Positions 1 to 64,000 of a stretch of 64,000 bases of DNA are shown in pieces. Within the stretch, counting starts at the first letter, position 1. Every line of letters starts with the position of its first letter. The notes beneath the pieces are model-generated. The model made no database searches, had not been told where the DNA came from, and worked only from the letters and a program-made list of their open reading frames with translations. A program made the position numbers and the translations under genes. The stretch is from Chryseobacterium tagetis (GTDB lineage Bacteria > Bacteroidota > Bacteroidia > Flavobacteriales > Weeksellaceae), in contig NZ_JAERSE020000004.1 in NCBI RefSeq assembly GCF_016735585.2, positions 434,001 to 498,000 of the forward strand, given 5' to 3'.

Positions 1-528
1 CTAGTTCATTTCTTTTTTTTCTCGTGAAAAAGAAATTCTCTGATAAGGAACGGTAATATCGAAATATATTTCTGATCCGTCTTCTAATGTCAGGACATCC
101 AAATATTTGCCTTCATGTTGCATCAGTCTTTGCTGAGTATATTTTTTTCTCAAATGAAGTTCTAAGAAATCCTTCTCATCAGAAACTCTTGTAACTATAT
201 ATGGATTCTGTAGTGCTCCGTCTCCGGTTTTTTCTATGCAACTCAAAATATTATGACAGATAAATAGTATCCCTTCTGCTGCTTTTGTATTCCCAATCTG
301 TTTTAGCGAAAAGTATTTTATAAAATGTGCTCTTGGGCTTAGTAACACATTAATTGTAACATAGTAATTCAGCTTATCATATTCTTTATCTTCAAACAGC
401 TTTTCCATGATGTCTAAATCATCAGAATAAGGATCGTAATCAGGATTGGTTATAATTAATTCTCTGGATCTCAGAAAATTTTCTTTCGTTGGATCTTTTA
501 CAAAATCAAATACCGTCTCTTGTTTCAT
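1..528 (-). CDS. Hypothetical protein, 175 aa
   Basis: A complete minus-strand reading frame whose TAG stop falls on the first three bases of the window. The product is acidic and soluble-looking, with no signal peptide or membrane segment, and I do not recognise a family. Its start lies inside the end of the upstream gene (23 bp overlap), so the two genes are probably translationally coupled and functionally linked. The C-terminus is rich in charged residues. The function is unknown. Confidence 0.75.
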   Translation of the reverse strand: MKQETVFDFVKDPTKENFLRSRELIITNPDYDPYSDDLDIMEKLFEDKEYDKLNYYVTINVLLSPRAHFIKYFSLKQIGNTKAAEGILFICHNILSCIEKTGDGALQNPYIVTRVSDEKDFLELHLRKKYTQQRLMQHEGKYLDVLTLEDGSEIYFDITVPYQRISFSREKKEMN

Positions 529-1171
529 TTTCTTGTGCTTTGTTAATTTTTAATTCTTTCCAGAAAATATTTTTATACCATCCGAATTCTGCTGTCAGAA
601 GCCTATTGATATAAGGAATTTCCGCCAGTCTGTAGGTTCTATTTTCTACAATTCTTTCCAGATAGAGTTTTCTGTAGGTTGTATCTTTCAGTTCTTCTTC
701 CCAGTTCAGATGTTCCAGTTCCAAATCGGTTTCCACTCCGGAATAATGGAATTGTTTCAGAATCGTTTCAAGCAATTGGATCAAAGGATCATCTGCATCC
801 ACATTTTTGAGAGCAACCACAATCTGCGGCACAAATCTTAATGACAGATCTGCCGACAATTTTGCAGAAAGATCAGGTTTTCCTTTAAAATCAGGGATCA
901 GTTTTACAAGGTCCTTTTCTGTATTTTCGCGAACGAGATAAAGCTGAACGCTATGATACAGGATTTTGGCAGCCCAGACCGCAGCTTCTTTATCAAACGG
1001 AATCTGATCGGAAAAAAATTCAAGTCTTTCTTTTTCAAATTCTGTTTCAAAATATTCTGCAGCTTCCTGTTCTTCTTTGGGAGAGATCTGCTTTACATCT
1101 GCAAAAATGGTAATGCATTCTTCTTTCCGAAGCAGAAATAAAGTATCTAAAAATGGGGATTGAGTTTGCAT
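506..1171 (-). CDS. Hypothetical protein, 221 aa
   Basis: I chose the ATG at 1171 (MQTQSPFLDTLF) over a TTG three codons upstream, because ATG is far more usual here. The product is a soluble, acidic, helix-rich protein with many Glu, Leu and Lys residues. No signal peptide, membrane segment or known motif is visible. Its 3' end overlaps the next gene by 23 bp, which suggests a two-gene unit. I recognise no family. It may be a conserved flavobacterial hypothetical, but that is a guess. Confidence 0.75.
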   Translation of the reverse strand: MQTQSPFLDTLFLLRKEECITIFADVKQISPKEEQEAAEYFETEFEKERLEFFSDQIPFDKEAAVWAAKILYHSVQLYLVRENTEKDLVKLIPDFKGKPDLSAKLSADLSLRFVPQIVVALKNVDADDPLIQLLETILKQFHYSGVETDLELEHLNWEEELKDTTYRKLYLERIVENRTYRLAEIPYINRLLTAEFGWYKNIFWKELKINKAQENETRDGI

Positions 1172-1290
1172 GATAAACAAAAATATAATTATTTCTCTGA
1201 GAATAAAATTTTTAATTCAATGATTAAGAATTAAATACTATTTTTCATTATAAACAGGCAATAAAATACTAGAAAAAGGACTATATCAAT

Positions 1291-1322
1291 AAAAAATCGG
1301 CTCAGATCTTCGATCTGAGCCG
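1291..1322 (-). terminator. Rho-independent terminator behind the VOC gene
   Basis: A perfect 11-bp stem (1298-1308 with 1312-1322) has a 3-base loop. Read on the minus strand it is followed by a run of Ts. It lies 37 bp past the stop of the VOC-family gene. Confidence 0.8.
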
Positions 1323-1358
1323 AGCCAAAGTAAATAAGTTCACTTTGAGAATTAAAAA

Positions 1359-1748
1359 CTATTTTATAATCTCGATGATATTATTTTCAGGATCAAGAAT
1401 TACACTTTCGTAGTATCCATCACCGGAAGTTCTCGGTTCTCCGGCTACTTTATAACCATCGTTTCTTAAAATTTCTGTTAATTCATCAACCTTTTCCTTG
1501 CTTCCTGTAGAAAATGCAAGGTGAATGATCCCGAATTTCTGAGCTTCAAAAGAATTGTTTCCTTCCTGAATGTCGGGTCTTGTCATGATTTCCAATCGGC
1601 TTCCGTTTTCAAAACTCAGGAAATAAGATTCAAAATTCTTTACGGGGTTATGGTATTTTTCATTAGAAACTGCCCCGAAATATTTCTCGTAGAAATCTTT
1701 CATCTTTTCCAGATCCTTTACCCAAAAGGCAACGTGTTCTATTTTCAT
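1359..1748 (-). CDS. VOC-family (glyoxalase-like) protein
   Basis: This 129-aa protein fits a single vicinal-oxygen-chelate domain pair. It begins MKIEHVAFWVKDLEKMKDFY, the usual first beta strand and helix of glyoxalase/bleomycin-resistance proteins. Candidate metal ligands are His5, Glu53, His76 and Glu126, at the spacing seen in glyoxalase I-like members. A role in methylglyoxal or electrophile detoxification is possible, but VOC proteins are functionally diverse and the substrate cannot be read from sequence. It is followed by a strong terminator. It lies 8 bp downstream of the acyltransferase gene on the same strand and may be cotranscribed with it. Confidence 0.85.
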   Translation of the reverse strand: MKIEHVAFWVKDLEKMKDFYEKYFGAVSNEKYHNPVKNFESYFLSFENGSRLEIMTRPDIQEGNNSFEAQKFGIIHLAFSTGSKEKVDELTEILRNDGYKVAGEPRTSGDGYYESVILDPENNIIEIIK

Positions 1749-1756
1749 TGAATCTT

Positions 1757-2899
1757 TTATTTTTTTGATATTAATTTTTTATTTAGCCATTTTCTCACCG
1801 GAATATCGTAGAATTTCATAAAACAGTACGCCAAAACTATTGAAACCGCTACCGTAAGCAAACCAAAAATCCAGGATTGAGGTTCTTCCAGTGTATGCTT
1901 TCCATTCACAATCCATGCCATATAAACATATACTAACGGAAAATGCGTAATATAAATCGGATAGGAAATATCGCCTAAAAATTTACATAACTGATTGGCT
2001 TTTTCACCCACCACTTTTCCTCCCGCACCCAGTAAAATAACAATTGGAAACATTACTATCAAAGTAAAGCATTCATAAAAAGCATTCTGCCAATGGGCTT
2101 CAGTTCCTCCTAAACGTGGAAATGCAAATAAAATGATCAGGATAAAACTTGTAGTAAAAAAAGCATTTTTAGTGAATTTTAATTTAGCCAGTCTTGCCAA
2201 CAATATTCCCATTAAAAAAGGGAAAGCCAGTCTCGTAAATCCAATCCTCAATTGGGTCGCATCATCAATTGACCATCCGCCAATCATGTCTCCATTTGGA
2301 TTGGTAAAGGCATAATGAATGGTAAATCCTGCCGAAATCAATACTAAAACTCCCAAGACAATCTTGGAAGTTTTTCTTAGAATTAAAGCATAAACAATAT
2401 TCGCAATGTATTCAAAAAACAGCGACCAAGACGGGCCGTTTAACGGGTGCATTTCATTCCAGCCACGGATATCCAGACTTTTTCCGACAGGAATTACCGT
2501 CATCCCTATGAACATTACCAAGAGTAATTTCCAGACCGGAGTCGTAGAAATTCCACCCCATCCTAATCCTTCCGAATGTTGGAAATAAAATAAGACCGCC
2601 CCAACCAAAGAACCGATAATAATCATCGGCTGTAACCTCACTAAACGACGGACGAAAAAATCTTTCAGCGTCATCTGATTCCAGCGGTTATCATAGGCAT
2701 AACTGATCACATATCCGGAAAGCATGAAGAAAAAGTCTACTGCCAAATAGCCGTGGTTAATGATCTGTTTGGTGTGATCTCCATTCGAAAATGTTTCAAA
2801 AGCGTGAAAAAAGACAACCATAATAGCAGCAACGCCACGCAATCCGTCAAGGATCTCGTAATGTGGTTTCGATTGGGAAATATTGAAAGTTTGATTCAT
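1757..2899 (-). CDS. Acyltransferase 3 family membrane protein (OafA-like)
   Basis: This is a 380-aa integral membrane protein with about ten hydrophobic segments. The N-terminal LDGLRGVAAIMVVFFHAF carries the family's conserved Arg and His. A second block, DFFVRRLVRLQP, is also typical of acyltransferase family 3. Members transfer acetyl or other acyl groups to sugars of lipopolysaccharide, exopolysaccharide or antibiotics at the inner membrane. No glycan biosynthesis genes sit nearby, so the acceptor is unknown. It is divergent from the AraC regulator at 3000, with a 100-bp AT-rich gap between them. Confidence 0.88.
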   Translation of the reverse strand: MNQTFNISQSKPHYEILDGLRGVAAIMVVFFHAFETFSNGDHTKQIINHGYLAVDFFFMLSGYVISYAYDNRWNQMTLKDFFVRRLVRLQPMIIIGSLVGAVLFYFQHSEGLGWGGISTTPVWKLLLVMFIGMTVIPVGKSLDIRGWNEMHPLNGPSWSLFFEYIANIVYALILRKTSKIVLGVLVLISAGFTIHYAFTNPNGDMIGGWSIDDATQLRIGFTRLAFPFLMGILLARLAKLKFTKNAFFTTSFILIILFAFPRLGGTEAHWQNAFYECFTLIVMFPIVILLGAGGKVVGEKANQLCKFLGDISYPIYITHFPLVYVYMAWIVNGKHTLEEPQSWIFGLLTVAVSIVLAYCFMKFYDIPVRKWLNKKLISKK

Positions 2900-2999
2900 A
2901 TTTAACTTAAAAAATTAATGCAAAAATAGAGGGTATTGTCTCAAAAAGATTGTTTTATATTTTTTAATTATTGTCTTATATTTACATTATTCTGATTAC

Positions 3000-3887
3000 A
3001 TGTATTTAAATGAAGCAAAATTTAAAATATTTCCAAGAGCAAGAACCCATACTTTTCACTTTGATCATGTTCATATCAAGTGGAATCAGCAGGTGCCGCT
3101 TCATCAGCAGGAAACGTGGGAACTGTCTTATATTATCACAGGAAGTGGGGCAAGAATCATTGGTGATGTTGTGGAAAACTTTTCGAAAGGAGAAGTTATT
3201 TTGATCCCGCCCAATATCCCGCATTGCTGGTCTTTTGACGAATCTGTTCATGACCGTGAAGGCAACATTGAAAATATCACGATTGTTTTTGAAAATGACT
3301 TTCTGGAAAGCTGTAAAAATCTTTTTCCCGAACTTTTCAACAGTATTTCTGAGCTCCAAAATAATGAGAATGCCGTGTCTTTTAAAGATGAATTGTTAGA
3401 AAAACTTCAGATTTTAATGACTTCAATGATTCATCAAAATGATATTGAAAGGGTTTCTTCTTTTATTCAATTGCTGGAACTGATTTCTTACTGTAAAGAC
3501 ATGCAGATTGTCGGAAGACCCGTCACAGAAAACAAAAGAGAGAAAAAGCTACAGGAAATTTACCTTTTTATTTTAAGCAATTTCCAAAGGAATATCAGCC
3601 TGGAAGAAATTTCAAAATCTGCAGGAATGCAGAAATCCTCCTTTTGTGTTTTCTTCAAAAAAATGACCGGAAAATCTTTTTTTACTTATTTAACCGAATT
3701 CAGGATCGAATCTTCATGTCAGATGCTGTTAAAGACAAAACTGTCTATTGCTGAAATCTGCATTGCTTCCGGCTTTAATGATATTCCTTATTATAACCGA
3801 GTTTTTAAGAAAATTAAAAAAGTAACTCCCACACAATTCAGAAAAAATAATATTGATAAATTTTGCTTAAAAAGTCTTATTCATTAA
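3000..3887 (+). CDS. AraC-family transcriptional regulator with cupin sensor
   Basis: The 295-aa protein has an N-terminal cupin-like half (residues about 20-90) that includes an HQQETWELSYIITGSG strand typical of AraC sugar sensors. The C-terminal half (about 185-285) has two helix-turn-helix motifs around ISLEEISKSAGM and SIAEICIASGFNDIPYYNRVFKK, ending in the family signature TPTQFRK. It is divergent from the acyltransferase gene, which it may control. Alternatively it regulates a distant sugar locus. The effector is unknown. Confidence 0.88.
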   Translation: MYLNEAKFKIFPRARTHTFHFDHVHIKWNQQVPLHQQETWELSYIITGSGARIIGDVVENFSKGEVILIPPNIPHCWSFDESVHDREGNIENITIVFENDFLESCKNLFPELFNSISELQNNENAVSFKDELLEKLQILMTSMIHQNDIERVSSFIQLLELISYCKDMQIVGRPVTENKREKKLQEIYLFILSNFQRNISLEEISKSAGMQKSSFCVFFKKMTGKSFFTYLTEFRIESSCQMLLKTKLSIAEICIASGFNDIPYYNRVFKKIKKVTPTQFRKNNIDKFCLKSLIH

Positions 3888-3909
3888 AAAAAATTCATGA
3901 AACCGTAAA

Positions 3910-3944
3910 TTGACAATTCTCTATTCACTTATTTATTATATTTG
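3910..3944 (+). promoter_or_regulatory. Candidate Bacteroidetes-type promoter for deoD
   Basis: TATATTTG at 3937-3944 matches the Bacteroidetes -7 element TAnnTTTG. A TTG at 3910-3912 could be the -33 element, though the 24-base spacing is at the long end. It lies 18 bp upstream of the deoD ATG, so the 5' leader would be very short. Confidence 0.4.
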
Positions 3945-3962
3945 CTGCTTCAAAATAAAATT

Positions 3963-4673
3963 ATGAGTATTCACATTAGTGCAAAAAAAGGAGAAATTGC
4001 TAAAGTAGTGCTACAGCCGGGAGATCCGCTTCGTGCACAATATATTGCTGAAAATTATTTGGAAAATGCAAAATTAGTCAGCAAAACGAGAGGCATTTTC
4101 TATTATACAGGACTTTACAAAGGAAAAGAAATCACTGTAGGTGCTAGTGGAATGGGATTTCCAAGCATTGGAATTTATTCTTTTGAACTGTATACAGAGT
4201 ATGAAGTGGATACGATTATCAGAATCGGAACTTGTGGTGCCTATACAACAGATCTGAAAACATTTGATATTTTAAATGTTGAAAAAGCAGCAAGTGAAAG
4301 TACTTACGCCAAGTTTGCATGGGAAATTGAAGATGATATTCTTTCTCATCAGGGAAGTATTTTTGGTACCATCAATGCAACGGCTGGGGAATTATCTTTA
4401 ACAACAAAAGCTATTAACGTTCACAGTAGTGATATTTTCTACAGAAAAGATCCTGCTGTTCCTGCCATTGCTACAAAATATAACTGTCCTGCAGTAGAAA
4501 TGGAAGCATTCGGATTATTTGCCAATGCCCAACATTTAGGAAAAAATGCAGCCACCATTCTTACGGTAACAGATATTATCCCTACTCACGAGAAAATTTC
4601 TGCCGACGAAAGGGAAACAGCTTTGAAACCTATGATGGAACTGGCTTTGGAAGCGGCTATTAAAAGTTTATAA
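3963..4673 (+). CDS. deoD: Purine-nucleoside phosphorylase DeoD
   Basis: The 236-aa length matches the hexameric bacterial PNP family, which cleaves purine (deoxy)ribonucleosides with phosphate in the salvage pathway. The N-terminus MSIHISAKKGEIAKVVLQPG and GDPLRAQYIAENYLENA is the phosphate-binding region. GMGFPSIGIYSFEL, the IRIGTCGAYT block and VEMEAFGLF (nucleoside-binding Glu) are all present, and VTDIIPTHE follows near the catalytic Asp. I chose ATG 3963 because an in-frame upstream start would add seven residues not found in the family. A terminator follows. Confidence 0.95.
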   Translation: MSIHISAKKGEIAKVVLQPGDPLRAQYIAENYLENAKLVSKTRGIFYYTGLYKGKEITVGASGMGFPSIGIYSFELYTEYEVDTIIRIGTCGAYTTDLKTFDILNVEKAASESTYAKFAWEIEDDILSHQGSIFGTINATAGELSLTTKAINVHSSDIFYRKDPAVPAIATKYNCPAVEMEAFGLFANAQHLGKNAATILTVTDIIPTHEKISADERETALKPMMELALEAAIKSL

Positions 4674-4712
4674 AAAATAAAGAACGCTAAAAAGCACTTA
4701 AAAATATTTAAT

Positions 4713-4749
4713 AAAAAAGAGTTTTACTGTATCTGTAAAACTCTTTTTT
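4713..4749. terminator. Bidirectional terminator between deoD and tatD
   Basis: A perfect 15-bp inverted repeat (4713-4727 with 4735-4749) has A and T runs on both flanks, so it can end transcripts from both converging genes. It overlaps the tatD stop codon. Confidence 0.85.
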
Positions 4750-5533
4750 ATATGCTGAAAAAACTTTCGGCGACTGCTGTCGTTTCGTTGGCGACTTCGG
4801 AAATACTGATTTTCTTTAGATGGGCAATCGTTTGGGCAACATAGGGTAAAAATGCAGGTTCATTTCTGCGGTTCTGCGTTCTCGGCATATTTTTCGGCAG
4901 CATGAATGGCGCATCGGTTTCAATCATCATCCGGTCGAGAGGAACATATTTAATAACTTCTTCCAAATGTTTGAATCTTTTCTGATCGGTGATCGCTCCG
5001 GTAAATCCCAAATAAAATCCTTTATCCAGATACGTTTTTGCCTCTTCTAATGTTCCTGTGAAACAATGAACAACCGCATTCGGTAGTCTGGATAAGTATT
5101 CGTCTGTAATTTCGTTAAACCTTTTGAAGGCCGATCGTTCATGCAAGAAAAGCGGTTTATTAACTTCTATGGCCAATTCAAGTTGGGCACGATAACATTT
5201 TTCCTGAATGGGTCTTGGAGAAAAATCTCTGTCGAAATCCAATCCGCATTCTCCTACAGAAACAACGTGGTCTTGTTTTAATAATGTTCTTAATTCAGGG
5301 ATACTTTCGTGATTAAAAGATTTGGCATCGTGCGGATGAATTCCGGCCGTTGAAAAGAGAACATACTCATAATTTGCTGCTATTTCAGCTGATTCTTTAC
5401 TCCCTTTTACACTTGTTCCTGTAAGGATCATGCAGTGAACTCCACTGGCAAGAGCAAAGTTGACGATTTCAGCGTGTTCATTATTAAACTGTTTGTTGGT
5501 AAGATTGATACCAATGTCGATAAATGTGTTCAT
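4748..5533 (-). CDS. tatD: TatD-family metal-dependent hydrolase
   Basis: The 261-aa TIM-barrel hydrolase opens with FIDIGINLTNKQF, the form found in TatD itself rather than the HxH of YcfH-type paralogues. Family metal-site motifs are in place: GIHPHD (His66, His68), VGECGLDFDRDF (Glu95), FLHER (His131), VVHCFTG (His156) and ETDAPF (Asp207). TatD proteins are Mg-dependent 3'-5' DNA/RNA exonucleases linked to DNA repair. The start codon overlaps the stop of the small upstream frame as ATGA. Confidence 0.92.
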   Translation of the reverse strand: MNTFIDIGINLTNKQFNNEHAEIVNFALASGVHCMILTGTSVKGSKESAEIAANYEYVLFSTAGIHPHDAKSFNHESIPELRTLLKQDHVVSVGECGLDFDRDFSPRPIQEKCYRAQLELAIEVNKPLFLHERSAFKRFNEITDEYLSRLPNAVVHCFTGTLEEAKTYLDKGFYLGFTGAITDQKRFKHLEEVIKYVPLDRMMIETDAPFMLPKNMPRTQNRRNEPAFLPYVAQTIAHLKKISISEVANETTAVAESFFSI

Positions 5534-5842
5534 TTTTTTTCTGTTTTATTTTTTATTAGAAAATATCTTGCTACATGTGCTCTGTTTATAAAGCTTTTAA
5601 AAGATTTCTCAGAATAGAAACTTCTGTAATCAGAATGTGTTCTTCCGTTCATTTCTCTTGTTATTTTAGCCCAGATTAATTTTCTTTCTGCTTTTAAAAA
5701 ATTTGATGGTTTCATTGAGCTGATCTTCTATTGTTGCCTTTTCAGTTCTCCTCCACTTTTTATTTCCGTACTTTTTCAGATAGGGCGGAATCTTCCCCCA
5801 TTCATAACTTCTGAAAGGGCCTTTGTTATACATATTTTTCAT
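5530..5842 (-). pseudogene. Small basic protein gene, apparently split by a +1 frameshift
   Basis: Two overlapping minus-strand frames look like one gene. The first starts at 5842 (MKNMYNKGPFRSYEWGK, with YLKKYGNKKWRR) and stops at 5666. The second is open from 5715 to 5530, and its Lys/Arg-rich character continues that of the first. Reading across a T6A4 run near 5700 with a one-base shift joins TIKFF to KAERKLIWAKITREMNGR and gives a product of about 103 residues. The second frame ends in an ATGA overlap with tatD, which argues that it was translated. It could also be two genuine overlapping genes or a sequencing indel. The function is unknown. Confidence 0.5.
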
Positions 5843-5944
5843 TGAAAAATTATATTTTACTTCGACAAAAGTATGGGAGAAGTGCGCAATGTTTTTACGC
5901 AAAAAAAAATTTCAGTAGTATTAATGAATAAAAGAATACGTCAT

Positions 5945-6595
5945 TTATTCATTCATAAAAACTTCAAGAAAACCAATTAAATGCTTCCCTCCGTGACTCC
6001 AACGGATTCCGTGGCCTTCTTTTTCGCGTACCTCGAAAACCAGTTCGTGCTTATAATGAAAGAAAACATTCCACCATGTTTTGTTATCTAAAATAAAATT
6101 GATTTTCTCCATGACCTTTTCCTGTTTCTCCTGATTGTTTCCTTTTACTTCACCCCAGAACTGATCTTCCATTCTTCCCACATGTTTTTCCCAGGCTCTT
6201 TGCGCGATGGTAATTTCTTCATTGAATGGTTTCTGACAGGCTTCAATCAGAGTTTTTCTTAAAGGAGGAACCGCATTTTCATCACGGATACTCGCAGAAG
6301 TCAATCTTTGTCCCAAGATATTCAGCCAGTTCTCAAACGGAATTTCTTCCAATTTTTGAATTTTAATTTCTTCAGGTTCTTTACTTTTAAAAATATCCAG
6401 AAACAGGTTGAAGCTTTCTTTTCTGTCAATCTTTATTTCTTCATTAAAGTAAGGAAGTTTCCAATCTGAAATTATATGCTGAGAATCCTGAATGTTTTTA
6501 CTTAAAGCCTCTATATGCTCAGCTTCTAAAATTGCGTGGTATTTTTCTTTCCAGCCTTCAGAAAATAAGGGAATATATTTTTCGAAAAGATTCAT
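5945..6595 (-). CDS. Hypothetical protein, 216 aa
   Basis: A soluble, Glu/Lys- and Trp-rich protein with no signal peptide or transmembrane segment. A notable stretch near the C-terminus reads RWSHGGKHLIGFLEVFMNE, preceded by NKTWWNVFFHYKHELVF. It starts 2 bp after the stop of the upstream DUF434 gene, so the two are surely cotranscribed. I do not recognise a family, and a functional link with the DUF434 protein is only inferred from the tight spacing. Confidence 0.75.
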   Translation of the reverse strand: MNLFEKYIPLFSEGWKEKYHAILEAEHIEALSKNIQDSQHIISDWKLPYFNEEIKIDRKESFNLFLDIFKSKEPEEIKIQKLEEIPFENWLNILGQRLTSASIRDENAVPPLRKTLIEACQKPFNEEITIAQRAWEKHVGRMEDQFWGEVKGNNQEKQEKVMEKINFILDNKTWWNVFFHYKHELVFEVREKEGHGIRWSHGGKHLIGFLEVFMNE

Positions 6596-6597
6596 TT

Positions 6598-7317
6598 CTA
6601 AAACATTTTTACAAGATTAACGGAAAGCTTTTCTTCATCTATTATATATTGAATCAGATTAAACCAGTTTTTACAATGATCCAGAATCCACGCATCGGAA
6701 GAAACCACAATATCAGCATTTTCCACTAAAAATTTGTCCGGATTGAATTCTAGTTCTGCTTCCCAGCTGAAATTATTTTCCGTTGCAACATCAAGAATCA
6801 TTTGTTTAATTCTCCCGCTATTGGAAACCGGTTTATCAAAGATCCAAACGATCTTTTGAGCTTTGGAATTTTGATAAAATTTAGCAATCAGTTTTATTGC
6901 CGAAAAAGTCTGACTGACTCTTTTATAAGTTCCGTGAACTTCTGACAGATCACGAAAAGAACCGTCTAAACCTTCAAAAATATAGGCTTCTGAAAGCAGG
7001 CTTTCCAACAGGATCAAAACATTAAAACCATCTAAATAAATGGTAGTATTTTCCAGCTCCGAAACTTCCAGCTGTTTAGATTTTCTATTTTGAATCTGAA
7101 CCGTTGAAGCAGAAGCTCCACGCACCGACTGAATCTGCCGAGTTTTCAGTCTATATCTGTTTCCTACAAGTTCGGAAGAAGCTTTTTCAGCGTAATCACG
7201 GCTCAATAGATACTGCATATCCTGAACTGCTGATTTTAATTTATCTTTCTGCTTTTCTGAACCGAATAATGCATCATCTCCAGTGTTCTTTCCACGGTTT
7301 CTGTTGTTCATATTCAA
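6598..7317 (-). CDS. DUF434-domain protein (PIN-like C-terminal half)
   Basis: The 239-aa protein has an N-terminal segment (residues about 25-75) with YLLSRDYAEKASSELVGNRY and RLKTRQIQSVRG, the conserved pattern of DUF434. The C-terminal part (about 90-235) has IYLDGFNVLILLESLL and ADIVVSSDAWILD, which resemble the acidic core of PIN-like nuclease folds (DUF5616 region). An RNA- or DNA-related role is plausible but unproven. It is cotranscribed with the 216-aa hypothetical gene that follows. Confidence 0.75.
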   Translation of the reverse strand: MNMNNRNRGKNTGDDALFGSEKQKDKLKSAVQDMQYLLSRDYAEKASSELVGNRYRLKTRQIQSVRGASASTVQIQNRKSKQLEVSELENTTIYLDGFNVLILLESLLSEAYIFEGLDGSFRDLSEVHGTYKRVSQTFSAIKLIAKFYQNSKAQKIVWIFDKPVSNSGRIKQMILDVATENNFSWEAELEFNPDKFLVENADIVVSSDAWILDHCKNWFNLIQYIIDEEKLSVNLVKMF

Positions 7318-7326
7318 ATGTAGAAG

Positions 7327-8325
7327 TTATTTTTCAATATAGGTGTAATAGTCTGCATGGGAATCGAAAATAACAACAGTATTTTCTTTTATTCCATAAG
7401 CAGCCCTATCACTGATATAATCGAAATCCCCCTGCACTATTTCTCCATTGGTTTTCAGAAGATTGTACGTATTGTCTTTTTTAAAAGCACCAATAACATC
7501 GGTCTGATAAGCAGGTGTCATGCATTCATAAGGTGATGAGAGCACCCAATTCATTTTATTATTTTGATAGGTATAATAATTCCATGCATTCTTCTCAAAC
7601 AGCATAATATAGTTTCCTACGAACGCCGCTTTTTCATATTTTATTTTGAAAACTTCATTTCCGTTGGCTTGAAATACACCATACTTATTTTTATTTTTTA
7701 CAATGAGTAAATTTCTGCCTGAATTTTCTCCGTATAATAAATGATCCTGCGTTATAATAGTATCTACATCAGTTTTAAAGACGGGTTCATTTTTGGAGTT
7801 ATGCAGATTGTATTTCCCTGTTTTCGTTTTTGTCAAAAAGTAACCGGAAGCTGCTGGTTCTGCACAATAAATAGAACTTTCTTTCCAGAGTCCTGATCCC
7901 ACATCATACATGACATGCTCATCAAATACTGCATATTTTTCGTACATCGTTAATTTTACTGGGGAAGTTGAATCTGAATAATAAATAAACTTTCCGCTCA
8001 GATCGATCAGTCCCCACCGTTCTTTATATTTTACAACCGCTGTTTTTCCCACGAACGGGTAAGCCATTTCAAACCCGTATGGAAATATTCTTTTTTTGGT
8101 TCTGATATTGTAAAAATAAAAGTCGTTATCATTGGTGGAATATCCTGCTTTGTATTCGTAAGAATTACTTACAAAAACCGTATCATTGGCTTTGGTAATA
8201 AAGTTTTCCAAAATATCCGGATCGAATCGGCCTCTATATTTACCGAGTGGAGCTTGCGAAAAAAAGCTTTCCGAAAAAAGTAAAAAAATAAAAAAAATAT
8301 ATCCTGTTTTTCTCTGTGATTTCAT
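7327..8325 (-). CDS. Secreted WG-repeat-like protein
   Basis: The 332-aa protein has an N-terminal signal peptide (residues about 1-23, a basic start then IFFIFLLFSESFFSQA). The mature part contains degenerate repeats of the WG type, such as RWGLIDLSGKFIYY and KYGVFQANGNEVFKIKYEKA. Such repeats form beta-rich domains of unknown binding function. It lies 9 bp upstream of the DUF434 gene on the same strand. No catalytic motif is visible. The export route is probably Sec to the periplasm or surface. Confidence 0.7.
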   Translation of the reverse strand: MKSQRKTGYIFFIFLLFSESFFSQAPLGKYRGRFDPDILENFITKANDTVFVSNSYEYKAGYSTNDNDFYFYNIRTKKRIFPYGFEMAYPFVGKTAVVKYKERWGLIDLSGKFIYYSDSTSPVKLTMYEKYAVFDEHVMYDVGSGLWKESSIYCAEPAASGYFLTKTKTGKYNLHNSKNEPVFKTDVDTIITQDHLLYGENSGRNLLIVKNKNKYGVFQANGNEVFKIKYEKAAFVGNYIMLFEKNAWNYYTYQNNKMNWVLSSPYECMTPAYQTDVIGAFKKDNTYNLLKTNGEIVQGDFDYISDRAAYGIKENTVVIFDSHADYYTYIEK

Positions 8326-8762
8326 GGTTTTAAAAGCATTGTAAGAATTACAAAACTATTTAAATATCCTGTATAAAAACAGAAATTGTTTTTTCAGGAA
8401 CATTTTTCGGGGAATTAAAATTGTTCTTCGATCCCTATTATCCGTAAATTATCTTAAAAATAAAATTAAAAATATTCTTTCAATATCCTACAAAATAAAG
8501 GAATACACTTACCCTTATCATAAAAAACAAGATATTACAAAAATCCCATTACATATTATATAAAATTATTACATTTAGAGACATTCATTTATTAATAAAA
8601 CAGCATTTTTAATTCATAAATGATACTGATCAATAAGTAAGTCTTAGAATTTCCAAAAATCATTACGCAGTAAAACATAAATTTTTGGGAAAAATTCGCT
8701 TTAAAAATGCAATCGATTGCATTTTAAGATTAAGAAAGAAATTTAAAACAAATTAAAATATA
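8326..8762. other. Intergenic region upstream of xylA
   Basis: This 437-bp AT-rich gap lies between two divergent genes. The only structure I can support is the perfect palindrome at 8704-8725. No small ORF or RNA gene is evident. Confidence 0.6.
8704..8725. promoter_or_regulatory. LacI-type operator upstream of xylA
   Basis: A perfect 22-bp palindrome centred on CG, with core TGCAATCGATTGCA at 8708-8721. This is the form expected for a LacI/GalR dimer site. It lies 37 bp upstream of the xylA ATG. It is the best match (14/14) of five related sites in the window, and the LacI-family gene at 12890 is the likely partner. Confidence 0.8.
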
Positions 8763-10091
8763 ATGGCAATTACAATCGGTAACAAAGAATACTTCAAAGG
8801 GATAGGAAAAGTACAGTTTGAGGGAAGAGAATCTGACAATCCTTTGGCTTTTAAATTTTATGATGAGAATAGAATTGTTCGTGGAAAGACCATGAAAGAA
8901 TATTTCAAATTTGCAACAGCTTACTGGCATACCTTCTGCGCAACCGGCGGAGATCCGTTCGGAGTGGGAACACAGCAATTTGACTGGTTAACCGCAACGG
9001 ATGCTAAACAAAGAGCGACAGAAAAAATGGATGCTGCTTTTGAGTTTTTCACAAAACTAGGCGTTCCTTATTACTGTTTCCACGATTATGATCTGATCGA
9101 CGAGGCTGATAATTTTGTGGAATCTACCAAAAGATTAGAGTTCATTACTGATTATGCTAAGGAAAAACAGGCTGCTTCCGATGTAAAATTACTGTGGGGA
9201 ACTTCCAATTGTTTTTCCAATGCAAGATTCATGAACGGAGCAGCAACCAATCCGTCTTTTGATGTATTGGCTTATGCAGGAGGTCAGGTAAAAAATGCTT
9301 TGGATGCGACTATTAAATTAGGCGGAGAAAATTATGTATTCTGGGGCGGCCGTGAAGGGTATATGTCTTTGCTCAATACGGATATGAAACGTGAACAGGA
9401 ACATATGGCGAAATTTTTACATTTAGCTAAAGATTATGCACGTTCACAAGGTTTTACAGGAACTTTCTTTATTGAACCTAAACCCATGGAACCTACAAAG
9501 CACCAGTATGATTTTGATGCTGCAACGTGTTTAAATTTCCTTCGCCAGTATGACTTATTAAATGATTTCAAACTTAATTTGGAAGTTAACCACGCGACTT
9601 TGGCTCAACATACTTTTGAACACGAGCTTCAGGTAGCTGCAGATAATAACGTGTTGGGAAGTATTGATGCTAACAGAGGAGATTATCAGAACGGTTGGGA
9701 TACTGATCAATTTCCGGTTGATCTCTATGAAATGACTCAGGCGATGCTGGTGATCATTCAGGCCGGAGGTTTCCAAGGCGGAGGGGTGAATTTTGATGCT
9801 AAAATCAGAAGAAACTCAACGGATCTGGAAGATATTTTTATTGCTCATATCAGTGGAATGGACAATTTTGCCAGAGCATTCCTTACAGCAGATGCTATTT
9901 TAGAAAAATCAAAATATTCTGAAATCAGAACCAACAGATATTCTTCTTTTGATAGTGGAAAAGGAAAAGATTTTGAAGAAGGAAAACTTTCTTTAACAGA
10001 TCTGGCTTCTCATGCGGAAGGTCTTGGAGAAGTGGGACGAGAAAGCGGGAAACAGGAATATTTAGAAAGCCTGATCAATCAGTATTTATAA
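8763..10091 (+). CDS. xylA: Xylose isomerase
   Basis: The 442 aa match the long (class II) xylose isomerases, which convert D-xylose to D-xylulose in the cytoplasm. Active-site motifs include [10 protein letters not shown] (His107, Asp110), [28 protein letters not shown] (metal-binding Glu238) and [17 protein letters not shown], with [19 protein letters not shown] near the second metal site. The xylose symporter gene follows after 60 bp, which suggests an operon. A LacI-type operator just upstream predicts repression. No xylulokinase gene is found in this window. Confidence 0.96.
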
Positions 10092-10151
10092 AATCGTTGA
10101 CTCATTGTAACTAAAAACACAATCTAACCATACTTAAAACTATATGAAACT

Positions 10152-11573
10152 ATGCAAATAATTGATTCCGGTCCTCAGTATTCTTCAGGAACAAAAGCAC
10201 AGATCAACATGGTATATGTTACTGTCCTTACTTTGGTTGCGACTTTAGGAGGGCTTTTGTTCGGATATGATACTGCTGTGATTTCAGGAGCTGAAAAATC
10301 TATTCAGGAATATCTTATTATTCCTTTAGGTCTGAGTTCTCTGGCACATGGAGCAACCATATCGAGCGCCCTGATCGGCTGCATCATTGGAGGGGCTATT
10401 TCAGGATATTTTTCTACTAAATTAGGAAGAAAGAAATCTTTGATGTTGGCTGCCTTTCTATTTTTCATCAGTGCTTTAGGAGCCGCCTATCCTGAATTTT
10501 TATTTTTTAAGCAGGGTGAACATTCTATGGGTGTTTTACTGGCTTTCAATTTTTATCGAATTATCGGAGGAATTGGTGTAGGTCTCGCTTCAGCAGTCTG
10601 TCCAATGTATATCGGAGAAATTGCTCCTGCTGAAATCCGCGGAAGATTGGTTTCTCTGAATCAGTTTGCCATTATATTCGGAATGCTGGTTGTTTATTTT
10701 GTGAATTGGGGAATTGCAAGCGGGCAAACCGTAGAATGGATCAATGAAATCGGATGGAGATATATGTTTTTATCTTTAACGATTCCTGCTGCCTTATTCG
10801 GGATTTTATTATTTTTTGTTCCTGAAACTCCCCGTTATCTTACTTTTATTAAAAAAGACGAGGAAGCTCTGCAAATCCTGACAAAAATTAACGGACAGGA
10901 TCGTGCGAAAGAAATTTTTGCAGAGATCAAAGGAACGGTAGCAGAAGCTAAGAGTGAAATTTTTGCTTTTGGAAAAACGGTCATTGTCATAGGAATATTA
11001 TTATCAGTTTTCCAACAGTTTGTAGGAATCAACGTGGCATTGTATTATGCTCCGAGAATCTTTGAAAGTATGGGAGTTCACAAAGATGCTTCAATGCTGC
11101 AGACTGTTGTGATGGGACTTGTAAATGTAGTTTTCACCGTCATTGCCATTTTTACGGTGGATAAGTGGGGAAGAAAACCTCTTTTGATTGTCGGCTCTAT
11201 AGGAATGGCCATCGGAATGTTTGCGATTGCCATCTTTTCTTATTTGCATATCATTGGTATTGCGACTCTGATATTTATTATCATTTATACGGCTTCATTC
11301 ATGATGTCGTGGGGACCGATTTGCTGGGTATTGATCTCTGAAATATTCCCTAATAAAATACGAGGAAGTGCCATTGCCATTGCTGTTGCCGCTCAATGGG
11401 CAGCCAATTATCTGATTTCTTCTACATATCCTTTTATGATGGAATTCAGTGGGGCATTCACGTATGGTTTTTACGGTGTAATGAGTGTTCTTTCTTTAGT
11501 ATTTGTATGGAAATGGGTACCCGAAACTAAAGGAAAATCTCTTGAGCAGATCGAAAAATTCTGGAAAAAGTAA
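10152..11573 (+). CDS. xylE: D-xylose/H+ symporter, sugar porter MFS
   Basis: The 473-aa protein has 12 predicted membrane segments and the signatures of the sugar porter family. These are GGLLFGYDTAVISGAE in helix 1, SGYFSTKLGRKKSL after helix 2, GEIAPAEIRGRLVSLNQ, PETPRYL at the end of the first half, QQFVGINVALYYAPRIF in helix 7, DKWGRKPLL and VPETKGKSLEQIE at the C-terminus. The position directly behind xylA supports xylose as substrate; related porters carry arabinose or galactose. A terminator follows immediately. Confidence 0.88.
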   Translation: MQIIDSGPQYSSGTKAQINMVYVTVLTLVATLGGLLFGYDTAVISGAEKSIQEYLIIPLGLSSLAHGATISSALIGCIIGGAISGYFSTKLGRKKSLMLAAFLFFISALGAAYPEFLFFKQGEHSMGVLLAFNFYRIIGGIGVGLASAVCPMYIGEIAPAEIRGRLVSLNQFAIIFGMLVVYFVNWGIASGQTVEWINEIGWRYMFLSLTIPAALFGILLFFVPETPRYLTFIKKDEEALQILTKINGQDRAKEIFAEIKGTVAEAKSEIFAFGKTVIVIGILLSVFQQFVGINVALYYAPRIFESMGVHKDASMLQTVVMGLVNVVFTVIAIFTVDKWGRKPLLIVGSIGMAIGMFAIAIFSYLHIIGIATLIFIIIYTASFMMSWGPICWVLISEIFPNKIRGSAIAIAVAAQWAANYLISSTYPFMMEFSGAFTYGFYGVMSVLSLVFVWKWVPETKGKSLEQIEKFWKK

Positions 11574-11632
11574 TTATTTTTTTCATATAATCATTTACCA
11601 AAAGAGCATCAGATTCTGCGTGCTCTTTTTAT
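11563..11632 (+). repeat. Direct repeat A: xylE 3' end plus terminator
   Basis: Thirty-six bases (11563-11598) are identical to 12267-12302, and a further 30 or so are similar. The copy starts inside the last codons of xylE (Trp-Lys-Lys-stop) and runs into a hairpin with stem AAAGAGCA/TGCTCTTT and a T tail, which serves as the xylE terminator. Confidence 0.85.
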
Positions 11633-11699
11633 ATTTTCTGATCTTCATTTATTTCTTCAATTTGTTTATTTTTGAAGAAATACTTACCAATAGAAGGGC

Positions 11700-12254
11700 A
11701 TGAAATTTCTTTTGACAAACCAAGACACTGAAAGACTAAAATTTAGAAAACTTGAAAATTCCGATTTTGAAATATGGAAAGATTTATTCAAAGATGACAC
11801 TACCACAAAACTTCTTGGAATGGATGAGTTTAAAACTCCGGAGGAAAGATGTGCAAAATGGTTTGAATGGACTTTTTACAGGTATGAAAATAATCTTGGC
11901 GGACAAAATATTTTAGTTTCCAAAGAGCATAATAAAATCATCGGACAAAGTGGGCTTTTGGTTAGAGAAATTGATAATTCCTTTGAACTTGAAATTGCCT
12001 ATTCGATTCTTCCTCAATACAGAATGCAGGGCTTTGCCTATGAAGCTGCAAAAAAATGCCGGGATTTTGCTTTTGAAAATAGCTTCCATGAAAGACTTGT
12101 TTCCATGATCTTTTCTGAAAATGAAAACTCTAAGAAAGTAGCCCTTAAAAATGGTATGAAATTAAACCGAAAAGTGAATTTTAATACTAAAGAAATGGAA
12201 TTATTTCAAATTACGAGAGAAGAATGGAAATCCATGCAATCTTCCGCAGAATAA
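11700..12254 (+). CDS. GNAT-family N-acetyltransferase (RimJ/RimL type)
   Basis: The 184-aa protein has the acetyl-CoA fold pattern. ERLKFRKLENSDFEIWKDLF is at the N-terminus, the IIGQSGLLVREID strand is in the middle, and the pyrophosphate-binding region near YSILPQYRMQGFAYEAAKKC (Q/RxxGxA-type loop) follows. The C-terminal ENENSKKVALKNGMKL is the usual last helix. RimJ/RimL-type enzymes acetylate protein N-termini or small molecules, and the substrate is unknown here. The gene is bracketed by two copies of the xylE 3'-terminator repeat, which suggests it was inserted or rearranged into this position. Confidence 0.85.
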   Translation: MKFLLTNQDTERLKFRKLENSDFEIWKDLFKDDTTTKLLGMDEFKTPEERCAKWFEWTFYRYENNLGGQNILVSKEHNKIIGQSGLLVREIDNSFELEIAYSILPQYRMQGFAYEAAKKCRDFAFENSFHERLVSMIFSENENSKKVALKNGMKLNRKVNFNTKEMELFQITREEWKSMQSSAE

Positions 12255-12266
12255 TTTCTACTATCC

Positions 12267-12335
12267 GGAAAAAGTAATTATTTTTTTCATATAATCATTT
12301 ACTTAAAGAGCATCAAATTCTGGTGCTTTTTTTTA
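12267..12335 (+). repeat. Direct repeat B: second copy of the xylE 3' end
   Basis: 12267-12302 are identical to 11563-11598, and the following hairpin is a degenerate version of the xylE terminator. It lies 13 bp past the GNAT stop codon and may end that transcript. Confidence 0.85.
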
Positions 12336-12438
12336 ATTCTCACAGACCTTAATTTTTTATTAAATTTTCAAATTATTTCTCAAATTTTTAAAAGAAATTT
12401 CTTAAACTTGAAAATTATTTAAAACATCCCATTAGCAT

Positions 12439-12786
12439 ATGAAAAAAACACTACTTTTTTGTCTTATTGTGTTTTCAGTTTTCAGTTCCAATCTTCTATT
12501 TTCGCAAACAAAAGAATTTAAAACCGGTAAATATTGTACCAAAACAGGGCGATACTGCCTGCATATATTGGATGGAAATAAGTTTAAAGAAACATTTTCG
12601 TTCGATATAACGACATTGACTACGGGAAACTATCAGATCGGAAATGATGCTTTAACGTTATTATATGAAGGGTCTGAAAAAGAAAACACACCCGACAGAG
12701 TATTCAAAATAGTTACGGTTAAAGATGATAAGATTGTTTTAAAAACAGAAAATCCTGAAACAAAGCTTTCTCTTTATAAAAAATAA
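12439..12786 (+). CDS. Small secreted protein, 115 aa
   Basis: The protein starts with a clear signal peptide (residues about 1-23: Lys-Lys, then a hydrophobic run, ending FSQ). The short mature domain has alternating polar and hydrophobic strands, suggesting a beta-rich fold. Two closely spaced Cys residues occur in the YCTKTGRYCLHI block and could form a disulphide. It resembles small lipocalin-like periplasmic proteins of Bacteroidetes only in outline, and the function is unknown. It stands alone between the GNAT gene and the LacI regulator. Confidence 0.7.
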   Translation: MKKTLLFCLIVFSVFSSNLLFSQTKEFKTGKYCTKTGRYCLHILDGNKFKETFSFDITTLTTGNYQIGNDALTLLYEGSEKENTPDRVFKIVTVKDDKIVLKTENPETKLSLYKK

Positions 12787-12889
12787 GAAAAAAGCAGCTT
12801 TTCCGCCATCGGTATCATTAATTTGATTAAATTTACGTCTATTCTGAAAGGAGTATTGAAGGGAAATTTAACGTTAGTCCAGAATACCT

Positions 12890-13918
12890 ATGACAAAAAA
12901 AAATGCCACTATTTATGATATCTCGAAAAAGCTAAACATAAGTGTAGCAACCGTTTCAAGGGCATTAAACAATCATCCGAGAATCAGCCAGGCAACTAAA
13001 GAACTTGTAGTAAAAACCGCAAAGGAAATGAACTACAAGCAAAATAATCTTGCCAAAGCGCTAAAAAGTGGTGAAACTAAAAATGTAGGAATCATTGTTC
13101 CGTTCGTAAATACGAATTTCTTTTCGTCGGTGATTCGCGGGATCGAAGAGGAACTTTCTACGTACGGTTATCATGTCATTATCTGTCAGAGCCATGAAGA
13201 CGTAAATATTGAAAAAAAACATTTAAATACGTTACTGAATGCTCAGGTTGACGGAATCTTCATGTCTGTTTCCCGAACAACCGTAGATACAGAACACATT
13301 CAGCATATTTTAAGCACCTCCAATACCCCAATTATATTTTTTGACCGAAAGAAAGATATTCCCGGAATCAGTACGGTAACCGTAGACGATTATAGAGGCG
13401 GTTATATGGCCACTGAACATCTGATAAAAGAAGGATATAAAAATATCTGTCATTTTGCAGGGGATCTCAACCTTGAAATTTACCAGAACCGTCTGAATGG
13501 CTACAAACAGGCTTTACTTGATCATAATTTACCCGTAAAAGAAGATAATATCATCACTACTGGAAGTTCGATTGATGCAGGAATTGAAGCAATTAAAAAG
13601 CTTTGGAGCAAGAAATCAATACCAGATGCTATTTTTTCTTCGAGTGATTTTGCAGCATTGGGTGCCTGTCAGGAATTGAAAAAACGTAAAATAAAGATTC
13701 CGGAAGAAGTAGCTGTTATTGGTTTTTCTAATGAACCTTTTACACAGTTTATGGAACTTCCGATGAGTTCTGTTGACCAGACTCCTGTGACGATGGGGCA
13801 AATGGCAGGACAAGTGTTTCTAGATCGTATTAAAGATAATTCTTCGGGGGTTTCTATTGAGAAAAAAGTGGTTTTGACGCCACAGATCTATATTAGAAAA
13901 TCTTCAAAAAGGAAGTAA
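12890..13918 (+). CDS. LacI-family transcriptional regulator
   Basis: The 342-aa protein has an N-terminal HTH (residues about 4-30: ATIYDISKKLNISVATVSRAL), the hinge helix NNLAKALKSGETKNVGIIVP, and a periplasmic-binding-protein-like sensor domain to the C-terminus, ending in PQIYIRKSS. Its signature LNISVATVSRALNNHP is canonical for operators with a central CG. It sits between the xylose genes and the uronate operon. Five copies of a CG-centred palindrome mark promoters on both sides, so it is the likely repressor of the pectin/xylose regulon. The effector (KDG, a uronate or another sugar) cannot be told from sequence. Confidence 0.92.
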   Translation: MTKKNATIYDISKKLNISVATVSRALNNHPRISQATKELVVKTAKEMNYKQNNLAKALKSGETKNVGIIVPFVNTNFFSSVIRGIEEELSTYGYHVIICQSHEDVNIEKKHLNTLLNAQVDGIFMSVSRTTVDTEHIQHILSTSNTPIIFFDRKKDIPGISTVTVDDYRGGYMATEHLIKEGYKNICHFAGDLNLEIYQNRLNGYKQALLDHNLPVKEDNIITTGSSIDAGIEAIKKLWSKKSIPDAIFSSSDFAALGACQELKKRKIKIPEEVAVIGFSNEPFTQFMELPMSSVDQTPVTMGQMAGQVFLDRIKDNSSGVSIEKKVVLTPQIYIRKSSKRK

Positions 13919-13979
13919 GCTTTTTAAACAATTTCAAACAAAAGGGAATTATTAGTATATTTAATGCAAATTAATTTCC

Positions 13980-14864
13980 ATGAAAAAAATCTACTCACTC
14001 TTCATTTTTTTACTCTTTTTACAATTCAAAGCACAAAGTGTTATTTTTTCACAGCCCCATATAGGCGATTATGGTCCTGCTTTCGCTTCTTACACTACTA
14101 ATAATGGTGATCTGATAGGTGCAGCAAGCAGTTTCATGCTAACCCAAACCAGTACGATTACCAAAATAAATATATTTGGTTTTCAGTCCCAATCAAATTT
14201 GCCTTCCCTATCTAATGGTTTCATATTATATATTTATAATGATAATAGTGATGTCCCTGCAGGTCAGCCTATTCTCCAGACTGGAAGCCCTGTCGCAACA
14301 ATAAATGTCACTAACAGTTCGCAAGGATATACCATAGTCAATACAAGCGGTACCAATTATGTTTACTCTATCGATGTTCCTGCTCTTGCAGGTACAGTAA
14401 ATTTACAAGCCAATAAAAAATACTGGCTTTTCTTCGTAGCAAAATTGAACCTTAGTTACATTGACATCTATTCTCCGGAAAAATTTAACTGGTGGGGAGG
14501 TTCGGATGGAACTCCGGGATTTATGCGGATTTCTAATTTAACCGGTGCTGCTGGCTATCCTACCTGGACCATTTATTCTTACAATGGTTGTGCTTTTACT
14601 ATTGAAGGATCAACTTTAGGTACGGATGAAATTGTTTTTGATTCAACAAGTATCAAGGTATATCCTAATCCGACTTCTGACTATATCAATATCGACACTA
14701 AGGATAAAATAAGACAGGTATTTCTTTCTGATATGAGTGGAAAAAAAATTTCGGTTACATTAAATAGCAACACAATAGATTTAAGAGCATTACCAACAGG
14801 GTCCTATTTCCTTACTTTAGAAACAGAAAAGGGAACTGTTGTGAAAAAGATTATAAAGAAATAA
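13980..14864 (+). CDS. T9SS type A sorting-domain protein
   Basis: The 294-aa exported protein has a signal peptide (about 1-18, ending QFKAQS), a central beta-sandwich-like region of roughly 190 residues, and a C-terminal type IX secretion sorting domain. That domain shows VYPNPTSDYINI, then FLSDMSGKKI and LPTGSYFLTLET, ending in VVKKIIKK. Such tails direct passage through the outer membrane and surface anchoring. The N-terminal part (GDLIGAASSFMLTQTSTITKI) is of unknown function. Its position next to the sugar regulon may be coincidental. Confidence 0.85.
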   Translation: MKKIYSLFIFLLFLQFKAQSVIFSQPHIGDYGPAFASYTTNNGDLIGAASSFMLTQTSTITKINIFGFQSQSNLPSLSNGFILYIYNDNSDVPAGQPILQTGSPVATINVTNSSQGYTIVNTSGTNYVYSIDVPALAGTVNLQANKKYWLFFVAKLNLSYIDIYSPEKFNWWGGSDGTPGFMRISNLTGAAGYPTWTIYSYNGCAFTIEGSTLGTDEIVFDSTSIKVYPNPTSDYINIDTKDKIRQVFLSDMSGKKISVTLNSNTIDLRALPTGSYFLTLETEKGTVVKKIIKK

Positions 14865-14914
14865 ATTCACTACGATCTTTTTATCACAAGTTAATTACAA
14901 AAAACATTAGGAAC

Positions 14915-14954
14915 AAAAAGAAACTGCTCCTCACAAAAAGTAAGAAGCAGTTTC
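14915..14954 (-). terminator. Terminator at the end of the uronate operon
   Basis: An inverted repeat GAAACTGCT ... AGCAGTTTC lies 28 bp past the uxaA stop and is followed on the minus strand by a T run. It marks the end of the kduI-to-uxaA transcript. Confidence 0.75.
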
Positions 14955-14981
14955 AACCCTAATATTTAATATAATAATCCA

Positions 14982-16598
14982 CTACAGCGAGACTCCTCGT
15001 CTCCATGGAATGAAGTCATTCTGGTTAAGTTGGTCAGCTTTGGTTTTTACCTCACCACTTGCCACTTTGATGATGAACTCAAGAAGTTCATCTGCAGCTT
15101 CAGGAATTGTTTTATCTCCACTGATTACAGTACCTGCATTAAAGTCGATAATATCCGACATTTTTTCTGCCAAAACCGTATTGGAAGAAATCTTCACTAC
15201 CGGTGAAATGGGATTTCCCATTGGTGTTCCAAGACCGGTTGTAAAAAGAACAACGGTAGCGCCTGATCCTGCTAAAGCCGTAGTACATTCTGCATCATTT
15301 CCAGGTGTGCAAAGCAAATTAAGTCCTGGTTTTGTAGCATATTCTGTAAAGTCAAGAACTTCTACAATTGGTGCCGCTCCTCCTTTTTTTGAAGCTCCTG
15401 CTGATTTCATCGCATCGGTAATTAAACCGTCTTTGATGTTTCCGGGAGATGGGTTCATATCAAAACCTGATCCCGCTGCCACTACAGATTTTTCGAAATC
15501 TTTCATCAGCTTTAGGAATTTCACTCCGTCTTCATCATTGATACAACGGTTGACTAACTCCTGCTCTACCCCGCAAAGTTCCGGAAATTCAGCAAGCATA
15601 GTTGTACCGCCTACAGCAGACATAATATCGGAAACCTCTCCCAAAACAGGGTTTGCAGAGATTCCGGAGAATCCGTCTGAACCACCGCATTCTAAGCCAA
15701 TATTCAGCTTTGTGATGGATGCCGGTTTTCTTTCTATATCGTTCGCTTTTTTAATTTCTTCGTAGGAATCTTTAATCACGCCTGTCAACATTTCATCAAT
15801 CGTTCCTGATTTTTGCTGTTCGTAAACAACAATCGGTTTTTTATTGTTTGGAGCCAAAGCGTGAAGCGCATCCATGAAAATTTGCACCTGAAGATTCTGA
15901 CAACCTAAACTTAGAACTGTCGCTCCTGCTACATTCGGGTTGTTTACATATCCTGCAAACAATCTTCCCAATGCTTCTGCATCCTGACGAATTCCACCAC
16001 AACCGCCTTGGTGTGTGATAAATCTTACATCAATATTTTTAAAAATTCTGGTATCCTCTTCTTCTTCAACGGCAACATCAGAAGTTTCTCCGCCATTCAG
16101 TAAGGATCTTAATAATAGTTGATGTTTACTGGCTTTTTCGTGTAATAATTCTTTTTCAAAAATATCTTTCAGTGTTTCAATATTTTTGTTTTCACAAAAA
16201 ACCAGAGGAAAGAATAGCCATACGTTTTCCGTTCCTACCTGTCCGTCTTCACGGTGATATCCCATGAAAGTACGGTCTTTCCATTTGTCTACATTAGGTG
16301 GAGTCCAACCTAGTGTAGCTGTTTTACCTTCTACTTTTGCACTTTGATGTTTTACATTTTCGGTAGTAATCACCTCGCCTTTTTTGATGAATTGATTGGC
16401 TTTTCCAACGATCACCCCATACATTATGATGTAATCTCCATCTTCAAAGTCTGTGGCAGCAAATTTATGTTTTGCTTTTATATCTTTGAGAATCGTGTAA
16501 TCTGCACCGTCAAGATGTACCGATTCTCCTGCAGGTAAGTCCAGTAACGCCACAATAACGTTGTCTTTAGGATTTACTTTCAGTACTTTCTTTTGCAT
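14982..16598 (-). CDS. uxaA: Altronate dehydratase
   Basis: The 538-aa protein has the two-part UxaA layout: a SAF-like N-terminal domain (residues about 1-100) and a large catalytic domain. It dehydrates D-altronate to 2-keto-3-deoxygluconate in galacturonate breakdown. Conserved stretches are THQGGCGGIRQDAEALGRL, LNIGLECGGSDGFSGISANP and LLCTPGNDAECTTALAGSG, followed by FTTGLGTPMGNPISPVVK. The Cys residues probably help bind iron. It lies 6 bp downstream of uxaB and is the last gene before a terminator. Confidence 0.95.
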   Translation of the reverse strand: MQKKVLKVNPKDNVIVALLDLPAGESVHLDGADYTILKDIKAKHKFAATDFEDGDYIIMYGVIVGKANQFIKKGEVITTENVKHQSAKVEGKTATLGWTPPNVDKWKDRTFMGYHREDGQVGTENVWLFFPLVFCENKNIETLKDIFEKELLHEKASKHQLLLRSLLNGGETSDVAVEEEEDTRIFKNIDVRFITHQGGCGGIRQDAEALGRLFAGYVNNPNVAGATVLSLGCQNLQVQIFMDALHALAPNNKKPIVVYEQQKSGTIDEMLTGVIKDSYEEIKKANDIERKPASITKLNIGLECGGSDGFSGISANPVLGEVSDIMSAVGGTTMLAEFPELCGVEQELVNRCINDEDGVKFLKLMKDFEKSVVAAGSGFDMNPSPGNIKDGLITDAMKSAGASKKGGAAPIVEVLDFTEYATKPGLNLLCTPGNDAECTTALAGSGATVVLFTTGLGTPMGNPISPVVKISSNTVLAEKMSDIIDFNAGTVISGDKTIPEAADELLEFIIKVASGEVKTKADQLNQNDFIPWRRGVSL

Positions 16599-16604
16599 GA
16601 TTTC

Positions 16605-18068
16605 TTAAGAATAAGATTGTATAAAATTGTTATATGCAGTTTCTACGCCATTGTTATCAATTTCCCACAACGCTTTTACGACTGCATCTTTCAGTCCGTC
16701 AACCTGAATCAGGTCTGTTCCCCAGAAAGTTGTTTCACTTAATGCTAATTCAGCAACTTTCTCATACTCACCGTTTGCCCAGATCTCTTTAAATTTAGCA
16801 ACAATTGATTCCTCATCGTTGATTGGCAAAGATTTTTCTCCAAAACTTCCTTGGTAGAATCTGATTAAACTTGCTAAAGAAAATGTCAAATTCAATGGTA
16901 ATTTTTTATTGATCTCAACATATCCCAACAAACTCGGAAGAACTCTTACTTTAAATTTAGAAACAAAATATAAAGCAATACTTGCCTGATAATGCTTGAT
17001 AAAAGGATTTCTGAATCTGTCAAAAACTTCTTCTGCAAAATCTTTCAATTCGTTTTCATCTAAGCCTAAAGTAGGATTTACCTCATTGAAAATGGTTTCA
17101 CTTAAGAATTTACCTATAAATGCATCATCAATAGACTCTTTTACCGTTTCTTTTCCGGATAAAACTGCCGGAGCCAACATCAATGTGTGACCGCCATTCA
17201 GAATTCTCACTTTCCTTAAACGATACGGCTGAATATCATCAACTACCAAAATCTGTTCGTTGATTTTATTGAATGGAATTCTTTCATTTAAATTTCCAGC
17301 TTCCTGAATCACAAAAAGTAAGAAACATTCAGAAACAACCATCATTTTATCCTCATAATCCAACTGATCTTCATAAGATTCTGCGTCGTCTTTTGGATAC
17401 CCCGGAACAATTCTGTCTACTAATGTATTATGGAAATAATTATTTTGGTTAATCCATTGCACAAATGAATCTTCTAAATTCCAAAGCTGAGCATATTTAA
17501 TGATAATATCTCTTAATGCAAACGCATTGTTTTCAATTAATTCACAAGGAATAATTCTCAAACCTTTGTCTGATGCTCCGTTGAAATGTTTGAATCTTTC
17601 ATACAACAAAACCGCAACTTTCGCGGGGAAATTCTTGTGCGGGCCTTCGTAAGAAGTTTCTGTCCCGTCGTAAGCAATTCCTGTTTCTGTTGTATTGGAA
17701 AAAATAAATTCTAATTCGTCTTCTTTTGCCAACGCTAAGAATTCATCATAATTTGTATAAGGATTGACTGACTTCTGAATTGCAGAAATTACCTGCTTAT
17801 CATCATGAATTTCTCCTTTTTTAATTCCTCTTGTAAAAAGCGTATATAAATTGTCCTGCTCTTCTAATTTGTGAACGGAACCATTTGGAGTGGGTTGCAC
17901 GTTTACAATTCCTGCATTGAATCCTGCTCCTTTATTTAATTTATCAATCACATAATCTGTGAATCCTCTCATGAAATTTCCTCCTCCAAATTGTACAATT
18001 TTAATGGGAAGCTTTTCCTGAGAACCGTTTAATTCACGATTTAATTTTTGTTTTATCTGATTTTCCAT
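16605..18068 (-). CDS. uxaB: Tagaturonate reductase
   Basis: The 487 aa match the UxaB branch of mannitol dehydrogenase-like NAD enzymes, which reduces D-tagaturonate to D-altronate. The N-terminus has IKIVQFGGGNFMRGFTDYVI, a Rossmann-type entry loop. ILNGGHTLMLAPAVLSGKETV is the family's catalytic Lys/Asn-His region. The neighbouring uxaA and uxaC supply the adjacent steps of the galacturonate branch. Fructuronate reductase is the closest alternative, but altronate dehydratase next door favours UxaB. Confidence 0.93.
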   Translation of the reverse strand: MENQIKQKLNRELNGSQEKLPIKIVQFGGGNFMRGFTDYVIDKLNKGAGFNAGIVNVQPTPNGSVHKLEEQDNLYTLFTRGIKKGEIHDDKQVISAIQKSVNPYTNYDEFLALAKEDELEFIFSNTTETGIAYDGTETSYEGPHKNFPAKVAVLLYERFKHFNGASDKGLRIIPCELIENNAFALRDIIIKYAQLWNLEDSFVQWINQNNYFHNTLVDRIVPGYPKDDAESYEDQLDYEDKMMVVSECFLLFVIQEAGNLNERIPFNKINEQILVVDDIQPYRLRKVRILNGGHTLMLAPAVLSGKETVKESIDDAFIGKFLSETIFNEVNPTLGLDENELKDFAEEVFDRFRNPFIKHYQASIALYFVSKFKVRVLPSLLGYVEINKKLPLNLTFSLASLIRFYQGSFGEKSLPINDEESIVAKFKEIWANGEYEKVAELALSETTFWGTDLIQVDGLKDAVVKALWEIDNNGVETAYNNFIQSYS

Positions 18069-18090
18069 CTTTCTAACTCGATGATTTTGT

Positions 18091-18185
18091 TTTTAACGCA
18101 AAGGGCGCTAAGATTTTTCTTTTTAAAACTTGATGTATATTTTTAAGTTTGCAAAGGCGTTGCACTTAAATAAGATCACAAAGTT
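18091..18185 (+). repeat. Dispersed intergenic repeat, AACGCAAAG family, copy 1
   Basis: A segment beginning TTTTTAACGCAAAGGGCGC, with AAGTTTGCAAAGGCGTT near its right end. Closely similar segments lie at 19925, 20774 and, inverted, 36008, with a truncated one at 21973. It sits in the uxaB-exuT gap and is non-coding. Confidence 0.8.
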
Positions 18186-18217
18186 TTAATTCAATTTTAC
18201 TTTCTATATTTATTTAT

Positions 18218-18339
18218 AACCATTAAGATTTGAATGAAGGAGTTAAGATGATTTAAGAGAAATAAATTTCTTAAGCCTGTTTTCTAATTTGCTTGCAAAT
18301 TCTGAACAGCCCTTAACTTCCTAATTTTCTTAATAGTTC
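18218..18339. repeat. Long imperfect palindrome, CCATTAAG family, copy 1
   Basis: It starts AACCATTAAGA, has an inner GTTAAG/CTTAAC pair and ends TTCTTAATAGTT. Related hairpins occur at 22039 and 35858. It lies immediately downstream of the exuT stop codon. Confidence 0.7.
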
Positions 18340-18344
18340 AAAAA

Positions 18345-19877
18345 TTATTTAATGACTTTATATTTTGGAACCAATGTCTTCATTACAGTCCATGCAATCA
18401 GGTAAGCAACCGCACATACTGAAAATATGATCATATATCCTTTATCAATTCCGTCTACGACTACTGCTCCGGATTTTTTCAATTGCTCGAAGAATCCGTC
18501 CGGTAATCTTTCGTTGATATATTGCGGATATTTTTCCAATAAAGGAATTCCATCTACTGTTGACCAGGCTTTGTGAGCGTGATCAAATAAGACTCCTGAA
18601 GATTTATTGATAATGAATGAACCGATTCCTCCTGCCATTCCTCCGATTCCGGTAATAGTTGCAATGGCTTTTTTCGGGAACATATCGCCTACTGTTGAGA
18701 AGATATTTGCTGACCAAGCCTGATGCGCCGCTCCCGCAATACCGATAATTAAAACCGGAATCCAATATGTAACTGAACCTAAAGGTTGTGCTAAAAGCGC
18801 TAATAATGGGAAAAATGCGAAAATCAACATCGCTTTCATTCTTCCTGAGTACGCGTTCATTCCTTTCTTTTCCACAAAATATTTTGGCAGCCATCCTCCA
18901 ATGATTGACAATAAGGTAATCATGTAAAGAACGAATAAGGGCAATGCACTTTGCGTGGAATCCATTTGGTAAACCGAACTTAAATACGCCGGAGTCCAGA
19001 ATAAAAAGAACCACCAAACACCGTCTGTCATAAATTTACCAAAAGCAAATGCCCATGTCTGTCTGTGACTGAAACATTCTTTGAAGGAGAATTTTCGTTC
19101 TTCTGTTTGTGGTGCGTTTTCTTCAACTTGAAAATCTTCCTGATCCTGCTGAATATAGGTTAGCTCGTGTTCGTTTACTTTATGATGTTCGTGAGGTTTT
19201 TTATAATAAAATACCCAAAGTCCCATCCAAAGAAAACCTAATGCACCAATAATGATAAATGCCCATTCCCACCCCATTGATTTTGCAATGAAAGGAATCG
19301 TAATAGGCGCAGCCAAGGCTCCCACTGTAGCTCCTGCATTCCAGATACTTGTAGATAATGCTCTGTCTTTTTTAGGGAAATATTCAGCAGTCGTTTTAAT
19401 TGCTGCCGGGAAATTTCCGGCTTCTCCAATTGCCAATACAAAACGTGCAAAAATAAACAGTGAAACACTGGTACTGATAATCGCTGAAGTATTTGAAACT
19501 GTTCCTATTAATTCTTTAGAACCATGAAAACCTGCCGACCAACTCCCAGTAAGGATTCCAGATGTTGCAATTCCACAAAATGCATGTAAAATAGCTCCGA
19601 CAGACCAGATTCCGATTGCCCAAAGAAACCCTTTTTTGGTATCCATCCAATCCACAAATTTTCCTGCGAAAAGCATTCCTACTGCGTAGAAAATAGAAAA
19701 TAAGGCGGTAATATTTCCGTAGTCATTATTGTTCCAGTGAAATTCCGGAGCAATAAAATCTTTCCATGTCAATGATAAAACCTGACGATCCAGATAGTTG
19801 ATCGTTGTTGCAATGAACAACAATATACAGATTGTCCATCTGAAATTTGTAGGTTTAGAAGATTTAACTGAACTCAT
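18345..19877 (-). CDS. exuT: Hexuronate transporter, MFS (ExuT-like)
   Basis: The 510-aa major facilitator protein has about 12 membrane segments. INYLDRQVLSLTWKDF is typical of the anion:cation symporter (ACS) family that includes ExuT and galactonate/glucarate porters. GEAGNFPAAIKTTAEYFPKKDRALSTSIWNAGATVGAL is the strongly conserved helix 4/5 block of that family (residue run cited by pattern). I chose ATG 19877, since the upstream in-frame extension is basic, unconserved and runs into a repeat. The operon neighbours make galacturonate/glucuronate import the expected role. Confidence 0.92.
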   Translation of the reverse strand: MSSVKSSKPTNFRWTICILLFIATTINYLDRQVLSLTWKDFIAPEFHWNNNDYGNITALFSIFYAVGMLFAGKFVDWMDTKKGFLWAIGIWSVGAILHAFCGIATSGILTGSWSAGFHGSKELIGTVSNTSAIISTSVSLFIFARFVLAIGEAGNFPAAIKTTAEYFPKKDRALSTSIWNAGATVGALAAPITIPFIAKSMGWEWAFIIIGALGFLWMGLWVFYYKKPHEHHKVNEHELTYIQQDQEDFQVEENAPQTEERKFSFKECFSHRQTWAFAFGKFMTDGVWWFFLFWTPAYLSSVYQMDSTQSALPLFVLYMITLLSIIGGWLPKYFVEKKGMNAYSGRMKAMLIFAFFPLLALLAQPLGSVTYWIPVLIIGIAGAAHQAWSANIFSTVGDMFPKKAIATITGIGGMAGGIGSFIINKSSGVLFDHAHKAWSTVDGIPLLEKYPQYINERLPDGFFEQLKKSGAVVVDGIDKGYMIIFSVCAVAYLIAWTVMKTLVPKYKVIK

Positions 19878-19924
19878 ATTAGTTTTAGAATTAGTTCGTT
19901 TTTTATTTTTAATAATGAGGTTTG

Positions 19925-20020
19925 TTTTTAGCGCAAAGGGCGCAAAGATTTTTTTGCAAATAATTCTGTTGACTTTTAAGTTCACAAAGGCGTTTCACTT
20001 AGCTAAGAGCAGAAAGTCTT
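19925..20020 (+). repeat. Dispersed intergenic repeat, AACGCAAAG family, copy 2
   Basis: It opens TTTTTAGCGCAAAGGGCGC and carries TTTTAAGTTCACAAAGGCGTT further on, like the copies at 18091 and 20774. It lies in the exuT-eda gap. Confidence 0.8.
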
Positions 20021-20044
20021 TTTATTCGCGTTATTTTTTCATTA

Positions 20045-20704
20045 TTATTTTAAAGTCTGAATGATTTCCAGCACTTTTTTAGTTTCATTTTCAATCGTTG
20101 CATAGTCTTTAGCAAGCATTAATTCTTTGCTTACCAACTTGCTTCCCATTCCGACTGCAGAAACACCGGCTTTGAACCAGCTTTCAATGCTTTCTTTCGT
20201 AGTATCAACTCCACCAGTCGGCATAAATTTCAGATTAGGAAAAACATCTTTGATCGCACTCATGAATCCGGTTCCTAAAGCATTCCCAGGGAATAATTTA
20301 ACAAAAGTTACTCCTGAATTTTCAGCTTCAATAATTTCGGTCGGAGTCATACAACCAGGACTATACAACACATCTTTTGGAATCAGAAATTCTGCTACTT
20401 CCGCAACAAAACCCGGACTGATGAAAAAATCTGCACCTGCTTTATAATATTCTTCAGCTTGTGCTACATTTTTTATCGTTCCTATTCCCAGAAGCATATC
20501 CTGCATTTCTGCATTACGAACTTCTATCATTTTAGTAAAATTACTCAACGCAGCTTCACCACGGCTTGTATATTCTACAGCACGGATTCCTGCTTTGTAA
20601 AGTGATCTTAGTATTTCTAAAGTTACCGTCTCATCAGCATTGTAATACAGAGGCAAAATCCCCTGATTGATGATAGTATTGGTAACAGTTTGAATTTTTG
20701 TCAT
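20045..20704 (-). CDS. eda: KDPG aldolase (bifunctional 4-hydroxy-2-oxoglutarate aldolase)
   Basis: The 219-aa class I aldolase cleaves 2-keto-3-deoxy-6-phosphogluconate to pyruvate and glyceraldehyde-3-phosphate. Key elements are VEYTSRGEAALSNF (catalytic Glu), LLGIGTIKNVAQAEEY, FFISPGF and TFVKLFPGNALG, whose Lys would form the Schiff base. FMPTGGVDTTKESI closes the barrel. The position just after kdgK in the operon completes the pathway to central metabolism. Confidence 0.93.
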   Translation of the reverse strand: MTKIQTVTNTIINQGILPLYYNADETVTLEILRSLYKAGIRAVEYTSRGEAALSNFTKMIEVRNAEMQDMLLGIGTIKNVAQAEEYYKAGADFFISPGFVAEVAEFLIPKDVLYSPGCMTPTEIIEAENSGVTFVKLFPGNALGTGFMSAIKDVFPNLKFMPTGGVDTTKESIESWFKAGVSAVGMGSKLVSKELMLAKDYATIENETKKVLEIIQTLK

Positions 20705-20773
20705 TTTTGTTTAATTATCTTGTTTAAAAATAATTTTTGATAGGGTAAAATCTATCCTTTAGTGTGCTGTATA

Positions 20774-20869
20774 TTTTTAACGCAAAGAGCACAAAGATTT
20801 TCTTTTAAAACTGAATGTATATTTTTAAGTTCGCAAAGGCGTTTCACTTAAATAAGGTCACAAAGGTTT
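20774..20869 (+). repeat. Dispersed intergenic repeat, AACGCAAAG family, copy 3
   Basis: TTTTTAACGCAAAGAGCACA at the left and TTAAGTTCGCAAAGGCGTTT at the right, in the eda-kdgK gap. It is closest to copy 1 at 18091. Confidence 0.8.
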
Positions 20870-20930
20870 TGTATTTTAACTCTAAATAAGTTGCTAAAAA
20901 CTATCAACTAACAACCATCAACAAAATCTC

Positions 20931-21938
20931 CTACCTCTTAATTCTTCCTCCGGAATTCCCAGCCATTACTTCCAAAATATCCTCTACGCTGCTGTAATTA
21001 ATGTCTCCTAAAATGGTATGTTTTATCGCACAGGCTGCGTTGGCAAAATTCAAGGCTTTTTCGTCATCCAAATTAATCAGTCCATAAATTAAGCCTGCTG
21101 CAAAAGCATCACCTGTCCCGATTCTATCGACTACAGGATTTACTTCCAACAGTTCAGTTTCAAAATAATTATCATCAACTAAAGCTCTTCCCTGAGTCTG
21201 CTGAGAACTTGCCGTAACCCCGATTCTTATTTTGTCGAAAATCTTATGGACAGAAGGAATTTGTTTTTTTAATTCTTTGCAGGCTTCCAAGAAACCTTCT
21301 TTATCTGAAGAGAACTGAGTTCCTAAAATTTCATTAATTTCATTCACTCCACCAATGAAAATTGTTGAATAGCCTACCAATTCTTTTAGAACATCATTCC
21401 CGTTTTTGCCATATTTCCAGAGATTGGAACGGTAAGCCGGATCGGTTGTCACTTCAATTCCCAGTTCGCGGGCAGTTTGCAAACCTTCTTTTAAGGCTTC
21501 ATAAGCCGCTTTGGAAATTCCTGGGCTGATTCCTGTCCAGTGAAAATACTCGCAACCTTCAAGTGCTTTTTTCCAGTCAATTTTTTCAGGCTGAATATTA
21601 GCGAAAGAACCATTTAATCTGTTGTATGCAATTCTGCTTGCACGAACTGATGATCCTACTTCTAAAAAGTACAAACCTAAAGGATGCTCATTTTTAGAAA
21701 TAAAATGAGTATCAATTCCGAAACTTTTAACAAAAGAAAGAGCTGATTCTCCTACAAAATCATCTGAAACACTGCTTATATGTTTTACGTCACAACCCAT
21801 TGTTGCCAATGAAGACGCTACATTAAGCTCTGTTCCTCCGAAAAAAAATTCCATCTCATGGCTTTGCTTCATCGTTCTGTTTCCGGGTGGCGAAAGTCGC
21901 ATGATGACTTCTCCGAATGTGACTATTTTGTTGCTCAT
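20931..21938 (-). CDS. kdgK: 2-keto-3-deoxygluconate kinase
   Basis: The 335-aa PfkB/ribokinase-family sugar kinase phosphorylates KDG to KDPG. Visible signatures are the N-terminal GGTELNVASSLATMG sugar-binding block and the C-terminal DRIGTGDAFAAGLIYGL motif with the catalytic Asp and anion hole. It begins ITFGEVIMRLSPPG-like (IVTFGEVIMRLSPPG), characteristic of KDG kinases. It stands between uxaC and eda, with repeat-filled gaps on both sides. Confidence 0.93.
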   Translation of the reverse strand: MSNKIVTFGEVIMRLSPPGNRTMKQSHEMEFFFGGTELNVASSLATMGCDVKHISSVSDDFVGESALSFVKSFGIDTHFISKNEHPLGLYFLEVGSSVRASRIAYNRLNGSFANIQPEKIDWKKALEGCEYFHWTGISPGISKAAYEALKEGLQTARELGIEVTTDPAYRSNLWKYGKNGNDVLKELVGYSTIFIGGVNEINEILGTQFSSDKEGFLEACKELKKQIPSVHKIFDKIRIGVTASSQQTQGRALVDDNYFETELLEVNPVVDRIGTGDAFAAGLIYGLINLDDEKALNFANAACAIKHTILGDINYSSVEDILEVMAGNSGGRIKR

Positions 21939-21972
21939 TTTTACAAATGTTCTTAATTTATTGAATATCTGT

Positions 21973-22005
21973 TTTTTTTAACGCAAACGGCGCAAAGATT
22001 TTTTT
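21973..22005 (+). repeat. Dispersed intergenic repeat, AACGCAAAG family, truncated copy 4
   Basis: Only the left part is kept: TTTTTAACGCAAACGGCGC and AAAGATTTTT. It is followed by members of two other hairpin families in the same kdgK-uxaC gap. Confidence 0.65.
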
Positions 22006-22038
22006 AATAGAAAAATTACAGATATTTCTTTTTTATTT

Positions 22039-22119
22039 AAACCGTTAAGATGTATTTAGTAGTTTAGAAAAGTTAAGTAGAGTTTCACTTTAAATTTCTT
22101 AATTTTCTTAATGGTTTAA
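22039..22119. repeat. Long imperfect palindrome, CCATTAAG family, copy 2
   Basis: AAACCGTTAAGATG on the left pairs with TTTTCTTAATGGTTT on the right. The internal AGTTAAGTAG resembles that of copies 1 and 3. Confidence 0.7.
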
Positions 22120-22133
22120 AATTTTATTTTTAT

Positions 22134-22207
22134 CTCTCACAGATTGAGCAAATTTTGCAGATGATTATGTTAAAAAAGATCTGCGTAATCTGCTCAATCT
22201 GCAAGAG
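22134..22207. repeat. Hairpin repeat, GCAGAT/ATCTGC family, copy 1
   Basis: An imperfect stem links CTCACAGATTGAGCAAA-GCAGAT to ATCTGC-AATCTGCTCAATCT. Relatives lie at 37771 and 43491, and more weakly at 48686. It follows the uxaC stop codon and could attenuate or end the upstream transcript. Confidence 0.7.
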
Positions 22208-22218
22208 TTTTTATTTAT

Positions 22219-23616
22219 TTAAAAATCAAAATAATTTTTAGCATTATGATAACAAATATCAGAAATTATTTTTCCAACATGTTCCATATCATCCGGTAAT
22301 TCCCCGTTCTTCATTTCTTCTCCAAAAAGATTACACAATACTCTTCTGAAATATTCGTGTCTTGGATAAGAAAGGAAACTTCTTGAATCCGTCAGCATTC
22401 CAACAAAGCAGCTGATCAATCCCATATTGGAAAGGGCATTCATTTGCTTAATCATTCCGTCTTTCTGATCAAGGAACCACCATCCTGAACCGAATTGTAC
22501 TTTTCCTTTGATGCTTCCATCATTGAAATTACCGATCATTGTTGCGAAAATTTCATTGTCGGCAGGATTTAAGTTATATAAAATCGTTTTCGTTAATTTA
22601 TCTTTTCCATCTAAAGTATTTAACAATTTAGACAGCGTTTCAGCCTGAACGAAGTCACCGATTGAATCCCAACCTGTATCCGGACCCAAAATCCTGTGCA
22701 TTCTTTCGTTATTATTTCTCAAAGCTCCTAAATGAAACTGCTGAACCCAACCGTATTTGTGGTAAGCTTCTCCTAAGAATAATAAAATGGCTGTTTTGAA
22801 CTGATTTACTTGTTTTTCAGCAATTACTTTTCCTGAAATTTTATCATTGAAAATAGTGCTTACTTCTGCTTCTGAAGCTTCTTCAAAAGAAATATTGTTC
22901 AGTCCGTGGTCGCACAGTCTGCATCCGTTTTCGTGGAAATATTCAATTCTTTTGGTTAAAGCATCACACAACGTTTGGTAAGAGTTGATTTCAATTCCTG
23001 CAGATTCGCCCAGTTTTGAAATATAATCTGCGAAATTGTGGTTTTCAATTAAAATTGCTTTATCAGGACGGAAAGCAGTACTCACTTTAATAGAGAAATC
23101 ACTTTTTGCCAAATCCTGGTGATAATTCAAAATATCTGTAGGATCTTCTGTTGTGCACAGCGATTCTACATTCATCATTTTTAATAAACCTCTTGTTGAT
23201 TTTTCAGGAGTCTGAAGCTGAGATGAAATATTATCGTAAATTTCTGATGCATTGTCTCCATTCAACAATTCATCGATCCCGAAATATCTTTTCAATTCTA
23301 AATGTGTCCAGTGATACAAAGGATTTCTCAAGGTATATGGAACTGTTTTTGCCCAGGCTTCAAATTTTTCTTTGTCTGAAGCATCTCCCGTGATGAATTT
23401 TTCGTTCACGCCCATGGTACGCATTGCTCTCCATTTGTAGTGGTCACCTGCGATCCAAACCTTTGAAATATTTTCGAAAACAGTATCTTCTGCAATATCT
23501 TTAGGAATCAAGTGATTGTGATAATCAATGATCGGTTGTTTTTCTGCGTACTTGAAGTATAGTTCTTCAGCGTATTTATTTTGTAATAAAAAATTATCAG
23601 TAATAAAAGGTTTCAT
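22219..23616 (-). CDS. uxaC: Uronate (glucuronate/galacturonate) isomerase
   Basis: The 465-aa protein of the amidohydrolase-like UxaC family converts D-galacturonate to D-tagaturonate and D-glucuronate to D-fructuronate. Recognisable stretches are PIIDYHNHLIPKDIAED at the N-terminus (metal-binding His-x-His), LYHWTHLELKRYFGI, CTTEDPTDIL and MLTDSRSFLSYPRHEYFRR at the C-terminus. Eighteen base pairs separate it from kduD upstream, so it is in the same operon. Confidence 0.95.
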   Translation of the reverse strand: MKPFITDNFLLQNKYAEELYFKYAEKQPIIDYHNHLIPKDIAEDTVFENISKVWIAGDHYKWRAMRTMGVNEKFITGDASDKEKFEAWAKTVPYTLRNPLYHWTHLELKRYFGIDELLNGDNASEIYDNISSQLQTPEKSTRGLLKMMNVESLCTTEDPTDILNYHQDLAKSDFSIKVSTAFRPDKAILIENHNFADYISKLGESAGIEINSYQTLCDALTKRIEYFHENGCRLCDHGLNNISFEEASEAEVSTIFNDKISGKVIAEKQVNQFKTAILLFLGEAYHKYGWVQQFHLGALRNNNERMHRILGPDTGWDSIGDFVQAETLSKLLNTLDGKDKLTKTILYNLNPADNEIFATMIGNFNDGSIKGKVQFGSGWWFLDQKDGMIKQMNALSNMGLISCFVGMLTDSRSFLSYPRHEYFRRVLCNLFGEEMKNGELPDDMEHVGKIISDICYHNAKNYFDF

Positions 23617-23634
23617 TCTAGTCTAATTCTGTTG

Positions 23635-24417
23635 TTATTCATTAGCAGGTTTCCCGATGGTTGCCAGAATTCCGCCATCAACGTAAATAATCTGTCCGTT
23701 GATGAACTTACTTGCATCCGAAGCCAAGAAAATGGCTGTTCCTGCAAGATCTTCCGGATTCCCCCATCTTCCTTCCGGAGTTCTGCTGATGATAAAATCG
23801 TTAAAAGGGTTTCCATCCACTCGAATAGGTTCTGTCTGAGAAGTCGCAAAATATCCGGGACCGATCCCGTTCACCTGAATATTGTGTTTTGCCCATTCTG
23901 TCGCCAGATTTTTGGTAAGCATTTTGAGACCGCCTTTTGCAGAAGCATACGCTACTACATTGTCACGACCCAGCTCACTCATCATCGAGCAGATGTTGAT
24001 GATCTTTCCGGATTTTCTTTTAATCATATATTTTCCAACTAATTTGGACATGATAAAAGGTCCTGTAAGATCTACATCGATTACTTTTCTAAAGTCTTCT
24101 ACTTCCATCTCAATAGCCGGAATACGTTTGATGATTCCTGCGTTATTGACAAGGATGTCTATTTTTCCATGGGTAGCTTCCATTAAAGCTACTTTCTGAG
24201 CGGCTTCCAGTTCGTCCGTCACGTCAAAAAGGTATCCGGTTGCTTTATATCCTTTGGAATGATAATAGTTTAAAGCTTCCTCTAATTTTGACGGCGTTGT
24301 ACTTGTGATCGCCAATTCAGCACCTGCAGCGGCAAGACCTTCTGCCATTGCCATTCCTAATCCGTGAGTACCGCCGGTAACGACCGCTACTTTGCCGGAT
24401 AAATCAAATAAATTCAT
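23635..24417 (-). CDS. kduD: 2-deoxy-D-gluconate 3-dehydrogenase
   Basis: The 260-aa classical SDR has TGGTHGLGMAMAEGL (NAD-binding), NNAG, the catalytic ICSMMSE Ser and YASAKGG Tyr-x-x-x-Lys, and GPGYFATSQTEP after strand 6. In the pectin pathway it reduces 2,5-diketo-3-deoxygluconate to KDG, acting directly after KduI. The 8-bp spacing to kduI supports this assignment over generic 3-oxoacyl reductase. Confidence 0.93.
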   Translation of the reverse strand: MNLFDLSGKVAVVTGGTHGLGMAMAEGLAAAGAELAITSTTPSKLEEALNYYHSKGYKATGYLFDVTDELEAAQKVALMEATHGKIDILVNNAGIIKRIPAIEMEVEDFRKVIDVDLTGPFIMSKLVGKYMIKRKSGKIINICSMMSELGRDNVVAYASAKGGLKMLTKNLATEWAKHNIQVNGIGPGYFATSQTEPIRVDGNPFNDFIISRTPEGRWGNPEDLAGTAIFLASDASKFINGQIIYVDGGILATIGKPANE

Positions 24418-24425
24418 TAGAAAAA

Positions 24426-25262
24426 TTACTTTAATTCGTTAGTTTTAACAGCGTCCATATCACCGTAGTCCATATTTTCTCCTGCCATTCCCCAGATAAA
24501 GGTGTAGTTGGAAGTTCCAACGCCTGAGTGAATAGACCATTCCGAAGACAATACCGCTTCATTATTTTTCATAAAAATATGACGGGTTTCATTAGGCTGA
24601 CCTAAGAAATGGCTTACAGCCTGACCTTCCTCCAAATCAAAATAGAAATAAGCTTCCATTCTTCTTGTGTGCGTGTGAGAAGGCATTGTGTTCCAAACGC
24701 TTCCTTCGTGCAGCTCGGTCATTCCCATTTGTAGCTGACAAGTTTCTAATACACTGTTTACAATCAGTTTATTGATTGTTCTTCTGTTTGCGTATTTTGT
24801 TTCGCCTAATTCTACAATTTCAGCTTCGTTTTTCGTGATTTTCTTTGTAGGGTAAGAATGATGAGCTGGTGCAGAATTGAAATAAAATAAAGTCTGACCT
24901 TCATTTCCGTTTTCAAAAACTACATCTTTTGCTCCTTTTCCAATGTATAAAGCTTCTTTATTTCTCAGTTCGAAAACTTCGCCATCTACAGTGACCTTTC
25001 CGGCTGCACCTACATTGATGATTCCCAGTTCTCTTCTGTCTAAGAAATTTTCTGCTTTAAGATCGTCTGTTGGTTCCAGTTTCAAAGCGCTTTTTACAGG
25101 CATCACTCCTCCAACAATCATTCTGTCGTACATAGAATACACTACATTGATCTGATCTTCATTAAATAAATCATTCATCAAAAACTCCCTTCTCAGTTCT
25201 TCAGTTGTATATTTTTTTACATCTTCGGGATGATGGGCGTAACGAAATTCTGATTTTGTCAT
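24426..25262 (-). CDS. kduI: 5-dehydro-4-deoxy-D-glucuronate isomerase
   Basis: The 278-aa two-cupin enzyme converts 5-keto-4-deoxyuronate to 2,5-diketo-3-deoxygluconate. The metal site is in MPSHTHTRRMEAYFYFDL (His, His, Glu) and the later AVSHFLGQPNETRH. It is the first gene of an eight-gene minus-strand operon. A LacI-type operator lies 51 bp upstream of its start. Confidence 0.96.
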   Translation of the reverse strand: MTKSEFRYAHHPEDVKKYTTEELRREFLMNDLFNEDQINVVYSMYDRMIVGGVMPVKSALKLEPTDDLKAENFLDRRELGIINVGAAGKVTVDGEVFELRNKEALYIGKGAKDVVFENGNEGQTLFYFNSAPAHHSYPTKKITKNEAEIVELGETKYANRRTINKLIVNSVLETCQLQMGMTELHEGSVWNTMPSHTHTRRMEAYFYFDLEEGQAVSHFLGQPNETRHIFMKNNEAVLSSEWSIHSGVGTSNYTFIWGMAGENMDYGDMDAVKTNELK

Positions 25263-25313
25263 ACTACTTTATACTTTTTCTTTTTGCGGTTTTATCAAAC
25301 CTGTTAAACATTG

Positions 25314-25327
25314 CGTAATCGATTGCA
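25314..25327. promoter_or_regulatory. LacI-type operator upstream of kduI
   Basis: CGTAATCGATTGCA matches 12 of 14 positions of the xylA palindrome core, with the right half-site intact. It lies 51 bp upstream of the kduI start codon. Confidence 0.65.
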
Positions 25328-26000
25328 TAAAATTACACTAAAAAATGATAGAAATACTTGTGGGATAAATATATAATTATTCTTCAATTAGTTAACAAAA
25401 AATTAATTTAATTTTTCAACAAAGTGATTATCAGTTAAATAAATTAAAAATCAGAAAAGAAATTAGAAATTTTTCAAGAAAATATTGTGGTTCAGATTAA
25501 CCAAAATTAATACTCAACTTAAGTTTAAATATAAAATCGTGCCAAAATAAAACACTCAAATTCACAATATTGATTCGATAAAAATAAGTTAAAATTGATC
25601 TTTATATTATATACAATAAGATTAATCTTTATTAAGTCTAAAATTTAATCAAAAGCACCACTCTAAAAAGATGACAAAAATCAGGAAAAGAGCAAAAATT
25701 TTCTCCTTGGGTATGAATTTGGGGAATTTTTAAGATATAAAAACAATCATTTTTTAAGGAATTTTTAAGTTTTTGAATCTTAAACAACAATTTTTTTTAT
25801 TTTTTTTCAAAATAATCACAAAGGTTGATATTCAGACACAAATAATTAATTATCAAATATTTAAATCAACCTAACGAACAAACGTTTTGTTTATTTTAAG
25901 ATTTTAAACAGTCAAATTAATGAAAAAATAACATTTTTTTCTTTGCGTATTGGAAAATAATATTAGTTTAGGAGCCGAGATATTTTATAATAAAAAATTA

Positions 26001-26014
26001 CGCAATCGATTGCA
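26001..26014. promoter_or_regulatory. LacI-type operator upstream of susC
   Basis: CGCAATCGATTGCA matches 13 of 14 positions of the xylA palindrome core. It is 128 bp upstream of the susC ATG, so the transcript would have a long leader if the promoter overlaps it. Confidence 0.72.
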
Positions 26015-26142
26015 CATTAAAATGCGTAAAATTTTATAAAAATATTTACTACTAAAAAACAGGAAAATACTTACAAAATCCACTAAAAAAGCACAAAGAC
26101 TGAAAAGACTTTCAACCAAAATTAAAACTATAAGGATACAAA

Positions 26143-29100
26143 ATGGATAAAAAAGTACAATCTATAAAATGGTTATATTTAACTGTTTTTCTACTTCCTG
26201 TCCTTGCAATGGCTCAACAAAAAGAACCAAAAAAGGAAAAAGAAACCACGATTGATGAAGTGGTTTTGGTAGGCTATACAAAAGTTTCCAAGAAAGATGT
26301 GACGAATGCTGTTTCTTCTGTAAAGGCAGACGCAATAAAAGATATGCCTTCTACGAATGCAGCAGAGGCAATTCAGGGAAGAATGGCCGGAGTACAGGTT
26401 TCACTAAGTGAAGGTTCGCCAGGTGCTGATGTGGATATCGTCATCAGAGGAGGAAACTCTATTACCGGGAGTAATGCCCCACTTTATATTGTAGACGGAG
26501 TTCAGATGGATAATGCACTATCTATCTTATCTCCAAAAGAGATTGAATCTATTGAGGTTTTAAAGGATGCATCTTCTACCAGTATTTTTGGTGCAAGAGG
26601 AGCTAACGGTGTTGTTTTGATCACCACAAAAGGAGGTCGTAAAAAAGCGAAGACCTCTATTAATTATAATGGTTTTCTTGGAGTAAGAAAAATCCAAAAT
26701 ACTATTGATGTATTAGATCCATATCAATATGTTCTTTATCAATATGAACTGTACTATAAAAATGGTATTGATACTGATAAGACAATTTTTAATAACCGTT
26801 ATGGAACCTACGATCAACTGAGTAAATACAAAGATGTAAAAAAGAGAGATTGGCAGGATGAAGTTTTTGGAAGAGAAGCGTTCAACTTTACCCATAATCT
26901 TTCTATTACGGGAGGATCGGACAATTCATCTTTCTCATTATCATTAAATAATGTACAGGAAGACGGAATTATGATTGGCTCCGGATTTAAAAGAAACATG
27001 GCCAATTTCAAATATGACTATGACTTATCTAAAAAGGTAAGTATGACTTTAAATGCCAGATACAGCAGACAAACTATTTTCGGTGCAGGAACATCTTCTA
27101 CAGGTTCGCAAGGAACCAACAGATTAAGAAATGCTGTAAGATATCAGCCATTTGAAGGAGGGTCTACTGTAAACGTAGATGATTTTGATCCTTTGTTTGC
27201 TAATGAAACCAATCTTGTAAACCCTATTCTTTTAACGAATAATGAGGTAAAAGAAAATGGGAGAAATGATTTGCTTCTTAATGGAATCTTAGAATATAAA
27301 ATCAATAAAGATTTTACTTTCAGAAGTGTAATTGGATATGTTCAAAGAGATGAATTTGTCAATCAGTTCTCAGGTCCTATTACCAGTCTTGCAAGACAAA
27401 ACAATGACCAACCTGTTGTTTTCTTAAGCAAAACACAATCCCGAAGAATTACCAATACTAATACATTAAATTTCAGAAAAACACTGGGAAATCATAAATT
27501 AGATTTACTAGTGGGGCAAGAAATCGTTAAGACTGATGCTGAATCATTAACAATGAATGTCAAATGGCTTCCTAAATCGATAAGTGCTCAGGAAGCATTT
27601 GCTAATATCCAATCTGTTGCAGCTCCTTCAGGAATGGTACAAGATGCTCCAAAAACAAATGTTTTGCCTGATCGAATAGCTTCATTTTTTGGAAGAGCCA
27701 ATTATATTTTTAAGAATAAATACATCTTAACAGCATCTATGAGAGCCGATGGTTCTAGTGTATTTGGCCCAGGAAATAGATGGGGATATTTCCCGGCAGC
27801 ATCTTTAGCATGGAAAGTTGCTGAAGAAGAATTTTTAAAGGATAGCAAAGTAATTAGTGAATTAAAACTTCGTGCAGGCTACGGTTTATCGGGAAATAAC
27901 AGAATCGCAGCTTTCTTATATGATACTTTCTTTATTACATCATCCGATTATGGATATGCATTCGGAACCAATGTAACTCCAGGAGCTACCACTGGAAACA
28001 TCATGGCAAACCCTGGTGTTAAGTGGGAATCATCATCTTCTAAAAATATAGGTTTAGATTTTGGTTTATTTAAAGGAAAAGTATATGGTACTCTTGATTT
28101 CTATCAAACAGATACTAAGGATTTATTACTTATGGCAAGAATTCCTCAGACATCGGGTTATGAATACCAATATCAGAACTCAGGAAGCACGACTAATAAA
28201 GGTGTAGAATTCTCAGTAGGAAGTACTATCATCAACAACAAAAATTTCACCTGGAAAATTGATGCCAATATATCTTCAAACAAAAACACGATTAAAAGTT
28301 TAGGAAATAGTGCTTCGGCTACTGCTAATTCTTATTTATACCCTTCAGGATGGCAAAACAGTTTAAATGATTTCTTAGTACAAGTTGGTAAACCGGTAGG
28401 AACTTATTGGGGATATGTAACAGCCGGAAGGTATGAAATAAGTGACTTTAATTACGACCCAGCTACACAAGTATATACTTTGAAAGCAGGTATAGCAAGC
28501 TCCGCGGCAGTGGCTAACGGTGCAAAAGCAGTACAGCCAGGAGATTTAAAACTTCAGGATCTGAACGGAGATGGCGTTATTGATACCAAAGATATGACTG
28601 ATTTAGGAAATGCTCAGCCTAAATTCTATGGTGGCTTCAACCAGACTTTCCGTTACAAGAACTGGGACATGAGCTTGATGTTCAACTTCTCAGTAGGTAA
28701 TAAAGTATATAATGCCAACAAGATTGAATATTCTACGCAATATTTGTATAAAGATAACAATATGCTAGCAGAAGTTGCTAACAGATGGAGATGGTTTGAT
28801 GATGCAGGAAATAAAGTAAATGATCCAACAGCATTAGCAGCTTTAAATGCTAATACAACAGGATGGACCCCACCAGCAGGAGCTTATTTCCTTCATTCAT
28901 ACGCTATCGAAGATGGGTCTTTCTTAAGATTAAACAACGTAACTATAGGGTATTCTCTTAGTAAAGAATTTACTAAACAGTTAGGTCTTTCAAATTTTAG
29001 ATTGTATTTTACAATGAATAATGTATTCACACTCACAGGATATTCTGGATATGATCCAGAAGCCAACACAAGAAGAAACCCTTTAACACCTGGAGTAGAT

Positions 29101-29157
29101 TATGCAGCTTATCCACGTAGCAGATTTATTTTATCAGGAGTTGATATTACTTTTTAA
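26143..29157 (+). CDS. SusC/RagA TonB-linked outer-membrane oligosaccharide importer
   Basis: The 1004-aa outer-membrane protein has a signal peptide (about 1-24, ending AMAQ). A short charged linker leads to IDEVVLVGYTKVSKKDV, the TonB-box/plug signature of SusC proteins. The plug continues through GRMAGVQVSLSEGSPGADV and ASSTSIFGARGANGVVLITT. The rest is a beta barrel ending YPRSRFILSGVDITF, with terminal Phe. The CarboxypepD_reg-like domain usual between signal and plug is missing. With the adjoining SusD it should import pectin oligosaccharides. Confidence 0.95.
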   Translation: MDKKVQSIKWLYLTVFLLPVLAMAQQKEPKKEKETTIDEVVLVGYTKVSKKDVTNAVSSVKADAIKDMPSTNAAEAIQGRMAGVQVSLSEGSPGADVDIVIRGGNSITGSNAPLYIVDGVQMDNALSILSPKEIESIEVLKDASSTSIFGARGANGVVLITTKGGRKKAKTSINYNGFLGVRKIQNTIDVLDPYQYVLYQYELYYKNGIDTDKTIFNNRYGTYDQLSKYKDVKKRDWQDEVFGREAFNFTHNLSITGGSDNSSFSLSLNNVQEDGIMIGSGFKRNMANFKYDYDLSKKVSMTLNARYSRQTIFGAGTSSTGSQGTNRLRNAVRYQPFEGGSTVNVDDFDPLFANETNLVNPILLTNNEVKENGRNDLLLNGILEYKINKDFTFRSVIGYVQRDEFVNQFSGPITSLARQNNDQPVVFLSKTQSRRITNTNTLNFRKTLGNHKLDLLVGQEIVKTDAESLTMNVKWLPKSISAQEAFANIQSVAAPSGMVQDAPKTNVLPDRIASFFGRANYIFKNKYILTASMRADGSSVFGPGNRWGYFPAASLAWKVAEEEFLKDSKVISELKLRAGYGLSGNNRIAAFLYDTFFITSSDYGYAFGTNVTPGATTGNIMANPGVKWESSSSKNIGLDFGLFKGKVYGTLDFYQTDTKDLLLMARIPQTSGYEYQYQNSGSTTNKGVEFSVGSTIINNKNFTWKIDANISSNKNTIKSLGNSASATANSYLYPSGWQNSLNDFLVQVGKPVGTYWGYVTAGRYEISDFNYDPATQVYTLKAGIASSAAVANGAKAVQPGDLKLQDLNGDGVIDTKDMTDLGNAQPKFYGGFNQTFRYKNWDMSLMFNFSVGNKVYNANKIEYSTQYLYKDNNMLAEVANRWRWFDDAGNKVNDPTALAALNANTTGWTPPAGAYFLHSYAIEDGSFLRLNNVTIGYSLSKEFTKQLGLSNFRLYFTMNNVFTLTGYSGYDPEANTRRNPLTPGVDYAAYPRSRFILSGVDITF

Positions 29158-29167
29158 ACCTAAAATT

Positions 29168-30991
29168 ATGAAGAAAAATAAATTTTTAGCAATTATATTT
29201 TCCATTACAGGATTAATTTCATTAAATTCATGTGACCAATACTTGGATGTAGAAAGCTTATCGAATACAGCTGAAGCACAGCAATTTGATTCTGCTCCAG
29301 ATACATTTTCTGCATTAGTAGGAGTTTACAATTCTACTATGGGTGACAATACCTATGGACAGAGAATGAATCTTATCCTGTCACAATCGGGAGACGATTT
29401 AAGAACGTCAGGTGACTATAATGCTAATGATAGAAGAGGAATTAGCTGCTTTGGAGCTATTCCTACCAATACAGAGCTTTTAAAACCTTTCCTTGATACT
29501 TATGCCGGGATTGAAAGAGCAAATCTTGTCATTAAAAACATTCCAATCTCTCCTGTATATCAGACTGGTTCTGCTGATGACAAAAAACTAATGGACAGAT
29601 ACCTGGGAGAAGCTTTAACATTGAGAGCTTTATTTTATTACGATCTTATCAAGAACTGGGGTGATGTTCCTTTTCAGGATGTTCCTTCAGCAGATCTTCC
29701 GAGTGTATATTTAGCGAAAACAGACAGAGACGTTATCTATGAAAAACTTCTGGATGATTTATTAAAAGCTGAAAACCTTGTTCCTTGGAGATCTGAAGGA
29801 AATACAACTGCACAGAGAATTTCAAAAGGAGCCGTTAAAGGATTAAGAGCAAGACTTGCTTTGGCAAGAGCGGGCTATTCATTAAGAAGAGCTCCTCAAC
29901 AGATGTTACAGGGATCTAATCCTCAGAAGTACTATCAGATTGCTTACGATGAGTGTAAAGATATCATCAACTCCGGGCAGCACCAACTGAATCCTAGCTA
30001 CGAAGGGATGTTCAGAGCATTACATACCAATTCTCAGGATGCGACCAATGAGGTGATCTATGCAATCGGAGCATTTGGAGGAAACTCAAAAACAGATAGT
30101 AAAATCGGATATTACAATGGATTGAGACATGATGATACAGACTGGAAATCTTCAGGAGGGATCAGTGCCATTCCGGTATATTTCTATGAATTTTCAAAAT
30201 ATGACCTAAGAAGAGATGTCAATGTTGCTATTTTCAGAGTAAATACTTCAAAACAGGAAGAGCTTCAGACTTCTATCAACTGGAATGACGGAAAATTCAG
30301 AAAATCTTGGACGTCTATCACAGGAACTTCTCAGAACCTTGGGATCGATTGGCCAATGCTTAGATATGCAGATATCCTTCTTATGTTTGCAGAAGCTGAT
30401 AACGAACTTCACAGTGCGCCTTCTCAGGATGCCATCAATGCAGTTTTAGCAGTAAGACAAAGAGCTTATACAGGAAACTTAGGTCAGGTAGGAACTATTC
30501 CTACAGATAAAACAGGATTCTTTAATTATATCGTAAAAGAAAGACAATTGGAATTCGGAGGAGAAGGACTTAGAAAGTATGACCTGATCCGTTGGAATTT
30601 ATTGGAAACTAAAATTAACGAAACAAGAACTAAGCTTACCCAGTTCATGAATGGTACAGGAGCTTACGCGAATGTTCCGGAATATATTTTCTATAAAAAA
30701 GTAACCTATACACCTACGAAAACAGCTCAGCAAAACATTACAGACATCGATTTCTATACTGCGACAGGAGTTGCAAAAGCAGACGTTTTCTACAGTTCGA
30801 ACCAAAGTGTGGCAACACCTTCCGGCTACACAAAAGTAAACTGGAGATTAGCGATGACTCAGCCCTACATCAGTGGTGACCCAATCAAAAGTTATGCATA
30901 CTATTTTGAGCCTAACAAAAAAGAATTGCTTCCAATAGCTCTAGATGTTATTAACTCTAACTACAATCTTACACAAGATTACGGATACTAG
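29168..30991 (+). CDS. SusD/RagB surface glycan-binding lipoprotein
   Basis: I chose ATG 29168, just past the susC stop, because it starts a lipoprotein signal peptide (Lys-rich start, hydrophobic core, then SLNSC with lipidated Cys). The 607-aa product has SusD features: ALTLRALFYYDLIKNWGDVPF in the TPR core (residues near 140-160) and, near the C-terminus, VKERQLEFGGEGLRKYDLIRW. It caps SusC on the cell surface and binds the incoming glycan. The start overlaps no other gene and the spacing to susC is 10 bp. Confidence 0.95.
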   Translation: MKKNKFLAIIFSITGLISLNSCDQYLDVESLSNTAEAQQFDSAPDTFSALVGVYNSTMGDNTYGQRMNLILSQSGDDLRTSGDYNANDRRGISCFGAIPTNTELLKPFLDTYAGIERANLVIKNIPISPVYQTGSADDKKLMDRYLGEALTLRALFYYDLIKNWGDVPFQDVPSADLPSVYLAKTDRDVIYEKLLDDLLKAENLVPWRSEGNTTAQRISKGAVKGLRARLALARAGYSLRRAPQQMLQGSNPQKYYQIAYDECKDIINSGQHQLNPSYEGMFRALHTNSQDATNEVIYAIGAFGGNSKTDSKIGYYNGLRHDDTDWKSSGGISAIPVYFYEFSKYDLRRDVNVAIFRVNTSKQEELQTSINWNDGKFRKSWTSITGTSQNLGIDWPMLRYADILLMFAEADNELHSAPSQDAINAVLAVRQRAYTGNLGQVGTIPTDKTGFFNYIVKERQLEFGGEGLRKYDLIRWNLLETKINETRTKLTQFMNGTGAYANVPEYIFYKKVTYTPTKTAQQNITDIDFYTATGVAKADVFYSSNQSVATPSGYTKVNWRLAMTQPYISGDPIKSYAYYFEPNKKELLPIALDVINSNYNLTQDYGY

Positions 30992-31071
30992 ATAAAAATT
31001 TTACATTCATATCAAAAAATACAGGCTTCATCCCACAAAGAGAAGTCTGTATTTTAACTAAAAATTTTTCA

Positions 31072-32094
31072 ATGAAAACTTCCACTTTTATTAAAAATTT
31101 AACGTCACTTTCAATTTTTTCGATCATCCTGCTAAGTCTTCTTTCTTTTAAAACTGCTGATAAAACAATCGTGGTTTCAAAAGACGGAAAAGGCAACTTT
31201 ACCACAGTACAGCAAGCCATCGATGCCGTTGAAAATGGTTCTTCCACGAGAACAAAAATTTTAATTAAAGCAGGAACTTACAAAGAAAAAATCACCATTC
31301 CTGAAACAAAAGGAGCAATATTACTGGAAGGTGAAAATCCTCAAACTACCATCATCACCTACGATGATTTTGCTTCAAAAAAGAATTCGGAAGGAAAAGA
31401 CATAGGAACTACAGGCTCTTCGACCATTTTCATCCATTCTAATAATTTCACAGCAAAAAATATTTCATTTGAAAACAGTGCGGGAAGAGTCGGACAAGCG
31501 GTTGCTGTATTAACTTCAGGAGACAAAATTGTATTTGAAAACTGCAGACTTCTGGGAAATCAGGACACTTTATACCTAAAAGGAGTTCAGGATTCACCAG
31601 ACAAAACAAAACCGTCAAGAAATTATTTTAAAAACTGCTATATCGAAGGTACGACTGACTATATTTTCGGAGCGGGAACCGCTGTTTTTGAAAAATGTAC
31701 AATTTACTCAAAAGAAACTGCAAGCTACGTTACAGCTGCTTCTACTCCACAGGAAAACGAGTTTGGATTTGTTTTTATCAATTCAAAAATCATTGGAAAT
31801 GCAAAAGAAAATTCAGTGTATTTAGGAAGACCTTGGAGGCCATTTGCTAAAACGGTTTACATCAATTGCGAGATCAGTTCAACTATAAAACCTGAAGGAT
31901 GGCACAACTGGAGCAAACCCGATGCGGAAAAAACCACTTTTTATGCAGAATTCAATTCTAAAGGAAGCGGATCAGACATTTCAAAAAGAGTACCTTGGTC
32001 ACATCAGATAACCAAAGAAGAAAGTAAAAAATACACAACACAGAATATTCTGGAAGGAAAAGACAACTGGAACCCTTCAAAAAGTTTAAAATAA
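31072..32094 (+). CDS. Pectin methylesterase (CE8), first copy
   Basis: The 340-aa exported enzyme removes methyl esters from homogalacturonan, making it accessible to lyases and polygalacturonase. It has an N-terminal hydrophobic signal (about 9-27) and the right-handed beta-helix motifs of CE8: VGQAVAVL, GNQDTLY with Asp165, EGTTDYIFGAG with Asp196, and LGRPWRPFAK with Arg253. All catalytic residues are present. It follows susD by 80 bp in the same operon. A second, shorter CE8 enzyme lies at 41519. Confidence 0.94.
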   Translation: MKTSTFIKNLTSLSIFSIILLSLLSFKTADKTIVVSKDGKGNFTTVQQAIDAVENGSSTRTKILIKAGTYKEKITIPETKGAILLEGENPQTTIITYDDFASKKNSEGKDIGTTGSSTIFIHSNNFTAKNISFENSAGRVGQAVAVLTSGDKIVFENCRLLGNQDTLYLKGVQDSPDKTKPSRNYFKNCYIEGTTDYIFGAGTAVFEKCTIYSKETASYVTAASTPQENEFGFVFINSKIIGNAKENSVYLGRPWRPFAKTVYINCEISSTIKPEGWHNWSKPDAEKTTFYAEFNSKGSGSDISKRVPWSHQITKEESKKYTTQNILEGKDNWNPSKSLK

Positions 32095-32128
32095 ATTAAA
32101 CCTAAAAAACACCAAAGAATTTTCAGTC

Positions 32129-33541
32129 ATGAAAAAACACCTCACAAAGCTCTTCACGATAGGAATTGTATGTGGTATTTCCACATTCATTAACGCTCAG
32201 AATGTGTTAAGCTTTCCCGGTGCAGAAGGTTTTGGAAGATATACAACCGGAGGTCGTGGCGGAAAGGTGTATGCAGTGACCAAACTTTCAGATGACGGTT
32301 CAGAAGGAACTTTAAGATATGCCTTAGAACAGAAAGGTCCGAGATATATTATATTTAAAACAGGAGGAACCATTTACCTTGAATCTCCTTTAAAAATAAA
32401 AGAAGGCAACGTTACCATTGCCGGACAAACCGCTCCCGGAGACGGAATCACGGTTGCCAATTACGAAACTTTTGTCGGCGCAGACAATGTGATTATCCGC
32501 TATATGCGTTTCAGAATGGGCGATCAGAAAAATTATGAAGGCGATGCGTTAGGAGCAAGATTCATCAAAGGTTTGATTGTCGATCATTGTTCGATGAGCT
32601 GGTCTACAGACGAAACCGTTTCCATTTATGTGAATGAAAATACCACCCTTCAATGGTGTCTGATTGCAGAAAGTCTCAGAAATTCAGCCCATCAGAAAGG
32701 CGCTCATGGATATGGCGGAATTGCAGGCGGAAAATTCGCATCCTTTCATCATAATATGTATGCGCATCACGACAGCAGAAACCCCAGATTGGGAGAATAC
32801 GCAGGAAGCAAATTTGCATTGACCGATCTTACCGATTTCAGAAATAATGTTATTTACAACTGGGGACACAACAACGTATACGGCGGAGAAGGAATGAATG
32901 TAAACATTGTGAACAATTACTACAAACCTGGCCCTGCAACAATGACCAGACAACGAATTGTTGCCATCGATAAAAATGAAAAACCTGAAACAGAAGTTTA
33001 CAATATCTGGGGAAAATATTATATCAGCGGAAATGTAATTGAAGGAAATCCTGAAGTAACAAAAGACAACTGGACGGAAGCCGTTTTTTCACAGATGAAA
33101 GCTTCTTATCATTTGACAGACAAAGATAAAAACGAAATAAAGATTAATACCCCTCACGATATTCAGAATAATATAAAAACACACTCACCAAAAGAAGCTT
33201 ATGATAAGATTTTACAGATTGGAGGAGCAAGTTTGGTAAGAGATGCTGTTGATCTTCATGTATTGAAAGATGTAAAAGACGGAAGCTTCACCTATAAAGG
33301 TTCAAAAGGGAGTTCCAACGGGATCATCGATTCTCAGAAAGATGTCGGTGGATTTCCCAACCTGAAGCAGGGAACACCACTTCCCGATTCGGACAACGAC
33401 GGAATGCCCGATGAATGGGAAATTAAACACCAATTAAATCCCAAAGTTGCCAATGCCAACGGAAGAGATTTACATAAGGACTACGACAATATTGAAGTAT
33501 ATCTCAATGATGTCGTGAAGAAAATAACCGAAAAACAATAA
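32129..33541 (+). CDS. Pectate lyase, PL1 family
   Basis: The 470-aa protein has a signal peptide (about 1-23) followed by NVLSFPGAEGFGRYTTGGRGG, the usual start of Bacteroidetes PL1 enzymes. The beta-helix core has LIVDHCSMSWSTDETVSIY (the WxDH-like motif) and HHDSRNPRLGEYAG, whose Arg is the likely catalytic base. The C-terminus carries a calcium-binding-like SDNDGMPDEWEIKHQLNP motif. It splits homogalacturonan by beta-elimination. It lies 34 bp behind the methylesterase gene, which prepares its substrate. Confidence 0.9.
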   Translation: MKKHLTKLFTIGIVCGISTFINAQNVLSFPGAEGFGRYTTGGRGGKVYAVTKLSDDGSEGTLRYALEQKGPRYIIFKTGGTIYLESPLKIKEGNVTIAGQTAPGDGITVANYETFVGADNVIIRYMRFRMGDQKNYEGDALGARFIKGLIVDHCSMSWSTDETVSIYVNENTTLQWCLIAESLRNSAHQKGAHGYGGIAGGKFASFHHNMYAHHDSRNPRLGEYAGSKFALTDLTDFRNNVIYNWGHNNVYGGEGMNVNIVNNYYKPGPATMTRQRIVAIDKNEKPETEVYNIWGKYYISGNVIEGNPEVTKDNWTEAVFSQMKASYHLTDKDKNEIKINTPHDIQNNIKTHSPKEAYDKILQIGGASLVRDAVDLHVLKDVKDGSFTYKGSKGSSNGIIDSQKDVGGFPNLKQGTPLPDSDNDGMPDEWEIKHQLNPKVANANGRDLHKDYDNIEVYLNDVVKKITEKQ

Positions 33542-33574
33542 TCATGAAAACTCTTTTTTAAAATCGGTTACCCA

Positions 33575-34582
33575 ATGAAAAATAGTATGAAATTGAACGG
33601 ACTTAGAATATTAGCTGTAGGAGTATTAATATCTTCAAATTTTTCGGCACAGACCTCGGTGATTGAAAACATTAAAAAGAACCCGAAAATGCCTTTTTCT
33701 TACGCAGAACTTTCTGTAAAAGAAGGCAGAAAATGGGACGGTAACAAGTACGTTGGCGGAACTTTCAAAAACATTCAGGAACTTACACTTCCCGAATCTC
33801 ATACCGACCATTCTACCTACATCAGATATGAAGGGATTGGTTTGGAAAATAACCAAATCGCGTACAGATTATATCTGGACTGGAGAAATGCAACAGATAT
33901 TTTCGGTAAAAAAGTAAATACTCTGGTTCTGCCTGAGGTAGGACAAGACGGATTTGAATCTTATCATCACGATGCAGCTTGGGGACAAGACGTTTTGAAA
34001 TCCGGTCGCACTATCGGTGTTGGCTCTTACGGAAGATATGACGAGCAAAATGATTTTGTTGAAACCTTCAAGATCGTAAAAAATACAACTGCAAAAGTCG
34101 TTAATGAAAAAGATCAATCTTATGCGACCATCAATTACAAAGGATGGAAAACCTGGGGCGATGCGATCGATTTGCAATCTAAACTCACAATCTTCAACAA
34201 AGACCGTTTTGTAAAAGTAGATTTAAGTTTAAGCAATACCATTTCTGGTTTATGCACCGGAATTGTTGCCATTAAAAATATTCCGTTAAAACAGGGAATC
34301 AGTCAAAATAAAAAATGGGCTTATATTGCTACATACGGTAACCAAACCGAAACCAAAAAAGACGACAATCTGGGAATGGCAGTCTTCTACCCTCTCGAAA
34401 ACTTTGATAAATATGTGAAAACAAAATCTACCCATACCATCGTTTTCAAGAAAACAAAAAACGTTTCCTATTACTTTTTAGGAGCCTGGTCTTTAGAACC
34501 TAATGGATTAACAACCGAAGAATCTTTTTATCAGGATTTAGATAAAAAACTGGAATTTTTAGATAAAAACAACCAACTTTAA
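33575..34582 (+). CDS. DUF4861-family exported protein, first copy
   Basis: The 335-aa protein has a signal peptide (about 1-26, ending NFSAQT). The family core reads YEGIGLENNQIAYRLYLDWRNATDIFGK, followed by HHDAAWGQDVLKSGRTIGVGSYG. DUF4861 proteins recur in pectin and uronate loci of Bacteroidetes, but no reaction is established that I can name. The beta-rich sequence resembles carbohydrate-active folds. A second member at 51183 is paired with the PL10 lyase. Here it lies between PL1 and GH105, suggesting a role on unsaturated oligogalacturonides. Confidence 0.82.
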   Translation: MKNSMKLNGLRILAVGVLISSNFSAQTSVIENIKKNPKMPFSYAELSVKEGRKWDGNKYVGGTFKNIQELTLPESHTDHSTYIRYEGIGLENNQIAYRLYLDWRNATDIFGKKVNTLVLPEVGQDGFESYHHDAAWGQDVLKSGRTIGVGSYGRYDEQNDFVETFKIVKNTTAKVVNEKDQSYATINYKGWKTWGDAIDLQSKLTIFNKDRFVKVDLSLSNTISGLCTGIVAIKNIPLKQGISQNKKWAYIATYGNQTETKKDDNLGMAVFYPLENFDKYVKTKSTHTIVFKKTKNVSYYFLGAWSLEPNGLTTEESFYQDLDKKLEFLDKNNQL

Positions 34583-34593
34583 AATTAGAACGC

Positions 34594-35853
34594 ATGAATT
34601 TCATTAATCATAAAATAAAAGCATACGCTGTTGCAATCTTAGGTTCAGGAATGTTCTTAGCTTGCGCTCAAACAAAATCTGTAGCTACGGCAAAACCAAC
34701 CACAGAAAATGCAAAATCAGGAAAAGTAGTCCCTACCAATTTGAAATGGTCAGAAAGAATGATGCTTTCCGAAATGCACCGTTTTCCGGAAGCTTGGATG
34801 CTTGATTTCAGTAAAAGTCCGAAATGGACCTATCCATCAGCAATTGTTTTGGATGGTGCTGAAAAAATATATGCAAAAACCGGTAAAAAAGAATACTATG
34901 ATTACATCAGTAATTTTGGGAAAGACCTGATCAAAGAAGACGGTACAATCCTTACCTACGATCTTGATAAGTATAATATCGATATGCTCAACAGTGGAAA
35001 TGTTCTGCTTTACCTTTACGAAAAAGAGAAAAAAGATAAATACCTGAAAGCGCTTCAAACGCTTCGTTTACAAATTGACGGACAGCCAAGAACCCACGAA
35101 GGATCTTTCTGGCACAAAAAAATCTATCCGTATCAGGTTTGGTTAGATGGTCTGTATATGGGAATGCCTTTCTACACGCACTATACTCATGATTTTGTAA
35201 AAGGAGCAGACGCTACAAAAGCATACGATGATATTATGTTGCAGTTTGATTCTGTTCACAAAAATCTTTTAGACAAAAAAACAGGATTATTATATCACGC
35301 TTGGGACGAAAGTAAGCAGGAAGCTTGGGCCAATAAAGAAACTGGACTTTCGCCAAACTTTTGGGGAAGAGCAATGGGTTGGTACGGAATGGCAATGGTA
35401 GATGTATTAGATTATTTACCTAAAGACCATCCGGGAAGAGCAAGATTAATTTCTTACATAAAATCTTACGCAGATGCAGTGATCAAGGTTCAGGATCAAA
35501 AATCTGGCCTTTGGTATCAGGTATTGGACAAACCTTTAGAAAAAGGGAATTATGAAGAAGCAACAGCATCATCAATGTTCGTGTATACCATCATCAAATC
35601 GGTGAACGAAGGCTACCTTCCAAAATCATATAAAGCCGCAGCAAAAAAAGGCTACGCCGGGATTATCAAGAATTTAATTACTGTTGATGAAAACGGTGTG
35701 GTTAACTTAAACAAATGTTGTGCAGTAGCAGGTTTAGGAGGAAAACCTTACAGAGATGGTTCTTTCAAATATTATGTAAATGAAGAAATCCGTTCCAACG
35801 ACGGAAAAGGAACAGGACCATTCATTTTGGCAAGTTTAGAATTTGAAAAGTAA
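34594..35853 (+). CDS. Unsaturated rhamnogalacturonyl/galacturonyl hydrolase, GH105 (GH88/105)
   Basis: The 419-aa exported enzyme has a lipoprotein-like signal (MFLACAQT around residue 26, with a candidate lipidated Cys). Its (alpha/alpha)6-barrel contains YPYQVWLDGLYMGMPF with the catalytic Asp, LYHAWDESKQEAWANKE, and NFWGRAMGWYGMAMVDVLDY. GH105 enzymes remove the unsaturated uronate made by lyases. The lipoprotein status would place it in the periplasm or on the outer membrane. Twelve bp separate it from the DUF4861 gene. Confidence 0.92.
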   Translation: MNFINHKIKAYAVAILGSGMFLACAQTKSVATAKPTTENAKSGKVVPTNLKWSERMMLSEMHRFPEAWMLDFSKSPKWTYPSAIVLDGAEKIYAKTGKKEYYDYISNFGKDLIKEDGTILTYDLDKYNIDMLNSGNVLLYLYEKEKKDKYLKALQTLRLQIDGQPRTHEGSFWHKKIYPYQVWLDGLYMGMPFYTHYTHDFVKGADATKAYDDIMLQFDSVHKNLLDKKTGLLYHAWDESKQEAWANKETGLSPNFWGRAMGWYGMAMVDVLDYLPKDHPGRARLISYIKSYADAVIKVQDQKSGLWYQVLDKPLEKGNYEEATASSMFVYTIIKSVNEGYLPKSYKAAAKKGYAGIIKNLITVDENGVVNLNKCCAVAGLGGKPYRDGSFKYYVNEEIRSNDGKGTGPFILASLEFEK

Positions 35854-35857
35854 TACT

Positions 35858-35975
35858 TTAAACCATTAAGAATGGTAAGATTCATTAAGGTTAAAATCTA
35901 AGATTTTATTAAGTCAGTTGCTTAAAGCGAAGCTCAACTTAACTATACTAAACTCCTTCATAAAACCTTAATGGT
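35858..35975. repeat. Long imperfect palindrome, CCATTAAG family, copy 3
   Basis: Left arm AAACCATTAAGAATGG, inner CAACTTAACT and right arm AAAACCTTAATGGT. It follows the GH105 stop codon. Confidence 0.7.
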
Positions 35976-36007
35976 AAAAAATTATTTGCATTTTTTAAAC
36001 AATTAAC

Positions 36008-36096
36008 CTTTGCTGAGTAGAACGCCTTTGCGAACTTAAAAATATATACATCAAGTTAAAAAAAGAAAATCTTTGCGCACTTAGCGTTAAAAACAA
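36008..36096 (-). repeat. Dispersed intergenic repeat, AACGCAAAG family, inverted copy
   Basis: Read on the minus strand it starts TTTTTAACGCTAAGTGCGC and ends around AAGTTCGCAAAGGCGTT. This is the same arrangement as the copies in the uronate operon, but in the opposite orientation and upstream of the GH43 gene. Confidence 0.8.
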
Positions 36097-36117
36097 ACCA
36101 GATTAAAAATCTGATTT

Positions 36118-37761
36118 ATGAAAACGAAAAACATTTTAAATATATTTTCAGTAACCATTTTTTCTATCGCATCAAATTATTTGAACGCACAGGAAAAAAA
36201 CTACGTTTCCGAAGTCTGGACTGCAGATCAGGGAAACAATTACAAAAACCCTATCCTTTATGCAGACTATTCCGATCCGGACGCTATTCGTGTGGGTGAA
36301 GATTATTATATGACCGCTTCCAGTTTTAATGAAACTCCGGGATTACCGATTCTTCATTCAAAAGATATGGTAAACTGGAAATTGGTGAATTATGCCATTC
36401 AGGATGTTTTACCTAAAGAACATTTTTCAGTTCCAAGACGTGGAGATGCAGTTTGGGCACCAAGTATCCGTTTTCATAAAGGAGAATTCTACATTTATTG
36501 GGGCGATCCTGATTATGGAATTTATATGGTAAAAACCAAAGATCCTTTAGGAAAATGGGAAGAACCCGTTTTGGTCATGGAAGGAAAAGGATTAATCGAT
36601 TCTTGTCCGTTTTGGGACGAAGACGGAAATGCTTATTTAGTTCATGGTTGGGCAGGAAGCCGCGCCGGAGTGAAAAGTATTCTGACTCTTAATAAAATGA
36701 ATCCTGAAGGAACAAAAGTTTTGGATAAAGGCATTCATGTTTTTGACGGTCACGAGTCTCATCCAACAGTTGAAGGTCCGAAAATGTATAAAAGAAACGG
36801 GTATTACTACATTTTTGCTCCTGCAGGTGGCGTTGCTACAGGTTGGCAATTGGTATTAAGATCAAAAAATATTTATGGTCCTTACGAAGAAAAAGTAGTG
36901 CTTGAACAAGGCACAACAAAGATCAACGGGCCTCATCAGGGAGCTTGGGTAGACACCCCTTCAGGGGAAGATTGGTTCTATCATTTTCAGGATGTAGATG
37001 CAGGAGGAAGAATTATCCACTTACAGCCGATGAAGTGGGAGAAAGACTGGCCTGTAATGGGAATTGACAATAATAAAAACGGAATCGGAGAACCGGTTTT
37101 AACTTATAAAAAACCAAACGTAGGACAAACTTATCCTGTTGTTACTCCGCCGGAAACAGATGAATTTGATGGTGAAAAATTAGGCCTGCAATGGCAGTGG
37201 AGCGCGAACGAAAATATCGTTTGGTCTTCCAAACTTCCCGGACAGAAATTTTTAAGGTTATTCTCGATAAAAGTTCCCGAAGGTGAAAAAAACCTGTGGA
37301 ATGTACCGAATCTATTAACTCAAAAGTTCTCGGCTCCGAATTTTGCAGCTTCAACGAAGGTTAAATTAACTCCGGAAGAAGCTAAAGAAGGAAAAACTGC
37401 CGGACTGTTGGTAATGGGATTAGATCATGAATCGATTGTAATTACCAATAAATCCGATGGATTTTATCTTCAGCTAAGAAGAGCCGAAAAAGCAGATAAA
37501 GGAGGAGAAGAAAAGATTTTATTTGAAACTAAATTAAAAGGAAACGAAGCCTATCTAAAAGTTAATGTAAACGAACCAAATGGTTTATGCCAGTTCAGCT
37601 ACAGCGAAAACGGAAAAAGCTTCACAAAAGTAGGTGATGTTTTTCAGGCAAAACCCGGAAAATGGATTGGCGCTAAAGTCGGTTTATACAGTATAAGCAC
37701 TGCAAAAGTACCTCGTGGAGGATATGCTGATTTCGATTGGTTTAGAATCACTAAAAATTAA
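36118..37761 (+). CDS. Glycoside hydrolase family 43 enzyme
   Basis: The 547-aa exported protein has a signal peptide (about 1-24) and a five-bladed propeller. The catalytic base lies in YADYSDPDAIRVGEDYY, the pKa modulator in LIDSCPFWDEDGNAYLVHG, and the acid in SHPTVEGPKMYKRNGYYY. A C-terminal concanavalin-like domain (about 360-547) is typical of larger GH43 members. Beta-xylosidase, alpha-arabinofuranosidase and galactanase activities all occur in the family. Pectin side chains (arabinan, galactan or xylogalacturonan) are the expected target, and co-regulation with xylA hints at xylose release. Confidence 0.9.
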   Translation: MKTKNILNIFSVTIFSIASNYLNAQEKNYVSEVWTADQGNNYKNPILYADYSDPDAIRVGEDYYMTASSFNETPGLPILHSKDMVNWKLVNYAIQDVLPKEHFSVPRRGDAVWAPSIRFHKGEFYIYWGDPDYGIYMVKTKDPLGKWEEPVLVMEGKGLIDSCPFWDEDGNAYLVHGWAGSRAGVKSILTLNKMNPEGTKVLDKGIHVFDGHESHPTVEGPKMYKRNGYYYIFAPAGGVATGWQLVLRSKNIYGPYEEKVVLEQGTTKINGPHQGAWVDTPSGEDWFYHFQDVDAGGRIIHLQPMKWEKDWPVMGIDNNKNGIGEPVLTYKKPNVGQTYPVVTPPETDEFDGEKLGLQWQWSANENIVWSSKLPGQKFLRLFSIKVPEGEKNLWNVPNLLTQKFSAPNFAASTKVKLTPEEAKEGKTAGLLVMGLDHESIVITNKSDGFYLQLRRAEKADKGGEEKILFETKLKGNEAYLKVNVNEPNGLCQFSYSENGKSFTKVGDVFQAKPGKWIGAKVGLYSISTAKVPRGGYADFDWFRITKN

Positions 37762-37770
37762 ATTTTAAAG

Positions 37771-37861
37771 CTCTCGCAGATTTAGCAGATAACGCATATG
37801 ATTATGCCTAAATTTTTCATCTGAATTAAAAAAATCTGCTAAATCTGCCAAATCTGCGAGA
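37771..37861. repeat. Hairpin repeat, GCAGAT/ATCTGC family, copy 2
   Basis: CTCGCAGATTTAGCAGAT at the left pairs with ATCTGC-TAAATCTGC-CAAATCTGCGAG at the right. It lies between the GH43 and CE12 genes. Confidence 0.75.
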
Positions 37862-37888
37862 ATATAAAAAGGATTTTGAAATAAACCA

Positions 37889-38734
37889 ATGAACAAAAAA
37901 ATTTACAATATAGTTTCATTTTTATTCGTCGTTTTGCTGCTGTCTGCATGCCAATCACAAACGAATGCCCAAAAGACGGCGGCAAAGCGCAATAAAAAAA
38001 TTACCCATATATACCTCATCGGAGACTCAACGATGGCGGATTACACCGGAAATTACGAACCCGGAAAAGACTATATGAAAGTCCGTTATCCGATTACAGG
38101 ATGGGGACAGGTTTTTCAGCCGTTTTTTGTAAAAGACAGTTTAGCATTTTTACGACCAGCCATTACAACTGATTCTGTTGAGATTATCGACAGAGCACAT
38201 GGCGGAAGAAGCACAAGAACATTTTTTCAGGAAGGCAGATGGAGATATGTTTACGAACATTTACAGCCAAACGATTATGTCATTATGCAGTTCGGACATA
38301 ATGACGGTTCAGAAAAAAATCCGGAGCGCTATGTAAATATTGAAGGGTATAAAGAATTTTTAAGATTGTTTGTAACCCAAACCAGACAAAAAGGAGGAAA
38401 TCCGATTATTCTGACTCCGGTTGCCAGAAATTACCCTTGGAAAGACGGAAAACTGGAAAATGTACACGGAGAATATGGGCAGGCTCCGATAGATATTGCC
38501 AAAGAAATGAATGTTCCATATATCGATTTAAACAAACTTTCGATGGAATATTTTACAAAAAAAGGACAGGATTTCACGACCAACCACTACTTCATGAATC
38601 TTCCGGAGAATGTGTACGAAGCCTATCCGAAAGGACAAAAAGACAACACGCATTTTCAGCCGGATGGTGCAAAAGCAGTGGCATCAATAGTATATCAGGA
38701 ATTTAAAAAAGTAATTAAAACTCAAAAAAAATAA
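37889..38734 (+). CDS. Rhamnogalacturonan acetylesterase (CE12, SGNH), first copy
   Basis: The 281-aa lipoprotein has signal motif LLLSACQ (Cys at about 21). The SGNH hydrolase blocks are IGDSTMAD (nucleophile Ser), HGGRSTRTF, FGHNDGSEKN (oxyanion Asn) and DNTHFQPDGAKAVA (catalytic Asp/His). Members remove acetyl groups from rhamnogalacturonan I. Only 1 bp separates it from the GH28 gene, so the two are tightly coupled. A second CE12 gene is at 42753. Confidence 0.92.
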   Translation: MNKKIYNIVSFLFVVLLLSACQSQTNAQKTAAKRNKKITHIYLIGDSTMADYTGNYEPGKDYMKVRYPITGWGQVFQPFFVKDSLAFLRPAITTDSVEIIDRAHGGRSTRTFFQEGRWRYVYEHLQPNDYVIMQFGHNDGSEKNPERYVNIEGYKEFLRLFVTQTRQKGGNPIILTPVARNYPWKDGKLENVHGEYGQAPIDIAKEMNVPYIDLNKLSMEYFTKKGQDFTTNHYFMNLPENVYEAYPKGQKDNTHFQPDGAKAVASIVYQEFKKVIKTQKK

Positions 38735-38735
38735 A

Positions 38736-40403
38736 ATGAAGAAGTCTCTTAAAGTGATCGGTTTAGTAGCAGCAATGACGTTTTCAGGGCAAATCTATGC
38801 TCAGAATCTGGATATTTATAAAAACATTGAGTTTAAAATGCCTCAGGTTACAGAAACGTCATTTGCAGCCAACACGGTTTCCATCACACAATATGGTGGT
38901 GTTGCAGGCGGAAATGTAAAAAATACCGAAGCTTTCAAAAAAGCAATTGAAGACCTTAGCAAAAAAGGTGGTGGAAAATTAGTTGTTCCGAGAGGAATGT
39001 GGTTAACAGGTCCTATCGAATTAAAAAGCAACATCAATCTTCATGTAGAAGAAGGAGCATTTATCGTTTTCAGTAAAGATAAAAACGATTATCCTTTGGT
39101 AGACGTAAGCTTTGAAGGATTAAATACCATCCGTTGCCAATCTCCTATTTCCGCAAAAAATGCAACCAATATTGCCATCACGGGAAAAGGTGTAATCGAC
39201 GGAAGCGGTGATGCATGGAGAGCCATCAAAAAAAGTAAAGTTTCAGAATCTGAATGGAAAAATATCGTAAAATCTGGCGGAATTCTATCCGCAGACGGTA
39301 AAAACTGGTACCCTTCAGAAAGCTATAAAAAAGGATTTGAAAGCAGCTCCAGCTTCAATGTTCCAGATAAAATTTCTAAAGATGAATTAACAACGGTAAA
39401 AGATTTCCTTCGTCCGGTAATGGTAAGCTTGGTAGGTTGTGACAAAGTCTTGTTAGACGGACCTACTTTCCAGAACTCTCCCGCTTGGAACCTTCACCCA
39501 TTGATGTGTTCAAATGTTATTTTAAGAAACCTTACCGTTAGAAACCCTTGGTTCTCTCAAAACGGTGATGGAGTTGATTTAGAATCTTGTAAAAATGTTT
39601 TGATCTACGACAATACGTTTGATGTTGGTGACGATGCGATCTGTATTAAATCAGGAAAAGATCAGGACGGAAGAAAAAGAGGAATGCCGACTGAAAATGT
39701 AATCATTAAAAACAATGTCGTATACCACGGTCACGGAGGTTTTGTGATCGGAAGCGAAATGTCGGGAGGAGCGAGAAATATTCACGTTTCCGACTGTACT
39801 TTTATTGGAACTGATATCGGGCTTCGTTTCAAAACGACTCGTGGAAGAGGGGGAATTGTTGAAAACATTTACATCAAGAATATTGATATGATTAATATTC
39901 CGACTCAGGTAATCGGATTTAATATGTTCTATGAAGGCGCTTCACCAGTGTTGGAAGACGGACAAAAACAGGAAGGAAACAAAGCTCCGGAAAAAGTGTA
40001 TCCTGTAACGGAAGAAACTCCGATTTTCAGAAATATTTACTTTAAAAACATCAGTGCGGTGAATTCTGATGAAGCGATTACTCTATTTGGTTTGGCTGAA
40101 ATGAACCTTAAAAATATTGTGATTGAAGACTCTCAGTTTGATACAAGAAAAGCTTTAACGATCGTAGATGCAGACGGAATTCAGTTAAAAAATGTAAAAC
40201 TGCAATATGCTGAAGGAACAGGGGCAACCATTTACAACAGTAAGAATATTAACCTTTCTACTGTAAAATTTGAATCAGCCAATAAACCGGTTGTAAAAGT
40301 ATTAGGAAACAAAACGGGAGCAGTATTGCTACCGAAAGAAGTAACATCCGATAAAAATTTACTTTCTATCGGAACAGATGTAGCGAAAAATGCAGTTAAA
40401 TAA
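38736..40403 (+). CDS. Polygalacturonase, GH28
   Basis: The 555-aa exported beta-helix enzyme has a signal peptide of about 22 residues (ending GQIYAQ). The GH28 catalytic sites read NGDGVDLES, FDVGDDAICIKSGKD (Asp pair), YHGHGGFVIGSEMSGG (His) and LRFKTTRGRGG (Arg-Lys-type site). It hydrolyses galacturonan, or rhamnogalacturonan in some members. The long N-terminal insertion (about residues 130-210) is common among Bacteroidetes exo-acting GH28 enzymes. Confidence 0.92.
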   Translation: MKKSLKVIGLVAAMTFSGQIYAQNLDIYKNIEFKMPQVTETSFAANTVSITQYGGVAGGNVKNTEAFKKAIEDLSKKGGGKLVVPRGMWLTGPIELKSNINLHVEEGAFIVFSKDKNDYPLVDVSFEGLNTIRCQSPISAKNATNIAITGKGVIDGSGDAWRAIKKSKVSESEWKNIVKSGGILSADGKNWYPSESYKKGFESSSSFNVPDKISKDELTTVKDFLRPVMVSLVGCDKVLLDGPTFQNSPAWNLHPLMCSNVILRNLTVRNPWFSQNGDGVDLESCKNVLIYDNTFDVGDDAICIKSGKDQDGRKRGMPTENVIIKNNVVYHGHGGFVIGSEMSGGARNIHVSDCTFIGTDIGLRFKTTRGRGGIVENIYIKNIDMINIPTQVIGFNMFYEGASPVLEDGQKQEGNKAPEKVYPVTEETPIFRNIYFKNISAVNSDEAITLFGLAEMNLKNIVIEDSQFDTRKALTIVDADGIQLKNVKLQYAEGTGATIYNSKNINLSTVKFESANKPVVKVLGNKTGAVLLPKEVTSDKNLLSIGTDVAKNAVK

Positions 40404-40418
40404 AAATTCCATAAGCGA

Positions 40419-41330
40419 ATGATTTTTAACAGAAAACATACTTATATTTCTATTTTTTTTGTGGGGACAATGGCATTCGGACAGGTAAATCGACCGAATG
40501 CCACTCCTTACACCAACGAAGGTACGTTTGAAAAATTCAAGAAAAAATATCCTTTCATCACCCCTATTGACCGACCTGTTCCACAAAACATCGGAATCGA
40601 TAAAGATGTAGAATATGCCAATATCAACGGACTTTCTTTAAAAGCAGATGTTTATTATCCTTCAGACAGATCAAAAAAATATCCCGGAATTGCAATGGTT
40701 CACGGTGGTGGCTGGGTTTCAGGAAGTAAGGATAATGAAAAATTCATGGCAATGGAACTCGCTTCAAAAGGGTATGTGGTGATTGCGATCGGTTATCGCT
40801 TGGCTGATGTTGCCAAATATCCTGCCGGAGTTGAAGATATTGAAACGGGAATTCAATGGTTAAAGAAAAATCACTCCAAATACTCTTTGAATAAAAAGAA
40901 AATGGTGGTTTTGGGAGAATCTGCGGGAGCGCAAATTGCCACCTTAGTCGGTGTTAAGAAAAAGAACAAACTTCAGGCTATTGTAAATGTTGACGGTGTT
41001 GTTTCTTTTGTTCATGAAGAATCAGGAAAAGAAGGAACTTACGATGCCTATTGGCTGGGTTATCAGCAAAAAGACAATCCGAAAATCTGGAAAGAAGCTT
41101 CTCCACTGGAATATGTGGATAAAAATACACCTCCTACCCTTTTCATCAACAGTTCGCAACCTCGTTTTCATGCAGGGCGTGATGATATGATGAAAAAACT
41201 GAAGAGCTATAATATTCCGACAGAGTTTCATGAGATCAAAGATACTCCGCATTCATTCTGGTCAGCAGAGCCTTGGTTTACGAAAACTTTGAATATAACG
41301 GTTGACTTTTTAAATAAAGTTTTGAAATAA
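40419..41330 (+). CDS. Alpha/beta hydrolase, esterase/lipase-like
   Basis: The 303-aa secreted protein has a signal peptide (about 1-24). The hydrolase core shows PGIAMVHGGGWVSGSKDNE (oxyanion hole, HGGGW), VVLGESAGAQIATLVG (nucleophile Ser in GESAG), and DTPHSFW near the C-terminus with the likely catalytic His. This layout fits the hormone-sensitive lipase/acetyl esterase group. In this operon a deacetylase or feruloyl-type esterase on pectin is plausible, but the acyl group cannot be identified. Confidence 0.85.
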   Translation: MIFNRKHTYISIFFVGTMAFGQVNRPNATPYTNEGTFEKFKKKYPFITPIDRPVPQNIGIDKDVEYANINGLSLKADVYYPSDRSKKYPGIAMVHGGGWVSGSKDNEKFMAMELASKGYVVIAIGYRLADVAKYPAGVEDIETGIQWLKKNHSKYSLNKKKMVVLGESAGAQIATLVGVKKKNKLQAIVNVDGVVSFVHEESGKEGTYDAYWLGYQQKDNPKIWKEASPLEYVDKNTPPTLFINSSQPRFHAGRDDMMKKLKSYNIPTEFHEIKDTPHSFWSAEPWFTKTLNITVDFLNKVLK

Positions 41331-41340
41331 TATTAATTAT

Positions 41341-41507
41341 GATTTTAAACGCAAAGTTTATTAGTAAATATGTTAAACTTTAAGGAGCAAAGATGAATCA
41401 ACAAATTGATTTGATGAAGTTATCGTCATAGCTTCGCGAAGCAAATTTTATTTGCCTTTGCTTCCTAAAAATTATAAGGTTTTATAAAAATCTTTGCGTC
41501 AAAAAAA
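41341..41507 (-). repeat. MITE-like element with TTTTTAACGCAAAG-type ends, inverted single copy
   Basis: Read on the minus strand it starts TTTTTTGACGCAAAG, contains GCAAAGGCAAATAAAATTTG, CGCGAAGC and ATCAAATCAATTTGTTGAT, and ends CTTTGCGTTTAAAA. The same order of parts forms the core of the tandem array at 47583. Related inverted ends plus an internal palindrome are MITE-like. No ORF is present. Confidence 0.75.
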
Positions 41508-41518
41508 TAATTCAGCCT

Positions 41519-42493
41519 ATGAAAAAATTATTTTTAATTCTCCTCCTTTCAGCAGCAAATTTTCTCTTTGCAGGAAGTGAACCCTACATAAAAATTACCG
41601 TTGCCAAAGACGGAAGCGGAGATTTCACCTCGATTCAGAAAGCAATAAACTCCATCAGAGATTTAGGACCGGGAGAAGCACTGGTTTTTATTAAATCCGG
41701 AACATATAATGAAAAAGTGATTATTGGTTCTTCAAAACATAAAATCACATTAGAAGGCGAGAATAAAGACAATACCATCATTACCAACAATGATTTTTCA
41801 GGAAAAAAAGATTCGTTTAATGAAAAAATGACGACGTTCAATTCCTATACTTTACTGGTAATGGGTGATGATATTAAAATTAATAATTTAACGATTCAAA
41901 ACTCTTCCTGCAATGAAGGACAGGCGGTTTCTCTCCATGTGGAAGGTGACCGTTTTGCGATTAAAGACTCTAATATTTTAGGTTGTCAGGACACGATTTA
42001 TTCAGCAACCAATCACAGCAGACAATATTTTGAAAACTGTTATATTGAAGGAACGACAGACTTTATTTTCGGACAAGCCACCGTTGTTTTTAAAAACTGT
42101 ACCATTAAAAGTTTAGCTGATTCTTATATCACCGCAGCAGCGACAGAAGCGGACAGACAATATGGTTTTGTCTTTTTTGACTGTACATTGATTGCTAAAG
42201 AAGGCATCACCAAAGTGTATTTGGGAAGACCGTGGCGACCTTACGCGAAAACAGTTTTCATCAACACCGAAATGGGAAAGCACATTCTTCCCGAAGGCTG
42301 GAACCCATGGAAAGGCGACAAAATGTTCCCGGATAAAGAAAAGACCGCTTATTACGCAGAATTTGGAAGTAAAGGAGAAGGTGGAAACGCTTCAAAACGT
42401 GTGAGCTGGTCGCATCAATTGACCAAAAAAGATTTGAAAAATTATACTGTTGAAAAAATATTCAACGGCTGGAACCCAAACATGAGTAATTAG
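41519..42493 (+). CDS. Pectin methylesterase (CE8), second copy
   Basis: The 324-aa exported enzyme has a signal peptide (about 1-18). CE8 motifs are GQAVSLHVEGD, LGCQDTIYS with Asp158, EGTTDFIFGQA with Asp181, and YLGRPWRPYAK with Arg237. It is distinct from the copy at 31072, so this is not a recent duplication. It may act on a different methylation pattern. An extra upstream promoter is possible because a MITE-like repeat separates it from the hydrolase gene. Confidence 0.93.
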   Translation: MKKLFLILLLSAANFLFAGSEPYIKITVAKDGSGDFTSIQKAINSIRDLGPGEALVFIKSGTYNEKVIIGSSKHKITLEGENKDNTIITNNDFSGKKDSFNEKMTTFNSYTLLVMGDDIKINNLTIQNSSCNEGQAVSLHVEGDRFAIKDSNILGCQDTIYSATNHSRQYFENCYIEGTTDFIFGQATVVFKNCTIKSLADSYITAAATEADRQYGFVFFDCTLIAKEGITKVYLGRPWRPYAKTVFINTEMGKHILPEGWNPWKGDKMFPDKEKTAYYAEFGSKGEGGNASKRVSWSHQLTKKDLKNYTVEKIFNGWNPNMSN

Positions 42494-42752
42494 TAATAGG
42501 CAATAAGTAATTATAACCTCAAGTAAATCGACATAGGAAAATGGAACGTTAAGAAAATTAATTCTGTGAACATTAAGAAAATTCTACTGTTTGAGCACGA
42601 CCTGCATATTGAACCTGAAAACGGATTAGGAATTCGTGTGAGTTTTAGAATTTTTAGAGAACAGAACTAATTTTTAGTGGAAGTTTCCAAGTCTTGAACT
42701 TTTGATTCTTTTGTTTCAAGACAAAAGAATATTAATTAAAAATTTATTTAAA

Positions 42753-43490
42753 ATGAAAAAAATACTTTTAACATTCTGCATTTGTTTAGCAACATTCTTA
42801 TTCGCACAACAAAAACCAACCCTTTTCCTAATCGGTGATTCCACCATGGCCAACAAAGAAAATCCGGATAAAAATCCCGAACATGGATGGGGACAAGTGT
42901 TGCCCCAATTTTTCACTACAGGAATTGAAATTCAGAATCACGCGATGAACGGAAGAAGTTCAAAAAGCTTCAGAACGGAAGGAAGATGGGATAAAGTGGA
43001 AAAACAATTGAAGAAAGGAGATTTTGTAATCATTCAGTTTGGACATAACGACCAAAAATTAAAAGATTCAACAAAATTCACCAATCCTTATACACAATAC
43101 AGAGCCAATCTGGAAAGATATGTAAACGAAGCCAGAGCAAAGGGAGCTATTCCAATTCTAATGACTTCTATTGTAAGAAGAAACTTCAATGAAAACGGGG
43201 TTTTAATCGATACGCACAAAGAATATCCTTTGGTGGTAAGAATGGTGGCCAATGATTTGAAAGTTCCGTTTGTCGATATGCAGTTATTAACTGAACAACT
43301 GGAAGTTTCTTACGGTCCTGAAAATTCAAAAAAACTGCACCTGCATTACAAAGAAGGAGAAGACCCTTATTATCCGAAAGGAAAAGATGATGATACCCAT
43401 TTATCAACATTGGGAGCAGAATCTATTGCCAAATTGGCCGTGAAAAATCTGAAGACTTTAAAAATCGGACTGGAGAAGTATATTAAATAG
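42753..43490 (+). CDS. Rhamnogalacturonan acetylesterase (CE12), second copy
   Basis: The 245-aa exported protein starts at ATG 42753, where MKKILLTFCICLATFLFAQ forms a signal peptide. The longer frame adds 17 unlikely residues. SGNH blocks are IGDSTMANKE, AMNGRSSKSF, FGHNDQKL, and the C-terminal DDTHLSTLGAESIAKL with the catalytic Asp/His. It acts on acetylated rhamnogalacturonan like the copy at 37889, but is clearly diverged and is not a lipoprotein. Confidence 0.92.
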   Translation: MKKILLTFCICLATFLFAQQKPTLFLIGDSTMANKENPDKNPEHGWGQVLPQFFTTGIEIQNHAMNGRSSKSFRTEGRWDKVEKQLKKGDFVIIQFGHNDQKLKDSTKFTNPYTQYRANLERYVNEARAKGAIPILMTSIVRRNFNENGVLIDTHKEYPLVVRMVANDLKVPFVDMQLLTEQLEVSYGPENSKKLHLHYKEGEDPYYPKGKDDDTHLSTLGAESIAKLAVKNLKTLKIGLEKYIK

Positions 43491-43564
43491 TCGCCCACAA
43501 ATTGCACAGATTTGCACAGATGACAACTTTAAGAATCAGCGTAATCTGCAAAATCAGCGAGAGA
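43491..43564. repeat. Hairpin repeat, GCAGAT/ATCTGC family, copy 3
   Basis: CAGATTTGCACAGATG pairs loosely with GTAATCTGCAAAATCAGCG in the same layout as the copies at 22134 and 37771. It sits directly behind the CE12 stop. Confidence 0.6.
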
Positions 43565-43574
43565 AAAATATTCA

Positions 43575-43671
43575 GTTTGTCATTCAGAGCGGAACAAAGT
43601 GAAGCGTAGAATCTAGGCTAATTAATTCAACAGAGAATTTTCAGAGTCTAGATTCCTACGGAATGACAAAC
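43575..43671. repeat. Inverted-repeat element with GTTTGTCATTC ends
   Basis: GTTTGTCATTC (43575-43585) and GAATGACAAAC (43661-43671) are perfect inverted ends. An inner AGAATCTAG/CTAGATTC pair extends the stem. Elements with GTCATTC-type ends are common intergenic repeats in Bacteroidetes. Confidence 0.75.
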
Positions 43672-43713
43672 TAAATAAATAATTTAGATTTAAAATTCAA
43701 AAACATACAAAAA

Positions 43714-44055
43714 ATGAATTTCAAAAAAGAACCCTTCTTTGACGGCAATTCCGAATGGGAAGATTTAGGAGACGGAGTTTCGAGACAATTTGTCGGGTAC
43801 AATTCTCAGGTGATGATGGTGATTGTAAAATTTGAAAAAGATGCTGTTGGTGCTTTACATCAGCATTTTCATTCTCAGATTACCTATGTTGCAGAAGGAA
43901 AATTTGAAGTAACTGTGGATGGTGAGACGAAAATATTACAAAAGGGTGACGGATTTTTTGCCCAACCTAATATTTTCCATGGTGTAAAATGTCTGGAAGA
44001 AGGACAATTGATTGATGCTTTTACGCCATTCAGAGAAGATTTTCTTAAAGACTAA
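43714..44055 (+). CDS. kdgF: KdgF-like cupin, unsaturated-uronate linearising protein
   Basis: The 113-aa single-domain cupin has GALHQHFHSQITYVAEGKFEV (His and Glu metal ligands) and FFAQPNIFHGVKC with the last His. It begins WEDLGDGVSRQFVGYNSQVM, as in KdgF proteins, which open the ring of 4,5-unsaturated galacturonate to give 5-keto-4-deoxyuronate, the KduI substrate. No signal peptide is present, so it acts in the cytoplasm. A strong terminator follows. Confidence 0.9.
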   Translation: MNFKKEPFFDGNSEWEDLGDGVSRQFVGYNSQVMMVIVKFEKDAVGALHQHFHSQITYVAEGKFEVTVDGETKILQKGDGFFAQPNIFHGVKCLEEGQLIDAFTPFREDFLKD

Positions 44056-44065
44056 TCTAAAAATT

Positions 44066-44098
44066 AAACCTCATAGATTTTGAAAATCTATGAGGTTT
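44066..44098. terminator. Terminator after kdgF
   Basis: A perfect 16-bp inverted repeat (44066-44081 with 44083-44098) lies 10 bp past the kdgF stop and reads AAACCTCATAGATTTT on the left arm. It splits the pectin operon before the last two enzymes. Confidence 0.75.
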
Positions 44099-44126
44099 AT
44101 CTATACTTCACCAAAATTAAAAAGTT

Positions 44127-45029
44127 ATGAAAAAAATTAATTTTCTACTATTAATTTTCCTTTTCATTCAATTATCCGCACAGGAAAAAATGATGGTTTG
44201 GCCAAAAGGTCAGATGCCAAATTCTAAAGGATTATCATTAAAGACGGAAGAAAAAGACAACAGAATCACTCAAATAAAAGAAACTGAACTTTTCGCTTTT
44301 TTTCCACCCAAAGAAGACAGAAAACCAATGGCAGTTATTATCATTCCCGGAGGCGGATATTATAAACTCACCTATGATCTGAATGGTTTTCAAATCGCAA
44401 AATGGTTTAATACATTAGGAATCTCTGCCTTTGTTCTGAATTACAGATTACCAACTTCTCCTGATCTTAAGCAAAGAGAAATTGCGCCATTACAGGATAT
44501 TCAGGCAGCCATAAAATTGGTCAGAAAAAATGCCGCACAATATGGTATTTCACCAGATCAGGTAGGTGTTATTGGAACTTCCGCAGGTGGACATTTGGCA
44601 GCATCTGTAAGTAATATATCCAAAGATTATACAGAATTAAAAGGTGATTGGGAAACCATTTCTACCATTCCGAATTTTGCAATTTTAGTTTCTCCGGTGA
44701 TTGATTTAGGTGAGTTTGCACACGTTGGAAGCCGCAACAGTTTGCTTGGTGAAAATGCTTCCCCTGAAAAAATCAAAGAATATTCTATGCAAAATCGCGT
44801 GACAGAAAAAACGCCACCGACGATTTTGATTCATGCTCAAAATGATAAGACCGTTCCAGTGATGAACAGTATTTTGTACTATCAGGAAATGGTAAAAAAT
44901 AAAGTAAAAGGGGCTTTATTTATTTTCCCTGAAGGAGAACATAAGATCGGAATTGCCAACAAATCTGAACTGACAGATAACTGGAAAAAACTATGCTCAG
45001 ACTGGCTTAAAACCATTGGTAATAAGTAA
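44127..45029 (+). CDS. Alpha/beta hydrolase, acetylxylan-esterase-like
   Basis: The 300-aa exported hydrolase has a short signal peptide (about 1-17, ending LSAQ). Core motifs are VIIPGGGYYKLTYDLNG (oxyanion hole), VGVIGTSAGGHLAAS (nucleophile Ser in GTSAGG), ILIHAQNDKTVPVMNS (Asp) and PEGEHKIGI (His). This pattern is typical of Bacteroidetes acetyl-xylan or carbohydrate esterases. Its neighbours suggest it deacetylates pectic oligosaccharides. It differs from the esterase at 40419. Confidence 0.87.
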   Translation: MKKINFLLLIFLFIQLSAQEKMMVWPKGQMPNSKGLSLKTEEKDNRITQIKETELFAFFPPKEDRKPMAVIIIPGGGYYKLTYDLNGFQIAKWFNTLGISAFVLNYRLPTSPDLKQREIAPLQDIQAAIKLVRKNAAQYGISPDQVGVIGTSAGGHLAASVSNISKDYTELKGDWETISTIPNFAILVSPVIDLGEFAHVGSRNSLLGENASPEKIKEYSMQNRVTEKTPPTILIHAQNDKTVPVMNSILYYQEMVKNKVKGALFIFPEGEHKIGIANKSELTDNWKKLCSDWLKTIGNK

Positions 45030-45062
45030 TGAGTAATTTTTAAATTTTCATATTATCTAAAA

Positions 45063-47537
45063 ATGCTGAAGATTATTCAACATAAAATATTCTTACTGGC
45101 TTGCGGAACCATCATTTCGGTTTCAGTTCACGCACAACAGAATTTAAAACTCACTTACAACAAATCCGCAGAAAACTGGAACGAAGCACTACCGATCGGA
45201 AACGGAAAGTTGGGAGCCATGATTTTCGGCGGTGCTTCACAGGAACATCTTCAGCTGAATGAAGAAACGATCTGGGCAGGAGAACCGGGGAATAATGTTC
45301 CGAAAAACACCTTCGACAGCATCCAGAAAATCAGAAAACTGTTGAATGAAAGCAAATTTCAGGAAGCTCAGAATGTTTCCAACAGAACGTACCCAAGACA
45401 GGCTCCGAAAGATTTAAATTACGGAATGCTTTATCAGACGATGGGTGATTTGTTTTTAGATTTTAAAGGACATGAAAATGTTAAGAATTACAGCAGGACT
45501 TTAGATATTGAAAAAGCACTCAGCGCCGTTTCTTATGAAGTAAATGGGGTAACTTTCAAGCGTGAGATCTTCTCCTCTTTTGTGGATAACGTGATTGTCA
45601 TCAAGCTTTCTTCCAGCAAAAAAGGCAGTTTAAATTTCTCCATCAATGCTTCTACTCCACACTTACAGAAATCTATTTTCACAGAGAAAAACCAGTTAGT
45701 TATCAATGGAACCTGCGGTTCTGTGGATAATAAAACCGGAAAAGTTAATTTTAAAACGGTCGCTTTTCCTGTGTTGAAAGGTGGAAAACTAACCTCAACA
45801 AAAGATCAATTAGAAATTTCCGGAGCAGATGAAGTGGTCATTTATGTTTCTATTGCAACGAATTTCAAAAAGTATAATGATCTTTCCGGAAATCCTGATG
45901 CAAGAGTTTCAGAATATTTACAATCCGCTTTAAATAAAAAATACGATGCAGAGTTAAAAGCTCACATTGAAAAATACCAGAAATACTTCAAACGGGTAAG
46001 CTTAGATCTGGGAACTTCTGAACAGGCGAAAAAGACAACCGATATCAGGATCAAAGAATTCGGAACTTCGAGCGATCCGGATTTAGTGGCTTTATATTTC
46101 CAGTTCGGACGTTATCTTTTGATTTCTTCTTCACAACAGGGAACTCAGCCCGCCAATCTTCAGGGAATCTGGAATTACCAGTTGAATCCGGCTTGGGACA
46201 GTAAATACACCGTAAACATCAACACGGAAATGAATTACTGGCCTGCAGAAAATACAAACCTCAGTGAAATGCATGAACCTTTATTTGATATGATTCAGGA
46301 TCTTTCGATAACAGGACAGGAATCTGCGAAAGAAATGTATCACGCAAGAGGCTGGAATATGCATCACAATACAGATTTGTGGAGAATTACAGGAATTGTT
46401 GACGGTGGTTTCTACGGAATGTGGCCAATGGGCGGAGCCTGGTTAACGCAGCATATCTGGAATCATTATTTATATTCCGGAGACAAAGAATTTTTAAAGA
46501 AAAACTACGCCGCTTTAAAGGGTTGCGCTTTGTTTTATCTGGATGTTCTTCAGCAGGATCCTTCCAAACAATACCTTGTTGTTTCCCCATCTATGTCTCC
46601 TGAAAACACGTATATGAAAAGCGTTGGAATTACAGCCGGAACAACCATGGATAATCAGTTGGTTTTTGATGTGTTTAACAATTTCATTAATGCTTCTAAA
46701 GTTTTAAATGTAGATAAAAATCTTTCGGAGGAAATGAAATCAGCTTTAAGCAAACTTCCGCCTATGCAGATCGGACAGCACGCTCAATTGCAGGAATGGC
46801 TGAAAGATATGGACAGAACCGACGATAAACACAGACATATTTCTCATTTGTACGGCCTCTTCCCTTCCGGCCAGATTTCCCCATTCAGAAATCCCGATCT
46901 TACGGAAGCTGCAAAAAATTCAATGACCTACAGAGGAGACAAATCTACAGGTTGGTCAATGGGATGGAAAGTGAATTGGTGGGCAAGATTACTGGATGGA
47001 AACCGTGCTTTTAAATTAATTTCGGATCAATTGACTCCTGCACCTATGGAAACCAAAGGTCAGTCCGGAGGAACGTATCCGAATCTTCTGGACGCACATC
47101 CACCTTTCCAGATCGATGGAAATTTTGGCTGTACTTCAGGTATTGCAGAGATGTTATTGCAAAGCTATGACGGTTATCTTTACATTTTACCGGCACTTCC
47201 GGATGCTTTACCCAATGGTTCTGTAAAAGGATTGAAAGCAAGAGGCGGTTTTGAAATTGATATCGACTGGAAAAATTCTAAATTAACAAAATTGGTTGTA
47301 AGATCTACTCTGGGAGGAAATGCAAGAATCAGAGTGGCGAAGAATTTAAACTTAAAATCTAAAACAAATTTAATCTCAGCAAAAGGGGAAAATTCAAACG
47401 AATACTATCAGGTAAATTCCATTAAAAAACCTTTAGTTTCTGAGAAAGCTCAGTTAAAAGGATATCCCGTTCCAAATACTCAGGTTTTTGATTTTAATAC
47501 CGAGAAACGAGGAACGTATACTTTTGAAGGTAGATAA
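45063..47537 (+). CDS. Glycoside hydrolase family 95 (alpha-L-fucosidase or alpha-L-galactosidase)
   Basis: The 824-aa exported enzyme has a signal peptide (about 1-24, ending VHAQQ). GH95 features are [43 protein letters not shown] and [16 protein letters not shown] in the barrel. Near the C-terminus [21 protein letters not shown] precedes the beta-sandwich. Family members cut alpha-1,2-L-fucose, or alpha-L-galactose in some pectin loci. RG-II or fucosylated side chains are the likely target. The last codons are duplicated in the downstream tandem array. Confidence 0.92.
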
Positions 47538-48545
47538 AGTTTGGTTTTCCCTAGATGTATATCAACGGAAATAACTTATTCATTTTTAACGCAAAGATTA
47601 ATATTTAACTCACCTATTATTTTAGAAGGCAAAGGCAAATAAAATTTGCGTCGCGAAGCCTGAAAACAGAGCTTAATCAAATCAACTTGTTGATTATTCT
47701 TTGCTCACTTCAGTATATAGTATGAAAAATGAAACTTTGCGTTAAAAAATTAACTCCAATTTAATACAGAGAGAAGAAGAATGTATACTTTTGAGCGGAA
47801 ATAAAGTTTTTTTCCTAGACGTATATCAACGGAAATAACTTATTTATTTTTAACGCAAAGATTAATATTTAACTCACCTATTATTTTAGAAGGCAAAGGC
47901 AAATAAAATTTGCGTCGCGAAGCCTGAAAACAGAGCTTCATCAAATCAACTTGTTGATTATTCTTTGCTCACTTCAGTATATAGTATGAAAAATAAAACT
48001 TTGCGTTAAAAAATTAACTCCAATTTTAATACAGAGAGAAGAAGAATGTATACTTTTGAGCGGAAATAAAGTTTTTTTCCTAGACGTATATCAACGGAAA
48101 TAACTTATTTATTTTTAACGCAAAGATTAATATTTAACTCACCTATTATTTTAGAAGGCAAAGGCAAATAAAATCTGCGTCGCGAAGCCTGAAAACAGAG
48201 CTTCATCAAATCAACTTGTTGATTATTCTTTGCTCACTTCAGTATATAGTATGAAAAATAAAACTTTGCGTTAAAAAATTAACTCCAATTTTAATACAGA
48301 GAGAAGAGGAATGTATACTTTTGAGCGGAAATAAAGTTTTTTCTCTAGATGTATAGCAACGGAAATACCTTATTTATTTTTGACGTAAAGATTATATTGA
48401 ATCTGCATTAATTAGAAGGCAAAGGCAAATAAAATCTGCGTCGCGAAGCTTGAAAATAAAGCTTCATCAAATCAACCTGTTGATTATTCTTGGCTCACTT
48501 CAATATTTAGTATTAAAAATAAAACTTTGCGTTAAAAAAATTATC
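47516..48545 (+). repeat. Four-copy tandem array, unit about 265 bp
   Basis: Units begin at 47516, 47783, 48048 and 48313, each with GTATACTTTTGA and a spacing of 267, 265 and 265. The last copy is truncated near 48545 and is the most diverged. The first unit opens inside the GH95 coding end (Tyr-Thr-Phe-Glu), so the duplicated segment includes the gene's tail. Each unit carries a MITE-like core of about 167 bp (47583-47749 in the first). Confidence 0.92.
47583..47749 (+). repeat. MITE-like core of the tandem unit (first of four)
   Basis: Ends TTTTTAACGCAAAG and CTTTGCGTTAAAAA are inverted repeats. Inside are GGCAAATAAAATTTGCG and the palindromic ATCAACTTGTTGAT. It is the same element as that at 41341, in the opposite orientation. 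No coding capacity. Confidence 0.8.
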
Positions 48546-48922
48546 CGAGCTTTTTAAAGTACTTAAATCTAAATTCAAAAGTTATTTAATTCCAGCTTAT
48601 TACTCTACTAAAGTTCTAAATTGACTGAATAAAACATCAAGAGCGTCTTAAATAAATACTATTTAACAAATAATAAAACGTAAATCTCCCACAGATTTCA
48701 AAATTACACAAATTATTTTCTGTTAATTCTGAGATTTGTGGGAATTTTATTTACAAAACCTATATTAATTAAATGTTTTAAATAAATAATAAAATGCAAC
48801 CGATTGAATTAATTAAATAGTTAATATTATAATTATATAAATATTAATATGCTAAAATATAAAACATTTACATATTAAATATATAATTTTACACCTGTAT
48901 CAAATACAAAAAAATTATTACT
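48546..48922. other. Upstream region of the second PL1 gene
   Basis: This AT-rich gap holds a weak hairpin (48686-48743: CCCACAGATTT against GATTTGTGGG) and the operator at 48795. I see no ORF. Confidence 0.6.
48795..48808. promoter_or_regulatory. LacI-type operator upstream of the second PL1 gene
   Basis: TGCAACCGATTGAA matches 12 of 14 positions of the xylA palindrome core. It is 114 bp upstream of the ATG. On its own it would be weak evidence; its place before a pectin gene supports it. Confidence 0.55.
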
Positions 48923-50041
48923 ATGAAAAAAACAATGAAAGCTGCCTTTCTGACGGTAGCTCTGAGCTCAGTTTTTGCCTTAACCGGATGCGGACAGGAA
49001 GACATCAAAAGCGATTTAACAGAAAATCCGAACAGCCTTACGATGAATGACATTCTTGAGGCCAATGCAGTCGTTCCTCTGGCTAATTGTGTCGCTCCGG
49101 GATGGGCTTCTCAGAACGGAGGAACAACAGGAGGCGGAACTGCTGCAGAAACAACAGTTACCACGTATGCTCAACTAAAAGCAGCTATTGAAAACACAGC
49201 GGTAAAAGTCATCAAAGTAACCGGAACCATTACCATCACGACACGTTTATCATTTCAGGATCAGAGTGGAAAAACAATCTACGGAACAAGTGGTGCAAAA
49301 TTGGTTTCTACAGATCAGACAAAAGATGGTTCAGGAATTATCAATATTAAAAGATGTGACAACATCGTCATCAGAAATCTGATTTTTGAAGGACCGGGAG
49401 CCTATGATACAGATGGCTGGGATAACGCTATTCTGGATGACTGCCGAAATGTTTGGATTGATCACTGTGAATTCAGAGACGGTGTTGACGGAAACTTCGA
49501 CATCAAAAACAAATCAGATTATATCACGGTTTCCTATACTAAATTCCATTATTTAAAAGCCCCCAAAGCAGGAGGTTCAGGCGGAACAGACGACCACAGA
49601 TTCTCTAATCTTATCGGTTCCAGCGATTCATCTACAACAGATGCAGGAAAGCTAAATGTAACGTTCGTTCGTTGCTGGTGGGCTCCAGGTTGCAGAGAAC
49701 GTATGCCAAGAGTAAGATTTGGAAAAATCCATATTGTGAACAGCTACTTCAACAGTTCTGTAAGTAACAAATGTATTGCAGCAGGTGTACAGGCAAACAT
49801 TCGCGTAGACGGAAACGTTTTTGAAAATGTAAAAGAACCTATCAATTTAATGAGCGGATATACCGCAGTAACCGTGACTTCAAACAACACCTTTACAAAT
49901 GTTACAGGAAATACAGCAGGAAGCGGAACAGCATTCACTCCGCCTTATTCTATCCCGACTTTATCTTTATCTTCTGTAAAGTCTGATGTAACAGCCAATG
50001 CAGGAGCTACTCTTACAGGAAACATCTGTAATTCATTATAA
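48923..50041 (+). CDS. Pectate lyase, PL1 family, lipoprotein
   Basis: The 372-aa lipoprotein has a signal ending ALTGCGQ (Cys about 23). The PL1 beta-helix has NVWIDHCEFRDGVDGNFDIKN (calcium site and WIDH motif), SSDSSTTDAG, and CWWAPGCRERMPRVRFGKIH with the catalytic Arg. GITV-like repeats at the N-terminus (TTVTTYAQLKAAIENTAVK) are usual. It is more similar to classical PelA-type lyases than the PL1 enzyme at 32129. It forms its own transcription unit with an operator upstream and a terminator behind. Confidence 0.92.
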   Translation: MKKTMKAAFLTVALSSVFALTGCGQEDIKSDLTENPNSLTMNDILEANAVVPLANCVAPGWASQNGGTTGGGTAAETTVTTYAQLKAAIENTAVKVIKVTGTITITTRLSFQDQSGKTIYGTSGAKLVSTDQTKDGSGIINIKRCDNIVIRNLIFEGPGAYDTDGWDNAILDDCRNVWIDHCEFRDGVDGNFDIKNKSDYITVSYTKFHYLKAPKAGGSGGTDDHRFSNLIGSSDSSTTDAGKLNVTFVRCWWAPGCRERMPRVRFGKIHIVNSYFNSSVSNKCIAAGVQANIRVDGNVFENVKEPINLMSGYTAVTVTSNNTFTNVTGNTAGSGTAFTPPYSIPTLSLSSVKSDVTANAGATLTGNICNSL

Positions 50042-50056
50042 TTAAAAATTATAAAT

Positions 50057-50090
50057 AAAAAAGACTGAGAAAATTCTCAGTCTTTTTTTC
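50057..50090. terminator. Bidirectional terminator between the PL1 and PL10 genes
   Basis: An 11-bp perfect stem AAAGACTGAGA/TCTCAGTCTTT (50060-50070 with 50075-50085) has a T run after it and an A run before it. The two converging genes share it. Confidence 0.88.
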
Positions 50091-50149
50091 TTTTAAATAC
50101 GTTCTTTTTTAAGTAAATATTATCTGAACTTTCTGCGAACCTGAATGAC

Positions 50150-51172
50150 CTAGTTATCAGAAATTTTATTTTTCTCCAGCCATTTCGGATACTCTTTGCC
50201 CAGAAGCTTCTCTGCAAAATCGCCATACCAGCTGTATCCGTTTCTTCGTTCTTCCGAAACCTCATTATAGTTATACTTTACACTTCCGTCGCGGTCACCG
50301 AAAAGAGGTCTGTTGTTCTCAATATCGTAAAATCTTGCCCAGATCACAGAGTTTTTATCTTCTGTCAACGTTCGCACAGCTTTCCCGTTTACCTTTGAAA
50401 CATTGTAGCTATAACCTTCAATTTTATTTTGTGTAAACCATTTTACCGCAGATTTTATTGATTTTTCAATTTCAGGAGTAACCGGCTGCACCATCAAAAA
50501 ACGAACAATCCCCACCGATTCTCCCGTTGCCAACGAAATCGGCTCAAAAGCTCTGGCCTTATCCGGCTGTAAAGTCACTTCATTGTACTGATCTCCCCAA
50601 ATGGTCGGAATTCCTTTTTGTAAAACCTGAGTTTTTAAAATACAGTCAATTCCTCTTTTAACCGCATCTTTTGATTTTTCTTTTAATTTTGTATTGACAA
50701 CATCAAAATCATTTTTCCCTTCCGCTACATTATACAACACTGTTAAAGCATTGATCATCGCATTGTCATTGTACGTCACCTGCTTTCTGTACAGTCCTGT
50801 ATTCGGATAATATTGAGGGAAACCTCCGTTCTTATACTGCATCAGAAGCAGATAACTTATCCCTTTCTCTGCAGCTTTTAAGTATTCAGGATTTTTTGTC
50901 GTTGAATACGCCTTAATCAAAGCATTGATTTCCTTCGAAGTGGCATTATTGTCAATCGTTGCATGATCATCACCTGTAGATTTTATCTTTCTTAAAAGAT
51001 CCTTATCCAGCGGTAAACTGTAATTGACTACAGATTTATCTTCCAGCTGTTTTCCCCAACCTCCGTTCGGAAGCTGATAGATCAACATTTTTTCTGCTAA
51101 AGTATCTTTTACCTGAGCGGAAAGGTTAACGGCAGTTAACCCAAAAGCGAATACGTATATTTTTAAATTCAT
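50150..51172 (-). CDS. Pectate lyase, PL10 family
   Basis: The 340-aa exported lyase has a signal peptide (about 1-19, ending NLSAQ). PL10 features are LPNGGWGKQ, the DDHATIDNNAT segment, YKNGGFPQYYPN, TYNDNAMINAL and ARAFEPISLATGESVGIV, followed by WARFYDIENNRPLFGDRDGS. The conserved Arg in the RFYDIE block and the Asp residues match PL10 calcium/catalytic positions. It acts on homogalacturonan. It is the second gene of a two-gene unit led by DUF4861. Confidence 0.93.
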   Translation of the reverse strand: MNLKIYVFAFGLTAVNLSAQVKDTLAEKMLIYQLPNGGWGKQLEDKSVVNYSLPLDKDLLRKIKSTGDDHATIDNNATSKEINALIKAYSTTKNPEYLKAAEKGISYLLLMQYKNGGFPQYYPNTGLYRKQVTYNDNAMINALTVLYNVAEGKNDFDVVNTKLKEKSKDAVKRGIDCILKTQVLQKGIPTIWGDQYNEVTLQPDKARAFEPISLATGESVGIVRFLMVQPVTPEIEKSIKSAVKWFTQNKIEGYSYNVSKVNGKAVRTLTEDKNSVIWARFYDIENNRPLFGDRDGSVKYNYNEVSEERRNGYSWYGDFAEKLLGKEYPKWLEKNKISDN

Positions 51173-51182
51173 CCTTAAAATA

Positions 51183-52361
51183 TTATTTAACCTTTACCTG
51201 TAACGGGCTTGCTATACTCTGAGCCTGTTTTTGCAAGATATTTTCCCAATCTTTTTGCGTTTGAACCTGTCCGCTTTTCTGCCATGCAAATCCCGCATAA
51301 TAAGTCAGTTTCTTCTGAGGTTTTGTAATGACCAGCAAATTACTCTGATCCGGAATTTCAGATTGAAAAGCCATTGATCTTTCTACGATGTTGGGATCAA
51401 CAACTATTCCTTCCCCCACGAAAGCATCATCAATTTTTTCCCAATGCAGGTAATACCCGTTTTTATCATTCAGTTTTGCTTCTCCTTCGTTTTTATGAAG
51501 GGTAATTCCTATCGTATAATTCGGAACCTGTTTTTCTGACTCAAAAGTCGATTCAAACTTTGAAAAATTAGAACCCAGATCCAGAGAAATTCTCTTTGTT
51601 TCCTTCACTCCAAACTCACTCCACGGATTATAAGTTAATTCAAAAACTGTTCTCAACGGACCTTCTGCAATGGTTTTGGAGGTGACGAAGTTTTGCGAAA
51701 CCTGAAGCTTTCCGTCTTTCCAGATTCCAATTCCCCCTGTTCCACGGCTGTCTCCTACCTGATAAGGGTCATAGCCTTCTCCCCTTGTATCTCTGTGATA
51801 GTACATCGGATCCGTCAGATATCCTTTATACCATTCGTTAATGATTGATTTATCAGTTCTTTTCAGCCAGATATCCACTCCACTTGAAAGAGTGCTTCCT
51901 TTCACACCTGCCAAAGCCTCCTGCTGTCCTTTCGGGCCATACACACGAAACGCGATCTTATCATTTTCCCAGGTATAATCATCCGCACGCTCAGGAACCA
52001 ACCTTGAATATGTCGTCACATTACTTACCGGAACCGGAGTTTTCGCATCTGCAACGATAGTATAAAAAACAGTCTTTTTCCCTCCTACTTTTGCCTGAAA
52101 AAGCAGTTCATCATTCTTCCCGTCTCCATTATTATCGATCCACTGAATCGTAAGATAATTATTTTGAGCATCCTTAATTCTAAGATCCGACTCTTTATTC
52201 TTCCCTAAAAACGACTTCAACTGACTTACCGAAATCGCAACCACCTCATTTCGTGTAAAATCCCGAGTATTTTTCACCTGAATAGAAGTTTGTGCATCTA
52301 TAAAATTCGCAGCAATGCAAACGATTGCACAGCTTAATCCAAGACTTGATTTTTTATTCAT
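51183..52361 (-). CDS. DUF4861-family exported protein, second copy
   Basis: The 392-aa protein has a signal peptide (about 1-23, ending FIDAQ) and the family core VPERADDYTWENDKIAFRVYG, DRDTRGEGYDPYQVGDSRGTGG-like block and YTIGITLHKNEGEA. A long N-terminal region (about 25-115) is absent from the copy at 33575. The function is unproven, but both copies stand next to pectate lyase genes. A LacI-type operator sequence sits inside its signal peptide coding region at 52316. Ten base pairs separate it from the PL10 gene. Confidence 0.85.
   Translation of the reverse strand: MNKKSSLGLSCAIVCIAANFIDAQTSIQVKNTRDFTRNEVVAISVSQLKSFLGKNKESDLRIKDAQNNYLTIQWIDNNGDGKNDELLFQAKVGGKKTVFYTIVADAKTPVPVSNVTTYSRLVPERADDYTWENDKIAFRVYGPKGQQEALAGVKGSTLSSGVDIWLKRTDKSIINEWYKGYLTDPMYYHRDTRGEGYDPYQVGDSRGTGGIGIWKDGKLQVSQNFVTSKTIAEGPLRTVFELTYNPWSEFGVKETKRISLDLGSNFSKFESTFESEKQVPNYTIGITLHKNEGEAKLNDKNGYYLHWEKIDDAFVGEGIVVDPNIVERSMAFQSEIPDQSNLLVITKPQKKLTYYAGFAWQKSGQVQTQKDWENILQKQAQSIASPLQVKVK
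52316..52329. promoter_or_regulatory. LacI-type operator inside the DUF4861 signal peptide coding region
   Basis: TGCAAACGATTGCA matches 13 of 14 positions of the xylA palindrome core. It lies about 32 bp inside the DUF4861 coding sequence, over codons for Cys-Ala-Ile-Val-Cys-Ile. If bound, it would act as a downstream roadblock operator. Confidence 0.55.
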
Positions 52362-52791
52362 AACTCTAAAACGTTATTTTCTCAAAAATAGAAATAATTC
52401 GGATAATGGATCTATTATTTTTCTTAAAAATTTCTTAATTAAATCTGTCTGTTACCGGCATGCTTCCCATTGAGTAATAAGAAGCCTGTCATTTTTTTTT
52501 AGAAGCCTACCATTCTTTGATGGGATGCTTCTCATAAACAAAGCGAAACCAATAGAAATATCAGACGGATAACTATATAAATCATCACTTGAAAATAGTT
52601 TCGCTAACAGATCCAACAGATGACAAGAATACACTTTTAATGTGTTTGCTTTAAAAACCGGAAACAACTTCCTCCTTACCAGATATGCGTTGTAAACAGT
52701 GAAATATCATGCAAAAAATAAGAAGAAATGAAGAAAAACACTCTTCTTTCAAAAGTTTTATTTTTACAATATGGCTGTTTTGATTGGTGCT
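52362..52791. other. Gap between the pectin locus and the T6SS island
   Basis: I see no confident gene in these 430 bp. A 71-codon minus-strand frame (52452-52667) lacks a recognisable product and is listed as rejected. A short repeated AGAAGCCT/GGGATGCTTCT pattern lies near 52475-52535. The region may be junk left by an insertion. Confidence 0.5.
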
Positions 52792-53130
52792 TTATTCTTC
52801 CACAAAATTCTGCGCTGGCTTTACAACTGATATTTTCCCTCCAATGAAGCATGGGCAAGCGGAACTATCTAACAGTTCTTTTTTACCATCAATTTCAAAT
52901 GGAGAAGTATGCTGCCATTTTACTGGAGCAGGATTACAGGATGATCTTAGAATACGACAAGTACCAAAAGGTTTTATATTAGTGTTGGGCTGTTTATCAT
53001 CCTCTGTAGCCTGTAGCTTTCCATCAATACACATGAAGGATTGACTGGTTACTGTGATTGGAGTTGGTGAAGTACCTTTATCACATTTTAGCTGGGTTGT
53101 ATTAGTAATGTACTGAGGCATAAATATCAT
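52792..53130 (-). CDS. DUF4280 PAAR-like protein
   Basis: The 112-aa protein (or 109 aa from the MPQY start at 53121) has the DUF4280 pattern: MPQYITNTTQLKCDKGTSP, the NTNIKPFGTC segment, and a C-terminal CPCFIGGKISVVKPAQ. DUF4280 proteins are PAAR-like spike tips or associated parts in type VI and related contractile systems. The Cys pairs may bind a metal. The ATG at 53130 overlaps the upstream stop as ATGA, indicating translational coupling to the immunity gene. Confidence 0.82.
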   Translation of the reverse strand: MIFMPQYITNTTQLKCDKGTSPTPITVTSQSFMCIDGKLQATEDDKQPNTNIKPFGTCRILRSSCNPAPVKWQHTSPFEIDGKKELLDSSACPCFIGGKISVVKPAQNFVEE

Positions 53131-53519
53131 TTTTTTAAAGATTTTTTACCTGTAGCTCCAGCTATCTTTTTAATAAAGCTATCCAACTCTTTTGACTGAT
53201 AGAAATCCATACAGTACCAAAAGATATAATTAGCATTGGCATCTTCAAGATTTTCCATAACTCCCCTTTTATAATAATCTCCTGTCGTTTTATCTACGAA
53301 AGTATCTATAGAGTTGAGATTATTATAATCAGCTTTTTTAAGCTGAAATATATAAGATGCCGAATAATCATGACTAACAAATGATGGGTCAGCTTTTTTA
53401 TAATTGCTTGATAAGCATTTATGCAAACTATACTTTTTAAGATTACCTACTTCGGTTTGTGCAGATAGTATAGCGTTAAAAAAAAATAGTAACACTATAT
53501 TAATTATTTTAGTTCCCAT
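53127..53519 (-). CDS. Tai4-like type VI amidase immunity protein
   Basis: The 130-aa protein has a signal peptide (about 1-20, ending LSAQ) and Cys35 and Cys103, which could form a disulphide. Small secreted proteins of this shape (Tai4) sit next to Tae4 peptidoglycan amidases and neutralise them in the periplasm. It overlaps the effector gene by 16 bp and the DUF4280 gene by an ATGA. The family assignment rests on size, signal, Cys pair and gene order rather than strong motif similarity. Confidence 0.7.
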   Translation of the reverse strand: MGTKIINIVLLFFFNAILSAQTEVGNLKKYSLHKCLSSNYKKADPSFVSHDYSASYIFQLKKADYNNLNSIDTFVDKTTGDYYKRGVMENLEDANANYIFWYCMDFYQSKELDSFIKKIAGATGKKSLKK

Positions 53520-54265
53520 ATCCTTATTCTATTTGTTTGTACTAATGTTAATTCTTTTTTTCGATCATTCCATCCATAAGAAAGCATACTAAAATAGTAT
53601 TTGTCATTACCCAAAGTATCATGTTCAATGCCTCCTGGGTATATAAGATGATTTGTATCCCATAATGTAAAATGCCCTGTTGCATCTCCCCATCCAGAAA
53701 CATCAAACACAACAATCCCTTTAACACTTTTTATTTTCTTCCATTGGTCTGCTGCCAGCTTTTGCTTTTTAGCTTTTACTTGTTTCCATTCTGTTGGTGT
53801 TAAAAATGTTTTCTTCCTATACTGGTCTGGCATTACCAAGTTGGTTAAATTATAATCTATCTCGGGTTTTCCTAAATGAGCAGCAAGATAGGGGCTTAAT
53901 TCTTTAACTCTAAGCCAATAAGACAAATTTTTATCTCCACTCATTACTCCTCCTTTTGACCCATAGCCCCTATTGCTTTTAGGTAATTTAAAACCACTTA
54001 AATTTAATCCCCTACTCATTCTTATAGCACACGAATTTGCTAAATAGGAACTTAGCAACTCTTCATCTGTTTTAAACTTTGGGAATGCACCTCCAATATC
54101 ACTATATAAATCTTTAGATTTTATAGATGTGTTTGGATAATTCTTAATCATATCTCTCCAACTAGGTCTTAAAATCTGCACAGGTTTTGTTTGTTGGTTT
54201 CCACTTGTTGCAATAATACCCCTTTGTTGCTCTAATAGAATTGGTATAAAATTATTAATATTCAT
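53504..54265 (-). CDS. Tae4-type type VI secretion amidase effector
   Basis: The 253-aa protein has the Tae4 papain-like amidase core. Cys79 lies in the SCAIRMSRGLN motif, His198 in GWGDATGHFTLWD, and Asp203 follows. The RPSWRDMIKNYPNTS start of the core (about 33) is also characteristic. Tae4 enzymes cut the gamma-D-glutamyl-meso-DAP bond of peptidoglycan in rival bacteria. The extra N-terminal stretch of about 30 residues may guide loading on VgrG. The immunity gene overlaps it downstream. Confidence 0.88.
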   Translation of the reverse strand: MNINNFIPILLEQQRGIIATSGNQQTKPVQILRPSWRDMIKNYPNTSIKSKDLYSDIGGAFPKFKTDEELLSSYLANSCAIRMSRGLNLSGFKLPKSNRGYGSKGGVMSGDKNLSYWLRVKELSPYLAAHLGKPEIDYNLTNLVMPDQYRKKTFLTPTEWKQVKAKKQKLAADQWKKIKSVKGIVVFDVSGWGDATGHFTLWDTNHLIYPGGIEHDTLGNDKYYFSMLSYGWNDRKKELTLVQTNRIRIWELK

Positions 54266-54275
54266 GATAGTGTAT

Positions 54276-56522
54276 TTATGTATTTTCTTCTTCTATTTCC
54301 TCTTCTTTCATAAGTTCAAGAGTATAGGATTTTAAAGATTCTTTAAAGACGACTATTCCATCCCTGTCTACTGTTCCCGATAAAGTTAACTCATTAAGTT
54401 CGTCAGTTAATGGTTCACCATCAACTGACTTTATAGTAACATCAATACTTTCTCCCTCTTCATAATTTCGTGTTTGTACCACTAAACTCATATCAACATA
54501 GAACTTTGAGTCATCTATTAATGATGTATTGTCTTCTCCATATGCCCAATACATATTTACAATCTGCTTTCCTTTGCTGTATTCAAACTCGCCATTCTGA
54601 GGAACTTTATTCATTTGCGGAGCTTTATACTCAATCTTGTCTTTCGCAGTCAATAAGGAATGGGCTCCATACACATGCATTCTCTCTTTTGCTCCGAACT
54701 CTGTCTGTCCATCGGTATAACCTATAAATTTTTCTTTACCATATAAGTCTAAATGAGCTTTTGCCGATATTTCAATATGGGATCCAGCATTGATAATGGT
54801 CTTCTTACCACTGTCCTGACTGATTTCTTGTCTTGCAATAATTTTAATATTCTCTCCAACATGGGTATCCATATTATTTCCTGCTTTGGTCTCAATATTT
54901 TCCTCAATATCAAACTTCAGATTCTTAGATTTTATAGTAATGGTTTCAGGAGCAGTAATGTTAATATTGCTACCTTTTGTATCAAACCTCAATTCATTAC
55001 CACTTTTATCAGTCAGTACAATACTTTCATCTTCTGTAAACACCAATCTATGCCCACTTCTGGTGTGTAATGATTTCACTCGGTTGTCCATGCCACCTCC
55101 CAAGCCTACACCTCCATGAAACATTCCACCCATAGCAAACGGAAAATCTGGATTATGATATTCAAAACCAACCATGACCTGATCTCCAATCTCAGGAATT
55201 GCTACAAAACCTCTGTTTTGAGTAATTGCTCCTGTTCCCCCTGCATCAGGACTCATCATTCTGATAAAATGGGTGGTGTCATTTAACTGCCAGTCAAATT
55301 GTACCTGGATTCTTCCCTGATTCAGTGGATCTGCATTAGAAATTACAGTTGCAACCTGTGGCTCGGCTTTAGGTAAGATAAAATCAGGCTTCGGCATGAA
55401 GCCCGTTCCCTCAGCGATAGCTTCAAAGCTTCCTTTATAAAAACCTCTTGCATCAACTTCATGGCTTACTTCTGTCATCATCAAGGTCGTAAAGTGAGCG
55501 GTCTGGTTACTGTCCTGATTTCTCATATCTAAATCTGCAACACAACCAATGTAGAGGAACGGGACTGTTGTGTTTCCTGAAACAGTAAAAACCTCTACCG
55601 CCTTGCTTCCTCTTGCACTTTTCTGGGAATCATCCACATCCAGAAACATATTAGCATTCACAGGGCTTGGATTCAGTGAACGGGTTTTGAAAATATTGTC
55701 ATTCAGTTCATAGGCTTTTGCGGATAGATTTCCCAAGTGTTTTATATTATCATTTGAACCCAGTATTTTTGTATGATTACTGCTGTTATAACCAAAGTAT
55801 TCGGGTTTGGTGTGTACTGCTTTTAATTGTACCTGAATATCTGTAACATTGCTTCCGTAAATAAGCTGTATTGGTTTTTCTGACGAGGGGAGTTTTCCGA
55901 AGTGCAGTATTTCACCATCATAATAAAACTGCTCTCCGTAAGCTTCTGCAATTCTTGCAAGATAGTTGTAATGGGTTTCGCAGTATTGCGAACTGTAATT
56001 GATGTAGCTTTTGTTTTGGGTATCGATTCTAAAATCAAAATCATCTGCTTTTAGTGCTTCTTTGATAATATTGTATGCGATAATAGAAGTATTTACAGGT
56101 TGCTTGCCTCCAAAGCTTTGGGTATGGGGAGCTGAATCCATCAAGATAGTAGGACTATATCCTTTGAGGAGGATATTTCCCAGACTCATTTTTTCCTGAC
56201 TGAATGTCACCTGGGTTACCACTCCTGCAAAAGTTCTTTCGGGACTTTCATTTTCAGCATCTTTATAGTTGAAAACAATGGTCATGCGTTTGCCTAAAAA
56301 TTGCTGTGCCTGTTCTAAATGATGATTTTGTTCTTCACCCAGAGAATCATGAGCTAGAGTGAGCTCAAAAGAATGGTGTCTTCTGGCACTCTGTTGTAAG
56401 CGGAAGTGCTTAAAATGGCTGATCGATTTTCCTTTGACCGTAATGTCAAGCCTAACTAAGCGGTTAATGCCAACAATATGGTTCGCCGAAATCTTCTCAG
56501 AATTTGAGATATTTTTTTTCAT
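54276..56522 (-). CDS. vgrG: VgrG-family type VI secretion tip protein
   Basis: The 748-aa spike protein has an N-terminal gp27-like part (FSQEKMSLGNILLKGYSPT, HYNYLARIAEAYGEQFYYDG) and an OB-fold/gp5-like needle from about residue 390. The needle part shows NADPLNQGRIQVQFDWQ and the glycine-rich FAMGGMFHGGVG followed by beta-helix repeats (SGNELRFDTKGSNINITA). The C-terminal extension of about 90 residues (VNMYWAYGED onward) is typical of Bacteroidetes VgrG. It stands as the first gene of an effector island, with no T6SS sheath genes here. Confidence 0.9.
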   Translation of the reverse strand: MKKNISNSEKISANHIVGINRLVRLDITVKGKSISHFKHFRLQQSARRHHSFELTLAHDSLGEEQNHHLEQAQQFLGKRMTIVFNYKDAENESPERTFAGVVTQVTFSQEKMSLGNILLKGYSPTILMDSAPHTQSFGGKQPVNTSIIAYNIIKEALKADDFDFRIDTQNKSYINYSSQYCETHYNYLARIAEAYGEQFYYDGEILHFGKLPSSEKPIQLIYGSNVTDIQVQLKAVHTKPEYFGYNSSNHTKILGSNDNIKHLGNLSAKAYELNDNIFKTRSLNPSPVNANMFLDVDDSQKSARGSKAVEVFTVSGNTTVPFLYIGCVADLDMRNQDSNQTAHFTTLMMTEVSHEVDARGFYKGSFEAIAEGTGFMPKPDFILPKAEPQVATVISNADPLNQGRIQVQFDWQLNDTTHFIRMMSPDAGGTGAITQNRGFVAIPEIGDQVMVGFEYHNPDFPFAMGGMFHGGVGLGGGMDNRVKSLHTRSGHRLVFTEDESIVLTDKSGNELRFDTKGSNINITAPETITIKSKNLKFDIEENIETKAGNNMDTHVGENIKIIARQEISQDSGKKTIINAGSHIEISAKAHLDLYGKEKFIGYTDGQTEFGAKERMHVYGAHSLLTAKDKIEYKAPQMNKVPQNGEFEYSKGKQIVNMYWAYGEDNTSLIDDSKFYVDMSLVVQTRNYEEGESIDVTIKSVDGEPLTDELNELTLSGTVDRDGIVVFKESLKSYTLELMKEEEIEEENT

Positions 56523-57070
56523 ACTGTTTTGTTTGTGTTTTTGTATTGTTCTATAAAATTAAATGAATTTTTATATAATCTTCATTAAATATTCATTTTT
56601 TTTGAAAATTGTAGTAGAACTACGATTGTATTTTTTTAGTCTGAAAAGATTTTGAAGGACTGAAAGTAGTAGGCAATAACCAAGTAAATTATTTGGTTTT
56701 GATTGGTTGTCAATTTTAAAAATATTATATAGAGCAGATGTTTATTTTGCATGAATACATTAATGAATTAATAATAAAGCAAAATAAAATACAGCATTTA
56801 CTCTGTTTATATTTTTTACGGTTTACAGGTAAAAACTCTCATTTAAATCCTTTATAAAAGCAAGTGACCGGTTCTGACTAATTCTGACCGGTTTTGACCG
56901 TATTTTACCCCATTTCTTCGGAAGCTCTTCGGGTCTCGTTCGGAAATTCCCCGGAAAATAGGGATTTTTGGAAAGCCGACCCGAACGAGTCTCGAACGAG
57001 AGTCGAAGGAAACCCTACCGAAATTGCTAAACCTGCTTCTTATTTTCTACTTTTTCCGTTTACACTTGCT
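56523..57070. other. Gap between vgrG and the recombinase-linked cluster
   Basis: These 548 bp hold a strikingly GC-rich block at about 56864-57010 with repeated GACCGG and TTCGG words. An inverted pair CTCGTTCGG/CCGAACGAG (56935-56943 with 56981-56989) is also present. No convincing gene is visible. The block may mark a recombination boundary. Confidence 0.6.
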
Positions 57071-57085
57071 ATCGTTTTTTGAGAT
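57071..57085. repeat. 15-base boundary motif, copy 1
   Basis: Exact ATCGTTTTTTGAGAT, 7 bp past the stop of the last gene of the recombinase-linked cluster. It may mark the left end of the gene string. Confidence 0.75.
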
Positions 57086-57092
57086 AAATAAT

Positions 57093-57323
57093 CTATAAGT
57101 ATTTGCTTTTCTTGCATTTGATCATTTTTTGAGATTTATCATTTAGCTTTAGTATTAGAATAAAAAACAAAGCTACATTTGTAACCATAGTTGATAAGAT
57201 AACCGCTGAGTAAATAATATCAATATATGTATTTCTCACTTCTATCTGTATTAAAATAAAAAACATAAGAAACACTATTAAGAATAGAAAAGATGTTATA
57301 TAGAGTAGCTCTTTATTTTTCAT
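57093..57323 (-). CDS. Small two-helix membrane protein, 76 aa
   Basis: The protein has two hydrophobic segments (about residues 8-26 and 36-58) and a basic C-terminal tail. I recognise no family. A one-mismatch copy of the boundary motif (57121) lies inside its 3' end, which encodes the DKSQKMIK stretch. The full motif flanks it on both sides, as if it were a cassette. It may be a membrane partner of the neighbouring unknown genes. Confidence 0.6.
   Translation of the reverse strand: MKNKELLYITSFLFLIVFLMFFILIQIEVRNTYIDIIYSAVILSTMVTNVALFFILILKLNDKSQKMIKCKKSKYL
57121..57135. repeat. 15-base boundary motif, copy 2 (14/15)
   Basis: ATCATTTTTTGAGAT, one mismatch from the consensus, inside the coding end of the 76-aa gene. 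It may be a duplicated boundary now read as protein. Confidence 0.6.
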
Positions 57324-57326
57324 CGA

Positions 57327-57341
57327 ATCGTTTTTTGAGAT
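57327..57341. repeat. 15-base boundary motif, copy 3
   Basis: An exact copy filling almost the whole 17-bp gap between the 83-aa and the 76-aa genes. Its last base is part of the upstream stop codon. Confidence 0.75.
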
Positions 57342-57592
57342 TATTTTTTGTAGTCTATAACATCGACATATTTAAAATTATCAATATCATGTGTGGAATT
57401 AAATTTTTTAAATTCATCTACTGCCTTTTTCGCAGAATCTATATTGGGAAAAAGAGTACCTTTTACATTCAGTAGAATTTCAAATCTAAAAGTTTCGTTG
57501 TAGTAATCAACAATTTGAACCAATGCAAATTCTTTTCCTTGCTTTTCTGCATATACTCTAATAGGATTACTTTGTTCTAAATTATTACTCAT
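57341..57592 (-). CDS. Hypothetical protein, 83 aa
   Basis: I prefer the ATG at 57592 (MSNNLEQSNPIRVYAEKQG), 4 bp past the stop of the upstream HTH frame. The product is small and soluble with alternating strands and a helix (ALVQIVDYYNETFRFEILLNV, DSAKKAVDEFKKF). I recognise no domain. It ends directly at an exact copy of the 15-base motif. Confidence 0.65.
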   Translation of the reverse strand: MSNNLEQSNPIRVYAEKQGKEFALVQIVDYYNETFRFEILLNVKGTLFPNIDSAKKAVDEFKKFNSTHDIDNFKYVDVIDYKK

Positions 57593-57596
57593 TATA

Positions 57597-57764
57597 TTAT
57601 TTTTTGCTTTGCATTTTTTTAATTTCATCGTTCATATGATTGTCAAGAATTTTTGCGTAACGATAAAATGTTCCTCTTGTTAGCCCTAGTGGTTTATAAA
57701 TTTCTTCCGGTGTTTTTGAACTATTGTTTTTTGAGACTGAATTTATGGAATTAGTTTCTTTCAT
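57597..57764 (-). CDS. Orphan resolvase-type HTH fragment, 55 aa
   Basis: This short frame has a C-terminal 38-residue stretch beginning TPEEIYKPLGLTRGTFYRYA. It matches the C-terminal HTH of the serine recombinase at 61259 at 28 of 38 positions by eye. No catalytic domain is present. The N-terminal 17 residues are unrelated and contain a two-mismatch boundary motif (57723-57737). It is either a recombination leftover of a recombinase 3' end or a stand-alone DNA-binding protein. The 4-bp spacing to the next gene would allow coupling. Confidence 0.65.
   Translation of the reverse strand: MKETNSINSVSKNNSSKTPEEIYKPLGLTRGTFYRYAKILDNHMNDEIKKMQSKK
57723..57737. repeat. 15-base boundary motif, copy 4 (13/15)
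   Basis: ATTGTTTTTTGAGAC, two mismatches from consensus, inside the 5' part of the HTH fragment. It may mark the junction where the fragment was joined. Confidence 0.5.
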
Positions 57765-57788
57765 ATTTTCTAACCTTTTTAGTAAATC

Positions 57789-58688
57789 TCAATTTTCCGT
57801 TAGCACAAATTCCTTATCAATATAAAAATTATCATTCCAATATTTATTAGAAAACTTTAATCCTTGTTGGTGCTCATTTATTAGTGTTTTGTGACCGGTT
57901 TTATATTCACGCTGATATAAACGCGTTGCACAATAAAAATAATTATCAACCTTTTTAACAAAAAAATAATATATATATGCTTTGTTTGTTGTTCTAAATT
58001 GCATTTGATAGCGATGTAAATTTTCATCTACAATAAATTTTTGGCTATATACAGTCCATTGCTTTCCCGATAATGTTCCTATATTCCAAAATTTAAGTAA
58101 ACCATCATAACAAACGGCGGACATAGTAATTTTTTTATCTATTTTAGGTTTACAAAGACTCAACATCTCATCAAAATCTAATAAAATTGCTTGAGCATCA
58201 TAGATAGGATTATTAGACGGATTTTGAATATCAATTGTAAAAAAGGTTGGTCTAATAGAGCGCAATTTAATATGTGGGAGATCTGCACCTATATTATAAT
58301 TGATAAATTTTTTTTGCTCATTACTATATTTTTCTGTTACAGATAATAAACTTTCGGTTTTACCGCTAACTTTTTCGTTTAAGTGAATAATAATGTAATT
58401 TAGAGAATCAGATTCTTTTTTATTTTGTTTTTGAGCAGAAATAAGCTCAGCATTAAGCTTCAAAATCTGATTTGTTTTATTATCTGCTTTGATCCTTTCT
58501 GCTTCCGCTTTTTCCTTTTCATCCTTAGAATCTATGTATTGAAATACTGCTACTATTATGGTAAGAAGAGAAAATATTACAACAGCCAATCTTCTTATTT
58601 TAAATTTCCAAGCATTGGACTCGATATCACTGAAAGCTAAAAATCCAGAGATAATTGTTAATACAATTATGGATATAAGTAAGCTCAT
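57789..58688 (-). CDS. Membrane-anchored coiled-coil protein, 299 aa
   Basis: Two hydrophobic helices at the N-terminus (about 1-20 and 31-50) are followed by a heptad-rich coiled coil (about 55-125: KEKAEAERIKADNKTN, ISAQKQNKKESDSLN). A beta-rich C-terminal domain (about 135-299) includes PTFFTIDIQNPSNNPIYDA. I recognise no family. The anchor, stalk and sensor-like layout would fit a signal or defence protein at the inner membrane, but that is inference. Confidence 0.7.
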   Translation of the reverse strand: MSLLISIIVLTIISGFLAFSDIESNAWKFKIRRLAVVIFSLLTIIVAVFQYIDSKDEKEKAEAERIKADNKTNQILKLNAELISAQKQNKKESDSLNYIIIHLNEKVSGKTESLLSVTEKYSNEQKKFINYNIGADLPHIKLRSIRPTFFTIDIQNPSNNPIYDAQAILLDFDEMLSLCKPKIDKKITMSAVCYDGLLKFWNIGTLSGKQWTVYSQKFIVDENLHRYQMQFRTTNKAYIYYFFVKKVDNYFYCATRLYQREYKTGHKTLINEHQQGLKFSNKYWNDNFYIDKEFVLTEN

Positions 58689-58760
58689 ATTTTCTTTGTT
58701 GTTATTAGTTTTTTATTATTTCTGAGTATTGGATTTTCATTATAGTTTTTCTTCCATTAC

Positions 58761-58775
58761 ATCGTTTTTTGAGAT
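58761..58775. repeat. 15-base boundary motif, copy 5
   Basis: An exact copy of ATCGTTTTTTGAGAT, 23 bp past the stop of the 299-aa gene at 58799, in the same orientation as the other exact copies. Confidence 0.75.
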
Positions 58776-58798
58776 TTTCCTAAAATATTAATAATATT

Positions 58799-59698
58799 TT
58801 ATTTGAAGGCTAGTTGGTAATTGAAGTTGATCTCAAATTTTACTTTTTCATCTAAATCATCATATCGCTTTTTTACTTCTGGAAATTTATTGATAATATT
58901 TTTTGTCATAACATTAGTCATTAAATAAGAATAGAAAAGCATTAAATATAAATTTTCTTTCATAAAAGGATGATCCATCAAATGCTTTGACTGTTTTAGC
59001 TGGATAGCCATAATTCCTTCAGAATGGGCATATACCGAAGCTATAAAATATATTTTTGAGAACATACCTTTAGAATTGAATTTTGATTCTGACATAATAG
59101 TATCCCATGTTTTAAATAGTTTTCCAGATCCATTTTCTAACAAACTTTTCTGCTGTTTCTCACTAAGTGTCTTAAAGGTGGGATTATTTGAAATACTCTT
59201 CCTAAAATTATCAATTGCTACTTTTTCATCAGTTAATCTCTCATGATCAGCTTTTTCTGGATCAGAGAAAACTTTGGATCTTAGCATCATTGAAGACATC
59301 ATCCATGAATCAAAGCGTAATTGGTTCTCTTCCGAAATAGATGAATTTACATATAAATGTTGATACATCAACAACGATTCATATTGTGATCTTACGATAG
59401 TGATTACAGAGGAAATATCAAGAAATTTAATGTGCGGTGCCCTATTTTTATAATACTTTGATTTTATTGAATGTCCTTCAGATAAATCGAGCAAGCTTAA
59501 ATTCTGTAGATGAAACTTTAAGATTAATTGCTCAGAATAAATATCATTTGATTCAAGTTGCACATTTTCTTCAGTTAAAATCTCATGTAAATAAACTAAA
59601 AGATCCGTGCTGTTAAATAATTTATTTTTAATATTATCAATATTTTTTGTTACATATAATTTATAAAGCTCTGTAGCCCATAATCTTTCATTGTCCAT
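58799..59698 (-). CDS. Hypothetical helical protein, 299 aa
   Basis: An all-alpha soluble-looking protein. It contains ISSVITIVRSQYESLLMYQHLY and FIASVYAHSEGIMAIQLKQSKH, a pattern that loosely recalls DUF5677-type proteins with Arg, Tyr and His residues in helices. I cannot support a family call. It is followed by an exact copy of the 15-base motif and preceded by a fragment of resolvase-type HTH. Gene context suggests an accessory cargo gene. Confidence 0.65.
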   Translation of the reverse strand: MDNERLWATELYKLYVTKNIDNIKNKLFNSTDLLVYLHEILTEENVQLESNDIYSEQLILKFHLQNLSLLDLSEGHSIKSKYYKNRAPHIKFLDISSVITIVRSQYESLLMYQHLYVNSSISEENQLRFDSWMMSSMMLRSKVFSDPEKADHERLTDEKVAIDNFRKSISNNPTFKTLSEKQQKSLLENGSGKLFKTWDTIMSESKFNSKGMFSKIYFIASVYAHSEGIMAIQLKQSKHLMDHPFMKENLYLMLFYSYLMTNVMTKNIINKFPEVKKRYDDLDEKVKFEINFNYQLAFK

Positions 59699-59772
59699 TA
59701 ACTTTTTCCTTTTGTTTTTGAATTTATAAAATAAGCTGTTCCTTATTTTAAATAGTTCTATGAAATTAACTT

Positions 59773-59865
59773 TTATTCTAGTAATAATTTAATTATTTTA
59801 TAAAATGTAGTTTTACTTCCAGTATTAAAAGTTTTCATAATTTCTTCTACGGAGTTCTTTTGCAT
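59773..59865 (-). pseudogene. Degenerate resolvase-type HTH remnant, 30 codons
   Basis: The frame MQKNSVEEIMKTFNTGSK continues with TTFYKIIKLLLE and a stop. It aligns with the recombinase C-terminal HTH around EI, TFY and the final K..L positions, more weakly than the fragment at 57597. It lies 8 bp past the stop of the 224-aa gene. It is likely the worn-out end of a recombinase gene left behind by insertion or excision. Confidence 0.45.
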
Positions 59866-59873
59866 CAATTATT

Positions 59874-60548
59874 CTAAGAGTTTTTTTTATCTTTCAAGTC
59901 TTTAATTTTCCACAAACTATAATTAAGCTTGTACATTATTTTAAAAGCTCCTGATAATTTTTGTATCGATGAAGGTATGGAATCAGAAAATTTTGTAGAT
60001 ATTTTGAATTCACCTACGCTACCAGGTAAATATTGTGAATGGCTTTCCGTATGATCAAAAATATATTTACGCAAAATCCTAAATATCATGCTTTTATTTG
60101 TTTTAAAAAGTTCAGGAAATTCTTTTCTCCTTTCGTCACGAGTAAATTCATATTCTTCATAAATAAAACCATCAAAATCAGATAGATGTAATAGATTTTT
60201 CCAAAATAGATCATCCATGTAACGTAAATTTTCAGAATTGCTTAAATGCATAGAAAGAAACAAGCCTTCGTTATTAATTCCTAAACCGTATGTACAATTA
60301 GTCTTTAAAGATTTTATAATTAGCTCTGGACCATTCAAGAAGTCATTAAAATAATTGTAATCCCACTCATCTTTAAATTTTCCAAATGATAAAAATTCTT
60401 CAAAAGTCTCTGACAAAGAATCAACACAATTCATCAATTTTCCATGATAAATTTCCGGCTCCAACAATCTCTCTTCGCTATTCAGAGATACTAAATATGT
60501 ATTAAATGATTTAATCAGTAAATCGACATCAGTTTTTCGTTTTTTCAT
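59874..60548 (-). CDS. Hypothetical protein, 224 aa
   Basis: A soluble, Phe/Tyr-rich acidic protein (KFKDEWDYNYFNDFLNGPEL, YGLGINNEGLFLSMHLSN). No signal peptide, membrane segment or known motif. It begins 19 bp past the stop of the 226-aa gene and is likely cotranscribed with it. The unusually AT-rich codons match the rest of this cluster more than the pectin locus. Confidence 0.65.
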   Translation of the reverse strand: MKKRKTDVDLLIKSFNTYLVSLNSEERLLEPEIYHGKLMNCVDSLSETFEEFLSFGKFKDEWDYNYFNDFLNGPELIIKSLKTNCTYGLGINNEGLFLSMHLSNSENLRYMDDLFWKNLLHLSDFDGFIYEEYEFTRDERRKEFPELFKTNKSMIFRILRKYIFDHTESHSQYLPGSVGEFKISTKFSDSIPSSIQKLSGAFKIMYKLNYSLWKIKDLKDKKNS

Positions 60549-60567
60549 TAAATTAGTTTTTTCTATT

Positions 60568-61248
60568 TTATCTTAATTCATAATCATGAATATAAAACGT
60601 TGAAACACTATTTGATAAGCAAAATCCCTCAATTGGTTTTCCAATGAATTCATCTATAAGAAAGTTTTCTTTTACTTTTGTTACATCATCAAAACAGAAA
60701 AACGTTATATACTTATAAAAGGGAGCACCAGAATAATTCTGTATTGCAAAGCCTAAATCTCTAATAGTATGAACAGGAGTATATTTGTTGATATATTTAA
60801 TTATTTCATTACAAATTTTAGCTTCACCCAAAGTTAAACTAGTATTCTCACAAGGATAATACATACCAGGAATTTCTAGCTTTTTTGTGTAACTAAAAAC
60901 GGTGATTGAATGAATACTTTTGTTATCAACAGTAGTTATTTTTAAATTAGCATTTTTTAAAAAATATAAATCTGACATAAACTTTTCAGATTCACCTAAC
61001 TCATCTTCAAATATCGAAAAATCTTCATAACTTTTATCCGGAGAACCTAGGATTTCCTTAACTTTTAGATAATTTCTTTCCGGATGGAATGTTTCAATAA
61101 GTTCATTTGTTAGTATAATATTTGAATTTAAATTCCTTGGAGAATTTCCATTTTTCAGTTCCTTAACTTTATAATACCAATTAATAAGTCGCTCAATTAT
61201 AATTACAATTACTCCTCCGATTATTCCACTTACAATATTTTCAAACAT
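60568..61248 (-). CDS. Hypothetical membrane-anchored protein, 226 aa
   Basis: One N-terminal transmembrane segment (about residues 4-24, GIIGGVIVIIIERLINWYY) is followed by a soluble domain of about 190 residues (YLKVKEILGSPDKSYEDFS, YINKYTPVHTIRDLGFAIQ). I recognise no family. It lies 10 bp downstream of the serine recombinase, so it may be carried with it. Immunity- or defence-type cargo would fit but is unproven. Confidence 0.65.
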   Translation of the reverse strand: MFENIVSGIIGGVIVIIIERLINWYYKVKELKNGNSPRNLNSNIILTNELIETFHPERNYLKVKEILGSPDKSYEDFSIFEDELGESEKFMSDLYFLKNANLKITTVDNKSIHSITVFSYTKKLEIPGMYYPCENTSLTLGEAKICNEIIKYINKYTPVHTIRDLGFAIQNYSGAPFYKYITFFCFDDVTKVKENFLIDEFIGKPIEGFCLSNSVSTFYIHDYELR

Positions 61249-61258
61249 GTTTTTAAAT

Positions 61259-61864
61259 TTATTTTTTATTTGACATTTCTTTTATTTCTGCATCTGTATG
61301 GTTATCTAAAATTTTAGCATATCGATAAAATGTTGCCCTAGTTAATCCAAGTGGTTCATAAATTTCTTTCGGAGCTAAAGTCGGGTTTTTATATATAGAT
61401 CTCATAACTAAAAGTTTAGATATTGTTTCTTTTGTATACCCTTTTGGTCTGCCTCCCAATCTACCTCTTGCTCTGGCAGATTGCAATCCTGCATTGGTTC
61501 TCTCTCTTATCAGTTCCCTCTCATATTCTGACAACGAAGCCATAAGATTTAAAAAAAGACGACCATTGATAGTGGAAGTATCTACACCATCTACAAGACC
61601 TTTTATTATTACACCCTTGTCACTAAAACTTAGCACAAGATCAATTATATTTTTCAAGCTTCTACCCAATCGATCTAATCTCCAAACGTAAAGTTCATCA
61701 CCTTCTCTAAACTGTTCAATCATCTTATCAAGTTCAGGACGATTTTTTGTTGCACCTGAAATTTTCTCCTGAAAAATCTTCTCACAACCTGCTTTTTCTA
61801 AGGCTTCAATTTGCAGATCTAAATTTTGATCTTTGGTCGAAACCCGGGCATAACCTATTTTCAT
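61259..61864 (-). CDS. Serine recombinase, resolvase/invertase family
   Basis: The 201-aa protein matches the small Hin/Gin/Tn3-resolvase size. The catalytic domain has GYARVSTKDQNLDLQ with Ser9 and Arg7, VWRLDRLGRSLKNII with the active-site Arg pair, and LFLNLMASLSEYERELIRERT before the E helix. GRLGGRPKG leads into the C-terminal HTH (about 160-190: KEIYEPLGLTRATFYRY). It can invert, excise or join DNA between short sites. Copies of its HTH segment lie downstream at 57597 and 59773. Confidence 0.93.
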   Translation of the reverse strand: MKIGYARVSTKDQNLDLQIEALEKAGCEKIFQEKISGATKNRPELDKMIEQFREGDELYVWRLDRLGRSLKNIIDLVLSFSDKGVIIKGLVDGVDTSTINGRLFLNLMASLSEYERELIRERTNAGLQSARARGRLGGRPKGYTKETISKLLVMRSIYKNPTLAPKEIYEPLGLTRATFYRYAKILDNHTDAEIKEMSNKK

Positions 61865-62716
61865 ATTTTGTTACATTAAACTCATACCGGTTAAATTTAT
61901 GAAACTTTGTTTAATGATATGAGATTATGAGAAAGTTAATTGAAAAAATAAGATTTTACAACTAAAAAATTCTAAAATCTCAAAATACTACGGAAATTTC
62001 CAAACATAAATTTTTAAAGAAGAATCAAATGTCAACTCTAGAAATTTATGAAATTCTTTCCTAATCTTTACACTAATGTTTCGATTTTTCTTTCTTTATG
62101 GGTTTAAGACAATATTAGCTAAACAATGACTTTCTAAGACAATGCTGATTTTATAAATTTTTTGGATCAAATTGCATTAGGTAAAAATTAAAAAAAATTA
62201 TTTGACAAAAATGAACTTTGTAATTCCTGTTTAATTTGGTTCAAACGAATTAAATCATCTATAAAAGTGGTTGAAGATACACTCAGCTTGGTTCTATGAC
62301 AGGATTATTTAATTCTATAAACCTTTCTAAATCTTCCATTAAATATTTCGAGAACTCTTCTGTTATGGCTAGGATGCCAAATGACACCAACTATCTTTAG
62401 TTAATACCATTTATTTTCAAAATCTTTCATAGCCAAATTGTTACACATATTTAAAGTCAAGAGAAGAAAACAATTAAATAAAAAACTGAATGTTAACACA
62501 TTAAAAAATATATTTTAATAGCTTGACTTTACAAGTCTTGTCAACGTAACAGTAATTTAACCTCGCAAATTTTAATATGGTGAGGTTATATCTATTCTTT
62601 GAATATTGAGGCAAAAACTTAAAATTCTTCCTTATTACCAAAATATTAAGACTACCTGATTATTTCATATTTAAAAATTTAAAAACTTTCTGGGACAAAA
62701 TGAAAGCAAATGAAAA
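61865..62716. other. Gene-poor gap before the tRNA remnant
   Basis: These 850 bp of very AT-rich DNA lie upstream of the recombinase. AAAATCTCAAAA at 61974-61985 is a partial, inverted version of the 15-base boundary motif. A minus-strand stretch near 62283-62390 could be the worn tail of a gene, but I cannot support it. No RNA gene is seen until the tRNA remnant. Confidence 0.6.
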
Positions 62717-62748
62717 ACAAAAAAAACACTTACAAATATGTAAGTGCT
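62717..62748 (-). terminator. Terminator behind the tRNA remnant
   Basis: A perfect 8-bp stem CACTTACA/TGTAAGTG (62727-62734 with 62739-62746) is followed on the minus strand by a T run. Its place 13 bp past the tRNA 3' end is that of a tRNA terminator. Confidence 0.8.
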
Positions 62749-62760
62749 TAATTTTAAAAG

Positions 62761-62823
62761 TGGTCCCACCTGGGCTCGAACCAGGGACATCTGGGTTATC
62801 ACCCAGTCTCTCTAACCAACTGA
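62761..62823 (-). pseudogene. 3' tRNA-Ile(GAT)-like remnant, probable attachment site
   Basis: Read on the minus strand it has the D-loop core CAGTTGGTTAG, an anticodon stem CTGGG/CCCAG with TGATAA in the loop (anticodon GAT), and a full T-arm CCTGG-TTCGAGC-CCAGG. It ends in the acceptor strand GGGACC plus A. The 5' acceptor strand and left D-stem are missing, and the anticodon loop has only six bases. It is therefore not a working tRNA but the sort of 3' piece left by an integrase at one end of an integrated element. Confidence 0.75.
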
Positions 62824-62970
62824 TTAAATTAATTTTATATATTAATTGCTTACTTATTAATAACTAAAGTAAGCCTATAAGTATGCCTTTTTCTTATATT
62901 TGTCCAACCTTATAATAAAATGGACATTGGACATATATTTCCTAATGTGATTATTGTTTACTAATTCTAT

Positions 62971-64000
62971 ATGCAAATCATGACTGATAATAATAGTTAC
63001 TCTGCTTTAAATCTATTCAATTTTGAACATGAAGAACTACCTAAACTTATAGATCCTTTGTTTCCCAAAATAGGACTTGCTTCTTTAGTTGGTTCTTCTG
63101 ATACTGGCAAAAGTACTTTATTAAGACAATTGGCAATATATGTTTCATTAGGTTTAGATGAATTCATTGGATATAAGCTCTTTCCTCAGCATCAAAATGT
63201 AATTTTCATCAGTACAGAAGATGACCCAACTTCTACCAGCATTTCAATTAAGAAACCTATTTCAAAGATTATTCAAGATACCAGTAAGGATATTAATCTA
63301 TTAAATCATTTAAAGTTTATTTTTGAAGTAGATACCAACCTAACAAATCCTAACAATATTTTCAATATATTAGAAAGGGATTTGAAAAGCAATCCAACAG
63401 ATTTAATCATAGTTGATGCTTTTACTGATATTTTTAGTGGTGATATAAATTCAAGTACAAAGGTAAGGGAGTTTTTAAACCAGTTTAGTAAAATAGCTAA
63501 AACTTACAATTGTCTGATTCTTTTTCTTCATCATACAGGAAAAAAAGCAAATAAATTTTCTGCTTCCAAAGACAATGTTTTGGGTTCACAAGCATTTGAA
63601 GCTAAGATGAGAGTAGTACTTGAGTTAAAACCATTTCCAAATGATGAAAACCTAAGAACTTTAACTATTACCAAAGGTAATTATATCTCTTCTAAGCTTA
63701 AAAAGTACTCTAAAATTCTTTCTTTTGATGAAAGTACTCTACTATTTTCTGATACAGGTAAAGAAGTTCTAAGTGACTCTCTATCTTCTTTGGCATACGT
63801 TAATCCTAAAAAGAATTCTATTCTGCCTATTATCCAAAAATTACATACAGAAGGTAAATCTATAAGGCAGATTGAAACAGAATTAAAAAGTCAAGGATAT
63901 AGAATAAGTAAATCCTCTGTCTCCAATTATCTGAAAGAGCAAAAAAATGCTAACATAATAGAGAAAGATTTTGAGGATATTGATTATAGTCAAAATGTTG
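62971..64000 (+). CDS. RepA-like AAA family ATPase (3' end beyond the window)
   Basis: An open frame of at least 343 codons runs off the end. A Walker A motif GSSDTGKST (residues 41-49) is followed by VIFISTEDDPTS, Walker B DLIIVDAFTDIF, and LFLHHTGKKANKFSASKDN with a sensor-like His pair. This matches the AAA_25/RepA-type hexameric ATPases found on plasmids and integrative elements. The C-terminal part carries a helix-turn-helix (SIRQIETELKSQGYRISK). MTDNN at 62980 is an alternative start. It is probably an element gene, since it lies just inside the tRNA remnant. Confidence 0.8.
   Translation, partial: MQIMTDNNSYSALNLFNFEHEELPKLIDPLFPKIGLASLVGSSDTGKSTLLRQLAIYVSLGLDEFIGYKLFPQHQNVIFISTEDDPTSTSISIKKPISKIIQDTSKDINLLNHLKFIFEVDTNLTNPNNIFNILERDLKSNPTDLIIVDAFTDIFSGDINSSTKVREFLNQFSKIAKTYNCLILFLHHTGKKANKFSASKDNVLGSQAFEAKMRVVLELKPFPNDENLRTLTITKGNYISSKLKKYSKILSFDESTLLFSDTGKEVLSDSLSSLAYVNPKKNSILPIIQKLHTEGKSIRQIETELKSQGYRISKSSVSNYLKEQKNANIIEKDFEDIDYSQNV

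Follow-up and report, generated by a model that had tools for sequence, protein, structure and literature searches.

A 15-base site at the boundaries of gene cassettes associated with a small serine recombinase in Chryseobacterium

Does a short motif that recurs at gene boundaries close to a serine recombinase gene mark the joints of a mobile cassette array? This question is raised by a locus of Chryseobacterium tagetis within a stretch of 64,000 nucleotides, which was analysed as a whole and is called here the window. A scan of the window confirmed the five positions and the single orientation given in the original prediction, the 15-base motif being exact at 57071-57085, 57327-57341 and 58761-58775, with one mismatch at 57121-57135 and two mismatches at 57723-57737. 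Four copies with at most one mismatch are found against 0.02 expected, a number that none of 100 shuffles reached. At up to three mismatches there are 12 matches against 8.04 expected, of which seven have three mismatches, which corresponds to the chance level. The motif had also been described as confined to the cluster, and this holds insofar as the other seven matches all have three mismatches, but one of them, in the opposite orientation at 61977-61991, is real and had been missed, being the conserved left end of the recombinase module (LE).

The genes of the cluster are on the minus strand, so the working form of the motif is RTCTCAmAAAACGAT, named here RE; on the gene strand it reads ATCTCAAAAAACGAT. 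Regarding the proposed proximity to stop codons (ends at 58799, 57341 and 57093), the copies at 58761 and 57071 start 23 and 7 bases after the stop, respectively, whereas the one at 57327 overlaps it. The copy at 57121 sits within the 3' end of a 76-aa ORF, and that at 57723 within a 55-codon ORF corresponding to a C-terminal recombinase fragment. In the whole genome RE is present at 10 places (at most one mismatch) and the reversed pattern at none, clustering being restricted to the four copies of the window.

Along the minus strand, the island of recombinase gene and array would have its left limit at LE (61977..61991), which reads inward as GTAGTATTTTGAGAT and is a diverged, inverted relative of RE; most alignments of other modules to the window start at 61991 or a few bases from it. 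There follow the gene of a small serine recombinase of 201 aa (61259..61864) and a head unit (58799..61248) with three ORFs (60568-61248, 59874-60548 and 58799-59698), for which no Pfam family was found above the cut-off and between which there is no RE. At 59772-59860 is the degraded C-terminal remnant of a recombinase from a second lineage, with 79-92% identity to pieces in L034, L059, L060, L063, L064, L099, L106 and L108 (loci are given as L numbers and genomes as G numbers) and no recognisable RE before it. Next comes RE1 (58761..58775, exact), for which comparison with other loci gave no junction evidence of its own, and then a cassette (57723..58760) with a 299-aa ORF (57789-58688) that ends in RE2 (57723..57737, GTCTCAAAAAACAAT). 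For RE2, L064 matches 57741-57077 at 96.8% identity, the sequences upstream of the site being different. The following cassette (57327..57722), which occurs in L064 too, starts with the recombinase fragment (ORF 57597-57764), also carries a 95-aa ORF (57341-57628) and ends in RE3 (57327..57341, exact). At RE3 the homology of the next cassette begins at 57333-57346 in eight loci (L029, L030, L031, L032, L033, L059, L060 and L076), the junction with L031 being the one displayed as an alignment. This next cassette (57121..57326) holds the 76-aa ORF (57093-57323), which extends across RE4 (57121..57135, ATCTCAAAAAATGAT), and is present with 92-95% identity in at least five other genomes, where it ends at sites. 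The array closes with a 50-bp mini-cassette (57071..57120), a piece that follows a different sequence in L060 (RE4), and with its last site, RE5 (57071..57085, exact), where the upstream side is common with L030 and the downstream side differs. Four of the five sites in the window (RE2, RE3, RE4 and RE5) have junction evidence of their own. No Pfam family above the cut-off was found for the window's own cassette proteins.

The 201-aa protein has the layout of a small serine recombinase, with an N-terminal Resolvase domain that bears the serine motif (PF00239, residues 3-135, E-value 3.5e-44) and a C-terminal helix-turn-helix-like part (residues 138-182; HTH_7, 0.0085, under the cut-off). Its nearest solved relative is the DNA-invertase 4m6f (5.2e-45), to which the region of serine 9, presumably the catalytic residue, aligns.

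The exact RE is present in 97 of the 173 genomes of Chryseobacterium, the genus of the window, and 379 copies were counted over 172 genomes, against 11 copies in the genus set for the reversed-pattern control (counted by eye); clustered copies mostly form co-oriented arrays. As the original prediction anticipated, the motif stands beside other genes in related genomes, including positions 3' of relatives of the recombinase. In a family-wide draw it was found in 90 of 296 genomes and 5 of 33 genera, with only seven genomes outside the genus, mostly with one copy each (G266 has eight). Co-oriented RE with recombinase relatives is also observed in Epilithonimonas, in Sphingobacterium and on a C. 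shandongense plasmid, for example in Epilithonimonas bovis (L220), where 14 co-oriented sites come after the recombinase gene. Viral contigs gave 88 stretches with RE, one copy each among the 80 of these that were listed, and in phage records the best identity was below 80%. The small plasmid pWB1 of Sphingobacterium faecium (L369), with floR, estT, tet(X2) and erm(F) among its annotated genes, carries LE and the recombinase, and no RE was found on it.

Gene order between motifs is variable across genomes and breaks at the motif, another expectation of the original prediction that was borne out. Pairwise BLAST comparison (at least 120 bp and 75% identity; L029-L108 and the last 14 kb of the window) placed 649 of 2090 usable homology ends at 15 bp or less from an RE, compared with 27-97 when the sites are shifted by 40-300 bp and a mean of 147.8 (maximum 164) for random intergenic positions; these pairs are not mutually independent, and of the 1395 distinct end bins 177 are near a site. 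A nearby homology end is found for 196 of 453 sites. Moreover, junction pairs of at least 93% identity with a clear one-sided break locate the exchange within the motif. When the upstream cassette is common (29 pairs), the whole RE agrees, at 0.90-1.00 per position; when the downstream cassette alone is common (26 pairs), positions 0, 6 and 12 agree at 0.46-0.54 and the AT and next bases at 0.88-1.00. RE is thus part of the 3' end of the upstream cassette, with the crossover inside the AT. Comparison shows that RE is the cassette boundary and moves with the upstream gene, a cassette having the form AT-gene-RTCTCAmAAAACG/AT. The original prediction recognised the joining site as a short motif, but it had escaped notice that on the minus strand every cassette has this site as its 3' end. 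In the logo of 61 distinct copies the information is concentrated in 16 positions (A-RTCTCAmAAAACGAT), the surroundings contributing little, and the site shows a single conserved arm plus the AT. The final dinucleotide is AT in 260 of the 269 distinct cassettes, although the matrix that selected them favours AT.

Genome G099 allows two arrays of one genome to be compared. One is chromosomal and the other lies on an 81-kb contig with repeated ends, as expected of a circular plasmid of about 61 kb; they agree at 100% identity along 8,707 bp (LE to RE) and along a further 4,808 bp. Between the identical blocks the chromosome has 4,340 bp extra, comprising three cassettes with both limits exactly at RE, and in the plasmid-like array the upstream site GTCTCATAAAATGAT is kept and joined to the sequence behind the downstream site. 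The common block is limited on the left by LE and on the right just past an RE, the outside flanks being different. An assembly error is conceivable for this difference, and even then the block limits would fall on LE and RE. These comparisons show precise gain or loss from RE to RE.

Taking as cassettes the segments of 150-4,500 bp that separate two strong sites of the same orientation, 314 were obtained and 269 distinct ones remained after repeat removal, with a median of 984 bp; 162 of them have one ORF of at least 50 aa and 18 have none. ORFs of at least 70 aa are mostly on the strand of the site (309, compared with 54 on the opposite strand). A Pfam scan covered 290 of the 303 cassette proteins of 70-700 aa, and among the 25 commonest families listed per search are YhcG/DUF1016 nucleases (9), Mrr-type restriction (4) and AbiC-like proteins (2), together with Abi-alpha, AbiTii, GmrSD, PIN and HNH nucleases, SoFic, bSEFIR, GajB-like proteins and varied enzymes. 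At least 106 of the 290 have no match at 1e-5, a bound derived from the tallies. A mixed accessory pool including defence-like members is a fair description of this cargo. Also, 11 of the 473 flanks behind sites (10 without a repeat) continue into a recombinase gene; the points of entry are codons 34, 48 and 51, codon 108 or thereabouts in four cases and codon 161 in three, two of the latter, from L064 and the window, being one common cassette. For codon 48 and for three of the four cases near codon 108, the joint coincides exactly with the AT of an ATG within the gene. Such joints suggest that units behind a recombinase may become cassettes via ordinary AT sites.

On the other side of the module, about 120 bp upstream of the recombinase start codon, conservation among 23 aligned modules ends at GTRGTWTTNTGAGATTTT, and the logo of 42 distinct modules gives the same limit. 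The flanks outside are mostly locus-specific, a few of the 42 modules having a common one, with a preference for AAAACG beside LE (CG at 33 of 42 for each base). This comparison shows LE as the module boundary, and its sequence makes it an inverted relative of RE that carries GT where RE has AT. An RE arm together with an LE arm would give a 13-2-13 dyad, an arrangement suggestive of the junction of a circle. Among 83 LE matches, none exactly abuts an RE, as the trace of such a junction would. One filled and unfilled pair for LE was obtained (L186 and L080), with 90% identity over 600 bp up to the junction behind CG, whose core is AT in L080 and GT at LE. Given the 10% divergence, this difference is possibly a substitution. 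The right flank of the pair is absent in G071. A search with the right flank of an array gave no clean empty site, the region holding other insertions in several genomes, and the left flank from G160 was not conserved among 98 genomes. In the right-flank intergenic region RE occurs at two different AT-ending positions. The intergenic region of L108 (8680-8760) and L109-L117, beside a conserved gene, has an inserted content that varies between genomes and is apparently an insertion hotspot. In the window, the sequence outside LE at 62140-62290 matches many genomes, often at several places per genome.

A module bounded by the inverted relatives LE and RE, an LE-to-RE block that is identical at two places of G099 with different flanks, and the joining of RE to the interior of recombinase genes would all be compatible with an element that is primarily a transposon ending in LE and RE; its repeated insertion, together with one-ended events, would leave rows of RE, with the cassettes as by-products. 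However, most of the units between REs have neither LE nor a recombinase, and the difference in G099 runs exactly from RE to RE, so we consider this explanation unlikely, while giving it some weight. Island movement and cassette exchange may even be two reactions of one enzyme, which would make the transposon and cassette explanations compatible.

The connection between RE and the enzyme was approached from both directions. In a set of 84 loci selected by similarity to the recombinase (79 plus 5 plasmids), co-oriented RE is present in 28 of 39 near relatives (more than 65% identity), 27 of these downstream on the same strand, compared with RE downstream in none of 45 distant relatives, one of which has a co-oriented RE upstream. 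The near loci contain 75 co-oriented sites against seven opposite ones, four of which are LE itself, and the reversed control gives two. Sites 3' of the recombinase match in the first locus set are 152 co-oriented and seven opposite, loci with two matches being partly double-counted. Among 60 loci selected by the motif, 20 have a member of the recombinase family (14 at 80% identity or more, six at 30-54%), which is the commonest ORF family there, the runner-up reaching eight; at the other 40 no recombinase ORF was found within the stretch examined. RE is present in 42 of 44 genomes with the LE/recombinase module compared with 55 of 128 others (Fisher p 9e-11); in G086, where no module was detected, there are 20 copies. 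Comparison shows an association of RE with one recombinase subfamily, and through this association the window-type recombinase would be the enzyme that performs the exchange. The head recombinases in the RE arrays of L059, L064, L099 and L108 are just 42-44% identical to that of the window; they could act on RE as well or could simply lie beside the arrays with no relation to them.

The usual substrate of small serine recombinases is a two-armed site. RE has one arm plus AT, and LE an inverted arm, often with AAAACG outside. Together with the many RE loci and genomes that have no module, the single arm of RE could mean that the arrays are truly site-specific and that some other enzyme acts on them, a tyrosine recombinase or a recombinase encoded elsewhere, the serine recombinase being a frequent passenger. 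However, a 2-nt exchange suits serine enzymes, which exchange over 2 bp according to PMC6188088. Moreover, downstream RE tracks the near subfamily, the recombinase dominates the ORF families at motif-selected loci, and its gene is bounded by LE, itself a relative of RE, which leaves the action of another enzyme rather improbable. Scarcely credible is a regulatory or RNA element between genes, with rearrangement by homologous recombination: its intergenic location near stop codons would fit, but the breaks coincide with the motif at a precision of a few bases, homologous exchange would have little length to work with in 15 bp, the motif is tied to one recombinase subfamily, hairpins are not in excess, and an Rfam search of the window gave no match. 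Folding similar to that of attC was rejected, the mean energy of 219 cassette ends being -9.9 compared with -12.2 in upstream control windows of slightly higher G+C, and the longest word complementary to RE 4.95 compared with 5.00 in controls; the earlier statement that the motif is not a known integron attC agrees with this. An inversion system was also rejected, the sites being almost always co-oriented.

The explanation that we hold with considerable confidence is that the region is a mobile gene-cassette array worked by the small serine recombinase encoded at its head, and genome comparisons support the original proposal, namely cassettes joined at a short site in an array that is linked to this enzyme. 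Each cassette would consist of one gene, sometimes several, followed by RE (RTCTCAmAAAACG/AT) at the 3' end. The recombinase would bind the conserved arm of RE and exchange strands around the AT dinucleotide, joining one RE to another. Two co-oriented REs recombining with each other would release the cassette or cassettes between them, presumably in circular form, and insertion would be the same reaction run backwards. The recombinase gene and the array would constitute an island with LE as its left limit, and RE would also join AT dinucleotides elsewhere, including those within recombinase genes. Here, the circular intermediate and the role of LE are steps that we infer. The evidence for recombination is comparative, and on this basis the case is stronger than in the original prediction, for a cassette system linked to a serine recombinase, whose 15-bp site is defined and whose crossover is narrowed to 2 nt. 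We also lean, with some reserve, towards an independently evolved counterpart of the integron, in which a small invertase-like serine recombinase, acting at a one-armed 15-bp site with AT as exchange dinucleotide, would capture and shuffle cassettes, spread them between chromosomes and plasmids, and make new ones from arbitrary DNA through the joining of RE to ordinary AT sites.

Integrons comprise the tyrosine integrase IntI, attI and attC cassettes. With short cassettes in rows and cutting and joining exactly at a 15-base motif, which a serine recombinase apparently carries out, the arrays of Chryseobacterium and related bacteria resemble integrons with another enzyme and another site. The likeness lies in co-oriented, mostly single-gene cassettes with a site at the 3' end of each, in cassettes common to different arrays in changed order, and in a mixed accessory cargo. 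In contrast, judged by the commonest ORF family, the enzyme at the head of the array is not IntI but a serine recombinase (PF00239), its gene is co-directional with the array, the site is linear, with no excess of attC-like folding over the 219 cassette ends, and no attI was found. Composite SCC elements have large Ccr serine recombinases, long units and one chromosomal target, with tandem units separated by short direct repeats. A serine recombinase and tandem units between short direct repeats are found here too, whereas the enzyme has 201 aa and the units of about 1 kb are in many places, with mostly locus-specific flanks at 42 LE modules.

The rAID clusters (recombinase-associated acquired interbacterial defence) of Bacteroidales are similar in layout and, according to PMC12247911, combine a tyrosine recombinase with orphan T6SS immunity genes. 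Here, however, the head gene encodes a serine and not a tyrosine recombinase and the cargo is mixed. Orphan T6SS immunity genes are not among the 25 commonest Pfam families listed per set, and the array of the window adjoins a Tae4-type effector gene. The IS607-type serine transposase, as described in PMC6188088, has a 2-bp identical exchange sequence, a very short target and an N-terminal DNA-binding domain, terminal inverted repeats being reported there as absent. Both are serine recombinases with a 2-bp exchange, but in the present enzyme the catalytic domain is N-terminal and no DNA-binding domain precedes it, LE is an inverted relative of RE, and there are cassette arrays. No gene-cassette array of a serine recombinase was found in searches of open-licence PMC papers. 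To our knowledge, the known cassette arrays (integrons and rAID clusters) are all tied to tyrosine recombinases. An array in which a serine recombinase is paired with a short linear site would represent a way of capturing genes distinct from these. RE could serve as a marker for mining a large accessory gene pool in Bacteroidota, some of it defence-like, and the system is perhaps a simple tool for cassette shuffling. Two questions become testable: by what means an enzyme of the invertase group might recombine separate molecules at a site with one arm, and what gives rise to new cassettes.

Finally, past the last RE of the window, short direct repeats are present at 56852-57010, and related copies recur in other genomes (for example, four in G026) and once in the window's own genome. 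A 748-aa ORF adjoining the array (within 53127-56522) looks like a VgrG spike. Beyond it, in the same region, are a Tae4-type effector (PF14113, 1.3e-21) and a Tai4-like immunity ORF just under its cut-off. VgrG-like DNA is also near the arrays of L175 and L179.
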